Positions 1 to 48,617 of a DNA stretch of 48,617 nucleotides are shown in pieces; positions within the stretch are counted from its first letter, which is position 1, and each line of letters opens with the position of its first letter. A program made the translations under genes and the position numbers. The notes under the pieces are model-generated. The model was given only the letters and a program-made list of their open reading frames with translations, ran no database searches and was not told the origin of the DNA. This DNA is from Desulfobacterales bacterium RIFOXYA12_FULL_46_15 (GTDB taxonomy: Bacteria > Desulfobacterota > Desulfobacteria > Desulfobacterales > Desulfobacteraceae), in the NCBI GenBank assembly GCA_001799395.1, contig MGTJ01000196.1, positions 8,623 through 57,239 on the forward strand. Reading direction: 5' to 3'.

Positions 1-963
1 GTCCTGGATATTGACCAGGAAGATGAAATCGGCAGCCTGGCAAAGGCAATGAATCAGATGAGCGCTAATTTGAAACAGATGTTTACCGAGCTTGTCCAGG
101 GGATCAATGTTTTGTCCTCCTCTTCCACCGAGCTTTCCGCCATTTCCTGTCAGATGCTGTCAGGAAGTCAGCAGGCCACGGGCAAATCCGAAACCGTAGC
201 TGCTTCGGCAGAACAGATGAGTTCCAGTATGGTCAGCGTGTCTGCCGCCCTGGAACAACTTTCCACAAATATCCAGATGGTTGCGGCATCGGCAGAGGAA
301 ATCACTGCCACTATCAATGAAATTTCCGGCAATATGGAAAAGGCCAGGTCAATCACAAAGGATGCAGTTATAAGATCCGGGAGCGTATCGGAAAAAATTA
401 CCCGGCTCGGGGTTGCTGCAAAGCAGATAGGTTCTGTTACCGAGGCCATTGCCGAGATATCGGACCAGACAAATCTTTTAGCCCTGAATGCCACCATCGA
501 GGCTGCCAGAGCGGGAAACGCCGGTAAAGGGTTTGCCGTTGTCGCAACCGAAATCAAAGAGCTTGCAAGACAGACGGCTGCCGCCACAATGGAAATCCGT
601 GAACGGATCGATGGCATCCAGAGCACGACCCATGATGCCGTATCAGAGGTAGAACAGATCACTTCGGTCATCAATGATGTCAATGACATTGTGGCCGTCA
701 TTGCCACTGCTGTCGAAGAACAATCCAGGGCAGCACATGAGATTTCCGGCAATATCAGCCAGGCAGCACTGGGAATCAAGGAAGTGAACCAGAATGTGGC
801 TGAAACCTCAACCGCTTCCGGGGAGGTTGCTCTGGAAATTGCCCATGTCAGCCAGACTTCAAGGGAAATATCGGATTCCGGTTCCCAGGTCACAAGAAGT
901 GCTGAAGAATTGTCCGGGCTGGCAGAACAGATCCGTAGTATGACCGGCAGGTTTAAAATTTAA
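1..963 (+). CDS. Methyl-accepting chemotaxis protein, C-terminal part (5' end outside window)
   Basis: The frame is open from base 1, so the N-terminal sensor and membrane segments lie upstream of the window. The first visible residues ([13 protein letters not shown]) match the end of a HAMP domain. The rest is a long heptad-rich helix typical of the cytoplasmic signalling domain of chemoreceptors, with the hairpin tip [18 protein letters not shown] at about residues 155-172 of the visible 320; this tip binds CheA and CheW. Alternating Ala/Ser/Glu-Gln stretches on either side look like methylation helices. The protein ends in MTGRFKI without a CheR/CheB-tethering pentapeptide. Ligand and membrane topology cannot be seen. 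No che genes are nearby. The family call is very secure. Confidence 0.95.
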
Positions 964-1178
964 CCCGCAGTTTTAAGGGATAACCAGTGTATGGATTATG
1001 AAAAATAATAATATGCTCGTTTTAAGAGCTGGCCCTGTGAATAAAGCCCGCATGATTCATAAATGTGTAACCGGCCCTGTTTAAATTTTTTAATTATCCT
1101 GTAAATCACCCGAACGGGGGATGTATTTTATTATCATCAGGCATAAAATAAACAATAAAAACAGAGGGGATTAAAATA

Positions 1179-1982
1179 ATGAATCAATTTAAAAACACCA
1201 TGGACGTTTTCAAGCTTTTGAAAAAAAATAATTGCCGGAAATGTAATAAGCCTACCTGCCTTTCGTTTGCAGCCGCGGTATTCCAGGGGCAGATCGCCTT
1301 GGAGGAATGCCCGTTTATTGACCGGGATATTCTCAATCAGTACGGTTTTAAAAAACCGGTATATGAATCAACATTTGAGCAGGAATACAAAAAGGTGATG
1401 ACCGGGTTGAAAGATCGGGTCAACCGGGTTGATCTTGAATCCAGGGCGCAAAAGATAGGCGGCAGATATTCAAACGGAAGGCTTGTCTTAAAAATTTTCG
1501 GCAAAGATTTCGGTATAGATCAAAATGGTTCGATATTTACCGATATCCATGTAAATCAATGGATTGCACCGCCTGTATTGAATTATATATTGAGCAGCGA
1601 CGGAGTACCGCTGACAGGGGTATGGGTGCCGTTCAGAGAGCTTGAGACATCAAAGGACTGGGCACGGTTTTTTGAGCATCAATGTGTAAATGCATTTAAA
1701 CAGGTTGCAGACACAACTCCTTCCTTTTTCCGGGACATCATTGAGCTATTTAACGGTAAACAGGTTGGAAATCATTATGAAGCCGATATTGCCCTTATCA
1801 TTCATCCCCTGCCGCTGCTGCCCATGCTGATCTGTTACAATCATCCGGAAGGCGGCCTGGAATCGGATTTAAATCTGTTTTTTGACAAGACTGCGGATAA
1901 GAACCTGCCGGTAGAAAATATCTATACATTGTCCACCGGCCTATCCAACATGTTCAGAAAATTGGCCCGGACCCATGGATGA
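1179..1982 (+). CDS. DUF3786-type protein with N-terminal [4Fe-4S] cluster motif
   Basis: 267 residues. The N-terminus carries C19-X2-C22-X4-C27-X16-C44 (CRKCNKPTCLSFAAAVFQG...), the four-cysteine arrangement of the Fe-S domain found in the corrinoid Fe-S protein large subunit and in other anaerobic redox proteins. The remaining 200 residues resemble DUF3786, a family common in sulfate reducers and other strict anaerobes and often fused to this Fe-S domain; its function is not known. There is no signal peptide or membrane segment, so it is expected in the cytoplasm. The start ATG is preceded by AGAGGGGATTAAAATA, an acceptable ribosome binding site. It stands alone between the chemoreceptor and the convergent kinase gene, with only 34 bases to the latter's end. 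The DUF name is recalled from its look, not searched. Confidence 0.75.
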   Translation: MNQFKNTMDVFKLLKKNNCRKCNKPTCLSFAAAVFQGQIALEECPFIDRDILNQYGFKKPVYESTFEQEYKKVMTGLKDRVNRVDLESRAQKIGGRYSNGRLVLKIFGKDFGIDQNGSIFTDIHVNQWIAPPVLNYILSSDGVPLTGVWVPFRELETSKDWARFFEHQCVNAFKQVADTTPSFFRDIIELFNGKQVGNHYEADIALIIHPLPLLPMLICYNHPEGGLESDLNLFFDKTADKNLPVENIYTLSTGLSNMFRKLARTHG

Positions 1983-2016
1983 ATTTATGCACAGGGATTA
2001 AAAAAGAAGGCCTTCC

Positions 2017-4491
2017 CTATACAACCGTATCCAGGACCTCCCTGATCAGGGACGTCAGATCCAGGCTGATATAAGGTTTCTGGACAAATTTTTTGATCCC
2101 GATCTGTTTCGCTCTTTCTTCTGATACCCGGTCACTGTATCCTGTGCAGAGGATTACCGGCAGATCAGGTTTGATTTCCAGAATTTTTTGGGCAAGTTGA
2201 TCCCCTGTCATTTCAGGCATGGTCATATCAGTCAGGACAAGATCAAACAGGTCAGGTGTTTTTTTGAATTCATCAAAGGCCTGCCTGCCGTTTGCAAATG
2301 CCAGGACTTGATAACCGCAGTCTTCCAGAAGTTCTTGAGTTGAAAAAAGAATGCTCTCATCATCATCCACAATCATGATTTTCTCTGTCCCTTTTGACAG
2401 AAAGGCATTATCCGGTTCCGGTATATCATCCTGATCCCCTGGATTTTCAATGGCCGGGAAATAGAGACTGAAACAGGAACCTTTACCGGCTTCAGATTCA
2501 ACCCGGATAAAACCATCATGTTCTTTTACAATCCCGTGAACCATCGCAAGCCCCAAACCGGTTCCCTTACCCATCTCCTTGGTCGTGAAATACGGCTCAA
2601 AAATTTTTGCCATTGTCTGTTCATCCATGCCGCGGCCTGTATCTTCTACTTTAAGCAGGAGATACAGGCCTGGCATAAGGTCTGCTTCCTGAACGTCTCC
2701 CGGGTCGTCAATCCGGATATCCTTCAGTGAAACCGTTATGATCCCTTTGGTTTCCAGCATTGCCTGATAGGCATTTGTACACAGGTTCATGATGATCTGG
2801 TGGATCTGGGTAGGATCCGCGAGTATATCGGATGTTGAACGGATATCTGTTTTTATGTCAATGAATGCAGGGATGGATGCCCTGATCAGCTTTAAGGCTT
2901 CCTTGATCACGACGGATAATTTTAACGGCTGTTTTTCATATTCATGCTGCCTGCTGAAGGTCAGGATCTGCTTCACCAGTTCCCCGGCCCTTTGAGAGCC
3001 TTTTATGATATTGTTCAGATGGCGGTTAACCTTGGCCGGATCATCAATATGCAATTGTCCCAACTGGGCATATCCTAAGATACCTGAGAGAATATTGTTG
3101 AAATCATGGGCAATCCCGCCTGCAAGGGTTCCCATGGCTTCCATCCTCTGTGACCGGATCAACTGCCGCTCCATCTGCTTTTGACCGGTAATATCCTTGA
3201 TATGCATCACGATGCTGGTAGTGATTCCCTCATCGTTCTTGTGCGGGAAATAGGAAATATCCACGTTGCGCCGTCCTGTCCCTTTGAACAGAATTTCTTC
3301 CTGAAAGTTGACGGCTTCCCCGTGAAAGGCTTTTTCCACATGGGGCTGTATCCTGGTTTCAAAGCAATGCCTTCCATATATCTCGGCCATGGTATGACCT
3401 GCCAAATCGTTTTCATTACAGGCGTGAGCTTTGAAACAGGCTTCATTTGCCGCTTCATACCGGTATGCCGTGTTCACCAGCGCCATCTGGTCCATTGAAG
3501 TTCCGACGATCCGCTCGTATTTTCTAAGCCTGTCTTCATATTCATAGCGGGCTGTGATATCCCTTGCCGTTCCGACGATGCCGGTAATTCTCCCGCTTTT
3601 GCTCAGGGTTGGTTTTTTTATGACTTCATACCACCTTTTCCCGCGTTCAGGATGAGAAATGACTTGTTCCCTGCATATACTGTTACCGGTCTTCAGGATT
3701 CCGGCATCTTCTTTTTCAAAGAGTTCCGCAAGATCCCGGGGCCAGACATCGATCACTGTTTTATCTGTAATTTCCTTGGCAGGCATGCCGCACACATCTG
3801 AAAAAGGCTGGTTCACCTTGATAAATTTTGAGTCAATATCCTTGAGCCATGCAGGGTCGGGGATATTGTCCAGGATAGCTTTGAGCTTTTCTTCACTTTC
3901 CTTGGCTTTTTTTCTTTCAGACCTGAAATGCTGCATGATGAAATGGATTACAAAGGAAATAATCAGAACGGCAATCAAAAAGCTTATATAAAGATCAATG
4001 AACATAGCCTTATGGTTTTTGTAGGAAAAAACCAGATCCGGTCTTGCATATTCGACCCGGTAAAGAAATCCGAGGGTCAAACTCAGGATCGAGATGGACA
4101 GGAGCCTGCGTCCTTCCGAAACGATGAGGTTGATGACGGCAATGATCATAAGGGCAATAATGGTAGCAGGTCCTGAAATGCCCCCGGTATAAAACCATAG
4201 AACGGTTATGATCAGGCAACTGCAAAAAAGGACAAGCCAGTAGGTCAATGAAAAAAGGCCTTTAAGCCTGCTGAGACTATAAAAGAGGCAGAACAGGCAA
4301 CCGAATAAAAAAGTATACAGGTTGACGGCAAGCCCAAGACCGATACAATAGTTTATGGGAATGCTGATAAAAAATATGATGGCCGTTAAAAAGCACATTC
4401 CGTTGAAGCATTGGTGTTCCAGCGTGAAATCGTCAAGGCTTCCGGCAATGCGGGTTATCATTTCCCCTGGCAGCGGTTCTTTATCTCTCAT
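2017..4491 (-). CDS. Membrane-bound hybrid sensor histidine kinase (PAS-PAS-HisKA-HATPase-REC)
   Basis: 824 residues. About six hydrophobic segments occupy residues 33-190, without a large periplasmic loop. Two PAS domains follow (about 203-315 and 325-436). The HisKA dimerisation helix has phosphoacceptor H462 in GGIAHDFNN, of the NtrB-like kinase type. The ATPase domain shows DTGRGMDEQ and [10 protein letters not shown], and a C-terminal receiver (from about 703) has IVDDDES and phosphoacceptor D755 ([13 protein letters not shown]). The start codon lies inside the 3' end of the upstream sigma54 activator gene (11-base overlap), suggesting translational coupling and a cognate pair. The hydrophobic sensor with no periplasmic domain suggests that a membrane-associated or intracellular cue is read. 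Its own receiver may serve as a phosphorelay or as a phosphate sink; the signal is unknown. Confidence 0.93.
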
Positions 4492-5839
4492 TACTTTTTT
4501 TTAGCAGGTACCGCAATTTGTGGACCGGTATATCCAGAAGCCCTGCTGCTTTTTGTATATTATTGTCCGCCTTTTCAAGAACACTGGCAATGATTTTTTC
4601 CACCTGCCGGTTGTATTGATTTTCTGCATCCTGAAGCGTCAAATCGCCGGATTTTTTTTGAACCGCATCTCTATCAACGGCAAATGCCAGATGGTCCGGC
4701 AGGATGGCGTTTCCATCCTCCATCAGAACGACCCGTTCGATGGTATTGCGAAGCTCCCGGATATTACCGGGCCAGTGATGGGAAAGGAGAAGCTCCCGGG
4801 CGTCCGGGGAAATGGTCTCAAATTTCTTTTTAAACCTGAGATTGAAACTGTTCATAAAATGATCAGAGAGCGGAAGAATTTCATCGAGACGCTCGCGCAG
4901 CGGCGGCAGTTTCAGGGTAACCACATTCAGACGGAAAAACAGATCCTGACGGAATTCTCCTTTTGCCACCGCTTCTTCAAGATTTGTATTGGTAGCGGCA
5001 ATGATTCTTGCAGACACCGGGATGGGTTTTGAACCGCCTACCCTGTAAAAATACCGGTCTTCCAGGACATTCAGGAGCTTTACCTGGACAGACAGGGGCA
5101 TTACGCCGATTTCATCCAGGAAAAGGGTGCCGTTTCCTGCGGTTTCAAACCGGCCTTTTCTGCCTTTGGGAGAGGCTCCCGTAAATGCCCCGCTCTCATA
5201 ACCGAACAGTTCGCTTTCAACAAGTTCCTTTGAAAGGGCGCTGCAATTGACAAGCACGAACGGCCCGGGTGATCCGGAATTGCTGTAATGGATTTTCCTG
5301 GCCAGCATCCCTTTTCCTGTTCCGCTTTCACCAATAATCAGGGTCGGGGTTTCCATACTCATCGTCACTTTTTCAGAAAGTTCCAGCAAGGCCAGCATGG
5401 CGGGATTCTGGCAGATAAAATGGGATTTGTATTTTTCCACCATGGGGCCCTGGATGGTCCGGATATGTTCTTTAAGCTGTCTGGCCTCCAGGGCATTTTT
5501 AATGCTCACCTGGATTTCATGGCTTCCGACAGGTTTGATCAGATAGTTGAAAGCCCCTTTCCTGACTGCTTCCACAACCATCTTCACCTCTTCCACAGCC
5601 GTAACCATGATGACGGGCGTTTCTTCATTTTGAGTTTTGATTTCATGCAGCACATCAAGACCGCTCATATCCGGGAGGCCGATATCAAGGAGAACGATAT
5701 CCGGGTTTTCTTTTCTGAATACCTGGATGGCCTCTTGTCCGTCAGAGGCTTCAAACACTTTGTAGCGGCTCTCAAGGGTCATTTTCAACCCTTTGAGAAC
5801 GCTTTTTTCATCATCTACAACAAGTACGGCTGCTTTCAT
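4481..5839 (-). CDS. NtrC-family sigma54-dependent response regulator
   Basis: 452 residues from the chosen ATG at 5839, which follows GAGAGGGGAAA; an upstream in-frame start (5911) would add 24 residues with no family resemblance. The receiver has D9/D10 and phosphoacceptor D52 (LLDIGLPDMSG). The AAA+ domain has Walker A GESGTGKG, the sigma54-contacting loop ESGAFTGA (intact GAFTGA) and Walker B TLFLDEIG. A Fis-type helix-turn-helix closes the protein (NIQKAAGLLDIPVHKLRYLL). It should activate sigma54 promoters once phosphorylated, presumably by the kinase whose gene overlaps its 3' end. A good -24/-12 promoter match lies in the divergent intergenic region upstream of the 6089 kinase gene, so that operon is the leading candidate target. 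Confidence 0.95.
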   Translation of the reverse strand: MKAAVLVVDDEKSVLKGLKMTLESRYKVFEASDGQEAIQVFRKENPDIVLLDIGLPDMSGLDVLHEIKTQNEETPVIMVTAVEEVKMVVEAVRKGAFNYLIKPVGSHEIQVSIKNALEARQLKEHIRTIQGPMVEKYKSHFICQNPAMLALLELSEKVTMSMETPTLIIGESGTGKGMLARKIHYSNSGSPGPFVLVNCSALSKELVESELFGYESGAFTGASPKGRKGRFETAGNGTLFLDEIGVMPLSVQVKLLNVLEDRYFYRVGGSKPIPVSARIIAATNTNLEEAVAKGEFRQDLFFRLNVVTLKLPPLRERLDEILPLSDHFMNSFNLRFKKKFETISPDARELLLSHHWPGNIRELRNTIERVVLMEDGNAILPDHLAFAVDRDAVQKKSGDLTLQDAENQYNRQVEKIIASVLEKADNNIQKAAGLLDIPVHKLRYLLKKSNER

Positions 5840-5913
5840 TTTCCCCTCTCTTTCCTGCCGGATCATACCAGAGCCACAACATGTTTTCAATCTTTTTAAC
5901 CCCTGCCGCATCC

Positions 5914-5927
5914 GGGTGTTGACACCC
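5914..5927. promoter_or_regulatory. Inverted repeat GGGTGT-TG-ACACCC, candidate activator site
   Basis: A perfect 6-bp inverted repeat with a 2-bp spacer sits between the divergent NtrC-type regulator and kinase genes, about 30 bases upstream of the -24 element of the putative sigma54 promoter. Position and symmetry suit a dimeric Fis-type HTH activator. Only one copy was found, and activators of this family usually bind further upstream and in pairs, so the call is tentative. Confidence 0.35.
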
Positions 5928-5956
5928 TCTCATAGCCCTGATACGGCATCGGGTTA

Positions 5957-5972
5957 TGGTACATTAGTTGCA
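5957..5972 (+). promoter_or_regulatory. Candidate sigma54 (-24/-12) promoter
   Basis: TGGTAC-ATTAG-TTGCA matches the sigma54 consensus TGGCAC-N5-TTGCA with one mismatch and the exact GG-to-GC spacing. Transcription would begin near 5983, about 105 bases before the kinase ORF starting at 6089. The divergent neighbour is itself a sigma54 activator with an intact GAFTGA loop, which strengthens the call. Confidence 0.6.
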
Positions 5973-6088
5973 ACAGCCCGGTACAGAGGATATGCTGTTA
6001 ATCGAAAAACAGGTGCCGGCAGGCTGAAGCCTTACCGGATATTTAAAATAATTGCCAGAAAACCTGGCTGCTTGAAAGTTTTTCTGCT

Positions 6089-8005
6089 ATGAATTCAATA
6101 AATTACCAGAATGATAAAAATTCTCTGGTATTGATGATTTTTGTCATGGGACAAAAACTATTTCAAATCATCCACAGATATTGCTATCTTTTTTTTGTGT
6201 GTATCATGGCCGGGAGCCTGCCGGGTTCAGGTCTGCCTTGTGCTCTTGCCAAAACCGATGCAGACAGGGTGCTGGTTCTTCATTCCTATCACCAGGGGTT
6301 TGAGTGGACGGACCAGATCATGGAAGGCATTGAATCGGTTTTAAAAAAGCCCGGCATCGGGGCGGAACTGATGATCGAATACATGGATACCAAATCCCAT
6401 GCAGGCAGGGACCTGTCAGGATATCTAAAGGAAATCTATGCCTATAAATACAATAAAATAAAGCCGGATATTATCATTGTTTCCGACGACAATGCCTTAA
6501 GTTTTCTTATTTTAAACCGGAATCTGCTCTTTTCCGGCATCCCTGTAGTGTTTTGCGGCATCAACAATTTTTTTGATACCCTGATCTCAAACCAGGAGAA
6601 AATAACCGGGGTGGCAGAAGATTTTGATTTTGAGAAAACCCTTGATATTGCATTGACCCTTCACCCCGGAACAAGACGGATAGCAATTGTCAGTGATATA
6701 ACCTATTCTTCCGGTATCAACCTGGAACGGATGAAGCTTAGCTTTCCCGTATACCAGGACCGCCTCACCTTTATCGAATTGACAGGCCTTGATGCTGACA
6801 GGCTGAAACAGGCGCTCCATGATCTTCCCGATGATGCCCTGGTGATTCATAACGGCCTGTACCGTGACGGAAGCGGCAGGAATTTTTCCCTGGAAAAAGG
6901 ATTGGCGTTTGTGGCTGAAAATTGCCGGGTTCCGGTTTATACCTTGTGGCAGTTCATGGTGAAGCAGGGAGTCCTGGGAGGCATGGTGGTCAGCGGATTT
7001 ACCCAGGGAGAAAAGGCAGCGCTGATGGCGGTAAGAATTCTCAAGGGGGAATCACTGGAACATATCCCGGTCATTAGAAAGAGCCCCAACCGGCCTGTGT
7101 TTGATCATGATGCAATGGTGCGTTTCGGGATCAGCAGGACTGATCTGCCGAAGCACAGCCTGGTGCTGAACGCACCAAAAGATTTTTATACCACACATAA
7201 AACCTTTATCCTGATAACGCTTCTGTGCATGATCGCCCTTCTTTTGATCATTTTTGTACTTGCATTCAATATCAGAACCCGTAAAACAGCGGAACTCGAA
7301 TTAAAAAAATACCAGGACCATCTTGAAGACCTTGTGGAAAAAAAAACAACGGAAATTAAAGATTCACTCCTGGAAAAGGAAGTGCTTCTGAAGGAGATCC
7401 ATCACCGGGTCAAAAACAATATGCAGGTCATTTCCAGCATCCTGAAACTCCAGGCATTAAGCCTTGATGATAAAGGGATCAAAGAGGTGTTGACGGATTG
7501 TCAGGGCAGGGTCCAGGCCATGGCCCTTGTCCATGAAATCCTTTATGGTACGAAGCGTCTTGCATCGGTTGATTTCAAAGTTTATACAACGAATCTGATC
7601 CATAAAATCTCTTATTCCCACAATACCCGGCAAAACCGGGTCGGATTAATGATTGATGCAGAAGAAATACTTCTGGGACCAGCCCAGGCAACTCCTGTGG
7701 GGCTGATTGTCTACGAGGCTGTATCCAATTCGTTCAAGCATGCTTTTCCCGGGGATCGTAAAGGGGAAATCCATATTTCCCTGAAAAAATCCGGACTGGA
7801 TGTTGTCGAGCTGATCCTGAAAGATAACGGTATCGGCATATCCCATAGCCTTGACTGGCGGAATACAAACAGCCTAGGCCTCCAGTTGATCATTCTTTTG
7901 TCTGAAACCCAGCTTGACGGGACAGTTGACCTGGACAGGAAAAACGGAACCGGATTCACCATAAGATTCCGGCTTGAAGCCATACAACCAAAGGATATTT
8001 CATGA
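6089..8005 (+). CDS. Sensor kinase with periplasmic ABC_sub_bind-type sensor and HisKA_2/HATPase
   Basis: 638 residues. A hydrophobic segment at about 28-50 acts as signal/anchor. The periplasmic part (55-365) resembles the ABC-transporter substrate-binding-like family (VLVLHSYHQGFEWTDQI start, then alternating alpha/beta units such as PDIIIVSDDNA and IPVVFCGINN), used here as a sensor. One membrane helix (about 373-394) leads into a coiled coil and a HisKA_2-type dimerisation motif, EIHHRVKNNMQ (H438/H439), then an ATPase domain with EAVSNSFKHAF and LKDNGIGI. There is no receiver. The downstream REC-containing kinase overlaps by ATGA, so the two are probably coupled and the REC domain may be the phosphate acceptor. 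The start lacks a strong SD; in-frame ATGs at 6134 and 6146 are alternatives that keep the signal segment. Likely expressed from the sigma54 promoter upstream. Confidence 0.9.
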   Translation: MNSINYQNDKNSLVLMIFVMGQKLFQIIHRYCYLFFVCIMAGSLPGSGLPCALAKTDADRVLVLHSYHQGFEWTDQIMEGIESVLKKPGIGAELMIEYMDTKSHAGRDLSGYLKEIYAYKYNKIKPDIIIVSDDNALSFLILNRNLLFSGIPVVFCGINNFFDTLISNQEKITGVAEDFDFEKTLDIALTLHPGTRRIAIVSDITYSSGINLERMKLSFPVYQDRLTFIELTGLDADRLKQALHDLPDDALVIHNGLYRDGSGRNFSLEKGLAFVAENCRVPVYTLWQFMVKQGVLGGMVVSGFTQGEKAALMAVRILKGESLEHIPVIRKSPNRPVFDHDAMVRFGISRTDLPKHSLVLNAPKDFYTTHKTFILITLLCMIALLLIIFVLAFNIRTRKTAELELKKYQDHLEDLVEKKTTEIKDSLLEKEVLLKEIHHRVKNNMQVISSILKLQALSLDDKGIKEVLTDCQGRVQAMALVHEILYGTKRLASVDFKVYTTNLIHKISYSHNTRQNRVGLMIDAEEILLGPAQATPVGLIVYEAVSNSFKHAFPGDRKGEIHISLKKSGLDVVELILKDNGIGISHSLDWRNTNSLGLQLIILLSETQLDGTVDLDRKNGTGFTIRFRLEAIQPKDIS

Positions 8006-10476
8006 AAAAAGCAGATATACTGGTGGTCGAAGACGAAGCCATTGTGGGCAGGGAAATTGAAATCAGCCTTGAGAATATGGGTTTTAAAGTCATTTCCGTT
8101 GTCAGGACAGGTGAAAAGGCCATTGAAAAAGCCGGGCAGGAACATCCGGATATCATCCTCATGGATATACGGCTGAACGGCCGGATGGACGGCATAGAAG
8201 CAGCCGCTCAGATCAGGGAGAGATTTGACATCCCCATTATCTTTCTTACAGCCTATGCAGATGAAGAAAAATTGAAACGGGCCGGGCTGACCATGCCTTT
8301 CGGGTATATCCTCAAACCTTTTACGGACCGGGATCTGATGGTAACCGTTCAGATGGGGCTCTATACGGCAGAAATCAATGCCGAACGTAAGAGAACTGAA
8401 AAATTGCTTCAAAAGGCCCATGATGAACTTGAACAGCGGGTCAAGGAACGTACTGAAGAATTGTCCCTGGCAAACAGACAATTGCGAAGGGAGATGGAAA
8501 TCCGCACCCTGGCTGAAAAATCCCAGAAAAAAACCAACCGGGAACTGATGTTTCTGAACAGGATGATCCGCCAGTTAACGGCCGGCCCTTCTTTCGACCA
8601 TGTCATTAAATCGGTTATAAAGGGGATTGATGAAATCCTCAAGCCTGACACGGCCATCCTGTTTATCAGAAAAGATGTCCAATTGCTGCCGGTTCTGAAG
8701 AACGGCCATGATCAGTATACCCCTAACGGTGATGAACCTTTTGTACACCGGATCGGGGAATGCCTGTGCGGACTGGCGGCAAAAGAGGGTAAACCCCAGT
8801 ATTGCATGGATATCCGGAAGGATGACCGGTGTGTCCGGGAAGAATGCCGGAAAACAGGATATCATTCCTTTGCAGCTTTGCCCCTGCTGGCCCGGGAAGA
8901 GGTCATCGGGGTCCTGGGGCTTGGAGCCTTGAAAAACCATGATTTTACCGGCCAAAAAATTTTTCTGGAAACCCTGGCAGATGAAATTGCCATAGGTCTC
9001 CAGAATACTCTCCTGCTTGAAAAGCTCAAGCGGCATGAGGAACTTTTCCGTATCGCCGCTAAAAGTGCAAGCGACCTCATTTATGAATGGGATCTTGAAA
9101 CGGATATAATGAAATCATTCGGGGATATTGAGAAAATGTTCGGATATAAAGCCGAGCAGGTAGAAACGGTTCATCCCGGCGACTTTGTAATGGTTCACCC
9201 TGAAGACAGGCCAAGGGTTAAAAAAATGGCTGAACTCCAAAAGAAAACGGGAAACCCCGTCTTACTGGAATTCCGTACCCGGAAAAAGGATGGTACATGC
9301 AGAAACTGGTCATTGCGGGGTGGTGCGGCCTTTGATGAACAGGGAAAACCCTCCAGGCTGGTCGGGGTCTGCACGGATATTACTGAAAAAAAAGAGTCTG
9401 AAACAAAGATAGTCCAGAGCCGGGAAATGCTCCAGGCCGTGTTTGACGGGATTTTAGATCCCCTGATGATGGTTGACAAGGACATGCGGATACTGGTGAT
9501 CAATGCTGCCGGTGCCCGGTATTATGGCACAGAACCTGAAAAAATCCTGAACCGGCCATGTTACCAGGGCATGATGAAAAAAGAATCTCCCTGTGACGGA
9601 TGCCGTATCCCCTATTCCGTTATGAATGAAAGACCGGTCACTTTTGAGCGTAAAGGCCTGATGAATCCGGAGAGGATCGAAAGGGTAGTCACCTATCCTG
9701 TAACAAAGCCATCTGTCGGGGGCAGGACCATTATCCGCATCAGTGATATCACGGAAGAAAAGAAAATACAGGCGTCTCTTGCCAGGGCAGACCGTCTTGC
9801 CTCTCTTGGACAGCTTTCCGGCGGAATCGCCCATGAGATCAGAAACCCTCTGGAGGGAATCAAGCTGTTTGTGGATATTCTGAGCGATGAAACCCGGTAT
9901 GAACGTTCTGAATCCGAACAGGAAATTTTCAATGATATCAACCTCAATATCAGGAGAATCAATGATATCATAAAAAGAGTCCTGACCTTTGCAAGACCGG
10001 ATCAGGCAAGCCTGGAAACCTTGAATCTCAATGAGCTGGTATTGGAAACCATTAAGCTCTTTGATACCCGGTTGCGTAAGCTGAATATCAAAAAAAAGCT
10101 CAGCCTTGAAGAATCGCTCAGCCGGGTGAACGGTGATGCGGTCGCCTTACAGCAGGTTCTGGTCAACCTTGTCTCAAATGCCGTTGATGCCATGGACAGG
10201 GGCGGGACCCTGACCATTGAAACCTTTTGTTCAGAATCTTCTTTTTTCAAAGGCCGGATGGTTTCCGGGATAAAAATCAAAGATACCGGTCCGGGTATCA
10301 GGCCGGAGGAAAAAGACAGTATATTTAATCCTTTTTACACGACAAAAAAGACCGGAACCGGTCTCGGGCTAGCCATATCCCATCAGATTGTCGAACGTCA
10401 CGGCGGAGCCGTTACATTCAACAGCGAACCGGGTCAGGGCGCTTTGTTTGTGATTGAACTGCCTGCCGCCAACTGA
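8002..10476 (+). CDS. Cytoplasmic REC-GAF-PAS-PAS histidine kinase
   Basis: 824 residues with no membrane segment. Order: receiver (1-120, VVEDE, phosphoacceptor D55 in LMDIRLNGRMDG); coiled coil (125-180); GAF (about 190-335, with several Cys: GECLCG, YCMD, DRCVREEC); PAS1 (345-465); PAS2 (470-585) carrying Cys residues at RPCYQ and SPCDGCRIP; HisKA with H611 (GGIAHEIRNP); ATPase with DTGPGI and [18 protein letters not shown]. It starts inside the stop of the upstream kinase (ATGA) after AAAGGAT. An N-terminal receiver on a kinase suggests an intermediate relay step, receiving phosphate from the upstream HisKA_2 kinase. The C-terminal kinase module is closely similar to that of the gene at 17150. 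The 3' end overlaps the convergent GntR gene by 43 bases. Confidence 0.92.
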   Translation: MKKADILVVEDEAIVGREIEISLENMGFKVISVVRTGEKAIEKAGQEHPDIILMDIRLNGRMDGIEAAAQIRERFDIPIIFLTAYADEEKLKRAGLTMPFGYILKPFTDRDLMVTVQMGLYTAEINAERKRTEKLLQKAHDELEQRVKERTEELSLANRQLRREMEIRTLAEKSQKKTNRELMFLNRMIRQLTAGPSFDHVIKSVIKGIDEILKPDTAILFIRKDVQLLPVLKNGHDQYTPNGDEPFVHRIGECLCGLAAKEGKPQYCMDIRKDDRCVREECRKTGYHSFAALPLLAREEVIGVLGLGALKNHDFTGQKIFLETLADEIAIGLQNTLLLEKLKRHEELFRIAAKSASDLIYEWDLETDIMKSFGDIEKMFGYKAEQVETVHPGDFVMVHPEDRPRVKKMAELQKKTGNPVLLEFRTRKKDGTCRNWSLRGGAAFDEQGKPSRLVGVCTDITEKKESETKIVQSREMLQAVFDGILDPLMMVDKDMRILVINAAGARYYGTEPEKILNRPCYQGMMKKESPCDGCRIPYSVMNERPVTFERKGLMNPERIERVVTYPVTKPSVGGRTIIRISDITEEKKIQASLARADRLASLGQLSGGIAHEIRNPLEGIKLFVDILSDETRYERSESEQEIFNDINLNIRRINDIIKRVLTFARPDQASLETLNLNELVLETIKLFDTRLRKLNIKKKLSLEESLSRVNGDAVALQQVLVNLVSNAVDAMDRGGTLTIETFCSESSFFKGRMVSGIKIKDTGPGIRPEEKDSIFNPFYTTKKTGTGLGLAISHQIVERHGGAVTFNSEPGQGALFVIELPAAN

Positions 10477-11123
10477 GAGGTTCCAAGAAATTTCTGGCGC
10501 AGACGTTCGAAATGATTCATCAGTTGTGTCCTCCTGATGACCCTGAATTCATTTGAACCATTGGAAGAAAAATATTCCAGGATTTTCTCAAATTCTTTTT
10601 TAACGGCCATCACTTCTTCCTGCCAGTCGCTTTTGGCCAGGACGCTATACCAGAGACGAAATGTCTGTGAATATAAGCGGTCGGAAACATCTGCAAGAAC
10701 CGGGTTGCCTGCTGCATCATGGATGATGCCCCTCAAGGAGGCATCTATCTGCGCAAGGGCTTTTTTGTCCTCTTGATCCAACAGGGTCTTACAGTTGTCA
10801 TTCAATTCATTCATCTGTGCGATGTGTTTTGAAGAAAACTGGGCTTCGGCAAGACCGGCTTCAAAGGATTCAATTTCAAACCGGACCTGAAAGACATTCA
10901 TGATCCTGCTGAACTCAATCTCGGTCACCATACTCCCGGTCCGGGGAATGACCCTTACCATCTGCTCCAGTTCCAGCCGGTTGAATACATCCTTGACAGG
11001 CGACCGGCTGATCCCGAATTCCATGGCCAGAACTTTCTCATTCAGAATCTGACCCGGGCTGTACTCTAGATACAGAATCCTGTCACGTACGGTTTGATAG
11101 ATTGTTTTTTTCATTCCAAGCAT
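10434..11123 (-). CDS. GntR-family transcriptional regulator (FCD/FadR type)
   Basis: 229 residues. The N-terminal winged helix-turn-helix has the GntR pattern (YSPGQILNEKVLAMEFGISRSP, then VFNRLELEQMVRVIPRTG). The C-terminal 150 residues are all-helical, as in the FCD ligand-binding subgroup that senses organic acids or amino-acid metabolites. It is divergent from an Asp/Glu-racemase-family gene and a Liv-type importer, and is very probably their local regulator. ATATC-ATW-GATAT dyads in the shared 255-base gap are candidate operators. The start could be the ATG at 11123 or at 11114 (MKKTIYQ); neither has a convincing SD. The gene tail overlaps the convergent kinase gene. The effector is unknown; the transported substrate or its catabolite is the natural guess. 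Confidence 0.9.
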   Translation of the reverse strand: MLGMKKTIYQTVRDRILYLEYSPGQILNEKVLAMEFGISRSPVKDVFNRLELEQMVRVIPRTGSMVTEIEFSRIMNVFQVRFEIESFEAGLAEAQFSSKHIAQMNELNDNCKTLLDQEDKKALAQIDASLRGIIHDAAGNPVLADVSDRLYSQTFRLWYSVLAKSDWQEEVMAVKKEFEKILEYFSSNGSNEFRVIRRTQLMNHFERLRQKFLGTSQLAAGSSITNKAP

Positions 11124-11146
11124 TCGGTTAGACGGTTTAAAATCTT

Positions 11147-11164
11147 TGACATATCATTGATATG
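11147..11164. promoter_or_regulatory. Candidate GntR operator 1 (TGACATATCATTGATATG)
   Basis: CATATC-ATT-GATATG (11150-11164) is a perfect 6-bp inverted repeat with a 3-bp spacer, 26 bases upstream of the GntR start codon. The overlapping decamer TGACATATCA (11147-11156) recurs as its reverse complement at 11290-11299. The location suits autoregulation of the GntR gene. Confidence 0.5.
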
Positions 11165-11227
11165 CCACATCTGGTGACTACTTAATCTATCTTTATGATA
11201 AATTCAAGCCTTTTCAATTCAGTCTAT

Positions 11228-11243
11228 TGATTTTTCAAAATCA
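11228..11243. promoter_or_regulatory. AT-rich inverted repeat TGATTTT-TC-AAAATCA
   Basis: A perfect 7-bp inverted repeat with a 2-bp spacer in the middle of the GntR/racemase intergenic region, about 25 bases upstream of the TTGACA element. It does not share the ATATC-ATW-GATAT core, so it may serve another protein or be a chance AT-rich palindrome. Confidence 0.25.
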
Positions 11244-11268
11244 GGAATTTAGGTTTTAAAAAAAATGC

Positions 11269-11298
11269 TTGACATGCTAATTCAACCACTGATATGTC
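11269..11298 (+). promoter_or_regulatory. Candidate sigma70-type promoter of the racemase/liv operon
   Basis: A consensus -35 hexamer TTGACA occupies 11269-11274. The -10 is not clear: TATGTC (11293-11298, 18-base spacer) and GATATG (11291-11296, 16-base spacer) each match three positions. The proposed -10 overlaps the decamer TGATATGTCA that is shared with operator 1, so repressor binding would occlude it. Confidence 0.4.
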
Positions 11299-11318
11299 AG
11301 TAAATATATCATAGATAT
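11290..11318. promoter_or_regulatory. Candidate GntR operator 2 (TGATATGTCA plus ATATC-ATA-GATAT)
   Basis: TGATATGTCA (11290-11299) is the exact reverse complement of the decamer in operator 1. It is followed by the dyad ATATC-ATA-GATAT (11306-11318), which shares its arms with operator 1 (ATATC-ATT-GATAT). Together they cover the likely -10 and start region of the racemase/liv operon, a classical repressor position. Confidence 0.5.
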
Positions 11319-11378
11319 TTTTGAAAACGTTCATTGATTTTTTTTGGTTTTGTCATTAATTTAAAAAAGGAGAGGGAA

Positions 11379-12113
11379 ATGGCGGTTTTTTCTGTAACCA
11401 GACCCAGGCAGGCCTGGTATGGAGAATCCATTGGAATTTTAATATTGGATGCTTCTTATCCCTGTATTCCAGGGAATGTCGGAAATGCCACCACATTCCC
11501 TTTTTCCGTCCGGTATGAGCTGGTAAAAGGCGCATCCATAGACAGGTTATTGAATCAACAGGACCCGGAACTGGTTTTCCCCTTTATCGAAGCGGCCGGA
11601 AGGCTCTACAACAGCGGTGTACGCGCTATCACCGGGGCCTGCGGCTTTATGGCCCTTTTTCAGCAGGAAGTGGCCAAAAGCCTGGATATCCCGGTTTTTC
11701 TTTCCAGCCTTTTACAGATCCCGTTTATATATCAGATCACAGGGAAAAAAATCGGCATTATTACCGCTGACTCAACCTGTCTTCAGGCCAGACATTTTAC
11801 AGCCACCGGTATTTCAGGGGATCTTCCCCTGGCCATTGCCGGAATGGAAAATCAGCCTGAATTTAAAAATGCCGTCCTTTTGGAAAAGGGAACCCTGGAT
11901 TCCGGCAAGATCGAAATCGAAGTGGTTGAAACGGCAAAAACGCTTGTAAGGCAAAACCCGGATATCGGCAGCATCCTTCTCGAATGCAGCGATCTTCCGC
12001 CTTATGCACATGCTGTCCAGGCTGCTGTCGGGCTTCCTGTTTTTGATTTCTTTACCATGATCCATTACGTTCATAACAGCCTTGTGCGAAACCCTTTTTC
12101 AGGATTCATGTAA
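11379..12113 (+). CDS. Aspartate/glutamate racemase-family protein
   Basis: 244 residues from the ATG at 11379, which follows AAAAGGAGAGGGAA; an in-frame upstream start at 11334 has no such site. The fold signature is that of the Asp/Glu/hydantoin racemase superfamily. The two catalytic-type cysteines lie in the expected contexts ITGACGFMAL and ILLECSDLPPYA, with a central GKKIGIITADS strand. Members racemise amino acids or hydantoins by a two-base cysteine mechanism. It is the first gene of an operon with a branched-chain-amino-acid-type importer and is controlled by a divergent GntR, so it probably acts on the imported compound or a derivative. The exact substrate cannot be read from the sequence; an arylmalonate-decarboxylase-type or other non-racemase activity is not excluded. 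Confidence 0.75.
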   Translation: MAVFSVTRPRQAWYGESIGILILDASYPCIPGNVGNATTFPFSVRYELVKGASIDRLLNQQDPELVFPFIEAAGRLYNSGVRAITGACGFMALFQQEVAKSLDIPVFLSSLLQIPFIYQITGKKIGIITADSTCLQARHFTATGISGDLPLAIAGMENQPEFKNAVLLEKGTLDSGKIEIEVVETAKTLVRQNPDIGSILLECSDLPPYAHAVQAAVGLPVFDFFTMIHYVHNSLVRNPFSGFM

Positions 12114-12164
12114 ATGCGTTCACACACTCAAAGGCCATAAACACCAAGAGAAAAGGAACAGGCA

Positions 12165-13040
12165 ATGTTTTTCGATGTATTGTTAATCGGTATCATGGTA
12201 GGGGCAATCTATACTTTGGTAACCATCGGGTACAGTATGGTTTACAGTATTTTAAAACTGATGAATTTCGCCCATGGAGATGTCTATATATTCGGGACCT
12301 TCATCTGTTACACCCTTTTGGAAAAATATCAGTTGAACCCGGTTCTTGCTATCCTGGTATCGGCAGTCCTGGGCGGGATTCTGGCATCCTTTGTTGAAAT
12401 CGTTGCCTACCGCCGTCTCAGGGCCGGACAGCACCGGATGATCTCGATGATCACGGCCCTGGGGGCTGCCTATGTGATTCAGAATTCCAATGAGCTGAAA
12501 TGGGGAAACCAGGTCATGGCCTTTCCTTCCATTTTAAGTGCAAAGACATTTCAAGTGTTCGGCCTCACCATTCCCATGACCCAGATCATCATCCTTGCCA
12601 TTGCCGTCGGGCTGATCATTCTGTTTACCCTTTTTTTAAAATATCATCCTTACGGCAAGGCCATCCTCTGTGTTTCCGAAGATATCCCCACCGCAAGCCT
12701 GATGGGTATTCCCATCAATAAAACCATTACCATGGTTTATTTCATCGGCGGGATGCTAGGGGTTGCGGGCGGCATCCTGTATTCCACTTCTTACAATGCT
12801 GTGTCCCTGGCAATGGGGTTTCGTGGCACCATTATCGCATTCACGGCTGCGGTGATCGGCGGTATCGGAAGCCTGGGAGGAGCCCTGGTCGGCGGCATGC
12901 TCCTGGGCATCTGTGAAAATTTTATCGGAGTTTACGTTTCTTCCTCTTACCGTGATCCCATAACATTCCTGCTTTTGATCGTGATTTTGCTGGTTAAGCC
13001 CACCGGTATCATGGGCGCAGCCGAGCAGACCAAAGTATAA
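12165..13040 (+). CDS. livH: Branched-chain amino acid ABC transporter permease (LivH type)
   Basis: 291 residues of an integral inner-membrane protein with about eight hydrophobic segments. It shows family landmarks: N-terminal LLIGIMVGAIYTLVTIGYSMVY, NFAHGDVYIFGTF, and a C-terminal GFRGTIIAFTAAVIGGIGSLGGALVGG block that contacts the ATPases. Start ATG follows AAAGGAACAGGCA. It should form the translocation channel with the LivM-type protein encoded next. Urea and amide importers use the same family, so the gene symbol denotes the family rather than a proven substrate. Confidence 0.93.
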   Translation: MFFDVLLIGIMVGAIYTLVTIGYSMVYSILKLMNFAHGDVYIFGTFICYTLLEKYQLNPVLAILVSAVLGGILASFVEIVAYRRLRAGQHRMISMITALGAAYVIQNSNELKWGNQVMAFPSILSAKTFQVFGLTIPMTQIIILAIAVGLIILFTLFLKYHPYGKAILCVSEDIPTASLMGIPINKTITMVYFIGGMLGVAGGILYSTSYNAVSLAMGFRGTIIAFTAAVIGGIGSLGGALVGGMLLGICENFIGVYVSSSYRDPITFLLLIVILLVKPTGIMGAAEQTKV

Positions 13041-13075
13041 TAGTTCAATTGAAAAAACAAACAGGGGTAAATGAT

Positions 13076-14077
13076 ATGAAACCTGGAACACAAAAACATG
13101 GAAAACAACAGACAGGGACAATAATTCCCATGACATTCAAAACATTGGCCAAAAACCCGGTGTTTAAAACGGCCGCCTTTCTTTTACCGGCCCTGGGCTG
13201 TGTTCTTTTGCCCCATGTCATGACTGACACGTATTACCTGGGTATCATCAATTATATGATTCTCTATGCCATTCTTTGTATGGGACTCAACCTGATCCTC
13301 GGGTATGCCGGTCTGCTCTCCCTCGGCCATGCCGCTTTCTACGGGCTGGGAGGATATACCACAGCCATTCTCATCACCCGCTGCGGCTTTGGATTCCTGT
13401 CCTGCCTGATCCTTTCCGGCATTATTGCCCTTTTGTTCGGTATCCTCCTGGGGCTGCCGACCCGGAAAGTAAGGGGAGATTATTTCTGCCTTCTGACCAT
13501 TGCCTTTGGTGAGATCTTCAGACTGGTGGCCCAGGCCTGGATCGGGTTCACTAACGGTGCGATGGGAATCGTGGGCATTCCCATTCCCGCCATACTGGGA
13601 TGGTCCATCCGGACGGAAGCGGATTTTTATTATCTTGGCCTCATCCTTTTGGCCTTTACCTCAATAACTCTTTCCCTTCTGGTGAATTCAAAATTCGGCA
13701 GGGCATTCATTGCCATCCGGGAAGATGAACTGGCTGCATCGGTCATGGGGATCAATACTGCCGTTTATAAAATTATTGTCTTTGGTATCGGGTGCTTTTA
13801 CGCAGGTCTTGCCGGCAGTTACCTGGCCGTGTACCAGACTACTGTCACCCCGTCCAATTTCAGGCTGGAAGAATCCTGCCTCATGATCATCATGGTCATT
13901 GTCGGCGGCATGGGCTCTCTTTTCGCCCCCATTGCCGGTGTAATCATCATGACCCTGGCCACGGAATACTTCCGCGGAATTTCCGAATACAGGATGCTGA
14001 TCATTGGCGTGATCATGGTGGCGGTGCTTCTTTTCAGACCCCAGGGGATCTTTGGAACCTCGGCATTTAAAGGATAA
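13076..14077 (+). CDS. livM: Branched-chain amino acid ABC transporter permease (LivM type)
   Basis: 333 residues from the ATG at 13076, preceded by CAGGGGTAAATGAT; the upstream in-frame TTG at 13049 has no ribosome binding site. Several membrane segments carry the LivM landmarks MGLNLILGYAGLLSLGHAAFYG, GLPTRKVRGDYFCLLTIAFGEI and the cytoplasmic coupling loop VNSKFGRAFIAIREDELAASVMG. The C-terminus (FRPQGIFGTS) is typical. It starts 35 bases after livH and pairs with it in the membrane. A hydrophilic Lys/Gln/His-rich N-terminal extension of about 20 residues precedes the first membrane helix. Confidence 0.93.
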   Translation: MKPGTQKHGKQQTGTIIPMTFKTLAKNPVFKTAAFLLPALGCVLLPHVMTDTYYLGIINYMILYAILCMGLNLILGYAGLLSLGHAAFYGLGGYTTAILITRCGFGFLSCLILSGIIALLFGILLGLPTRKVRGDYFCLLTIAFGEIFRLVAQAWIGFTNGAMGIVGIPIPAILGWSIRTEADFYYLGLILLAFTSITLSLLVNSKFGRAFIAIREDELAASVMGINTAVYKIIVFGIGCFYAGLAGSYLAVYQTTVTPSNFRLEESCLMIIMVIVGGMGSLFAPIAGVIIMTLATEYFRGISEYRMLIIGVIMVAVLLFRPQGIFGTSAFKG

Positions 14078-14128
14078 AGGCATGGGTATGGCGAAGATAA
14101 GAAATATCAGTTTAGAAGGAGCATTGGT

Positions 14129-14896
14129 ATGAGTCTTTTGACTGCTGAGACAATCGGAAAAAAATTTGGCGGCGTTACGGCCCTGAAAGATGTCAGTCTC
14201 TTTGTTGAAACAGGGGAAATTGTCGGCATGATCGGACCCAACGGGTCCGGGAAAACCACCTTTATCAATAATCTGTCCGGTCTTTATGCCCCTACCACAG
14301 GCCGGTTTATGTTCAACGGGGAGGATATCACCGGGCTTCCCGCCCATGTCATTACGGGCAAGGGGATCTCGCGGACATTTCAGAATTTGAGGGTTTTTCC
14401 CAATATTTCAGTCCTGGAAAATATCCTCATCGGGCTTCACTGCAAAATCGACACCTCGTTGTGGGATGTGTATGCCAGGGTCCTGAAAACCCGGAAGGTT
14501 GAAAAACAGGCCAGGGAAAAGGCCATGGCCGTTCTTGAGCTTGCGGACCTTAGCGGAAGGCATGATACCCTGGCCAAAAACCTGCCTTATGGAAAACAGC
14601 GGCTCCTTGAAATCTGCCGGGCCATTGTGTCTGATCCTTATCTGCTTTTGCTTGACGAACCATGTGCCGGCATGAACCCGGTTGAAATGGACGATTTGGC
14701 CGGCTTTATCAGGATTCTGCAAAAAAAAGGCATCACGGTTTTTGTGATTGAGCACAATATGCGGTTTATTATGTCTGTGGCGGAACGGATTATCGTGCTG
14801 GCAAACGGAGCAAAATTCCAGGAAGGCACCCCTGTCGAGATTCAAAAGGATAAAAAAGTCCAGGCCATTTACCTTGGAGAAGAAGGAGACCTTTAA
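14129..14896 (+). CDS. livG: ABC transporter ATP-binding protein (LivG type)
   Basis: 255 residues. Walker A is GPNGSGKTTF, the signature region is NLPYGKQRLLEI (the LivG variant of LSGGQ), Walker B is LLLLDEPCAGMNP, and the switch His lies in VFVIEHNM. The extended C-terminal stretch and the QNLRVFPNISVLEN Q-loop region are typical of LivG. It powers the LivHM channel from the cytoplasmic side as a heterodimer with the LivF-type protein. Its stop codon overlaps the livF start (TAATG), so the two are translationally coupled. The SD is AAGGAG eight bases before the ATG. Confidence 0.94.
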   Translation: MSLLTAETIGKKFGGVTALKDVSLFVETGEIVGMIGPNGSGKTTFINNLSGLYAPTTGRFMFNGEDITGLPAHVITGKGISRTFQNLRVFPNISVLENILIGLHCKIDTSLWDVYARVLKTRKVEKQAREKAMAVLELADLSGRHDTLAKNLPYGKQRLLEICRAIVSDPYLLLLDEPCAGMNPVEMDDLAGFIRILQKKGITVFVIEHNMRFIMSVAERIIVLANGAKFQEGTPVEIQKDKKVQAIYLGEEGDL

Positions 14897-15603
14897 TGCT
14901 GACCATCAATTCCCTGGAGTCGGGCTACGGTAAGATCAAAGCGCTTTTCGGCATCGACCTTGAGATTAAACAAGGTGAAATTGTGGCCTTGATCGGCGCC
15001 AATGGGGCCGGGAAAACCACATTTCTGAAAACGGTTTCCGGTTTGATCCAGGCCACCGGCGGGACCATGTCCTTTGAGGGCCAGAGCCTGAACCGCCTGG
15101 CGCCGGAAAAAATCGTGAACCTGGGCATCTCCCATGTGCCTGAAGGCCGTATGGTCTTTACCCAGAGAACTGTGGAAACCAATTTGCAGATCGGCGCCTT
15201 TGGAAGAAAAGACAAAAAAGCCATCCGGCAGGACATGGAAAAATATTATGAGATGTTCCCCATCCTTGCCGAGCGAAGAAACCAGAAGGCAGGAACCTTA
15301 AGCGGCGGGGAGCAGCAGATGCTGGCCATCGCAAGGGGGCTCATGAAACGGCCCAAATTGCTTTTCCTGGACGAACCATCCATGGGGCTATCACCGGTCC
15401 TGGTCAGCCAGATTTTTAAAACCATCAGGGAATTGAATAAAACCGGTTTATCCATCCTGCTGGTGGAACAGAATGTCAAAAAAGCCCTGAAAATCACCCA
15501 GCGGGCCTATGTGATCGAGCTGGGCAGAATCGTACACCAGGGCAATTCCTGCGATCTGCTGGATTCGGAACAAATCAGGAAGAGCTATCTGGGAGAAGTA
15601 TAA
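14896..15603 (+). CDS. livF: ABC transporter ATP-binding protein (LivF type)
   Basis: 235 residues with Walker A GANGAGKTTF, signature LSGGEQQM, Walker B LLFLDEPSMGLSP and switch His-region replaced by the family's usual Gln-containing LLVEQNVKKAL. The HVPEGRMVFTQRTVETNL segment is characteristic of LivF. Its start overlaps the livG stop, with AAGGAGACC as ribosome binding site inside livG. It forms the second nucleotide-binding half of the importer. Confidence 0.94.
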   Translation: MLTINSLESGYGKIKALFGIDLEIKQGEIVALIGANGAGKTTFLKTVSGLIQATGGTMSFEGQSLNRLAPEKIVNLGISHVPEGRMVFTQRTVETNLQIGAFGRKDKKAIRQDMEKYYEMFPILAERRNQKAGTLSGGEQQMLAIARGLMKRPKLLFLDEPSMGLSPVLVSQIFKTIRELNKTGLSILLVEQNVKKALKITQRAYVIELGRIVHQGNSCDLLDSEQIRKSYLGEV

Positions 15604-15671
15604 ATTTCAGTGAAGATTTATTTTCGATCATCCTATTATAAGGGTGGTCTCAATCAAGAAAGGAGACAGGA

Positions 15672-16826
15672 ATGAAAAAGCTATTGACGAGTGTATTGTG
15701 TTTTATGGTTTTGTTTGGCCTTTGTGCCTCAAAAGGGATGGCAGGACCATCCAAGGACGGGGTGGACATGGAAAACAAAACTGTTATCCTTGCCGGTTAT
15801 GATGCCTGTACCGGAAAATACGGGGACTATGGCCTGGATGACAAAAGGGGCCAGGAGATCGCTGTTGAAGAAATCAATGCAGCCGGCGGAATTGCAGCCG
15901 GCCCGTTAAAAGGATTTCAATTAAAACTGGAATTCTTTGATGACCGCGGCGATCCAAAAGAATCTGCCAATGTTGCCAAAAAGATCGCTTCAGGCAAATA
16001 CCTGGCCGCTCTGGGACCCACCATGAGCAGTTGCGCCCTGGCCTCAACCCCCATCTTCAGCCGGTACGGCGTAGCCAATATCATTACCTATGCCAATGCC
16101 AGCACGATTACGGAACAGGGGTTTGACAACCTGATCCGCCTGACCTATACCACCAAGAGCATTTCAGATTTCATGGTCTTGACCAGCAAGGATGAATTTA
16201 AAGCCAAAACCATTGCCATTATCAGCGAAAACCAGGACTATGGCCAGCAATTGCGCAAATACGCCATTGATAAAGCCAAGGAAACCGGTCTCACCATTTC
16301 AACAGATGATGTCATCACACCGGGACAGGATGTGGACTTTTCATCGGTTCTTTTGCGGGCTAAAAATCAGAACCCGGATGTTCTCCTGCTGTTTGTTACC
16401 TATAATGAAGGCGGGATGATTGCAAAACAGGTCCGTAAAATGGGATGGGATATAATTCTGTACGGTCCGGATGCCCTGACCGCTCCTAAATTTTTTGAGC
16501 TTGCCGGAGATATGGACAAAATCTATCTGTCTTCGCTTTTGTCCCTGGATGTGACCCAGCCGGCCGCCAAAACTCTTGTGTCTGAATTTGAAAAAAAGCA
16601 TACAGGACTGCCGCCTCTGTCAGCCATATATGGATATGATGCCGTCAAAGTGGCTGCAAAGGTCATTGAAAACGGAGGGGTCGACCGGGCGTCTTTTATC
16701 AAAAATTTAAAAGATGTAAAAGCGCCGGGTGTGGGATCACCCATGTACCAGTTCGATAAGAGCGGGGAAGGGCTTGTGCCGCCCCTGGTGGTCAAATCCG
16801 CCCAATGGCATAAAGATCAGCAGTAA
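15672..16826 (+). CDS. Periplasmic branched-chain-amino-acid-type substrate-binding protein
   Basis: 384 residues with a clear signal peptide (MKKLLTSVLCFMVLFGLCASKGMAG, cleavage probably after GMA; no lipobox). The mature part is a type I periplasmic binding fold: TVILAGYDACTGKYGDYG..RGQEIAVEEINAAGGI start, FFDDRGDPKESANVAKKI, and the hinge region IAIISENQDYGQQL. The SD AAAGGAGACAGGA is strong. As last gene of the operon it delivers ligand to LivHMGF. The D-A-C-T-G binding-loop sequence differs from the usual P-x-T-G/S of leucine binders, consistent with an unusual ligand. A hairpin lies 11 bases after the stop. Confidence 0.92.
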   Translation: MKKLLTSVLCFMVLFGLCASKGMAGPSKDGVDMENKTVILAGYDACTGKYGDYGLDDKRGQEIAVEEINAAGGIAAGPLKGFQLKLEFFDDRGDPKESANVAKKIASGKYLAALGPTMSSCALASTPIFSRYGVANIITYANASTITEQGFDNLIRLTYTTKSISDFMVLTSKDEFKAKTIAIISENQDYGQQLRKYAIDKAKETGLTISTDDVITPGQDVDFSSVLLRAKNQNPDVLLLFVTYNEGGMIAKQVRKMGWDIILYGPDALTAPKFFELAGDMDKIYLSSLLSLDVTQPAAKTLVSEFEKKHTGLPPLSAIYGYDAVKVAAKVIENGGVDRASFIKNLKDVKAPGVGSPMYQFDKSGEGLVPPLVVKSAQWHKDQQ

Positions 16827-16836
16827 TAAATTACCC

Positions 16837-16869
16837 CTGCATGTCCGGGAATCTCACCCGGATATGCAG
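16837..16869 (+). terminator. Stem-loop after the liv operon (no T tract)
   Basis: CTGCATGTCCGGG and CCCGGATATGCAG form a 13-bp stem (one G-U pair) around a 7-base loop, 11 bases after the binding-protein stop codon. The following bases (ATTCTCCTCC) are not a T run, so this may be a 3'-end stabilising or attenuating hairpin rather than a full intrinsic terminator. Confidence 0.5.
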
Positions 16870-17073
16870 ATTCTCCTCCATCCTGAAGAAATCCTCTAAA
16901 ATTTAAAATTCAGAAAGACCTTTTTTATAATTTTTATCATTTCCGTCCTGTGGAGCAAGATCCAGGGTGATATTGACTTCCATGTGAAAGATACGATATC
17001 CTGCCCTGACGGCATCAGCCCTGAACCGGCTTTTGTATACGGATAGAGAGTCTTGAAAAGGAAAGGAAATTTT
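16870..17073. other. Intergenic gap before the signalling cluster; possible gene remnant
   Basis: The non-coding gap from the liv stop to the next kinase start is 323 bases and also holds the hairpin and a mini-ORF listed separately. A plus-strand frame is open at 16900-17046 and encodes a hydrophobic stretch (FFIIFIISVLW) and then CPDG, but it has no ATG, GTG or TTG at its start, so it is best seen as a decayed remnant or chance. No clear promoter was identified. Confidence 0.3.
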
Positions 17074-17157
17074 ATGCATCCAAGCGTCCTGATTATGGAT
17101 GATGAAAGAAGGGCTTTTACCCGCGCATTGTCCAAAAGGAATCATATCGATGCCTGA
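17074..17157 (+). pseudogene. 27-codon mini-ORF resembling the first strand and helix of a receiver domain
   Basis: The ATG at 17074 has an excellent ribosome binding site (AAAGGAAAGGAAATTTT). The peptide begins MHPSVLIMDDERRAFTRAL and stops after 27 codons. VLIMDDE followed by an amphipathic helix is exactly how response-regulator receivers begin (first beta strand, acidic pocket), so this looks like a receiver gene truncated in place. The stop codon overlaps the start of the kinase gene (ATGCCTGA, 8-base overlap), so it may now act as a coupled leader that feeds ribosomes to the kinase start. Whether it is translated is unknown. Confidence 0.5.
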
Positions 17158-20100
17158 TGGTCTTTTCAACCGGCTGCCGCTGCCCCGGACCCTGCGGCGG
17201 CAATTGATGCTCGCTTTGTCAGGGCAGGCGGCCCTGATAATCGCAGGCGGTCTCATTGCCATCTATGGACTGAATCTTTTTTCTCATACGGCAAAACATC
17301 TGGCCGAAGAGCGCCTGGTTCATCTGCAGGAGGCCCAGGACCTGTTGGCGTCTGCCTTGTTTATAGAGCGTGAAACCCATAACCTTCTGACCGCTGATTC
17401 CCCTGACAGGGTAAGAGCCGGATATATGGAAATTCTGAAAAAGATGGATGCTCTGGATGCAATTGTCCTGTGCCTGGGCCGTGCTGCCGATAACCTTAAG
17501 GTGCTGTCCCTGTATCAGTCAGACCAGGTTTTGCGCAATACTGTCAGTATCGTGGCCCAGTTACGCCTGAATATATTGGATGACCGTATTGGCCCCACCG
17601 GGACTGAAAAGCAGCAAAAGATGCTTCAGCATTTTCATATTGAGCTGGAGCGCCAGGTGGATTCCCTGGCTGATGCAGCCCATGAGCTGTCCGCCCGGTT
17701 TACCGCGGACTATCAGGACAGCATCAGGCATCTGATCGAAAAATCGGACCGGGATCAGAGGAGGGTCCTGGCATTTCTTACCGCCAGTATTCTTCTGGCC
17801 TGGCTGTTTTCCAGATATCTTTTGAACCGGCGCCTGGCTGAGACCAGGCTCAGCCTCATGGAAAGGGAAGAAACGCTGAGGGCGATCATTGATGCCGCAC
17901 CGACTGCGATCATTGACCTGGACCTTAATGGGAACGTGTATTCCATCTGGAACCGGGCGGCTGAAAAAATGTTTGGAAGGAGCGCCAGGGAAGCCATCGG
18001 CCAGCCCCTCCCTGTGATGGGGGTGAAAAACGAAGAAGAATTCAACCGTCTAAAGGAACAGATAAAAAAAGGCCTGAGTCTGAACGGCGCTGAAATTCAT
18101 CAAAAAAAACGTGACTGCACGCCAGTGGACTACAGTGCCCATGCCGCCCCCCTGTATGACACTGAAGGCAGGGTTGCGGGTGCCATCGGGGTGCTGGTGG
18201 ACATCACGGCAAAAAAAGAGGCTGAAAAACAGCTCAAAAAATCCCATGATGAATTGGAGGTACGGATACAGGAACGTACGGCTGAATTATCCAGGGCCAA
18301 CCGGCAACTGATGGCGGAAGTAAAGACCCGGGCCCGGATGCAGGAACATCTCAGGGAGCAGGAGGAAAAGCTCATCGAGGCCCAGCGGATTGCCCGGCTT
18401 GGAAACTGGGAGCATGACCTTGCCCGGAACATGGTATCATGGTCTGAAGAGACTTACCGGATCTTTGGCGTTTCCCTGGAAAATTTCACCCCCACTATGG
18501 AAAACCTGATGGAAAAGATTCATCCCGAGGACAGGGAAGATGTAAAAGACTATATCGAATCCGCTATCCGGGATAAAACCCATAGTGAACATATCCACAG
18601 GATCATTCTTCCTTCAGGGGCACTGCGTTATGTTCAGACCCGGGCGAAAATGATACGTGATGACCGTGGGATGACCGTGAAAGTGGTCGGTACCACCCAG
18701 GATATTACAGACCGCATAAGAGAAGAACAACTGGCGCTCAAGAAGGCATTACAGCAACGCACCCTGCTTGAAAATATCCCTGACCTGATTGTGCGGTATG
18801 ATACGGAACTGAGACAGGTCTATGTCAACCCGGCCTGGGAAAAATTAAGCGGTCTGCCGGCCGGTGAGGTGACCGGCAAAAGATCCGAAGATATACCAAA
18901 GGGATTAAACCCAGTCACCCCCGGATTTCTTGAAAGATTAAAAAAAGCTTTGCATACCGGGCTTTCCCAGGAAATTGAATTCAAATGGTTTAATACAGAG
19001 GACAGGCTTTTTTATCTGGATTACAGGGTTGTACCGGAATTTGATCAGAACGGCAGGATTATCAGCCTGCTTTCCGTTGGCCGGGATATCACGGAGCGAA
19101 GGGAAATGGAAAATGTCCTGCGGGAGAGCGAAGACACCCTGAACCGGGCACAGGCCATGGCTCGGATCGGCAGTTGGAGCCTGGACATCCTGAAAAACAT
19201 CCTGAAATGGTCCCGGGAAACATACCGGATTTTCGGAATCCCGGAAGACCGAGCCATGACACTGGAAGCATTTGCCGCCTGTATTCATCCGGCAGACAGG
19301 GACCGTGTGCTAAAGGCCTGGGAAAGTGCATTGACAGGTTCCGGGTATGATATCGAGCATCGAATCCTGGTTGATGATCAGATCAAATGGGTGCATGAAC
19401 ATGCAAAACTGCAATTTGATGATGATGGAAATGCCGTCGTTGGTATCGGCACAGTCCGGGATATCACTGAAGAGAAAAAGATGCAGTCAGCACTGGCCCG
19501 GGCCGACCGTCTTGCTTCCCTCGGCCTTTTGTCAGGCGGGATCGCCCATGAAATCAGAAATCCGTTGAGCGGCATCAGGCTGTTCCTGGATATTCTGGAA
19601 GATGAAACACGTTATGACCGTTCCGAGTCCGAACTTGAGCTTTTGAATGATATCAATGTCAATATCAACAAGATCGACACTATTATCCGGCGGGTTTTAT
19701 CCTTTGCCCAGCCCGACCGGTCCGTTACAGGGCCCCTTGATATCAATTGCCTGATTGAAGAAACCCTCTCCCTGTTTGACAGCAGACTCAGGAAACACGG
19801 TATAAAAAAAGAGATAAGATTATGCAAACCCATCCGGCCTGTGAATGGTGACATGGTAGGCCTCCAGCAGGTTGTCGTGAATATTATCTCAAATGCAATC
19901 GATGCCATGGCGGCTAACGGAACCCTTTCCATAGAAACTTATCAATCGGAATCCGATTTCTACAGCGGCCGGAAGATCTCCGGGATCAGGATCAAAGACA
20001 CAGGGGCCGGGATCAAACCGGGGGACAGGGGCAATGTCTTTAATCCTTTTTTTACCACAAAATCAAACGGGACGGGTTTAGGACTTGCTATTTCCTATCA

Positions 20101-20197
20101 GATCATACAGCGGCATGGAGGCGTGATCTCCTTTGAAAGCCATGAAAAAGAGGGAACCGTATTTATCATTGAGCTGCCGTCAATGGCAGAAGGATAA
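17150..20197 (+). CDS. Membrane sensor histidine kinase with four PAS domains
   Basis: 1,015 residues from the ATG at 17150 (AAAGGAATCATATCG before it), chosen because the paralogue at 21370 begins equivalently. Membrane helices at about 22-42 and 207-227 flank a helical periplasmic sensor of about 160 residues. There is no HAMP domain. PAS domains lie near 245-358, 410-525, 535-655 and 665-775, the first two separated by a coiled coil. HisKA has H800 (GGIAHEIRNP); the ATPase has DTGAGI and [18 protein letters not shown]. No receiver is attached. The sensor and first PAS are closely similar to the gene at 21370, and the kinase core to the gene at 8002. It is followed after 13 bases by a periplasmic binding protein gene, which may present ligand to its sensor. 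Confidence 0.93.
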   Translation: MPDGLFNRLPLPRTLRRQLMLALSGQAALIIAGGLIAIYGLNLFSHTAKHLAEERLVHLQEAQDLLASALFIERETHNLLTADSPDRVRAGYMEILKKMDALDAIVLCLGRAADNLKVLSLYQSDQVLRNTVSIVAQLRLNILDDRIGPTGTEKQQKMLQHFHIELERQVDSLADAAHELSARFTADYQDSIRHLIEKSDRDQRRVLAFLTASILLAWLFSRYLLNRRLAETRLSLMEREETLRAIIDAAPTAIIDLDLNGNVYSIWNRAAEKMFGRSAREAIGQPLPVMGVKNEEEFNRLKEQIKKGLSLNGAEIHQKKRDCTPVDYSAHAAPLYDTEGRVAGAIGVLVDITAKKEAEKQLKKSHDELEVRIQERTAELSRANRQLMAEVKTRARMQEHLREQEEKLIEAQRIARLGNWEHDLARNMVSWSEETYRIFGVSLENFTPTMENLMEKIHPEDREDVKDYIESAIRDKTHSEHIHRIILPSGALRYVQTRAKMIRDDRGMTVKVVGTTQDITDRIREEQLALKKALQQRTLLENIPDLIVRYDTELRQVYVNPAWEKLSGLPAGEVTGKRSEDIPKGLNPVTPGFLERLKKALHTGLSQEIEFKWFNTEDRLFYLDYRVVPEFDQNGRIISLLSVGRDITERREMENVLRESEDTLNRAQAMARIGSWSLDILKNILKWSRETYRIFGIPEDRAMTLEAFAACIHPADRDRVLKAWESALTGSGYDIEHRILVDDQIKWVHEHAKLQFDDDGNAVVGIGTVRDITEEKKMQSALARADRLASLGLLSGGIAHEIRNPLSGIRLFLDILEDETRYDRSESELELLNDINVNINKIDTIIRRVLSFAQPDRSVTGPLDINCLIEETLSLFDSRLRKHGIKKEIRLCKPIRPVNGDMVGLQQVVVNIISNAIDAMAANGTLSIETYQSESDFYSGRKISGIRIKDTGAGIKPGDRGNVFNPFFTTKSNGTGLGLAISYQIIQRHGGVISFESHEKEGTVFIIELPSMAEG

Positions 20198-20210
20198 AAG
20201 GAGGAATCAG

Positions 20211-21350
20211 ATGGATCATCCATATCGGCCACAAGATTTTTTCAGGATTTGCCGGACACTGGTTCCGGCCATAGTCTGTTTATTCTTTATTTCAGCGGTT
20301 TTTGCTTATGGAAGCGATACTGATCCGTCGTCTTCCGGAGCCATGGCTCAGATGGTAGCGGCAGCGGCCCGGATCAGCCCTCCCTGGGACGGCCCTGTGT
20401 CCGGTCCGCCCGGCATGAAAGGGAAAAGGATTGCCATGGTCTGTGAGGATCTGCGTAATGGAGGCATCCTTGGGGTGGCCCAGGGGGTGCAAAAAGCAGC
20501 GGAAGTCATACAGTGGGATGTCAAGGTTTTTGATGCAGGAGGTACAGGCCAGGGCAGGGACAAGGTCATGGCCGATGCCCTGGACATGAATCCGGACGGC
20601 CTTATCCTGGTGGGTGCCGATGCCGGGGTCATGAAACCACTTTTGCTGCCCTTTGCCAGGCAGGGAATCCCTGTCATCGGCTGGCATGTGGGGCCTTTGG
20701 CCGGGGCTTTGACCGGTGGCCCGGTCTCTATGAATATATCAACCGATCCGCTGGAGGTAGCCCGGGTGACAGCCGCAGCCGCTGTCGTCAATTCCGGGGG
20801 CCGGGCCGGTGTTGTGATTTTTACCGATTCCAATTTTAATATCGCCATGACCAAAGCCGAAGCCATGGCAGAAATCATCCGGAAAAGCCCGGGAAGCACC
20901 CTGCTGGAATTCCTGGATATACCGATTTCCCAATGCGCTGAACGCATGCCAAAAGTCACCCGCGAACTGCTTGAGCGCCATGGTGAAAACTGGACCTGTG
21001 CCCTGGCCATCAATGATATTTATTTTGACTATGCCGTGCCTGAGCTGATCAAACTCAGCCAGAGCACGAAGCATATCAGGTTTCTGTCTGCCGGGGACGG
21101 AAGTCCGTCCGCTTTTATGCGGATACAGGCCGGCATCTGCCAGATCGGTACTGTGGCAGAACCGCTGAGCCTGCACGGGTGGCAGGCAGTGGATGAACTC
21201 AACCGCCTCCTGGCCCGTCAGCCGGTGAGCGGTTATATCGCTCCCGTCCATCTGGTGACACAGGACAATGTCAAGCACGACGGCGGCCCGTTGCTGAAAT
21301 ATGATCCTGACAACGGTTACCGGGACATTTACCGCCGGATCTGGAAATGA
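20211..21350 (+). CDS. Periplasmic sugar-type binding protein (type I PBP), orphan
   Basis: 379 residues from the ATG at 20211, which has a near-perfect AAAGGAGGAATCAG site; longer in-frame starts would run into the upstream kinase gene. The signal segment (VPAIVCLFFISAVFA) precedes a fold of the ABC sugar-binding type: KRIAMVCEDLRNGGILGVAQGV, DGLILVGADAG, GIPVIGWHVGP, and a C-terminal WQAVDELNRLL block. There are no permease or ATPase genes beside it; instead it lies between two kinases with matching periplasmic sensors. The likely role is a ligand-bound co-receptor in the periplasm, in the manner of LuxP or ChvE. The ligand is unknown. Confidence 0.82.
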   Translation: MDHPYRPQDFFRICRTLVPAIVCLFFISAVFAYGSDTDPSSSGAMAQMVAAAARISPPWDGPVSGPPGMKGKRIAMVCEDLRNGGILGVAQGVQKAAEVIQWDVKVFDAGGTGQGRDKVMADALDMNPDGLILVGADAGVMKPLLLPFARQGIPVIGWHVGPLAGALTGGPVSMNISTDPLEVARVTAAAAVVNSGGRAGVVIFTDSNFNIAMTKAEAMAEIIRKSPGSTLLEFLDIPISQCAERMPKVTRELLERHGENWTCALAINDIYFDYAVPELIKLSQSTKHIRFLSAGDGSPSAFMRIQAGICQIGTVAEPLSLHGWQAVDELNRLLARQPVSGYIAPVHLVTQDNVKHDGGPLLKYDPDNGYRDIYRRIWK

Positions 21351-21369
21351 TAGATAAGGAAATGCATCA

Positions 21370-23316
21370 ATGTTTAACCGATTTTTAAACCGGGTGCCCA
21401 TGCCGAAAAGCCTTCAGCGGCAATTCATGCTCGCTTTGTCAGGCCAGGCTGTTCTGATTGTTGCAGGTGCCCTTATTGCCGTCTATGGGATGTATTTTTC
21501 CTCTGACACGACAAAACGCCTTGCCGAGGAACGCCTGGTTCATCTGCAGGGGACTCAGGACCTGGTGGCCCATGCCCTGTTTATCGAACGGGGGGCTTAT
21601 AACCTTTTGACCGCCGATTCCTATGACAGGGTCCGGGCCGGGTATCTTGAAATTCTGAAAAAAATAGATTCCCTGGATGCCATCGTTCTGTGCCTGGGTC
21701 ATGCCGAGAACAATCTTAAGGTACTGGACCTGTACCAGGCCAGCCAGCTTCTTCGTAACACCGTCCACATTGTGGCCCAACTGCGCCTGAACATATTGAA
21801 TACCCCTGGGGATTTTTCCGGACCGGCAAACCGTCAGGAGACGCTGCGGCATTTCCATACCGGGCTGGAGCTTCAGGTGGAATCCCTGACTGCTGCGACC
21901 CATGATCTGTCTGTCCGGTTTACCGAGGATTATCAGGACGGCATCAGACAACTTACATTCAAGTCTGCCCGGGATCAGAGACGGGTCCTGGCATTTCTTG
22001 CCGGCAGTGTCCTTTTTGCCTGGCTGTTTTCCAGATATTTCCTGGGCCGTCATGTGGTGATGCGGCTGCGTCGGATCAGTGAGTGTCTTAAGATGGATGA
22101 AACAGGCGCTGTTCCTCAAACGGTCCCGGTTGAGGGGGAAGACGAGATCAGCCATATGGCCCGGGCTGTGAACCGTTTTCTTGATGAGAGAAGACTTCTG
22201 GCCGAGGCCCAGCACAGCCTCAGGGAGAGGGAAGAAACGCTGCGGGCCATTATTGACGCTGCCCCGGCCGCAATCATTGATCTGGATCTTGACGGTAACA
22301 TCCATTCCATCTGGAATCAGGCTGCTGAAAAAATGTTCGGATGGAGTGCCCTGGAAGTCATGGGCCGGCCCTTTCCAGTGTTGGCGGAAGGCCTGGAAGA
22401 ATTCGGGAACTTACAGGAACAAATAAAAAAAGGTCTGAGCTTGAACGGCCATGAAGCCTGCAGGAAAAAACGGGACGGCACGATAGTGGATTACAGCATC
22501 CATGCAGCTCCCCTGTATGATCCTGAAGGCAGGGTTTCCGGCAACATAGGCGTGCTGGTGGACATCACGGACCGTAAACTCCTGGATGGCCGGTTGCAGC
22601 AGAAAAATGCAGACCTGGAGCGCAGCAATGCAGAACTGGAAGATTTTGCCTATATCGTTTCCCACGACCTGAAAGAACCCTTGAGGAGTATTCATAGCTT
22701 TTCATCCTTTCTCTTGGAGGATCACCGGGAAAACCTGAATAGCGAGGGGATTTCCCACCTGGATATTGTCCGGCAGTCTGCCAAACGGATGGAAGCGCTG
22801 CTGGATGATCTTCTGACCTATTCCCGGGTGGGCCGGGTCGAGATGGCTAAACAGCCGACAGACCTTAGCCGGGTTGTATCCGGCGTGCTGGATGATCTGA
22901 GGACCCTTTTGGCAGAAAAAAATGCTAGTGTCCTGGTGGCCAAAGACATGCCAAAGGTTATCTGCGACCATGTACGGATCGGTGAAGTATTCCGCAATCT
23001 TGTTGAAAATGCTGTGAAATACAATGATCATGAGAAAAAGCACATTGAAGTGGGGTGGCTGCCTGATAAAAAATCAGGAAAAGGCGTACCGGTATTCTAT
23101 GTCCGGGACAACGGCATCGGAATCCGGGAAAAATACCTGGACACGGTATTCAAGATTTTCAAACGGCTCCACGGCCGGGAAGAATACGGCGGAGGAACCG
23201 GCTCAGGGCTGACTATTACCCGCAAGATTGTTGAACGCCACAGAGGACGGATATGGATTGAGTCTGAATTCGGCAGGGGCAGTACCTTTTATTTTACTCT
23301 TGGACCGGATTCATGA
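21370..23316 (+). CDS. Membrane sensor histidine kinase (HAMP-PAS-HisKA), paralogue of the 17150 gene
   Basis: 648 residues. Membrane helices (about 20-42 and 206-226) flank a periplasmic helical sensor closely similar to that of the 17150 product, sharing LAEERLVHLQ and DAIVLCLG among other blocks. Then come HAMP (about 226-276), PAS (285-400, also similar to the paralogue) and a phytochrome-type HisKA with H432 (YIVSHDLKEPLRSI). The ATPase shows DNGIGI and GGTGSGLTITRKIVERHRG. The start has AAGGAAATGCATCA. It is followed by a single-domain receiver of the Rcp1 type, the usual partner of this HisKA subtype. The shared sensor suggests both kinases read the same cue, perhaps through the binding protein encoded between them. 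Confidence 0.93.
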   Translation: MFNRFLNRVPMPKSLQRQFMLALSGQAVLIVAGALIAVYGMYFSSDTTKRLAEERLVHLQGTQDLVAHALFIERGAYNLLTADSYDRVRAGYLEILKKIDSLDAIVLCLGHAENNLKVLDLYQASQLLRNTVHIVAQLRLNILNTPGDFSGPANRQETLRHFHTGLELQVESLTAATHDLSVRFTEDYQDGIRQLTFKSARDQRRVLAFLAGSVLFAWLFSRYFLGRHVVMRLRRISECLKMDETGAVPQTVPVEGEDEISHMARAVNRFLDERRLLAEAQHSLREREETLRAIIDAAPAAIIDLDLDGNIHSIWNQAAEKMFGWSALEVMGRPFPVLAEGLEEFGNLQEQIKKGLSLNGHEACRKKRDGTIVDYSIHAAPLYDPEGRVSGNIGVLVDITDRKLLDGRLQQKNADLERSNAELEDFAYIVSHDLKEPLRSIHSFSSFLLEDHRENLNSEGISHLDIVRQSAKRMEALLDDLLTYSRVGRVEMAKQPTDLSRVVSGVLDDLRTLLAEKNASVLVAKDMPKVICDHVRIGEVFRNLVENAVKYNDHEKKHIEVGWLPDKKSGKGVPVFYVRDNGIGIREKYLDTVFKIFKRLHGREEYGGGTGSGLTITRKIVERHRGRIWIESEFGRGSTFYFTLGPDS

Positions 23317-23389
23317 TAGGGTAAAAAGATAGTGATGTGATGCTACAGAGCCTATTGAGATGAATCCTTTAACCGTTAAGGAGAATTTT

Positions 23390-23839
23390 GTGACAAAGGA
23401 TAACCGGCCCATCCTGGTCGTGGAAGACAGCCCGGAAGACTGGCTGATTCTGCTGCGTGCCGTTGAAAAAAGCAATTTAAAAAACAAGGTCATACGTGTG
23501 AAGGATGGCGATGAGGCACTGGATTATCTTCACCATAGAGGTGATTTCATTGACGCCTCCCGGGCGCCGCGGCCGGGGATTATCCTGCTGGATCTAAACC
23601 TTCCCGGGATAAACGGGCTTGAGGTCTTGAGCGAAATTAAAACAGCCCCCCAACTGCGAACCATTCCTGTTGTGGTCCTGACCACTTCCAGGGATGAGCG
23701 TGACATAGAGGCTTGTTACCAGCGGGGAGCGAGCAGTTTTATCAGCAAACCGGTGGATGCAAAAGAATTTCTGACAGCTATTACCCGGCTTAAGGATTAC
23801 TGGTTTGAAATTGTCATTCTTCCAAAAGGGAACAAATAA
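23390..23839 (+). CDS. Single-domain response regulator (Rcp1-like receiver)
   Basis: 149 residues from the GTG at 23390, which is preceded by AAGGAGAATTTT; an ATG at 23360 is in frame but has no ribosome binding site. The receiver shows VVEDSPED acidic pocket, phosphoacceptor in ILLDLNLPGINGLEVL, VVLTTSRDE and the conserved Lys in FISKPVD. The DLNLPG and TTSRDERD blocks are typical of the Rcp1 group that partners phytochrome-like kinases. No output domain is present, so it likely acts by protein contact or passes phosphate on. It lies between the kinase and a diguanylate-cyclase-type protein, one base before the latter's start. Confidence 0.93.
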   Translation: MTKDNRPILVVEDSPEDWLILLRAVEKSNLKNKVIRVKDGDEALDYLHHRGDFIDASRAPRPGIILLDLNLPGINGLEVLSEIKTAPQLRTIPVVVLTTSRDERDIEACYQRGASSFISKPVDAKEFLTAITRLKDYWFEIVILPKGNK

Positions 23840-23840
23840 G

Positions 23841-26219
23841 ATGGAAAACAGGAACATCCTGGTCCTGATTGTGGATGACAATCCTGATGATGTACGGATA
23901 TACCGGCGTATGCTGGAACATTACGGCAGTCATGCGTGGCAGATTACAGCGGTCTCTTCCGGTGAAGAAGGACTCAAGTTTCTCTCACGGCAGACAGTAG
24001 ATTGTGTGCTGCTGGATTACCGGCTTCCGGATATGGATGGGCTTGAATTCCTTGCCGAGCTGAACCGGCAGCCAAAGCCCCTTGATTTTCCCATACTCCT
24101 TTTAACCGGACAAGGGGATGAACATGTTGCGGTCAAAGCTATGAAATCCGGTGCATCCGATTACCTGATCAAAGGCAGCCTGGAAGGGAATATGCTTTAT
24201 CATGCGGTTTTCCATGCCATTGACCGGGTCTTCGGACAAAAAGAGCAGCAGCGGTATTATGAATTTTTGAAAATCCTGATGAATACCATACCCAACCCTC
24301 TTTTTTTCAAAGATCAGGAGGGTCTTTTCAGCGGATGCAACAAAGCGTTTGAAGATCTTGTGGATAAATCCAGGCAGCAGATCATCGGCTGCAGCGGGTA
24401 TGATTTGTTTTTGCCGGACCTGGCCGCTGAATTTGAAGAAATGGAAAAAATTCTTATCCGGGAGACCGTCATCCAGACAAGGGAATTGACAGTACCCGGA
24501 GCTGACGGGCAAGAAATGAACATGATCTGTTATCTGGCAGGCTTCAGGGAAATCGACAGTGATCATGACAAAATACTTGGGGTCCTCCTGGATATCACTT
24601 CCCGGAAACAAACCGAAGCCAGGCTGCAGCAGACCCGGGTGGAACTTGAAAAAACCGTGGACCAGCTCCGGGAAGCAAACCGGCAGATTATTGATCAGCA
24701 GAAATCGGTAATTGAGGAAGAGAGGCTCAAGGTCCTGCTCCAGATGGCCGGGGCAACGGCCCATGAATTAAACCAGCCTTTAACGGTACTGCTTGGTAAT
24801 ATTGAACTGCTGGAACTGGATGATTACAAGCCTGAGTCCATTCGAAATCTGATTCCTGAAATCAAAAAGGCGACCCGCCGGTTATCTGATACGGTTAAAA
24901 AAATCCAGACCATCGACCGGTATAAAACCAGGAAATACGATTCAAATACCGAGGTTGTGGATATTCATGACGAGCTGAGAAACGATATCAACCGGGCCAT
25001 GGTAAAAATGGCGGATCTGTCTGTCCGTGACGAGCTGACAGGGCTTTATAACCGGCGGTATATGAATGAGGTGCTCGAAAATGAATTCAACAGGGCTTTG
25101 CGGTATGGAACAAAATTATCCTGCATTCTTTTGGACCTGGATTATTTCAAACAGGTCAATGATAATTTCGGCCATGCCTGTGGTGATGCCGTATTGTTGG
25201 AGTTTGCCCGGAGGATTTCAGGAAACAAGCGGCAATCGGACTATGCATTCCGTTATGGCGGTGAGGAGTTTTTGCTCCTCCTGCCTCAGACTGATACAGG
25301 GGGTGCCTGCATTGTGGCTGAGAATCTTCTTTCCTTATGCCGGCAGAATAAATACACATTCAGCCGTCACTCTTTTGTTGTGACCATGAGTATGGGAATT
25401 GCCGAGAGAGAGGATTGCGGCGCCCTGAAGCCAAAAGACCTGCTTGCTTTTGCAGACAAAGCCCTTTACCAGGCAAAAGCAGACGGCAGAAATTGTATCC
25501 GCCTGTTTGAAGAGATCAACAAACAGGCCGTACCAAAAGAATTATTCCAGGGTCCTAAAGGGATGGCTTATATAAAAGGACAGTTGTCCCAGGTTCTGCT
25601 GAAAACAAAGAAAACGGCTGTTGCCTCCATAGAATCCCTGGTTCAAAGTATTGGAAGCGGACAATTTGATGAAATCCGGCAGACCCAGAACATTATTTCC
25701 TTTTTGTGCAAAAAGATGCATTTCCCGGAAAAGATCGTCCAATCCATCAAACACGCTGCATCCCTTCACAATGGATTCAAAGTCCTGCTTGGTGATGAGA
25801 TTCTTTTAAAAACAGGTGAGCTGACCCATGAAGACAGAAAAAGAATCCAATATTTACCTTATCTCCAAATGGAACTGGCTAATCAGTTTGATTTTTTTTC
25901 CGAAGAAAAATCCATATTGCTGTATCACAATGAAAAGTATGACGGGACAGGGTATCCTGAAGGCCTGAAAGGAGAAGAAATCCCTTTTGGAGCAAGGGTT
26001 TTTGCCATTGCCCGGACCCTGGTCTCCCTGACTTCGGACAGACCTTACCGCAGCCGGTTATCAAATGAAGATGCAGTTTCGGAAATGGTCAGGAATGCAG
26101 GTACTCAATTTGATACACAGCTTGTCATGGCTTTGCTGGATACGCTTGTTGAAAACGGGTTGTTTGATGTTTCACAAAAATTTATTTCAGAACAGAAAAA
26201 AATATTAAAGGTGGAATAA
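23841..26219 (+). CDS. REC-PAS-GGDEF response regulator with kinase-like dimerisation helix and degenerate HD-GYP
   Basis: 792 residues from the ATG at 23841 (AAGGGAACAAATAAG before it). Order: receiver (1-125, VDDNPDD, phosphoacceptor D59); PAS (about 140-258); coiled coil; a HisKA-like helix pair with GATAHELNQPLTVLLG (H308) but no ATPase domain; GGDEF (about 395-555) with active GGEEF at 473-477 and an intact RxxD inhibitory site (RQSD, five residues before); and a C-terminal region (588-773) of HD-GYP descent. In the last, the HD pair reads HN, HHE reads YHNE, and the later Asp of the metal site is lost, although DGTGYPEGLKGEEIP is preserved. Expected activity is regulated c-di-GMP synthesis; the HD-GYP part is probably non-catalytic. 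Confidence 0.9.
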   Translation: MENRNILVLIVDDNPDDVRIYRRMLEHYGSHAWQITAVSSGEEGLKFLSRQTVDCVLLDYRLPDMDGLEFLAELNRQPKPLDFPILLLTGQGDEHVAVKAMKSGASDYLIKGSLEGNMLYHAVFHAIDRVFGQKEQQRYYEFLKILMNTIPNPLFFKDQEGLFSGCNKAFEDLVDKSRQQIIGCSGYDLFLPDLAAEFEEMEKILIRETVIQTRELTVPGADGQEMNMICYLAGFREIDSDHDKILGVLLDITSRKQTEARLQQTRVELEKTVDQLREANRQIIDQQKSVIEEERLKVLLQMAGATAHELNQPLTVLLGNIELLELDDYKPESIRNLIPEIKKATRRLSDTVKKIQTIDRYKTRKYDSNTEVVDIHDELRNDINRAMVKMADLSVRDELTGLYNRRYMNEVLENEFNRALRYGTKLSCILLDLDYFKQVNDNFGHACGDAVLLEFARRISGNKRQSDYAFRYGGEEFLLLLPQTDTGGACIVAENLLSLCRQNKYTFSRHSFVVTMSMGIAEREDCGALKPKDLLAFADKALYQAKADGRNCIRLFEEINKQAVPKELFQGPKGMAYIKGQLSQVLLKTKKTAVASIESLVQSIGSGQFDEIRQTQNIISFLCKKMHFPEKIVQSIKHAASLHNGFKVLLGDEILLKTGELTHEDRKRIQYLPYLQMELANQFDFFSEEKSILLYHNEKYDGTGYPEGLKGEEIPFGARVFAIARTLVSLTSDRPYRSRLSNEDAVSEMVRNAGTQFDTQLVMALLDTLVENGLFDVSQKFISEQKKILKVE

Positions 26220-26222
26220 GAA

Positions 26223-27104
26223 ATGGAAAAAGCAGCATCCATTATTATCCGGAAAATTAAAGGGTTTCCCCCTCTGCCGGCTGTTGCGGCAAAACTCATT
26301 AAACTAACGGGAGATCCGGACAGCTCCATTGAAGACATCGCTGCCATAATAAGCATGGACCCGTCTTTTGCCATCGAAACGCTCAGGCTTGCCAACTCCC
26401 CCATCTGGGGACGAATCCACGGGATTGCTTCCATCAAAGAAGCCCTGTCCGTCCTGGGGATATCAGCCGTACGGGATTTGATTCTGTCAAAAGCAGTTTT
26501 TAACAGCTTTAAGCACATCGGCAAAACCGGAAAAGCTTTTACGCAAAAATTCTGGGAGCATTCTTTTTTATGCGGTCTTGCCGCCAATATGATTGCTGAC
26601 GATTTAAAGGCAAACAAAGACAGTTGTTTTATTGCAGGCCTGTTGCATGATATCGGAAAACTGGTAGTCTATCTGGCATTACCCGGTGAATTTGTCAGAA
26701 TTGCCGACCAGTCAGAAGCAAACCTGTTCGGCAGTCTCAAATATGAATCCAAGATTATCGGGGTTACCCATGACCGGGTCGGGCAGTTGCTGCTGGAGCA
26801 CTGGCTGTTCCCCCAGGACTTGATTTTTGCAGTGGGGTATCATCATCACCCTCAAAAGACGGATGAAATTAGCCTTGTGCCCATGATTGTCAATATAGGC
26901 GATATTATTTCCAATTGCGTGCAGGTTCAAGATGAGACCCAGCTTGATGAAAATGCTTGCTGTGCATGGATTACAAAGGGACGTACCGCATTCTTTAAAA
27001 AACACGATAAAGACTGGAACAGCTTAAGGCTGTTACAGTATATTGAAAGATTGACAACATTGAAAGAAGAGAACATTGAAACAATGCGGCTGTTTCTTTC
27101 ATAA
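26223..27104 (+). CDS. HDOD domain protein
   Basis: 293 residues. The HDOD pattern is clear: FPPLPAVAAKLIKLTGDPDS, IAAIISMDPSFAIETLRLANS, ASIKEALSVLGISAVRDLIL, followed by LLHDIGKLVVYLALPG and YHHHPQ. HDOD proteins are non-enzymatic or weakly characterised relatives of HD phosphohydrolases that act in signalling, often near c-di-GMP and two-component genes. The gene starts three bases after the GGDEF gene, with AAGGTGGAATAAGA as binding site, and ends the signalling run. No membrane segment is present. It is presumably an output or adaptor of the same pathway. Confidence 0.88.
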   Translation: MEKAASIIIRKIKGFPPLPAVAAKLIKLTGDPDSSIEDIAAIISMDPSFAIETLRLANSPIWGRIHGIASIKEALSVLGISAVRDLILSKAVFNSFKHIGKTGKAFTQKFWEHSFLCGLAANMIADDLKANKDSCFIAGLLHDIGKLVVYLALPGEFVRIADQSEANLFGSLKYESKIIGVTHDRVGQLLLEHWLFPQDLIFAVGYHHHPQKTDEISLVPMIVNIGDIISNCVQVQDETQLDENACCAWITKGRTAFFKKHDKDWNSLRLLQYIERLTTLKEENIETMRLFLS

Positions 27105-27151
27105 TCTTTCACCGGCCCTTGATATTTTGCGCCATCTCTTGACAAAAAAGA

Positions 27152-27171
27152 CTTTCAAGCTTAATTGAAAG
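27152..27171 (+). promoter_or_regulatory. Inverted repeat CTTTCAA-GCTTAA-TTGAAAG at the DgkA start
   Basis: A perfect 7-bp inverted repeat with a 6-base loop ends two bases before the ATG of the diacylglycerol kinase gene and contains its only purine-rich ribosome-binding candidate (GAAAG). In RNA it would sequester that site. It could equally be a DNA operator. Confidence 0.3.
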
Positions 27172-27173
27172 TG

Positions 27174-27548
27174 ATGAAAAATGGAAGCAATAAAGGGATT
27201 CAACGGTTGCTCAACGCCACCCGGTTCACCATTATGGGAATCCGGTCTGCATGGTCCAATGAAGAAGCCTTCCGGCAGGAAGCCCTTGTTTTAATCCTGG
27301 TCATACCGGCCGGGCTTCTGATCGGAGAAACCTTTGTTCAAAAAGGATTGTTTATTTGTGCCTGGCTCCTTGTTCTTGTGATTGAGCTTTTAAATTCAGC
27401 CCTTGAATCCGTAGTCGACAGGATTGGGTATGAAAAACACCCCTTGTCAGGCCAGGCCAAGGATATGGGGTCAGCAGCCGTATTTATCGGTATCTCAATA
27501 TCCTTCATTATATGGATATCCATTATCTGTGAACGCTTTATCATCTAA
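27174..27548 (+). CDS. dgkA: Diacylglycerol kinase (prokaryotic DgkA type)
   Basis: 124 residues with three membrane helices, the usual size for the small trimeric bacterial enzyme. The catalytic signature is well kept: N-terminal RLLNATRFTIMGIRSAWSNEEAFRQE, then ELLNSALESVVDRIG with the catalytic Glu and LSGQAKDMGSAAV. It phosphorylates diacylglycerol to phosphatidic acid in the inner membrane. TTG (27165) and GTG (27171) are possible alternative starts. The next gene encodes an LTA-synthase-type transferase, whose reaction releases diacylglycerol from phosphatidylglycerol, so DgkA probably recycles that product. Confidence 0.93.
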   Translation: MKNGSNKGIQRLLNATRFTIMGIRSAWSNEEAFRQEALVLILVIPAGLLIGETFVQKGLFICAWLLVLVIELLNSALESVVDRIGYEKHPLSGQAKDMGSAAVFIGISISFIIWISIICERFII

Positions 27549-29241
27549 ATTAAAACAAGATAGCGAAATTCTAAAAAAAGCTGTGGTAAACAGGTATGTG
27601 TTTTTTACAGGCTTTCTATACCTGTTTACCTGGGTGATGAGCCTCATCGGCGGAATGCCGCCCATCCGCCTGGCCTGGCGGCTGGAAATCCCTTTGCTGC
27701 TCAGCATGTATTATTATTTTAATGCCGTCACGCGTCCTTCAAAACAGCAGGCGCTTGTAACCGCCATTCCCCTTGTTTTGATATATGGTATTTTTGAGGC
27801 ATATTTCATGTCATTCGGAAGGCTTTTGCGCATCATCGAGGTAAAAGAATTCCCTGAGCTTCTGGTGGTTTTGCCTGTGTGGGCCATTATTCTGATTGTA
27901 CTTCTTTTTTGCCTGCCGCTTGCGGCGTTTATAAAGCTGTTGCGGCGCGACCGGGTTTCTTGGATGGTATTCGGGGCATTGCCTTTTTTCTTTCTTATGC
28001 TGATGACAGAGTTTTCACCAGATTATTTTCTTGCCGCTTTTGAGAAGGTTCAGGTTAAGGTAACGCTTTGGTCCGATATCCAGAGTGCTGAAGATAACGG
28101 AAGAATCTGGATGATGATGTATCATGAGGCCAAAAGGAATTCCAATCTTAAAAAGATGAAAGATTATAAGGACAATCCTCTCTTTTTAAAAGAGACAGAG
28201 GATATTGTTTTTAAACTTAATTCCCTTGAAATAAAAAAAAATATTCATCTTGTCGTGCTTGAAAGTTTTGTTGATCCAGAACTGTTCAAGGATTTGACCT
28301 TTTCCAGGAAACCGGTTCATCCTGAGTTTGAAAAAATTTTTAAAAATAAAGGGTCTATTTCCATATCCCCTGTGTTCGGCGGCGGAACCGCCCAGGCGGA
28401 ATTCGAAATTCTCAGCGGTGTGCCTGCTTTTGAAAAATTATCCGGGATAGAATTCGATGTGTTTACAGGCAAAGGAACCTATGGTCTGCCTGCTATTCTT
28501 GGCAAAGCCGGATACCATACCATGGTCACCAATGCCTATAAGCCGGATTTTTTTAATTCCATTAATGCCTACAGCGGGCTTGGATTTAAAAAAAGCTATT
28601 ATCCGAGAGAATATGCCAAGGGTCGAGACACCTATCTTTCAACCGGTGATGTCACAGGTGAAAAATACATGTTTGACGGCGATCTCTTAAAACAGAACCT
28701 TGCTTTTATGATGGAGTGGAAAAAATCCAATCCCGGTGTCCCGCTTTTTAATTATGTGATAAGTATTTATGGTCATTTCCCCCATCAGATGAACGAGAAA
28801 AAAAGGCCTGTCCTGATTGATGTCAAAGGCACCATCAAGGACGGGCATCTTGAGAACTGTATCAACCAGTTTTATTACCGGACACAGGCTCTTGCCGAAT
28901 TTATCAATGAAATTAAAGCCCTGGACCCTGAAAGCCTTGTGATCTTCATCAGTGACCATCTCCCCTGGGTTTATGGGCCCGAGACCTATAAAAAACTAGG
29001 TTATGCGGCAGGTAAAAAGGATTCTGAGCATATCAACCGAGCCTTCTTTTTTGAAAACGGCCGGGCCGTTCACTATGACACCATTCACCATTATGATATC
29101 CCGGACATCATTCTTAATTATATTACCGGGGGAAGCCATTGTGAGAGCCATGCCTGTAATTTTTTGCCATCTAAGAAACCGGTTTTGGCAAAGGATTATG
29201 AAGAAGCCTATATGACCATCATGTCCAATGCCATGAAATAA
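27529..29241 (+). CDS. LTA synthase-type phosphoglycerol/phosphoethanolamine transferase (sulfatase fold)
   Basis: About 570 residues from a proposed GTG at 27529 that overlaps the dgkA end by 20 bases; the start is uncertain (another GTG lies at 27583). Four to five N-terminal membrane helices precede a periplasmic alkaline-phosphatase-fold domain. The metal and nucleophile residues of the LtaS/OpgB group are present: Glu in LVVLESF (about 245), nucleophile Thr in GGGTAQAEFEILSG (about 287), His in YGHFPH (about 416) and Asp-His in FISDHLPW (476-477). It should transfer a phosphoglycerol-type headgroup from a phospholipid to a periplasmic acceptor. A Gram-negative host makes an osmoregulated glucan or other envelope glycan a likelier acceptor than lipoteichoic acid. 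Coupled with dgkA upstream and a glycosidase-like gene downstream. Confidence 0.85.
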   Translation: MNALSSKLKQDSEILKKAVVNRYVFFTGFLYLFTWVMSLIGGMPPIRLAWRLEIPLLLSMYYYFNAVTRPSKQQALVTAIPLVLIYGIFEAYFMSFGRLLRIIEVKEFPELLVVLPVWAIILIVLLFCLPLAAFIKLLRRDRVSWMVFGALPFFFLMLMTEFSPDYFLAAFEKVQVKVTLWSDIQSAEDNGRIWMMMYHEAKRNSNLKKMKDYKDNPLFLKETEDIVFKLNSLEIKKNIHLVVLESFVDPELFKDLTFSRKPVHPEFEKIFKNKGSISISPVFGGGTAQAEFEILSGVPAFEKLSGIEFDVFTGKGTYGLPAILGKAGYHTMVTNAYKPDFFNSINAYSGLGFKKSYYPREYAKGRDTYLSTGDVTGEKYMFDGDLLKQNLAFMMEWKKSNPGVPLFNYVISIYGHFPHQMNEKKRPVLIDVKGTIKDGHLENCINQFYYRTQALAEFINEIKALDPESLVIFISDHLPWVYGPETYKKLGYAAGKKDSEHINRAFFFENGRAVHYDTIHHYDIPDIILNYITGGSHCESHACNFLPSKKPVLAKDYEEAYMTIMSNAMK

Positions 29242-29251
29242 GGGGTAGGGA

Positions 29252-30508
29252 TTGTTTATCAAAAAAATTATATTGGCTGTTTTATTGATCCTGCTGCTGA
29301 TCGTTCCGCTTACCAGGCTCGATGCCCCGGCCGGGGGCGGGAAACAATCCGGGACCGGGATTTCAAAACAAACCCCGGCTCCCCAAAGGTATGTGGTCAA
29401 AGGATCGAAAATTATCGATGTAAAAAAACAAACTCCTCTTTTTTTCAGGGGCATTGGTTATTCTCCCTATCTGTCCAATGAAACACCCTTGAAGGGTGAG
29501 CCCCCGGGCAATGATGACCGTTATAAAGAGCATTTTGCCCTAATGAAAGAAATGGGCGTTAATTATATCCATGTTTTTCCCACAAAAATGCCGGAGAAAT
29601 TTTTTAAAGAGCTGGATAAGACTGATATGCTTTACGGGCAGGATATCTGGATCTGGGCCTATGAAGAGGATTTTCTTTTTGAACCGTTTCTGTCCAAAAC
29701 CATGGAGGATATTAAAGCCGCCATTGATCACGTGTACAAGACAGGCCGGCCGGACCGGCTGGTTTTGTTTTCCATCGGAGATGAACTCCAGGCCGATTCC
29801 GTGGTCCGGACCGATACCCGGCATCCCGGGGTCAAAAGCTTTAAAGGCAAGCATGTGAGTGTTGAAAACAGAACTCCCACGGAAATCGCCCTTGCCCGGC
29901 TGATTGACGGTGCCATGGATTATGAATTGACGCGTTACGGACAACGGCACCTCTATTGCCATACAAGCTGGACCCATATCGGTCCCATCGGCAACCGGCC
30001 CGATATTGAAGTGCCTGAAGAAAATATGATCCATCCGGATCTGGGCGATCTTATCTGTCTCAATATTTATACCTATGCTAAAGGGGTGCGCACTTCGCCT
30101 CCCGGTTCAGTCACCGGTACCCCTTATCAAGGTTACCTGGAAGAGTTGACGGCCCAGGCCGACAAGCCTGTATTCATAACCCAGGTCGGTCTTTCCACCT
30201 CCCCCTTTGAGCCGAAACCATGGGTGCCGGGGTTTGGGGGGCATAAAATTGAGGATGTGCCCAAGGCGTTTGAAGCCGTCTGGAAGGATATCCGAACGGC
30301 AAAGGGAAAAGAAAAAATCTGCGGGGTTTCCTTTTTTGAACTCAATGATGAATGGTGGAAGAGCGGTGAAGACCCGGCCGATTCCGCCCGCCATGAAATA
30401 GAAGACCCTGAAGAATGGTTCGGTTTCTACGAAGTGGGGCCGGATCAACGCCTGGTCCCCAAAGGCAGGATTCCGGAAACCATCAAAAAGTTGTACGGGA
30501 GTCCCTGA
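29252..30508 (+). CDS. Exported glycoside hydrolase-like protein (clan A-type barrel)
   Basis: 418 residues starting at TTG after AGGGGTAGGGA. A hydrophobic N-terminal segment (about 5-21) serves as signal or anchor, followed by a Gly/Pro/Gln-rich linker. The body looks like a (beta/alpha)8 glycosidase of the GH2/GH5/GH17/GH72 kind: FFRGIGYSPY, MKEMGVNYIHVFP, an acid/base-like Glu in LFSIGDELQ (178), YTYAKG, and a C-terminal GVSFFELNDEWWKSG. At the expected nucleophile strand (KPVFITQVGLS) the usual Glu is Gln (311). It could be a glucan-remodelling enzyme or transglycosylase, or a carbohydrate-binding relic. It follows the LTA-synthase-type gene by 10 bases, and its 3' end overlaps the convergent lipid-synthase gene by 26 bases. 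Confidence 0.7.
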   Translation: MFIKKIILAVLLILLLIVPLTRLDAPAGGGKQSGTGISKQTPAPQRYVVKGSKIIDVKKQTPLFFRGIGYSPYLSNETPLKGEPPGNDDRYKEHFALMKEMGVNYIHVFPTKMPEKFFKELDKTDMLYGQDIWIWAYEEDFLFEPFLSKTMEDIKAAIDHVYKTGRPDRLVLFSIGDELQADSVVRTDTRHPGVKSFKGKHVSVENRTPTEIALARLIDGAMDYELTRYGQRHLYCHTSWTHIGPIGNRPDIEVPEENMIHPDLGDLICLNIYTYAKGVRTSPPGSVTGTPYQGYLEELTAQADKPVFITQVGLSTSPFEPKPWVPGFGGHKIEDVPKAFEAVWKDIRTAKGKEKICGVSFFELNDEWWKSGEDPADSARHEIEDPEEWFGFYEVGPDQRLVPKGRIPETIKKLYGSP

Positions 30509-33500
30509 CCCTCTCTAAGGTATTCAAAGGGGACGTTGAAACAAGTTTTTTAAAAGCAATGCCGAAATTCTTTAATTCATATATGCAGATGCCGTCCACA
30601 CTGAGTGCTCCGTCGGCAACAACCGTGTAGCCTGTATCGCCAGGGGCTGCATCTTTGATATGGGCGATAATCTCAATCTTATTATTTTCCGGTACAATCT
30701 GGCCCCGGTAAATCCATTCATGGGGCGTCCCGGTTAAGAGGCAGGGCTCATATTCATGGGGGTCGATACGAAATTTTTTAAAAAGAAAAAAACGAATGGC
30801 CTGGAGAAAGGATTCAATACCAAGCGAGCCGGGGCAGACAGGATCCTGGTAGAAATGAGCGTTAAAGAACCATTCTTTTGGATCAACCGTTTTTATGGCC
30901 TTGACATATCCTTTTCCATATAAACCTGCATTAAAATCTAAAATTTCAATCTTATCAATCATCCTGAGTGCTTTGGAGGGCATCCCGGAATCTGTATCTG
31001 TTTTATGATCATCAGGAGTCATGGGGGCATCATCTTTAAATTCAAACAGCACGGGTTTCAGGTTTTTTTCCGGAAAATTTTCGAATTTACAATTCCTGAT
31101 CCCCACTTGATTGGCAAGCACCTTGCCCGTAAAAAAACCAAAATTAGTGCTTCCTTTATAAATCAGGTCTTTATTGTTCAGCATGTCTATTTCAAATTCC
31201 TGGATAATCATGCCCCCGGCTTTGGAAACATCTTTCATGCGGGTCCTGATCACTATGGTGCCTGAATGCCTGGACAACGATTGAAATAAAACCGCCTTCC
31301 CCCCTAAATTTCTGAAATAGAGCCGGTCGCTGCTTACAAGGGCGGAGCCGGCATAAGCAGCCAGCCATCCGCAGGGCTGGAGGGCAATCTCAAGCAAAAT
31401 ACAAAACGGTATGGTTTGTGTCCGGTTGGCTTTAAAATACCAGGCATGTTCCGGAATATCATATTCGGTTTCGATCCATCCGCCGGGCTGCATTTTCCAC
31501 TGGGGGTGATCAACAGTCATCACCCTGTCCATAAAAAAATAAGGAGGCCTTGGAAGACGGGCAATTTTTCGTTCCTGGTCAAATCCCAGGTATTTTTCTC
31601 CAAAGGCTTCGGAAGGATTCCCTTCAGCAAAGGCAAGGATGCTGTCTTTTGAAAAAAGAGGTTTTTTTTTAAATTTATCCGTTAAAGAAGGATCGGTTAT
31701 GGCCTCAAAACCAGTGATGCTGGCCACAACGACATTCTCTTCATTAAAAAAAGTGAAATAACCAATGATTCTGTTTTTGGTTTCTTCACTGACAATAAAT
31801 AGAATCCTGAAGTCACCCTTAAGATTATTAAAGGATGCATACAGCCTTAAGCTTGCAATATAGACCGGCAGGCAGACCTGGCCCATTTTTTCACGGGACC
31901 AGAGTATGGCAGCCTGGAATGCCGAATCCAGCATCATGGGGTCAATAACCCATCTTGAACCGGGATAGTTTTTAATCCACTCTTCCGGATGTGGGGAAAG
32001 CCGGGTGGTGATTTCAATTCCCTTTTCAGAATATCCGCTGATGGATTTGATGGATTGCATCCTATCCCCATGAAAAAGGGTAGAAGAATATGCTTCTTTT
32101 GCAGATAACGAATAGGGTGAAGGTTTCATGAAAGCATCGCTGGAAAGCACAGGCGGAGCCGGGCGGCCGTCCTTTAAGATGATTCTGCAGCTTGAATGAA
32201 TAAACGCATCACGGCCATTGTTGTCTTCTGATACAATATTGCTGGGGATCACCCATTTTGTCCCTTCGGGCTGACATTTCCCGAGATTGACAGACACCTT
32301 AATTTCTCCGTTACCGGGTTTAATTCCCTTTAAAAGGCGCATATTGTCCATTCCGGCAAATACAAGTCCGGGATTGTTTTTTTCAGATGCCTTGGCGTGG
32401 CATTCCATGATGATGGCAAAGGGAACCACAGGTTCGCCATTGATCTGATGTGATAGCAATACCGGCGATGTATGAATCCCAAAGGAAAATGTCATGGCTT
32501 TTGACAGTTTCGGCTCTTTCGGCTTTTTCAAGGTTTCTGGGGCAAATCCGCCAATGATGACTTCCGGGCCGGTCAGGGTTTTATTTCCCATTTCCATTAA
32601 AAATTGTTCAGCCCCTTTTTTCAAAGGGATAAGGGCAATGCCTTTTTTTGTGAATTCTTTTCTTAAAGATTCATCCACCATGCCGCCTTCCCAGGGGCCC
32701 CAGTTTATGGAAAGATATTTACAAAAAGGATAGGTTGCTGCAAGTTTTTGCGCAGTCTTGTTCAATACCTCATTGGCCATGGCATAATCACACTGGCCCT
32801 GGTTTCCGGTTCTGGCTGCAATGGAAGAAAAAAGGACGCAATATTTAAGCGTATCCTTTTCTGAGGCAGACAATAATACCTCAAGCCCTTTGACTTTTGT
32901 TTCCAGCACCCGGGTGAACGGGTCTGTCTGTTTATCTATTATGAGTTTGTCATCAATGACGCCTGCACCATGGATAATAGCTGTTATAGGGCCGAACTCT
33001 TCTCTTACGGCCTTAAAAACAGAAAAGATTTCATTATTATTCCGGATATCGGCAGAGAAATATTTGACCTTTGACCCATATTGCCGCATGACTTGAATAT
33101 TATTTTCTATTTGTCGATGGGAAATGATTTTTTGATATTCTTTTTCTATATCAACAGGTCTTGGCATCCGGCCGTTAAAGATGTGGGTCAATATGGCTTT
33201 TTTCAGTGCGGCAGGCTCATAAAGGTTTTTTGCCCATTCCGGTTCGGATAAGGTCAGGGAAGTCCTGCCGATGAGGATCAGCACCGGGGAATGTTTTTTG
33301 GCGATTTCAATGCCACAGGCGGCTGTCACGCCCCTGGCACCGCCGGTAATGATCACCACATCCTCTTTGTTCAGATATAGGGCCTCATGATCAATGTCCT
33401 GGTCCACAAGATCCGGGATATTGCAGAAATCTTCATCCAGACCCATCTCAACAGCCCCATGGGTCATCATCAGGGAGACAGCGGCTTCTGCATGTTGAAC

Positions 33501-36500
33501 GGCTTTTTCCTTTGAATCCGGTAGATCCAATGCCCGGCACAACACGTTTTTCCATTCAAGATTAGCGGTTTTTGCAAGTCCGGCAAGCCCGCCATAAACA
33601 GGATCGGTGCCAAAGGCTTTGCCGTCAAATCCAAAACCGCCGCCTAAAAAGGAGACAACAGCAAAAAAGGCACCTTTTTGTTTTGCCGCATTCATCAGAT
33701 AACCGGCATTGGTCCGGACCAGGAGAAAAGCGGATTTTAAAAACCCGATCCCGGCAGACGACAAAGCCTTGTTGAATGCATCAGGCACAATGACAATCCC
33801 TGCCGCATCAGGACATTCAGGAATCTTTCCATCCCTGATATCAATAAGACAGCAAGGTATTCCCAGTTTTTTAAATTCTATCTGAAACTGTTCCGATATA
33901 CCGGCGCTATCCTTTGTGATATATACTTTTTTTTTTAGCGGCAGTTCTATTTTAGCGCCGTTGTAAAACCGGATCTCATTGGTGGGATATTTTTTTAATG
34001 AGACGATCTTACGGGTCAGGGGCATATCCGGATTGACCCTATCCGGCTTTGCGGATGATTCAGGGTCAGGCAAAGGCGTTTTCTTGACAGGTTCCGGCAG
34101 TGAATTCTGATTATCCTTTGAAAGAAATTCGATAATTTCCCTGATGGTTTTCAGTTTCCCGATATCATCCGATGAAATCCTTTCGATATGATCCAGTTCC
34201 TGTTCAAGCCTGGAAAGGATTTCCACCCGTTTGATGGAATCAATCCCCAGATCAGACTCAAGATTCATGGAAGGCTCCAGCATCTCATAAGGAAATCCCG
34301 TCAATTCACTGATGGTATTTATTAATAGGGTTGAAACGGTTTGATAAAGATCGGTTTTGGAATTTTTCAGTGTCTGTGTTTCAGTATCGGCCAAGATTGC
34401 CTGAGGAACAGGGTTGTCATGCCTGGCCTGATGCCGGATGGCAAGACAGATGTCCTGAAGTGTCCGGACAGAGCCCATGCTTTCGGTCGTTATGCCTTCA
34501 CATCCTGGGATCTGTTTTTCAAGTTCTGAAATAATTTCAACTTTCTTGATTGAATCAATACCGAGATCCGATTCAATATCCATGTTTGATTCAAGCATTT
34601 CAGAAGGAAATCCTGTAAGCCGGCTCACAATCCCGAACAGAATTGTTTCAATCCCGTCATCCAAGTGTTCTGAAATGGGTTCGACATCTTGTACAAGGGT
34701 TACAGGTTCAGTTTCTTTTGGTTTTTCAATGTCATCAGAAAATTTCAACACAGAAGGGCCGGATGGAGAAAAGGCAAGATTGCGGGTCTGTTCCAGCATG
34801 CTTGCCAGGGTTTTGCTTGCCTGGGCCTGGGTGTCAAGAAATTTTTCATGGGCACTGGCGGTCCGTGCCTGAAGCTGTTGCATGGCTTCAAGTCCTTTTT
34901 CTACCATTTTCATGGCTTCAAGGGCCGGATAAAAATAGTTCCCGGACTGATTCTGCTTTTGTTGAGATGTCATATCCTCACCTTTTAATGTGGGCACAAG
35001 GTCAACCGGGTTTTTCCGATCTGCGGGGTTTTCCGGTTTTGATTGGGGAATATTGCATTTGTTCACAGGTTTGGGATTAGCACCGGTAAGTTCTATTATC
35101 ATCCTTTTGGGGTCGATTTTTTCCCCGGGTTCCTCCCAGGGGGTAAGATCAATGGGAAACCCCTTTGACGCAATGATGCATAAAACACGGGCAAGATCTA
35201 AAATCCCGGATTTTTTTCCGCATGAGGCATCCAAAGAAACGGCTGTGATATCCCGGTCCTTCAAGATGGTTTTTGTCAGATCCGTGAGAACGGTTTTGGG
35301 TCCGACTTCAATAAAGGTCGTAACCTCTTTTTCAAACATTTTTTTTATATTATCAAGAAAGTTTACCGGGTTTATCAGTTGATTACCAAGAATCTCTTTG
35401 ATTTTCGATTCTTCTTTATCATAGGAATCGCCTGTTGTGTTTGAAAACACCTCTATTTGAGTCGGGCAAAAAGACCTGGATGTCAGGCATGCGTTAAAAG
35501 GAGTGACTGCATCTTTTACAAGCCGGCTGTGAAAGGCGGCAGCCACAGGCAGCTTAACAGCCTTAAGCTTTTTTTGCCTGCATAATTTTTTTGCCCTGAG
35601 GATTTCATCGGTAGAGCCTGATAACACGCCCTGGGTCTGGCTGTTCCTGTTTGCCAGGATAAGATCCAGGTTTTCTTCTTTTATAAGGGCCTCAATATCA
35701 GCCAAAGATGCCTGGACTGCCAGCATACTGCCCGGATCACCACCGTTCATGGATTTGGCCGAGGCCATATATTTGCCCCTGGCTGCGGAAAGCTTAAAAA
35801 ATGCGGGTTCATCCATCCACCCGGCCGAATACAGGGCACATAGCTCTCCAAAGCTGTGACCACAGGCCATTGCAGGGCTTATCTTGAATCGCTTCAGCAC
35901 CTTCACCATGGCTGAGGAGATGGCACCGATAGCGGGCTGGGCAATATCGGTTTCACGAAGTTTATCTTCTGATCTGTCTTTTGGCTGTATATGGATGGGA
36001 AGCGGATAGATATAATCCTGCAGGGCTTTATAATCTTTATCCGTATTTTCACTTAAAAAGGATTGAGAAGCCGTTTTTAAGGTTTCCATGGCTTCAGGGA
36101 AAAGGGAGACCAGGTCTTTTCCCATACCCGTATACTGGCTTCCCTGGCCCGGGAATAAAAACCCGAGTTTTCCTCTTCCGGTATGGGTTGAAAAATAGAC
36201 ATCCGGATGCAACTGGCCTGTTCCAGCGCTTTCCAGGGCAGTATCCAGAAGCCTGACAATATCCTCGCCGGCTCTATATATCAGGAGCAGTCTGTATCTT
36301 TGATTCACATCAAAAATCATCCTGGAGTCATGGGACTTTTGAGCAATGGTCCGGTTAAGCTGCAATGCATCATCCAAGAAAGGAAGACTTGTCTTAAAGG
36401 CATTGATTCTTTTTAACACGCCTTCTTTTGTGTCTGATGAAAAAGCAATGATTTGAACCGAGCCATCCCAGGAAATATGGGTCTTTGAAGGACTGTATTC

Positions 36501-37895
36501 TTCCAGAACCACATGGAAATTACTGCCGCCAAAACCAAAGGCGCTGACACCGGACCTCCTGGGATAAAAAGAGGATATCCAGGGTTTGGATTCTGAGTTG
36601 AGGTAAAATGAGGAGTTTTCAATATTGAGTTCAGGATCAGGTTCAATTGCTTTTAATGTCGGCAAAATCACTTTGTTATAAAGGCTGAGGGCTGCTTTGA
36701 TCATGCCTGCCGCTCCTGCTGCCGCTTTTGTGTGACCGATCATGGATTTGACAGAGCCCACAGCAATTTGATGCTTCCCGGAACAAGGGTCAAAACATAA
36801 TCTTAAAGCTTCAAATTCCACCTTATCCCCCACGCGCGTACCGGTCCCGTGGGCTTCGACAAGTCCCACCGTGGAAGGATTGATGTCTGCTTCCTGGTAG
36901 GCTTCGTTCAAGGCCCTTAACTGGCCTTTTGAATCCGGGGCATAGATGGCGGATGTTTTTCCGTCGCTGGAGGTTCCCACACCTTTGATCACAGCATAGA
37001 TTTTATCATTGTCTTTTTCGGCATCTTCAAGGCGTTTTAACACCAGCATTCCGATACCCTCTCCCAAAACAGTACCGTCGGCATCCTTTGAAAAAGGTCT
37101 GGCATCACTGGTGTGGGACAGAACCCCTGTTTTTGAAAAACACATGTGCATGAAAATATCATTCAAGGTGTCCACGCCGCCGGTGATGGACATATCACAT
37201 TTCCCGGCTGTAAGTTCCATGACGGCTGTATGGATGGCGGATAAAGAGCTTGCACAGGCAGCATCGGCTACGGTATTGGTTCCTGAAAGATTCATGCGGT
37301 TGGCGATCCGTCCTGCCACCACATTGCCGAGAAGGCCGGGAAAGGAATTCTCCTGCCATTCAACATATCCGCCCTGAATCCGCTGAATGATTTCTTCTTT
37401 TTTTTCTTTGGTGATACCCGAATCTTCCAGGGCCTTTTTCCAGATGGGGTGGCCAAGCCGCGAACCCAGAGGGATGACCAGTTCCTGGGTGCCGGTGACC
37501 CCTAAAATAACATTGACCTTTTTTTGTTCCAGAAACGGGTGCCCCATGGGATAACCTGCATCTTCCAGGGCCATCCTTGCCACTTCAAGACCCAGGAGCT
37601 GGGATGTGTCGGTTGCCTCCAGATTGTTGGGAGGAATCCCGAAACTTAAGGGGTCAAAACTGACAGGGGGAAGAAAACCACCACGCCTGCAATAGGTATG
37701 ATCCGGTTTTGCCGGGTCCTGATCAAAATAGTCGTTTAATTTCCAGTGGGTGTCGGAAGGAATGTCTTGAACGGCATCAATTCCGTTATACAAAAGATGC
37801 CAGTATTCTTTCAGGTTTCTGGATTTCGGGAAGATACATCCCATACCGATGATGGCAACAAAGGGTTTACTATAAGCTGTATTTTTTTTATTCAT
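30483..37895 (-). CDS. Single-chain PUFA/secondary-lipid synthase (KS-AT-ACP-ACP-KR-DH-DH-DH)
   Basis: 2,470 residues from the ATG at 37895 (GAG five bases before); a TTG three codons upstream is possible. KS (about 10-470): Cys 214 in DAACASSLSA, His 349 in EAHGTGT, His 388 in MIGHTKAAAG. AT (575-895): Ser 681 in CGHSFGEL. A coiled linker follows, then two ACPs with LGIDSIKK/LGIDSIKR (Ser 1115 and 1220). KR (about 1505-1770): TGGARGVTAACG and CDYAMANE. A polyketide-type DH (1800-2070) has HQINGEPVVP and DPMMLDSAFQ. Two FabA-like hot-dog domains come last (2085-2270 and 2310-2450; FNAHFYQDPVCPGSLG in the second). This order equals PfaA fused to the dehydratase end of PfaC, without the PfaC KS and chain-length-factor domains. 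It would build a long, possibly unsaturated or hydroxylated acyl chain iteratively with the PfaD-like protein upstream. No phosphopantetheinyl transferase is in the window. Confidence 0.9.
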   Translation of the reverse strand: MNKKNTAYSKPFVAIIGMGCIFPKSRNLKEYWHLLYNGIDAVQDIPSDTHWKLNDYFDQDPAKPDHTYCRRGGFLPPVSFDPLSFGIPPNNLEATDTSQLLGLEVARMALEDAGYPMGHPFLEQKKVNVILGVTGTQELVIPLGSRLGHPIWKKALEDSGITKEKKEEIIQRIQGGYVEWQENSFPGLLGNVVAGRIANRMNLSGTNTVADAACASSLSAIHTAVMELTAGKCDMSITGGVDTLNDIFMHMCFSKTGVLSHTSDARPFSKDADGTVLGEGIGMLVLKRLEDAEKDNDKIYAVIKGVGTSSDGKTSAIYAPDSKGQLRALNEAYQEADINPSTVGLVEAHGTGTRVGDKVEFEALRLCFDPCSGKHQIAVGSVKSMIGHTKAAAGAAGMIKAALSLYNKVILPTLKAIEPDPELNIENSSFYLNSESKPWISSFYPRRSGVSAFGFGGSNFHVVLEEYSPSKTHISWDGSVQIIAFSSDTKEGVLKRINAFKTSLPFLDDALQLNRTIAQKSHDSRMIFDVNQRYRLLLIYRAGEDIVRLLDTALESAGTGQLHPDVYFSTHTGRGKLGFLFPGQGSQYTGMGKDLVSLFPEAMETLKTASQSFLSENTDKDYKALQDYIYPLPIHIQPKDRSEDKLRETDIAQPAIGAISSAMVKVLKRFKISPAMACGHSFGELCALYSAGWMDEPAFFKLSAARGKYMASAKSMNGGDPGSMLAVQASLADIEALIKEENLDLILANRNSQTQGVLSGSTDEILRAKKLCRQKKLKAVKLPVAAAFHSRLVKDAVTPFNACLTSRSFCPTQIEVFSNTTGDSYDKEESKIKEILGNQLINPVNFLDNIKKMFEKEVTTFIEVGPKTVLTDLTKTILKDRDITAVSLDASCGKKSGILDLARVLCIIASKGFPIDLTPWEEPGEKIDPKRMIIELTGANPKPVNKCNIPQSKPENPADRKNPVDLVPTLKGEDMTSQQKQNQSGNYFYPALEAMKMVEKGLEAMQQLQARTASAHEKFLDTQAQASKTLASMLEQTRNLAFSPSGPSVLKFSDDIEKPKETEPVTLVQDVEPISEHLDDGIETILFGIVSRLTGFPSEMLESNMDIESDLGIDSIKKVEIISELEKQIPGCEGITTESMGSVRTLQDICLAIRHQARHDNPVPQAILADTETQTLKNSKTDLYQTVSTLLINTISELTGFPYEMLEPSMNLESDLGIDSIKRVEILSRLEQELDHIERISSDDIGKLKTIREIIEFLSKDNQNSLPEPVKKTPLPDPESSAKPDRVNPDMPLTRKIVSLKKYPTNEIRFYNGAKIELPLKKKVYITKDSAGISEQFQIEFKKLGIPCCLIDIRDGKIPECPDAAGIVIVPDAFNKALSSAGIGFLKSAFLLVRTNAGYLMNAAKQKGAFFAVVSFLGGGFGFDGKAFGTDPVYGGLAGLAKTANLEWKNVLCRALDLPDSKEKAVQHAEAAVSLMMTHGAVEMGLDEDFCNIPDLVDQDIDHEALYLNKEDVVIITGGARGVTAACGIEIAKKHSPVLILIGRTSLTLSEPEWAKNLYEPAALKKAILTHIFNGRMPRPVDIEKEYQKIISHRQIENNIQVMRQYGSKVKYFSADIRNNNEIFSVFKAVREEFGPITAIIHGAGVIDDKLIIDKQTDPFTRVLETKVKGLEVLLSASEKDTLKYCVLFSSIAARTGNQGQCDYAMANEVLNKTAQKLAATYPFCKYLSINWGPWEGGMVDESLRKEFTKKGIALIPLKKGAEQFLMEMGNKTLTGPEVIIGGFAPETLKKPKEPKLSKAMTFSFGIHTSPVLLSHQINGEPVVPFAIIMECHAKASEKNNPGLVFAGMDNMRLLKGIKPGNGEIKVSVNLGKCQPEGTKWVIPSNIVSEDNNGRDAFIHSSCRIILKDGRPAPPVLSSDAFMKPSPYSLSAKEAYSSTLFHGDRMQSIKSISGYSEKGIEITTRLSPHPEEWIKNYPGSRWVIDPMMLDSAFQAAILWSREKMGQVCLPVYIASLRLYASFNNLKGDFRILFIVSEETKNRIIGYFTFFNEENVVVASITGFEAITDPSLTDKFKKKPLFSKDSILAFAEGNPSEAFGEKYLGFDQERKIARLPRPPYFFMDRVMTVDHPQWKMQPGGWIETEYDIPEHAWYFKANRTQTIPFCILLEIALQPCGWLAAYAGSALVSSDRLYFRNLGGKAVLFQSLSRHSGTIVIRTRMKDVSKAGGMIIQEFEIDMLNNKDLIYKGSTNFGFFTGKVLANQVGIRNCKFENFPEKNLKPVLFEFKDDAPMTPDDHKTDTDSGMPSKALRMIDKIEILDFNAGLYGKGYVKAIKTVDPKEWFFNAHFYQDPVCPGSLGIESFLQAIRFFLFKKFRIDPHEYEPCLLTGTPHEWIYRGQIVPENNKIEIIAHIKDAAPGDTGYTVVADGALSVDGICIYELKNFGIAFKKLVSTSPLNTLERVRDSRTTF

Positions 37896-38006
37896 ATTAC
37901 TCAAATTTAGGATTTAAATAATTAAAATTATAGGCAATATACTTGTTTGAGGATTTAAAATGCACCCGGCCGCCAGGAATTTGACAAAAGTTTTACATAG
38001 GTATGG

Positions 38007-39596
38007 CTATCCTAAATAAGAAAGAATTTCCTTTAACGGCAAGGGCTTGGATGAACCGGCATCTATACCAATGTCGATGCCTTGAATTTTTAATATGGAT
38101 GCACGGGTACAGACGCATGCACCGAAAAGAATGTTTAAAGCGATTTCTGCGGTTTTCCGGTTTTCATGAGATTCGAGAAAGCTTCCTTTGGCCCATTGAT
38201 TAAATGCCCCGATGGAAGGCCCGCACCAGATCTGGTAATCCATCTTTCTGTGGGGGATGCCCCGGATGGCCCATTTTGAGGAAAGTCCAAGATAGGATCT
38301 GAATACCAGGGCCATTTTATGCCTGGGGTCGGCTTCTGCTTTCTCGATTTCCTTTTTGTTGTTGGTTCTGAGGAAAAATTCCTTTGTGGAAGTCCAGGCA
38401 TCTTCAAAACTTGCCTGTAAAAATTTTTCCTGAATTTCCTGTCTTGATTTTTCGTCAATTTCATCAAACCGGCGGCAGGACTGGTATAAACGATACAATT
38501 TTTCAGCCCTGACAGGAAAGAGGGTCCCCCGTTTCAGAACCTGGACCCTTGCCCCGATTTCAAACATATCTGCGGCAGGAGCCATGGCCACATCAGCCTG
38601 ATCCGCCTCAGAGAGCAATTTTTTAACATCGTCGCAGATTCCGGCTTCAACGCAGGACTGATTGACAGACCCGGTCAATATATAGGCTGCGCCCATTTGA
38701 AAGGCTGCAGCAGCCGATTCCGGGGTAGCTATCCCGCCGGCAAGACCCACACATAAAGGGTCTTTGTAATGATAGGTTTTCATGGATTCATTTTTCAGCG
38801 ATATCATGGTCGGCAAAAGAGCCAGGGCCGGTCGGTTATCCGTGTGTCCGCCTGAATCGGCTTCTGCCGTCAGATCCTGTGCCATGGGGATATATTGGGA
38901 AAGCCTGGCTTCGGCTTCGGTGATCATTTGACTCAGAAGAAGGGACTGCACCAGTTTCATGGGCGGGGGTGAGAAAAACTGGCGGGCTATTTCAACCCTG
39001 GAAATTTTTGCAATGATCGTGTTGGGCGCGACAATATTACCGTTACGGTCCTCGTACAGGCCTTTGATCCGGTAATAGACAAGGGCCGGCGTCATGCGCA
39101 GAAATGCAGCCGCACTGATTTGCCGGATTTCATGTTTCAGATAAAGATTGACAGTGGCCATTTCATGGGCCGGGTCCATGAGGGAGTGGATCAGGTTGAA
39201 TCCAAAGGGTTTGCCAGGCAAGGCGGTTTTCAGATCAATGATGGCATCTTCAATTTTATCAATGGAAAGACCACCGGCCCCAAAAAAACCAATCATTCCA
39301 TGTTCAGCCATGGTTTTTACCATGGCGGCCGAAGCGATTCCATTGGCCATGGCACCGGCAATATAGGGGTATTTCAATCCGTGCCGGGTCATGAATCCCG
39401 CATCCCCCAGGTTTTCAGGACCTATTGAGGGAACATAGGCCCTGATTTTCATGACCTTGTCTTTTTTGAGTGAGTCTGTAAAAAAGCCGGCATCTTTGAT
39501 GACAAAGGAGATCCGGTCATCAGTGTCTAACACAAAAAAAGGTTTTTTCACATGCAGGAGCAGATCTTTTAACAGCATTGAAGCTTCAGTTGTCAT
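38007..39596 (-). CDS. pfaD: PfaD-type enoyl reductase (nitronate-monooxygenase-like flavoprotein)
   Basis: 529 residues from the ATG at 39596 (AAAGAACATT before it); a TTG 17 codons upstream has no ribosome binding site. The TIM-barrel flavoprotein has the PfaD hallmarks YPYIAGAMANGI, GFFGAGGLS and the strongly conserved EADSGGHTDNRP (about 245-256), then GLAGGIATPESAAAAF and GAAYILTGSVNQ. The long C-terminal part (FEIGARVQVLKRGTLFP.., then IWCGPSIGAFNQW) is the PfaD-specific extension absent from simple nitronate monooxygenases. The enzyme reduces enoyl intermediates bound to the ACPs of the synthase encoded 111 bases downstream on the same strand. Assembly-line synthases pair with such trans-acting reductases to control unsaturation. 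Confidence 0.92.
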   Translation of the reverse strand: MTTEASMLLKDLLLHVKKPFFVLDTDDRISFVIKDAGFFTDSLKKDKVMKIRAYVPSIGPENLGDAGFMTRHGLKYPYIAGAMANGIASAAMVKTMAEHGMIGFFGAGGLSIDKIEDAIIDLKTALPGKPFGFNLIHSLMDPAHEMATVNLYLKHEIRQISAAAFLRMTPALVYYRIKGLYEDRNGNIVAPNTIIAKISRVEIARQFFSPPPMKLVQSLLLSQMITEAEARLSQYIPMAQDLTAEADSGGHTDNRPALALLPTMISLKNESMKTYHYKDPLCVGLAGGIATPESAAAAFQMGAAYILTGSVNQSCVEAGICDDVKKLLSEADQADVAMAPAADMFEIGARVQVLKRGTLFPVRAEKLYRLYQSCRRFDEIDEKSRQEIQEKFLQASFEDAWTSTKEFFLRTNNKKEIEKAEADPRHKMALVFRSYLGLSSKWAIRGIPHRKMDYQIWCGPSIGAFNQWAKGSFLESHENRKTAEIALNILFGACVCTRASILKIQGIDIGIDAGSSKPLPLKEILSYLG

Positions 39597-39688
39597 AATG
39601 TTCTTTTGCAACCTTTCAGATGTCGGATAATGGGTTTGCTTCTTCAAATTTTTTAAGCCATTCTTTTAACATGAATGGAATTGAAGAA

Positions 39689-41086
39689 TCAATAAGGAAG
39701 TCCCTGGTCTTGAAACCGTATTTCAAAGGTCAGGCCGGTTTTGCTGTTTTTTGCAGTAATTTGGCTTTTGCATTGGGTGATAAGTTTTTTTACAATGGAC
39801 AGCCCCAGGCCTGTACCCGGGCTTATGCCTGTCTCTATCCTGAAAAAGGGTTCAAAGATTTTTTTGAGTTCAAGAGGCTTCAATGGCCTGTAGGTGTTGG
39901 TGATGGAGAAGATCAGAATATCATTTTCCGGTTTTATGGCTTTGATTTCAATGACACCGGTTTCATCTGTGTATTTTACGGCATTATCCATAAGGTTTAA
40001 AAGAATGGCGGCAACCCGGCTTTTATCCATATTAAGGATCAGCAAACCCTTTGTGTCCTTTACAAGAGTCAGCTTTTTCTGCTCCAGGGAAGGGATAAAT
40101 TTTTTTTCCAGGTCTGTTATCATCCTGTTAAAATCCAATGGTTCAATGGACAGGGCGGATTCCTGTAGATCCAGTTTTGACATCATCAGTATTTTTTCAA
40201 TCAGGGTGTCCAGAGTCTGTATTTCATGATCAATATTTTTTACATACCGTTTGATATCCTTATCTCCATCAGGCAGAAGCTTGTCCTGAATCATTTCATT
40301 GGATACTCTGATCCGTGTCAGGGGACTTCTGAGTTCATGGGAGATATTGGCTGTCAGCTCTTTTTTCCCCTGTATCATTTTTTCAAGCTTGTCAGCCATG
40401 AAATTAAAGGAATTCCCAAGTTCTGCGATTTCATCTTGGCCTTTGATGTCGATTCGCTTATCAAGATTCCCGTCCGCAAATTCCAGAGCTGATTGATTCA
40501 ATTGTTTGATCCTGTTTGTAATGATTTTAGTCAAGGGCACAATGAGGACGGCGATGATTATGCCGATACTTAAAAGGCCAAGGTGAAACAGGGCTTCAGG
40601 TTTGTCGGAGTGTTCTGCAAAAAGATAAATATGCAAGGTGCTGATGGTGTTGCCGGTCTTGAGAGGAAGGGTTGCATAATAGGAAATGTGCCTTCTGGAA
40701 AGATAATACAGGTTGATCCCGTCCTTCATAACCGAATATTTTTTTTTCTTTTCTACAGGGATATCCCCGGGTGTTGAAAATGTTTTCAGCAACAGAGTGT
40801 CATCCCATGAGGTGACCCAGATTTTCAGATTAAAAAGATCGGAAAAAGAATGGAGCAGATTTTTGACTTCCTTGTTTTCGTTTAAGGGAATGCCCGGCAT
40901 CTGTTCTATTTTTTCCTGGATCATGGCCTGGAAAATTTTAAGTTTTCCAAATGACTGGTTGTCAAGGGTGTTCCTGAATGATCTGCCTGCAGTACCGATA
41001 AACAATAAAAGGCTCAGGATGATTGTAATAAAAAGAATACAAAGAAAGGACAGGAGCAATTTGGTGTAAAGGCTTTTAAATTTCAT
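39689..41086 (-). CDS. CpxA/EnvZ-like sensor histidine kinase
   Basis: 465 residues. Membrane helices at about 10-30 and 168-190 flank a periplasmic domain of about 135 residues; HAMP covers 190-240. HisKA has H250 in TANISHELRSPLTRIRV, and the ATPase domain has NLMDNAVKYTD and GTGLGLSIVKKLI. It overlaps the upstream OmpR-type regulator gene by ATGA, so the pair is co-translated. The neighbourhood resembles cpxRA: a divergent Spy/CpxP-like gene and exact CpxR-box repeats in the shared gap. It likely senses envelope or membrane damage and phosphorylates the regulator. The pfaD gene follows on the same strand after 92 bases with no visible terminator. Confidence 0.92.
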   Translation of the reverse strand: MKFKSLYTKLLLSFLCILFITIILSLLLFIGTAGRSFRNTLDNQSFGKLKIFQAMIQEKIEQMPGIPLNENKEVKNLLHSFSDLFNLKIWVTSWDDTLLLKTFSTPGDIPVEKKKKYSVMKDGINLYYLSRRHISYYATLPLKTGNTISTLHIYLFAEHSDKPEALFHLGLLSIGIIIAVLIVPLTKIITNRIKQLNQSALEFADGNLDKRIDIKGQDEIAELGNSFNFMADKLEKMIQGKKELTANISHELRSPLTRIRVSNEMIQDKLLPDGDKDIKRYVKNIDHEIQTLDTLIEKILMMSKLDLQESALSIEPLDFNRMITDLEKKFIPSLEQKKLTLVKDTKGLLILNMDKSRVAAILLNLMDNAVKYTDETGVIEIKAIKPENDILIFSITNTYRPLKPLELKKIFEPFFRIETGISPGTGLGLSIVKKLITQCKSQITAKNSKTGLTFEIRFQDQGLPY

Positions 41087-41784
41087 AAAGATTCCGTCAA
41101 CATATATCCTGATCCCCAGACGGTTTTGATCCGTTTGGGAGAAGAAGGGTCGTCCTCAATTTTTGATCTTAATTTGCTGATATGAATATCAATGCTTCTG
41201 TCAAAGGCCATGAAGTCTCTCCCCTTTGCCATATTCATGATCTGGTCGCGGCTTAAGACCCTGTTCGGGTTTTTCATCAATACTTCCAGGATATTAAATT
41301 CTGTAGTGGAAAGATCCGTGCACCTGCCTTTTATTTCAACGGTATGGGCAGCCCTGTTCAAAACAAGACCATCAACCTGAAGTATACAATCGTTTTTTTG
41401 AACCGATATTAAAGAAGGTATTGCCTGACGGCGAAGAATGGCTTTTATCCTGGCCAGAAGTTCCCGGGGGTTAAAAGGTTTGGCAAGATAGTCGTCGGCG
41501 CCCAGTTCAAGACCTACGATCTTATCGGTATCATCCCCTCTGGCCGTCAGCATGATCACGGGAAGATCATGCCGGGTGCGGATGTCCCGAAGCACTTCAA
41601 GTCCGTCTTTCCCAGGCATCATATAGTCAAGGATGATAAGATCCGGTGTTTTATCAGATATCTTTTCAAGGGCGTGACGGCCGTCAAGAAGATAAGAAAT
41701 CCTGAATTGGTTTTGTTCAAGATATTCAGTCAAAAGTTCGATCAGTTTGATATCATCATCAATGATCAGAATATGCTTATTCAT
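41083..41784 (-). CDS. CpxR/OmpR-family response regulator
   Basis: 233 residues. The receiver has D9-D11 acidic pocket, phosphoacceptor D53 (LIILDYMMPGKDG), MLTARGDD and the conserved Lys in YLAKPFNPREL. A winged-helix effector follows (STTEFNILEVLMKNPNRVLSR, FDRSIDIHISKLRSKI, IKTVWGSGYML). The ATG is preceded by AAAGGATGGATTC. Phosphorylated OmpR-type regulators bind tandem direct repeats; an exact GTAAA-N5-GTAAA CpxR box lies 33 bases upstream of the start codon, so autoregulation and control of the divergent Spy-like gene are expected. The same operon may read through into the lipid-synthase genes. Confidence 0.93.
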   Translation of the reverse strand: MNKHILIIDDDIKLIELLTEYLEQNQFRISYLLDGRHALEKISDKTPDLIILDYMMPGKDGLEVLRDIRTRHDLPVIMLTARGDDTDKIVGLELGADDYLAKPFNPRELLARIKAILRRQAIPSLISVQKNDCILQVDGLVLNRAAHTVEIKGRCTDLSTTEFNILEVLMKNPNRVLSRDQIMNMAKGRDFMAFDRSIDIHISKLRSKIEDDPSSPKRIKTVWGSGYMLTESL

Positions 41785-41805
41785 GAATCCATCCTTTTTG
41801 TCTCT

Positions 41806-41853
41806 TTTACATCTGATTTACAATTTTTTACAAGCCGGAAAAACCTTATTTAC
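41806..41853. promoter_or_regulatory. CpxR-box cluster: four TTTAC/GTAAA half-sites in helical phase
   Basis: The minus strand reads GTAAA-AAATT-GTAAA at 41831-41817, an exact match to the Enterobacterial CpxR box GTAAA-N5-GTAAA. Additional TTTAC half-sites start at 41806 and 41849, giving start-to-start spacings of 11, 10 and 22 bases, all near whole helical turns. The cluster sits between the divergent regulator and Spy-like genes, where it could control both. Confidence 0.65.
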
Positions 41854-41935
41854 AATTATTCTTTATCCTTGATCCATCCTGACAAAGGATTGAGTTTAAT
41901 AAAAATTTTAAAAGATTAAAAAAAGGAGACGAAAA

Positions 41936-42475
41936 ATGACAAAGAAAAAAAAAGCAGTCTGGATTGCAGTAATTCTAGTTCTGGCCATGACAGTAACCGG
42001 TTTTGGATTTGCAATCAACTCCGGAGCGGCCTGCGGGTTTGGTTCATTTCACAGGTATGGGTTTTCCAGAAGAGGAATGCCGCCGTTTATGCATGAAGAA
42101 ATTAAGAATTTCATTGCCTGGCGTATGGATAACGGCGCCAAAGGCCTTGGCTTATCAGACACTCAAAAGGAGCAGTATGATCTATTTCATATACAATTTC
42201 TGGAAACCATGGAAAAGGCTCTGGCGGCAAGGACGGAATTTAAGAAAAAGGTAATGTCAACCTTTGAAAATGAAAACCCGGATCTTTCCGTTATGGCCAC
42301 AGAAGCTAAAACACATGTGAAAGCACTATCAGATGCCATAATGGAAAACCTGACCCGCTTTACCGGATTTTACAATTCTCTTGATGCTGCCCAGAGAAAA
42401 ATCATCACGGATAAAATAAAAGCCGGGATAGATGATCATATAAATAATTTTCCATGTGATGGGAAGGGGATTTAA
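41936..42475 (+). CDS. Spy/CpxP-like periplasmic stress protein
   Basis: 179 residues with a signal peptide (MTKKKKAVWIAVILVLAMTV, cleavage probably near FGFA). The mature part is helical and charged and contains two LTxxQ-like motifs (LSDTQKEQYDLF and LDAAQRKIITDKI), the hallmark of the Spy/CpxP family of periplasmic chaperones and stress sensors. Strong site AAAAAAAGGAGACGAAAA. It diverges from a CpxR-like regulator across CpxR-box repeats. In enterobacteria CpxP damps the CpxA kinase and helps clear misfolded proteins, and a similar feedback role is inferred here. Metal-resistance relatives (CnrX/ZraP) share the fold, so a metal-sensing role is the main alternative. Confidence 0.8.
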   Translation: MTKKKKAVWIAVILVLAMTVTGFGFAINSGAACGFGSFHRYGFSRRGMPPFMHEEIKNFIAWRMDNGAKGLGLSDTQKEQYDLFHIQFLETMEKALAARTEFKKKVMSTFENENPDLSVMATEAKTHVKALSDAIMENLTRFTGFYNSLDAAQRKIITDKIKAGIDDHINNFPCDGKGI

Positions 42476-42476
42476 G

Positions 42477-43142
42477 ATGAAATCCATGACACGAAGGCAA
42501 TTTATCGTTAACAGCACTGTGGTGATGGGCGGTTTGATCGGTACGGGTATAGTTCAACCCGGGGTTACGATGGCAGATGAAATCGAATTCATTGAATCTG
42601 CCTGCGAAAAAGAGGGTAAAAAAATCCTGGTTGCCTATGAAAGCAATTGCGGCAGCACATCCGGGGTTGCGAAGGCTATTGCCGATGTGATCTGCCGTCA
42701 GGGGATCGGGGTGGATCTTCGCCGTATTGGAAATATTACCGATATTTCATCCTATACCGGCGTTGTGATCGGCAGTGCTGTAAAATCATCTGCCTGGTAT
42801 CCCGGAGTCATCGGGTTTGTAAAAGATCATCAGGATCACTTCAGCCGGATTCCGGTGGTTTATTTTTTGACCTGTCTTGCTTTATATAAAGATACACAAA
42901 AAACCCGTGAACTTGCTCAAAGCTATTTTAATCCTGTGCTGAAGGCTGTTCCTGAAGTCAAGCCCAGGGCCATGGAAGCGTTTTCAGGAGCCCTTGATTA
43001 TAGTAAACTGAATATGGTCGTAAGAATGATAATGAAATCCAGGATGGAAAAGCAGGGAATCCCGGAAGGGGATTTCCGGGATTTTCAGAAAATAGAGTCC
43101 TGGGCCAGGGATACTGTTCTCCCGAACCTGACAGCAGCATGA
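42477..43142 (+). CDS. Tat-exported flavodoxin-like protein
   Basis: 221 residues from the ATG at 42477, preceded by GGAAGGGGATTTAAG; it begins one base after the stop of the Spy-like gene. The N-terminus has a twin-arginine signal (SMTRRQFIV, then a Gly/Val-rich hydrophobic stretch), so a folded, cofactor-loaded protein is exported. The mature part is a flavodoxin fold of the HemG/flavodoxin_5 kind: [20 protein letters not shown] as FMN phosphate loop, [16 protein letters not shown] and [15 protein letters not shown] periplasmic flavodoxin is unusual. Pairing with a Spy/CpxP-like gene suggests a redox role in envelope protection. The 3' end overlaps the convergent kinase gene by 58 bases. 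Confidence 0.82.
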
Positions 43143-46100
43143 CCAGGGTCAGGCCATGGGTTTTGTTTCAATAGTTTCAGGACAAGTTCTTTAAGAACAG
43201 GAGGTTTTACGGGTTTGGGAATAAAATCGTCCATGCCGGCATCAAGGCATTTGAGACGGTTTTCTTCACCAACATTGGCAGTCACTGCAATAATAGGGAT
43301 ATCATGATTTCTGACTGAAGATGTTTTATCCCGGATAATCCGGGTGGCTTCATATCCATCCATCTCAGGCATCTGGCAGTCCATGAGAACCAGGTCATAG
43401 TCTTTTTCTTCCAATAGTCTGATGGCCTGGTTCCCGTCGCTTGCATTGTCAGACTGCCAGTTCAGGCGATTACAGACACCGGCAGCGACTTTCCGGTTAA
43501 CCGTATTGTCATCGACAATCAGAACATAGAGACTGCCTGTTAAAGCGGTTTCTTTTTCAGTCAGCCATTTTTTCAGGAGATCAAAAAGTATTTCCTGGCG
43601 GATGGGCTTTTTAATACAGTCATTTATGCCTGCTGCAAGGCATTTTTTTGTAATCTCTTCATTCATGTCCATTGTCATCGCGATCACCGGGACTGTATGA
43701 TCGATAACATCGGAAGCCGTATCCCGGATAATCCTCACAGCTTCAACCCCATTCATTTCCGGCATCCGGCAGTCCATCAACACAAGATCATAGCTGATAT
43801 TTTCCAATGCCTTAACGGCCTGATACCCATTTGAAGCAATATCTGTCCGAAAACCCAGCCGGCTGAGCATGAAAAAAATAAATTTCTGGCTGGCAAGGTT
43901 TTCTTCAACCAGAAGAATCATGAATTTGCCGTGTTTTTCCTCACTGATGCTGTGTCGTGTTATCAGTTCCTGTCCGGCTTTTTTTTCGTTTAATCGCCAG
44001 GATATTTTCACAAGTCCGTTATAGAGGTCTGATGGCTGAATAGGTTTGCAGAAATAAGCATGGAAACCAAGGTCAAGATATTTTTTTGCATCCCCCCGGG
44101 CCCCTGAAGAGGTTGCCATGATCAGGGCGATATCTTTCAGCTTGTCGTCGGATTTGATTTTCCGGCTAAATGAAACACCGTCCATATCAGGCATCCTGGA
44201 ATCAAATATGGCTATTTTAAAGGATTGATTCCTGAGGGATGCATCAACTAAAAGTCTGAGCCCGTCCGAAGCAGTTTCGCAATAAACGGCATCTGTCTTC
44301 CAGGCATTGAGCTGAGCTGCAACCACCTCCATTGAAGTCTTGTCATCATCAATATAAAGTATTTTCAATCCCCTGATATCCGTGGTGTTTTGAAATTCAA
44401 ACTGTTTGTCTGACTTTCCGGCTTTAATGGTAAAACTGAATTCAGATCCTTTGTCAATTTGACTTTGAACACGGATTTCACCGCCCAACAGCTCAATAAT
44501 CTGTTTGCATATGGCAAGCCCAAGGCCTGTCCCGCCATATTTACGGGTATCGGAACCGTCTATCTGCGTGAATGTCTGAAAAAGCAGAACCTGTTTTTCC
44601 GGTAAAATTCCAATACCCTTGTCCTTTACGGAAAAAGCAATGATCAGATGTTCTTCTGTCTCTTCATTTAAAGAGGTTGTGATCAGTATTTCTCCTCTGC
44701 TGGAGAATTTTATTGCATTCCCGGTCAGATTCGCCAATACCTGGCGCAATCGCCCAGGATCACCTTGAATAAAACCCGGGATCAGCGGGTCCATGGAAAG
44801 ACGAAGGCTCAGATTCTTTTCCTTTGCCTTGGAGGAAAATGAAGACACAAAATCTTCCAGCATGCTGTGAATATTGAAATCAATGATTTCAAGATCAAGA
44901 CTCCCGGCATCTACCCTTGAATAGTCAAGGATATCATTAATAATCCTTAAAAGGGATTCTGCACTGTCCTTAATTGTCAGGGAATAGTCTTTTTGCCGGG
45001 TATCAAGATTTGTATCCAGCAGTAGCCGGTTCATCCCGATGATCCCATTCATGGGTGTCCTTAATTCATGGTTCATATTGGCAAGAAACCGGCTTTTAAC
45101 CAGATTGGATTCTTCAGCCTTTTCTTTTGCAAGCATCAAATCGGTATTGATGGTTTCAACCTCTTTTTTTTGTAAGGCAATGGTTTTGAAAAGGGTGTTC
45201 TGCTCAAGAACGATGACAATGATGATTCCAATTTCAAGGGCCATATATCCCACGGGAAGCCACCAGATTTCAGGGTCCTGAAACTTCTGGTTATAGATCA
45301 GATCCCGGACGGCTGTTATGGCTGTGATGGAAAATGCAAAGAAAATAATAAGGGCTTCAATCCTTTTTTTCCGGATAAACTCAAGAACAAGCAGAACAGG
45401 AATGATGAAAAGCCCTGGGCCGATGACAAAGCGGGAAGTATAAGAGAATATCACCTTGGTTTCATAACTGCTGTCCCGGCTGAAAAAAAGAAAGGCAAAG
45501 AAAGCTATCAAACCTGCCCCGATGAAATTAAAAAACAGACTCTGGGTTATTTTTTTTTGCCCGATAAAGTCCAGGACAAAAAAGAGGATCGACACTATGG
45601 ACGCTGTAAAACTGAACCAGGCCAGGCGCTGGAGCATTAGTCCATCCGTGGAGGCATTTGAAACGATCATAAACAAATAACCGCATCCAAAGAAAAAACA
45701 GGTGAGGGCAAAATAGAATTGTGAATATTTTTTAAATCCCGATGCCATCCATAACAGAACAAACATGAAAAAAAAGAAAAAGCTTAACAGCGAAAATCCG
45801 AAAAACAGGCAATAATGGACAATACTATAAAAAACCGTTTGAGAGGTGACATCTTTAAATTCACCCATAAAAATTTTTGGAAGTTCGGTTCTCAGCTTTC
45901 TTGGTATAATCCGGATGGTCAGCCGGTTGGGGCCGTCCAAGTTAAGTATCCTGGGGGAAATGAATTCTCTTTCTCCGAAATATTTTCCAAGGTGGTTGTT
46001 TGCGGTCATAATGCTGCTCATAAAGACAAGATTTCCGTTTATCTTGATCTCAACCGGGTATGAGGTTGCCGGAATAAAAAGCAGTAACCGTTCTTTTTTC

Positions 46101-46387
46101 AAAGCACCGGGAATCAGAAAATCCGTGGTAAAAGTCAGAACTGAATCCTCTTCAAGGCCTTCCGGGAGGGGTGAGTTATGATAGATTTGAAAATCGCCCT
46201 GATCCTGCGAAAATGTCAGGTCAGCATTTTTATCCTTCAGGCTTCCGATATGCATCCAAAAAGAGTTTGGGGTGATGCGGACAAAAGAAGGATTTTTGCC
46301 GGAATTATCTTTGCATCCACTGATCAGCAGGACAAAGCAAAAACAGATGATGAATCCAAAAAAAGAATAAGAATTCCTTAAACTCAT
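43085..46387 (-). CDS. Hybrid histidine kinase with 7TMR-DISM-like sensor and three receivers
   Basis: About 1,100 residues from the ATG at 46387; in-frame starts at 46393 and 46432 are possible and none has a good SD. An N-terminal signal segment ends in LLISGC, a lipobox-like sequence. A beta-rich periplasmic domain (about 35-180) and seven membrane helices (185-400) follow, the layout of 7TMR-DISM receptors that sense carbohydrates or other small ligands. HisKA has H440 ([14 protein letters not shown]); the ATPase has KDKGIGI and [13 protein letters not shown]. Receivers: REC1 (D729), REC2 (D872, with EEN in place of the usual EDN/DDN pocket) and REC3 (VDDN, D1003). No HPt domain is seen here, so the output lies elsewhere. 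It follows the xerD-type gene on the same strand. Confidence 0.9.
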
Positions 46388-46543
46388 GTGCATGATATAT
46401 AGTAAAATCGGTTTATCCTGCCGGTCCGTCAAATCACAGGATTTGAAAAATATGAGAGCCGGATCGCAGGTATTTTTTTTAATGATTTTCCAGAAATATG
46501 TAAAGTATCATAACTTGACGATTCCTGAAAATCAAATGTTTTA

Positions 46544-47431
46544 TTAACTTCTCGGATGATATTCATGGTGCATTTTTATGAGATATTCTTTTGAAATATG
46601 AGTGTATATCTGCGTTGTGGATATATCTGAATGCCCCAGCATGGCTTGAACAGATCTTAAATCAGCGCCTCCTTCAAGAAGGTGTGTGGCAAACGAATGC
46701 CGGAGTGTGTGCGGGGTGATATTTTTTGAGAGTTTGGCCATCAGACCGTATTTTTTTAATATTTTCCAGAAACCCTGACGAGTCATGGGTTTACCTGCCC
46801 TTGCAAAAAACAGATACGGGCTTGATAATTGGTTTAAAACAACCGGCCTTCCTTCCTTTATCCATTTTTGGATAACTGTGCCGGCAGGGGTGCCGAAAGG
46901 AATGATTCTTTCTTTTGATCCTTTTCCCATGACCCTGACACAGTTTGCATCCAGATTGACATCCTGCAATTTTAGAAAAATAAGCTCGGAAACTCTCAAT
47001 CCTGAGCCATACATGATTTCCATCATGGCGGAATTTCTCAATTCCCTTGGATTGCTTATGTCCGGAATGTCCAGGAGAGCCGACACTTCCTGGACGGTTA
47101 GAAATTTCGGCAGCGAAACTCCGGTCTTTGGGATACCTACATTTTTTAAGGGGTTGGCTGAAATCACCTTTTCATTTAACAGATATTTAAAAAAACCGCG
47201 GACGGAGATCAAGTGCCGGGCCCTTGATTTAGCCGACAACCCGTTTTTTGCAAGGTCGATCAGCCAGGCCAGAATGACTGTTAAATCCACACCATTGACA
47301 AAGCCTATTTTATTTTTTTCAAGAAAGGTTAAAAACTGGGCAAGATCTGCTGAATATGACATGAGGCTGTTTTTGGACAAGCCTTTTTCAATGATGAGAT
47401 AGTCAAGATAATTTTGAGTCAGTTCATCCAT
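46544..47431 (-). CDS. xerD: Tyrosine site-specific recombinase, XerD type
   Basis: 295 residues, the standard XerC/D length. The N-terminal SAM-like core-binding domain (NYLDYLIIEKGLSKNSLMSY) is followed by the catalytic domain with all active residues: R146 (GSGLRVSEL), K170 (MGKGSKER), H241-x-x-R244 (HTLRHSFATHLLEGG), H267 (LGHSDISTTQ) and nucleophile Y276 (IYTHIS). XerC/D resolve chromosome dimers at dif near the terminus. No prophage or integron features are beside it, so a housekeeping Xer protein is likelier than an element integrase. It begins three bases after the stop of the FGE-family gene and so shares its transcript. Confidence 0.93.
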   Translation of the reverse strand: MDELTQNYLDYLIIEKGLSKNSLMSYSADLAQFLTFLEKNKIGFVNGVDLTVILAWLIDLAKNGLSAKSRARHLISVRGFFKYLLNEKVISANPLKNVGIPKTGVSLPKFLTVQEVSALLDIPDISNPRELRNSAMMEIMYGSGLRVSELIFLKLQDVNLDANCVRVMGKGSKERIIPFGTPAGTVIQKWIKEGRPVVLNQLSSPYLFFARAGKPMTRQGFWKILKKYGLMAKLSKNITPHTLRHSFATHLLEGGADLRSVQAMLGHSDISTTQIYTHISKEYLIKMHHEYHPRS

Positions 47432-47434
47432 GGT

Positions 47435-48617
47435 TTATAAAAAAATCTCTGAAATACAGCGGAACCCTATTGTATTTGACGTGAATCCTGTTTTGAACAA
47501 GCCGCGAGAACTGATAGTGACATCGTTTTTCGAATTCCAGGCAGCTCCTTTTGCAATACAATAAGTGATATTTTTCTGTGATGGAAATCGTGGGGTTTCC
47601 ATATCCGATGTCCATTCCATAACATTACCCAGCATATCAATGATTTTAAATTCATTTGCAAACGCATCATATTCATCTGATGCACAGGTATCTGAAAAAC
47701 CGCTTTGTTCGATGTTAAATGCCTTGATATTAAATTCATCACCCCAGGGATAAATATACCCCAAATCCGTTCTGGCTGCGGCTTCCCATTCTGCTTCAGT
47801 GGGAAGCCGCCGGCCGATCCAGGAAGCAAAGGCTGCAGCATCATTAACACTGACCTGAACCACAGGATGGTTTCTTTTTCCATGCAGAGCCGAATCAGGT
47901 CCGGAGGGGTGATACCAGCAGGCACCTTTTATATCTTCAGAGCCAGCAGTTTTGTTCCAGGTTGCGGCTTTTTTATTTTTTTTAAACCTGGAATGGTAAA
48001 CTCGCCCAAATCCTTTTTGTTCGGCAGTTGTCATATATCCTGTCTGCTCAATAAAGATTTCAAACAAAGCATTGGTCACAGGATAAACACCGATATATAC
48101 TTTTGGCATATCAAACTGCTGCAGTTCAAGGCTGGATTTTATACTTTTTTTAGTTCCGACAGTGTATTTTCCGGCAGGCATGGTTGTATATTTGTTAAAT
48201 TTTTTTTCCCTGTCTCCAAGGACCTCATCAAAGTGTTCTGCGAGTTCTTTTTTCTTTCTGTATTCTTCTAGGGCTTTAAGTTCGTCTTCATCGAGTTCAT
48301 CAATTTCTTCCAGGGTTTCATCTTCGCCGATTTCAATTTCTTCGGCATCCTCGATAAGGTCTTCAGCCTCCTCAACCTCTTCAGCCTCCTCAACCTCTTC
48401 AACCTCCTCAACCTCTTCAGATTCTTCAGATTCTTCAGGTTCTTCAGGTTCTTCAGGTTCTTGATCTTCATCAAGGTCAACGGTTTCGATATCCCCGTCG
48501 ATTTCTTCGATTCCCAGGTCTTCATCAGGCTCGACTTCTTCTATTTCCTCATCAAGAAGAACCTCTTCCAGCTCTTCATCCTCATTGAGTTCGATTTCTT
48601 CTATATCCTCATCAAGA
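47435..48617 (-). CDS. FGE/SUMF1-domain protein with acidic repetitive N-terminal region (5' end outside window)
   Basis: The frame is open from the stop at 47435 to the window edge, about 393 codons, with no stop; no start codon is visible in the upstream part, so the true start is outside. The C-terminal 248 residues are a formylglycine-generating-enzyme-family domain: MPAGKYTVGT, VYPVTNALFEIFIEQTGY, HPVVQVSVNDAAAFASWIG, RRLPTEAEWEAAARTDLG, MLGNVMEWTSD and TIGFRCI. The paired active-site cysteines of true formylglycine generators were not seen, so a structural or binding role is likely. The upstream 145 residues are almost wholly Glu/Asp with Ile, Leu, Val, including a repeated (E-E-[VASP]) tract. 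A small basic stretch (EYRKKKELAEHF) joins the two parts. Confidence 0.8.
   Translation of the reverse strand, partial: LDEDIEEIELNEDEELEEVLLDEEIEEVEPDEDLGIEEIDGDIETVDLDEDQEPEEPEEPEESEESEEVEEVEEVEEAEEVEEAEDLIEDAEEIEIGEDETLEEIDELDEDELKALEEYRKKKELAEHFDEVLGDREKKFNKYTTMPAGKYTVGTKKSIKSSLELQQFDMPKVYIGVYPVTNALFEIFIEQTGYMTTAEQKGFGRVYHSRFKKNKKAATWNKTAGSEDIKGACWYHPSGPDSALHGKRNHPVVQVSVNDAAAFASWIGRRLPTEAEWEAAARTDLGYIYPWGDEFNIKAFNIEQSGFSDTCASDEYDAFANEFKIIDMLGNVMEWTSDMETPRFPSQKNITYCIAKGAAWNSKNDVTISSRGLFKTGFTSNTIGFRCISEIFL
48364..48462 (-). repeat. Tandem 9/18-base repeat encoding Glu-Glu-X triplets
   Basis: Five and a half near-identical 18-base units (plus-strand CAGCCTCCTCAACCTCTT and variants CAGATTCTT, CAGGTTCTT) lie inside the acidic region of the FGE-family gene. 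On the coding strand they give (E-E-A/V/S/P)n. The unit length is a multiple of three, so copy-number change would keep the frame. Confidence 0.85.

Follow-up and report, generated by a model that had tools for sequence, protein, structure and literature searches.

Does a PUFA-type synthase chain with one KS and no CLF beside it act alone, as a free-standing compact enzyme that needs no CLF to fix the length of its chain, or is it one part of a larger system? The question is raised by a gene pair in the window, i.e. the whole 48,617-nucleotide stretch analysed here, from Desulfobacterales bacterium RIFOXYA12_FULL_46_15 (Table 1). The predicted pair of a PfaA-type synthase and a stand-alone PfaD is real: both the synthase P0001 (2473 aa; likelier start at Met residue 4, position 37895) and PfaD (546 aa; Met at 39596) were found as open reading frames, and both exceed the curated cut-offs, of TIGR02813 (PfaA; 1333.7 against 1010.1 bits) and TIGR02814 (611 against 449 bits), respectively.

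Table 1 Features of the window around the pfaA/pfaD pair
Feature	Position	Strand	Basis
P0001, PfaA-type synthase, KS-AT-ACP-ACP-KR-DH (PKS type)-DH2 (FabA type)	30483..37904	-	profile search, domain map
KS domain, residues 12-478; Cys217, His352, His391	36471..37871	-	KS tree, motifs
AT domain, residues 582-883; GHSFGE and AAFHS motifs	35256..36161	-	Pfam, motifs
Two tandem ACPs, about residues 1085-1280; LGIDSIK twice	34065..34652	-	Pfam, alignment, motifs
KR domain, about residues 1511-1760	32625..33374	-	Pfam
PKS-type dehydratase, about residues 1816-2070; H1819 and DPMMLD	31695..32459	-	Pfam, motifs
DH2, predicted single double-hotdog FabA-type unit, residues 2080-2455	30540..31667	-	trees, alignment, structure model
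PfaD-type enoyl reductase	38007..39647	-	TIGR02814
Sensor histidine kinase, neighbour of the pfaA/pfaD pair	39689..41086	-	
OmpR-type response regulator, neighbour of the pfaA/pfaD pair	41083..41784	-	

Domain annotation with Pfam returned KS (residues 16-418), AT (582-883), PP-binding, KR (1517-1739), PS-DH (1932-2067) and FabA (2309-2444) matches in P0001, and these, with the TIGR profiles and the trees described below, support the proposal that the dehydratase end of PfaC has been fused onto a PfaA/PfaD system. In a KS phylogeny against PfaA and PfaC sequences (98 rows, FastTree; gammaproteobacterial references left out), the P0001 KS falls inside the PfaA clade, and the alignment keeps Cys-His-His in all 29 PfaA KS rows. 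The AT active-site motif was located at S684, and each of the two LGIDSIK motifs, at 1114 and at 1219, has the DSIK serine; the AT is presumably of the malonyl type, judged from GHSFGE and AAFHS. Pfam and motifs agree with the predicted two ACPs, but these are no special feature of this chain, since 3 of 3 aligned unfused PfaA proteins have two as well.

The C-terminal segment (about residues 2080-2455) was originally read as two FabA-like dehydratases, bringing the total to three, all with active-site motifs. In an alignment of 21 rows, its first hotdog carries no His in the catalytic position of FabA (WYFKANR..PFCILLE), while E103 and H281 (numbering of the DH2 segment) are invariant throughout (21/21). 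The predicted DH2 structure (pLDDT 89.6, pTM 0.87) is matched over both halves by 2cf2_C, a chain of the mammalian-FAS architecture model (TM 0.67 on the query), and over about 150 columns by single FabA chains. The missing His, the invariant E103/H281 and the double-hotdog match rule out two independent dehydratases; by alignment and model, the segment is a single predicted double-hotdog dehydratase, whose orthologue in other genomes is the final unit of PfaC/PfaBC. Since its first hotdog is without the FabA His, P0001 likely possesses two catalytic dehydratase sites rather than three.

In the following, "family" denotes Desulfobacteraceae, the family of the window, and "outsiders" genomes beyond it. 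No KS-CLF gene occurs among the scanned open reading frames of the window, to which extent the predicted lack of a second KS and CLF stands; genome-wide it does not, as contig C9 of the same genome encodes P0003, a 1423-aa KS-CLF-FabA-type protein (KS with intact Cys-His-His, CLF without Cys), followed by OleA-, OleB- and OleC-like genes. The second KS and the CLF of a complete Pfa system are therefore present, on C9 rather than immediately outside the window, and so are both FabA-type units, DH1 on P0003 and DH2 on P0001. By our own reading of the search matches, orthologues of the KS-CLF-DH1 protein occur in 32 of 35 family genomes. The C9 ole genes exceed the cut-offs of NF006720 (427 against 285 bits) and NF006754 (718 against 478), both broad models, and show 46-52% identity to Geobacter pfa-ole genes; the OleB-like gene is an alpha/beta hydrolase by Pfam, and with the OleC-specific models NF045785/6 the cut-offs are not reached. 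Neither a PfaB nor an AT on PfaBC was found: P0003 has no AT by Pfam, and the genome's ATs lie only on C184, C196 and C109 (TIGR00128, E 1e-20).

The origin of this arrangement can be read from trees in which no Shewanella or Photobacterium sequences were included. A tree of 60 DH units splits DH1 (27) from DH2 (33) at 100/100 and places the window's DH inside the Desulfobacterales DH2s; in the KS tree, PfaA KS (29), PfaC KS (27; support 0.87) and CLF (27, all lacking Cys) each form one clade. DH2 sits on PfaA in 14/14 mapped family loci (nine within a single ORF, four on the second of two ORFs, one cut by a contig end), and DH1 alone follows KS-CLF in 8/8 mapped family proteins, six of which have no room for the PfaBC AT. 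One genome outside the family, G051, shares this arrangement; the 18 other KS-CLF proteins outside the family (L166, L167, L169 and L172 left out) all carry both DH1 and DH2. Both halves lie about 8 kb apart on one contig in the family genome G028, and in Desulfospira, PfaD was not found beside PfaA within the stretches examined. The order in a Geobacter locus (L138) is PfaD-PfaA-KS-CLF-AT-DH1-DH2-OleA-OleB-OleC, and by the domain maps and trees the Desulfobacteraceae system is a descendant of such an operon. The ancestral pfaD-pfaA-[KS-CLF-AT-DH1-DH2]-oleA-oleB-oleC operon would have been broken up, with DH2 transferred to the PfaA end, the AT lost in most mapped members and KS-CLF-DH1 left beside the ole genes in a different place. 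The move of DH2 is a clear example from nature of how a catalytic domain can switch subunit within a megasynthase, useful for PUFA synthase engineering.

The sequences show which domains are present, where each of them descends from, which genes are conserved together and what lies next to them; the cooperation of P0001 with the KS-CLF-DH1 protein, the roles of the domains, the product and the link to the membrane are inferred. We consider it fairly probable that P0001 provides the PfaA subunit in a split Pfa/Ole pathway, whose chain is handed to OleA and ends in a long polyunsaturated hydrocarbon. P0001, PfaD and KS-CLF-DH1 would jointly carry out the elongation of malonyl units, held on the ACPs of PfaA, with the later rounds limited by the second KS and its CLF; the two FabA-type units would dehydrate and isomerise, keeping cis double bonds, and PfaD would reduce the rest. 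OleA would then take the acyl chain from the ACPs to yield a hydrocarbon of the 31:9 type, and the chain may also enter membrane lipids. The likeliest product thus seems to be a polyunsaturated acyl chain passed to OleA, as modelled for Photobacterium: in the P. profundum model, OleA takes a 16:4n-3 chain from the PfaA ACPs (PMC6463001, in part), and Geobacter bemidjiensis, in which the pfa-ole tandem is present, makes 31:9 (PMC4882568; PMC3098273, both in part). Against a joint pathway speaks that the genome of the window has pfaA-pfaD and KS-CLF-DH1-ole at unlinked loci; the missing PfaD neighbour in Desulfospira and the lack of room for the AT in most mapped KS-CLF proteins of the family also count against it, and no report of 31:9 from any Desulfobacteraceae was found in the literature searched.

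A purely secondary role of the Pfa synthase is made less obvious by what is missing from the family. Neither FabF nor FabZ passes its curated cut-off in any of 86 family genomes (9 of 14 control genomes being positive for each), a FabZ-like gene occurs in four of the 86, and no stand-alone FabD of normal size (about 300-350 aa) was found in 35. Within the conserved neighbourhood gltX-acpP-(fabF)-rpiB-glyA-comEB-nrdR-ribD-ribE, fabF is absent between acpP and rpiB in 10/10 inspected family genomes and in G051; among the other outsiders it occupies this place in 7/10 and adjoins acpP in two more. Given this conserved neighbourhood, and given that some of the 86 genomes are single contigs, it is unlikely that FAS II was merely missed by the assemblies, and the ACP operon as a hidden FAS II is ruled out by its neighbours (RpiB, SHMT, NrdR, RibD, RibE). 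In the genome of the window, contig C36 has a gene resembling FabF that scores 484 bits against a cut-off of 493.75 and is unlikely to be a surviving FabF; its counterparts in G009 and G019 are surrounded by ACP, GNAT and radical-SAM genes, and the 10 neighbouring open reading frames scanned include neither an AT nor a FabZ. In a cluster of G080, a FabF-like KS (407 bits) lies next to a FabZ-like gene (153.1 bits against a cut-off of 155.15), accompanied by more KS genes, a thioesterase and an AT of its own, and G079 carries a cluster of KS, AT and FabZ-like genes; the several KS genes may point to a secondary pathway, and the cluster is sporadic.

With FabF, FabZ and stand-alone FabD missing, the membrane fatty acids of the family are probably made by the PUFA-type synthase, by another megasynthase of about 3,900 residues (the P0005 type), or by both. 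The loss of FabF cannot be pinned on one synthase alone, since the moved DH2, the lack of FabF and FabZ, and the P0005 type co-occur in the family and in G051, and the outsiders are mixed (G045 and G047 have neither a FabF over the cut-off nor a P0005-type match). We put forward, tentatively, that all Desulfobacteraceae have dismantled type II elongation (FabD, FabF, FabZ) and obtain their membrane fatty acids from PUFA-type and related megasynthases, PfaA-DH2 with the unlinked KS-CLF-DH1 supplying at least the unsaturated chains. If true, the family would depend for its growth on a secondary-lipid synthase put to a new use. Textbooks count FabF, FabZ and FabD among the core genes, and all three are drug targets; a family of sulfate reducers without any of them, cultured strains and single-contig genomes included, would show a secondary-lipid megasynthase replacing a core pathway. 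The suggestion of Shulse and Allen (2011) for one strain would become directly testable; the literature searched, with most subscription papers lying outside that search, does not mention that Desulfobacteraceae as a whole have lost FAS II.

Which synthase does what can be weighed further. That the rearranged Pfa synthase (P0001, PfaD and KS-CLF-DH1) took over membrane fatty-acid elongation after the loss of FabD, FabF and FabZ, with FabH and the retained AcpP starting or receiving chains, is compatible with the split Pfa/Ole pathway, yet we regard it as rather unlikely. The absences described above and the fabF gap count for it, as does the wide occurrence of P0001 homologues, present in 80 of the 86 genomes of the family and, among the 42 good ones, in 41. 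The family needs cis-unsaturated C16, because it makes 10-methylpalmitate and the tmp genes act on palmitoleate (PMC7791843, in part), and among the matches listed, the strong FabA-type hits in most family genomes are P0001 and the KS-CLF-DH1 protein. A Pfa synthase can, moreover, replace FabD in vivo (PMC8174602, in part), and Shulse and Allen suggested that Type S may be the core synthase of strain HRM2 (PMC3098273, in part). However, P0001 (74/66/57/53% identity in pairs with G017, G008, G034 and G033) and KS-CLF-DH1 (73/65/56/56%) evolve faster than GlyA (87/83/78/70%), KS-CLF-DH1 is tied to ole genes, the P0005 type is equally widespread, the 99% complete G071 gave no P0001 match among the 4 of 34 candidates scored, and G080 and G079 hold their type II cluster.

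It is quite conceivable, though still short of an even chance, that the P0005 type is the housekeeping synthase and Pfa/Ole yields only unsaturated or hydrocarbon side products. This single chain of about 3,700-3,960 residues (ER-KS-KS-AT-KS-ACPx4-KR-DH) is present in 33/35 family genomes and 6/23 outsiders, contains, in a D. toluolica-like copy, the domains required at each step towards a saturated chain, and is conserved about as GlyA (85/79/74/65%, over the first 2,426 residues only, KR and DH excluded, which favours P0005). The outsiders G038, G042 and G043, with FabF kept and no FabD over the cut-off, all carry it, as does G048 with its truncated fabF; on the other hand, it coexists with a kept FabF in G038, G042, G043 and G054, its second KS keeps Cys but misses the two His in 6/6 rows, and G030 (80% complete) gave no match. 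A FabA-type dehydratase was not seen in this chain, and the P0005 type would thus not account for unsaturated chains by itself. The free-standing synthase of the original prediction could point to a window without KS-CLF and to the full-cycle domains held by P0001 and PfaD, but it has become highly improbable: the idea of a CLF-less synthase was dropped once the KS-CLF-DH gene was found on C9, and a chain length not set by a CLF is unsupported in view of a probable partner that lies in the same genome, is conserved across the family and goes back to PfaC in the same ancestral operon. The split Pfa/Ole pathway is the reading we prefer for P0001.

Among described systems, Type S of Shulse and Allen, from D. 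autotrophicum HRM2, is the closest published kind. In G085, which we take to be Desulfobacterium autotrophicum HRM2, PfaD is followed by the same fused PfaA-DH2 chain (2567-aa ORF), and P0001 shares the Type S architecture as read from these genes. HRM2 is without fabA and fabZ (Shulse and Allen 2011, PMC3098273, in part), and the compared parts of that paper name neither a DH2 origin nor a KS-CLF-DH1-ole locus nor a family-wide loss. The Type I pfa-ole systems of Geobacter and others have the same parts, with DH, KS and CLF domains orthologous by tree and OleA/B (and C) downstream, but in one operon with KS-CLF-AT-DH1-DH2, whereas Desulfobacteraceae have two loci, DH2 on PfaA and, in most mapped members, no AT. 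The canonical PfaABCD(E) of Shewanella and Photobacterium is similar in that the window pair passes TIGR02813 and TIGR02814 and, counting both loci, in the presence of KS, CLF and FabA-type units; it has 4-6 ACPs where P0001 has two, and here no separate PfaB was seen and the PfaC dehydratases sit on two different proteins. Known omega-3 Pfa producers, finally, keep FAS II (PMC8174602, in part), in which they differ from Desulfobacteraceae.

The original prediction of a PUFA-type, PfaA-like synthase with a stand-alone PfaD named the right enzyme, both proteins exceeding the NCBIfam cut-offs (see table). In the synthase, P0001, Pfam and motif checks give the order KS-AT-ACP-ACP-KR-DH followed by a FabA-like region, and the motif check found the complete set of KS, AT and ACP motifs, which we take to be the catalytic ones. 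The two FabA-like dehydratases formerly placed at the end of the chain turn out to be one double-hotdog unit. An alignment of the chain's final 404 residues with 20 relatives (21 rows) shows that the first half lacks the FabA histidine and that E103 of the first half and H281 of the second are invariant (21/21). The AlphaFold model of this unit is a confident double hotdog (pLDDT 89.6, pTM 0.87), whose top PDB match, 2cf2_C, spans both halves; single FabA chains match over about 150 columns. The missing histidine, the invariant pair and the modelled fold together point to two catalytic dehydratases as the likeliest number in P0001: the PKS-type DH and the C-terminal unit. The remaining scanned ORFs (window:2017-47431) include many sensor kinases, response regulators, PAS and GGDEF proteins and periplasmic binding proteins.

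Features of the window, of its genome (G000) and of related loci
Feature	Position	Strand	Remarks
PfaA-type synthase P0001	30483-37904	minus	ORF, 2473 residues; NCBIfam PfaA-type 1334 bits (cut-off 1010)
PfaD	38007-39647	minus	upstream of P0001 ORF; 546 residues; NCBIfam PfaD-type 611 bits (cut-off 449)
Tyrosine recombinase	window:46544-47431		
Lysine-rich protein	L009:3981-4769	minus	262 aa, likely membrane segment; between OleB- and OleC-like genes
NRPS-PKS hybrid	L014:7529-14563, contig C109	minus	condensation, adenylation, KS, AT, two carrier domains, thioesterase
FabF-like KS with ACP	L015:7114-8511		484 bits; near end of contig C36
P0005-type chain	contigs C184 (L012) and C240 (L013); L180:5953-17826		apparently split in G000; full length at L180
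Type II cluster	L230:5292-11699 (G080); L231:6614-9370 (G079)		several KS genes, stand-alone AT, thioesterase, FabZ-like gene; two single-contig family genomes
Shortened fabF	L206:6686-7053		G048

The synthase had also been thought to work without a second KS and CLF, and both are encoded elsewhere in the genome. Searching the latter (4.74 Mb, 250 contigs, 96% complete) with P0001 revealed on contig C9 a 1423-residue KS-KS'-FabA protein, P0003, followed by OleA-, OleB- and OleC-like genes. Its first KS has Cys-His-His, and its second falls in the KS tree inside the CLF clade, where the Cys is absent in 27/27 rows. No AT was found in P0003; its counterparts in two family genomes (G030, G033) keep an AT-sized insert. 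In our reading of the search, 32 of the 35 family genomes contain orthologues, none being found in G016, G018 and G031 (56, 78 and 70% complete). The lysine-rich protein at the OleB/OleC-like position recurs in four other family loci (L173-L176) and matches no Pfam family over its cut-off.

The gene order of the Geobacter locus L138 is PfaD, PfaA, [KS-CLF-AT-DH1-DH2], OleA, OleB, OleC, and L113 agrees as far as OleB. Outside Desulfobacteraceae, 18 of the 19 mapped proteins, from six phyla, have KS-CLF...DH1-DH2 (the exception is G051; the count leaves out four further fetched, unmapped loci). Within the family, DH1 alone comes after KS-CLF (8/8 mapped), and DH2 lies at the PfaA end in all 14 mapped loci: nine as a single ORF, four on the second of two ORFs (Desulfobacter, Desulfamplus) and one truncated where its contig stops. 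In a tree of 60 dehydratase units, DH1 and DH2 part with support 100/100; the window's C-terminal unit falls among Desulfobacterales DH2s and that of P0003 among DH1s. Since the family DH2 rows and G051 form one weakly supported group (74/36), one move of DH2 and two are indistinguishable. Both halves of the system share one contig in G028, about 8 kb apart; no PfaD adjoins the fused PfaA within the fetched stretches of Desulfospira L085 and L218.

In a scan for P0001 relatives, 550 of 584 pattern matches encoded one. Among the best 80 loci, matches reaching about residue 2450 belong to Desulfobacula (L087, a MAG locus of this genus, agrees in position with the locus of G017), Desulfospira, Desulfotignum, Desulfobacter, Desulfamplus, MAGs labelled only to family or higher and one Planctomycetaceae MAG (L150), a candidate fusion whose listed match spans 10.8 kb and reaches residue 2458; most others stop near residue 2080 or at contig ends. 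P0001 is matched in 80 of 86 family genomes (41 of 42 good ones), and G071 (99% complete) gave no match with 4 of its 34 candidates scored. Shulse and Allen (PMC3098273, excerpt) place D. autotrophicum HRM2 in their Type S, and the window's architecture is a rearranged Pfa system, probably already catalogued under that type.

Among 58 relatives (35 family, 23 outside), FabF exceeded its curated cut-off in 19, all outsiders, and in 0/35 family genomes. In a wider set of 86 family genomes and 14 controls, neither FabF nor FabZ did so in any family genome, each search being positive in 9/14 controls (one of the two scored no more than 18 candidates in each genome). Below the cut-offs, a FabF-like gene reaches E 1e-120 or better in four of the 86, and a FabZ-like one reaches E 1e-20 or better in four. 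Nearest to the FabZ cut-off is G080 (153.1 vs 155.15 bits), where the gene adjoins a FabF-like KS of 407 bits in a cluster with a stand-alone AT, a thioesterase and additional KS genes; G079 resembles it. FabD passes in 1/35 family genomes (G019, 783-aa frame) vs 18/23 outsiders, the other family ATs (35 genomes) all lying in frames of at least 572 aa; FabH (over cut-off) and AcpP are each kept in 32/35. The acpP neighbourhood (gltX, acpP, rpiB, glyA, comEB, nrdR, ribD, ribE) is conserved. Outsiders other than G051 have fabF between acpP and rpiB (7/10) or adjoining acpP with rpiB unseen (2/10), and no FabF match stands there in 10/10 family genomes inspected or in G051; because the neighbourhood persists without it, this shows that the family's loss of fabF is real. 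G051 lacks FabF and a strong stand-alone FabZ and keeps FabD. In G048, the remaining one of these ten outsiders, of another family and with 9% contamination, the fabF that lies between acpP and rpiB breaks off after about 60 codons, possibly a loss in progress. The FabF-like KS on contig C36 has counterparts in G009 and G019 adjoining radical-SAM and GNAT genes. Type II synthesis is thus largely gone from the family. The excerpt of Shulse and Allen notes HRM2 to be without fabA and fabZ and proposes that its core synthase might be Type S (PMC3098273).

Two systems are near-universal in the family, Pfa and the P0005 type, a single chain of 3,700-3,960 residues (ER-KS-KS-AT-KS-ACPx4-KR-DH; 33/35 family genomes, 6/23 outsiders). 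The first 2,426 residues of the latter evolve at the pace of GlyA, and whole P0001 and whole P0003 faster; the P0001 KS alone keeps up (90/83/76/72% identity for pairs with G017, of the window's genus, G008, G034 and G033). Family lipids include 10-methylpalmitate, and the methylating genes use palmitoleate (PMC7791843, excerpt); cis-unsaturated C16 must therefore be made. Strong FabA-type matches in most family genomes are P0001 and P0003, with one more Pfa-like gene each in G026 and G033, and we therefore think that Pfa supplies the unsaturated chains. The housekeeping fatty-acid load, we think, is carried by one or both megasynthases. The NRPS-PKS hybrid on contig C109 is adjoined by a FabH-like gene and a TonB receptor.

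The worth of the system lies in the transplant of the DH2 domain and the family-wide loss of most type II synthesis beside it. In the P. profundum model, as excerpted, OleA takes a 16:4 chain from the PfaA ACPs and OleBCD complete the 31:9 hydrocarbon (PMC6463001); for G. bemidjiensis, the excerpts record both the pfa-ole tandem and production of 31:9 (PMC4882568; PMC3098273). Because the parts are the same, and since the Ole link speaks for it, our best guess is that the window's system would yield a hydrocarbon of the same 31:9 class. Its parts are like those of both published Pfa-Ole systems, but here they are dealt into two loci.
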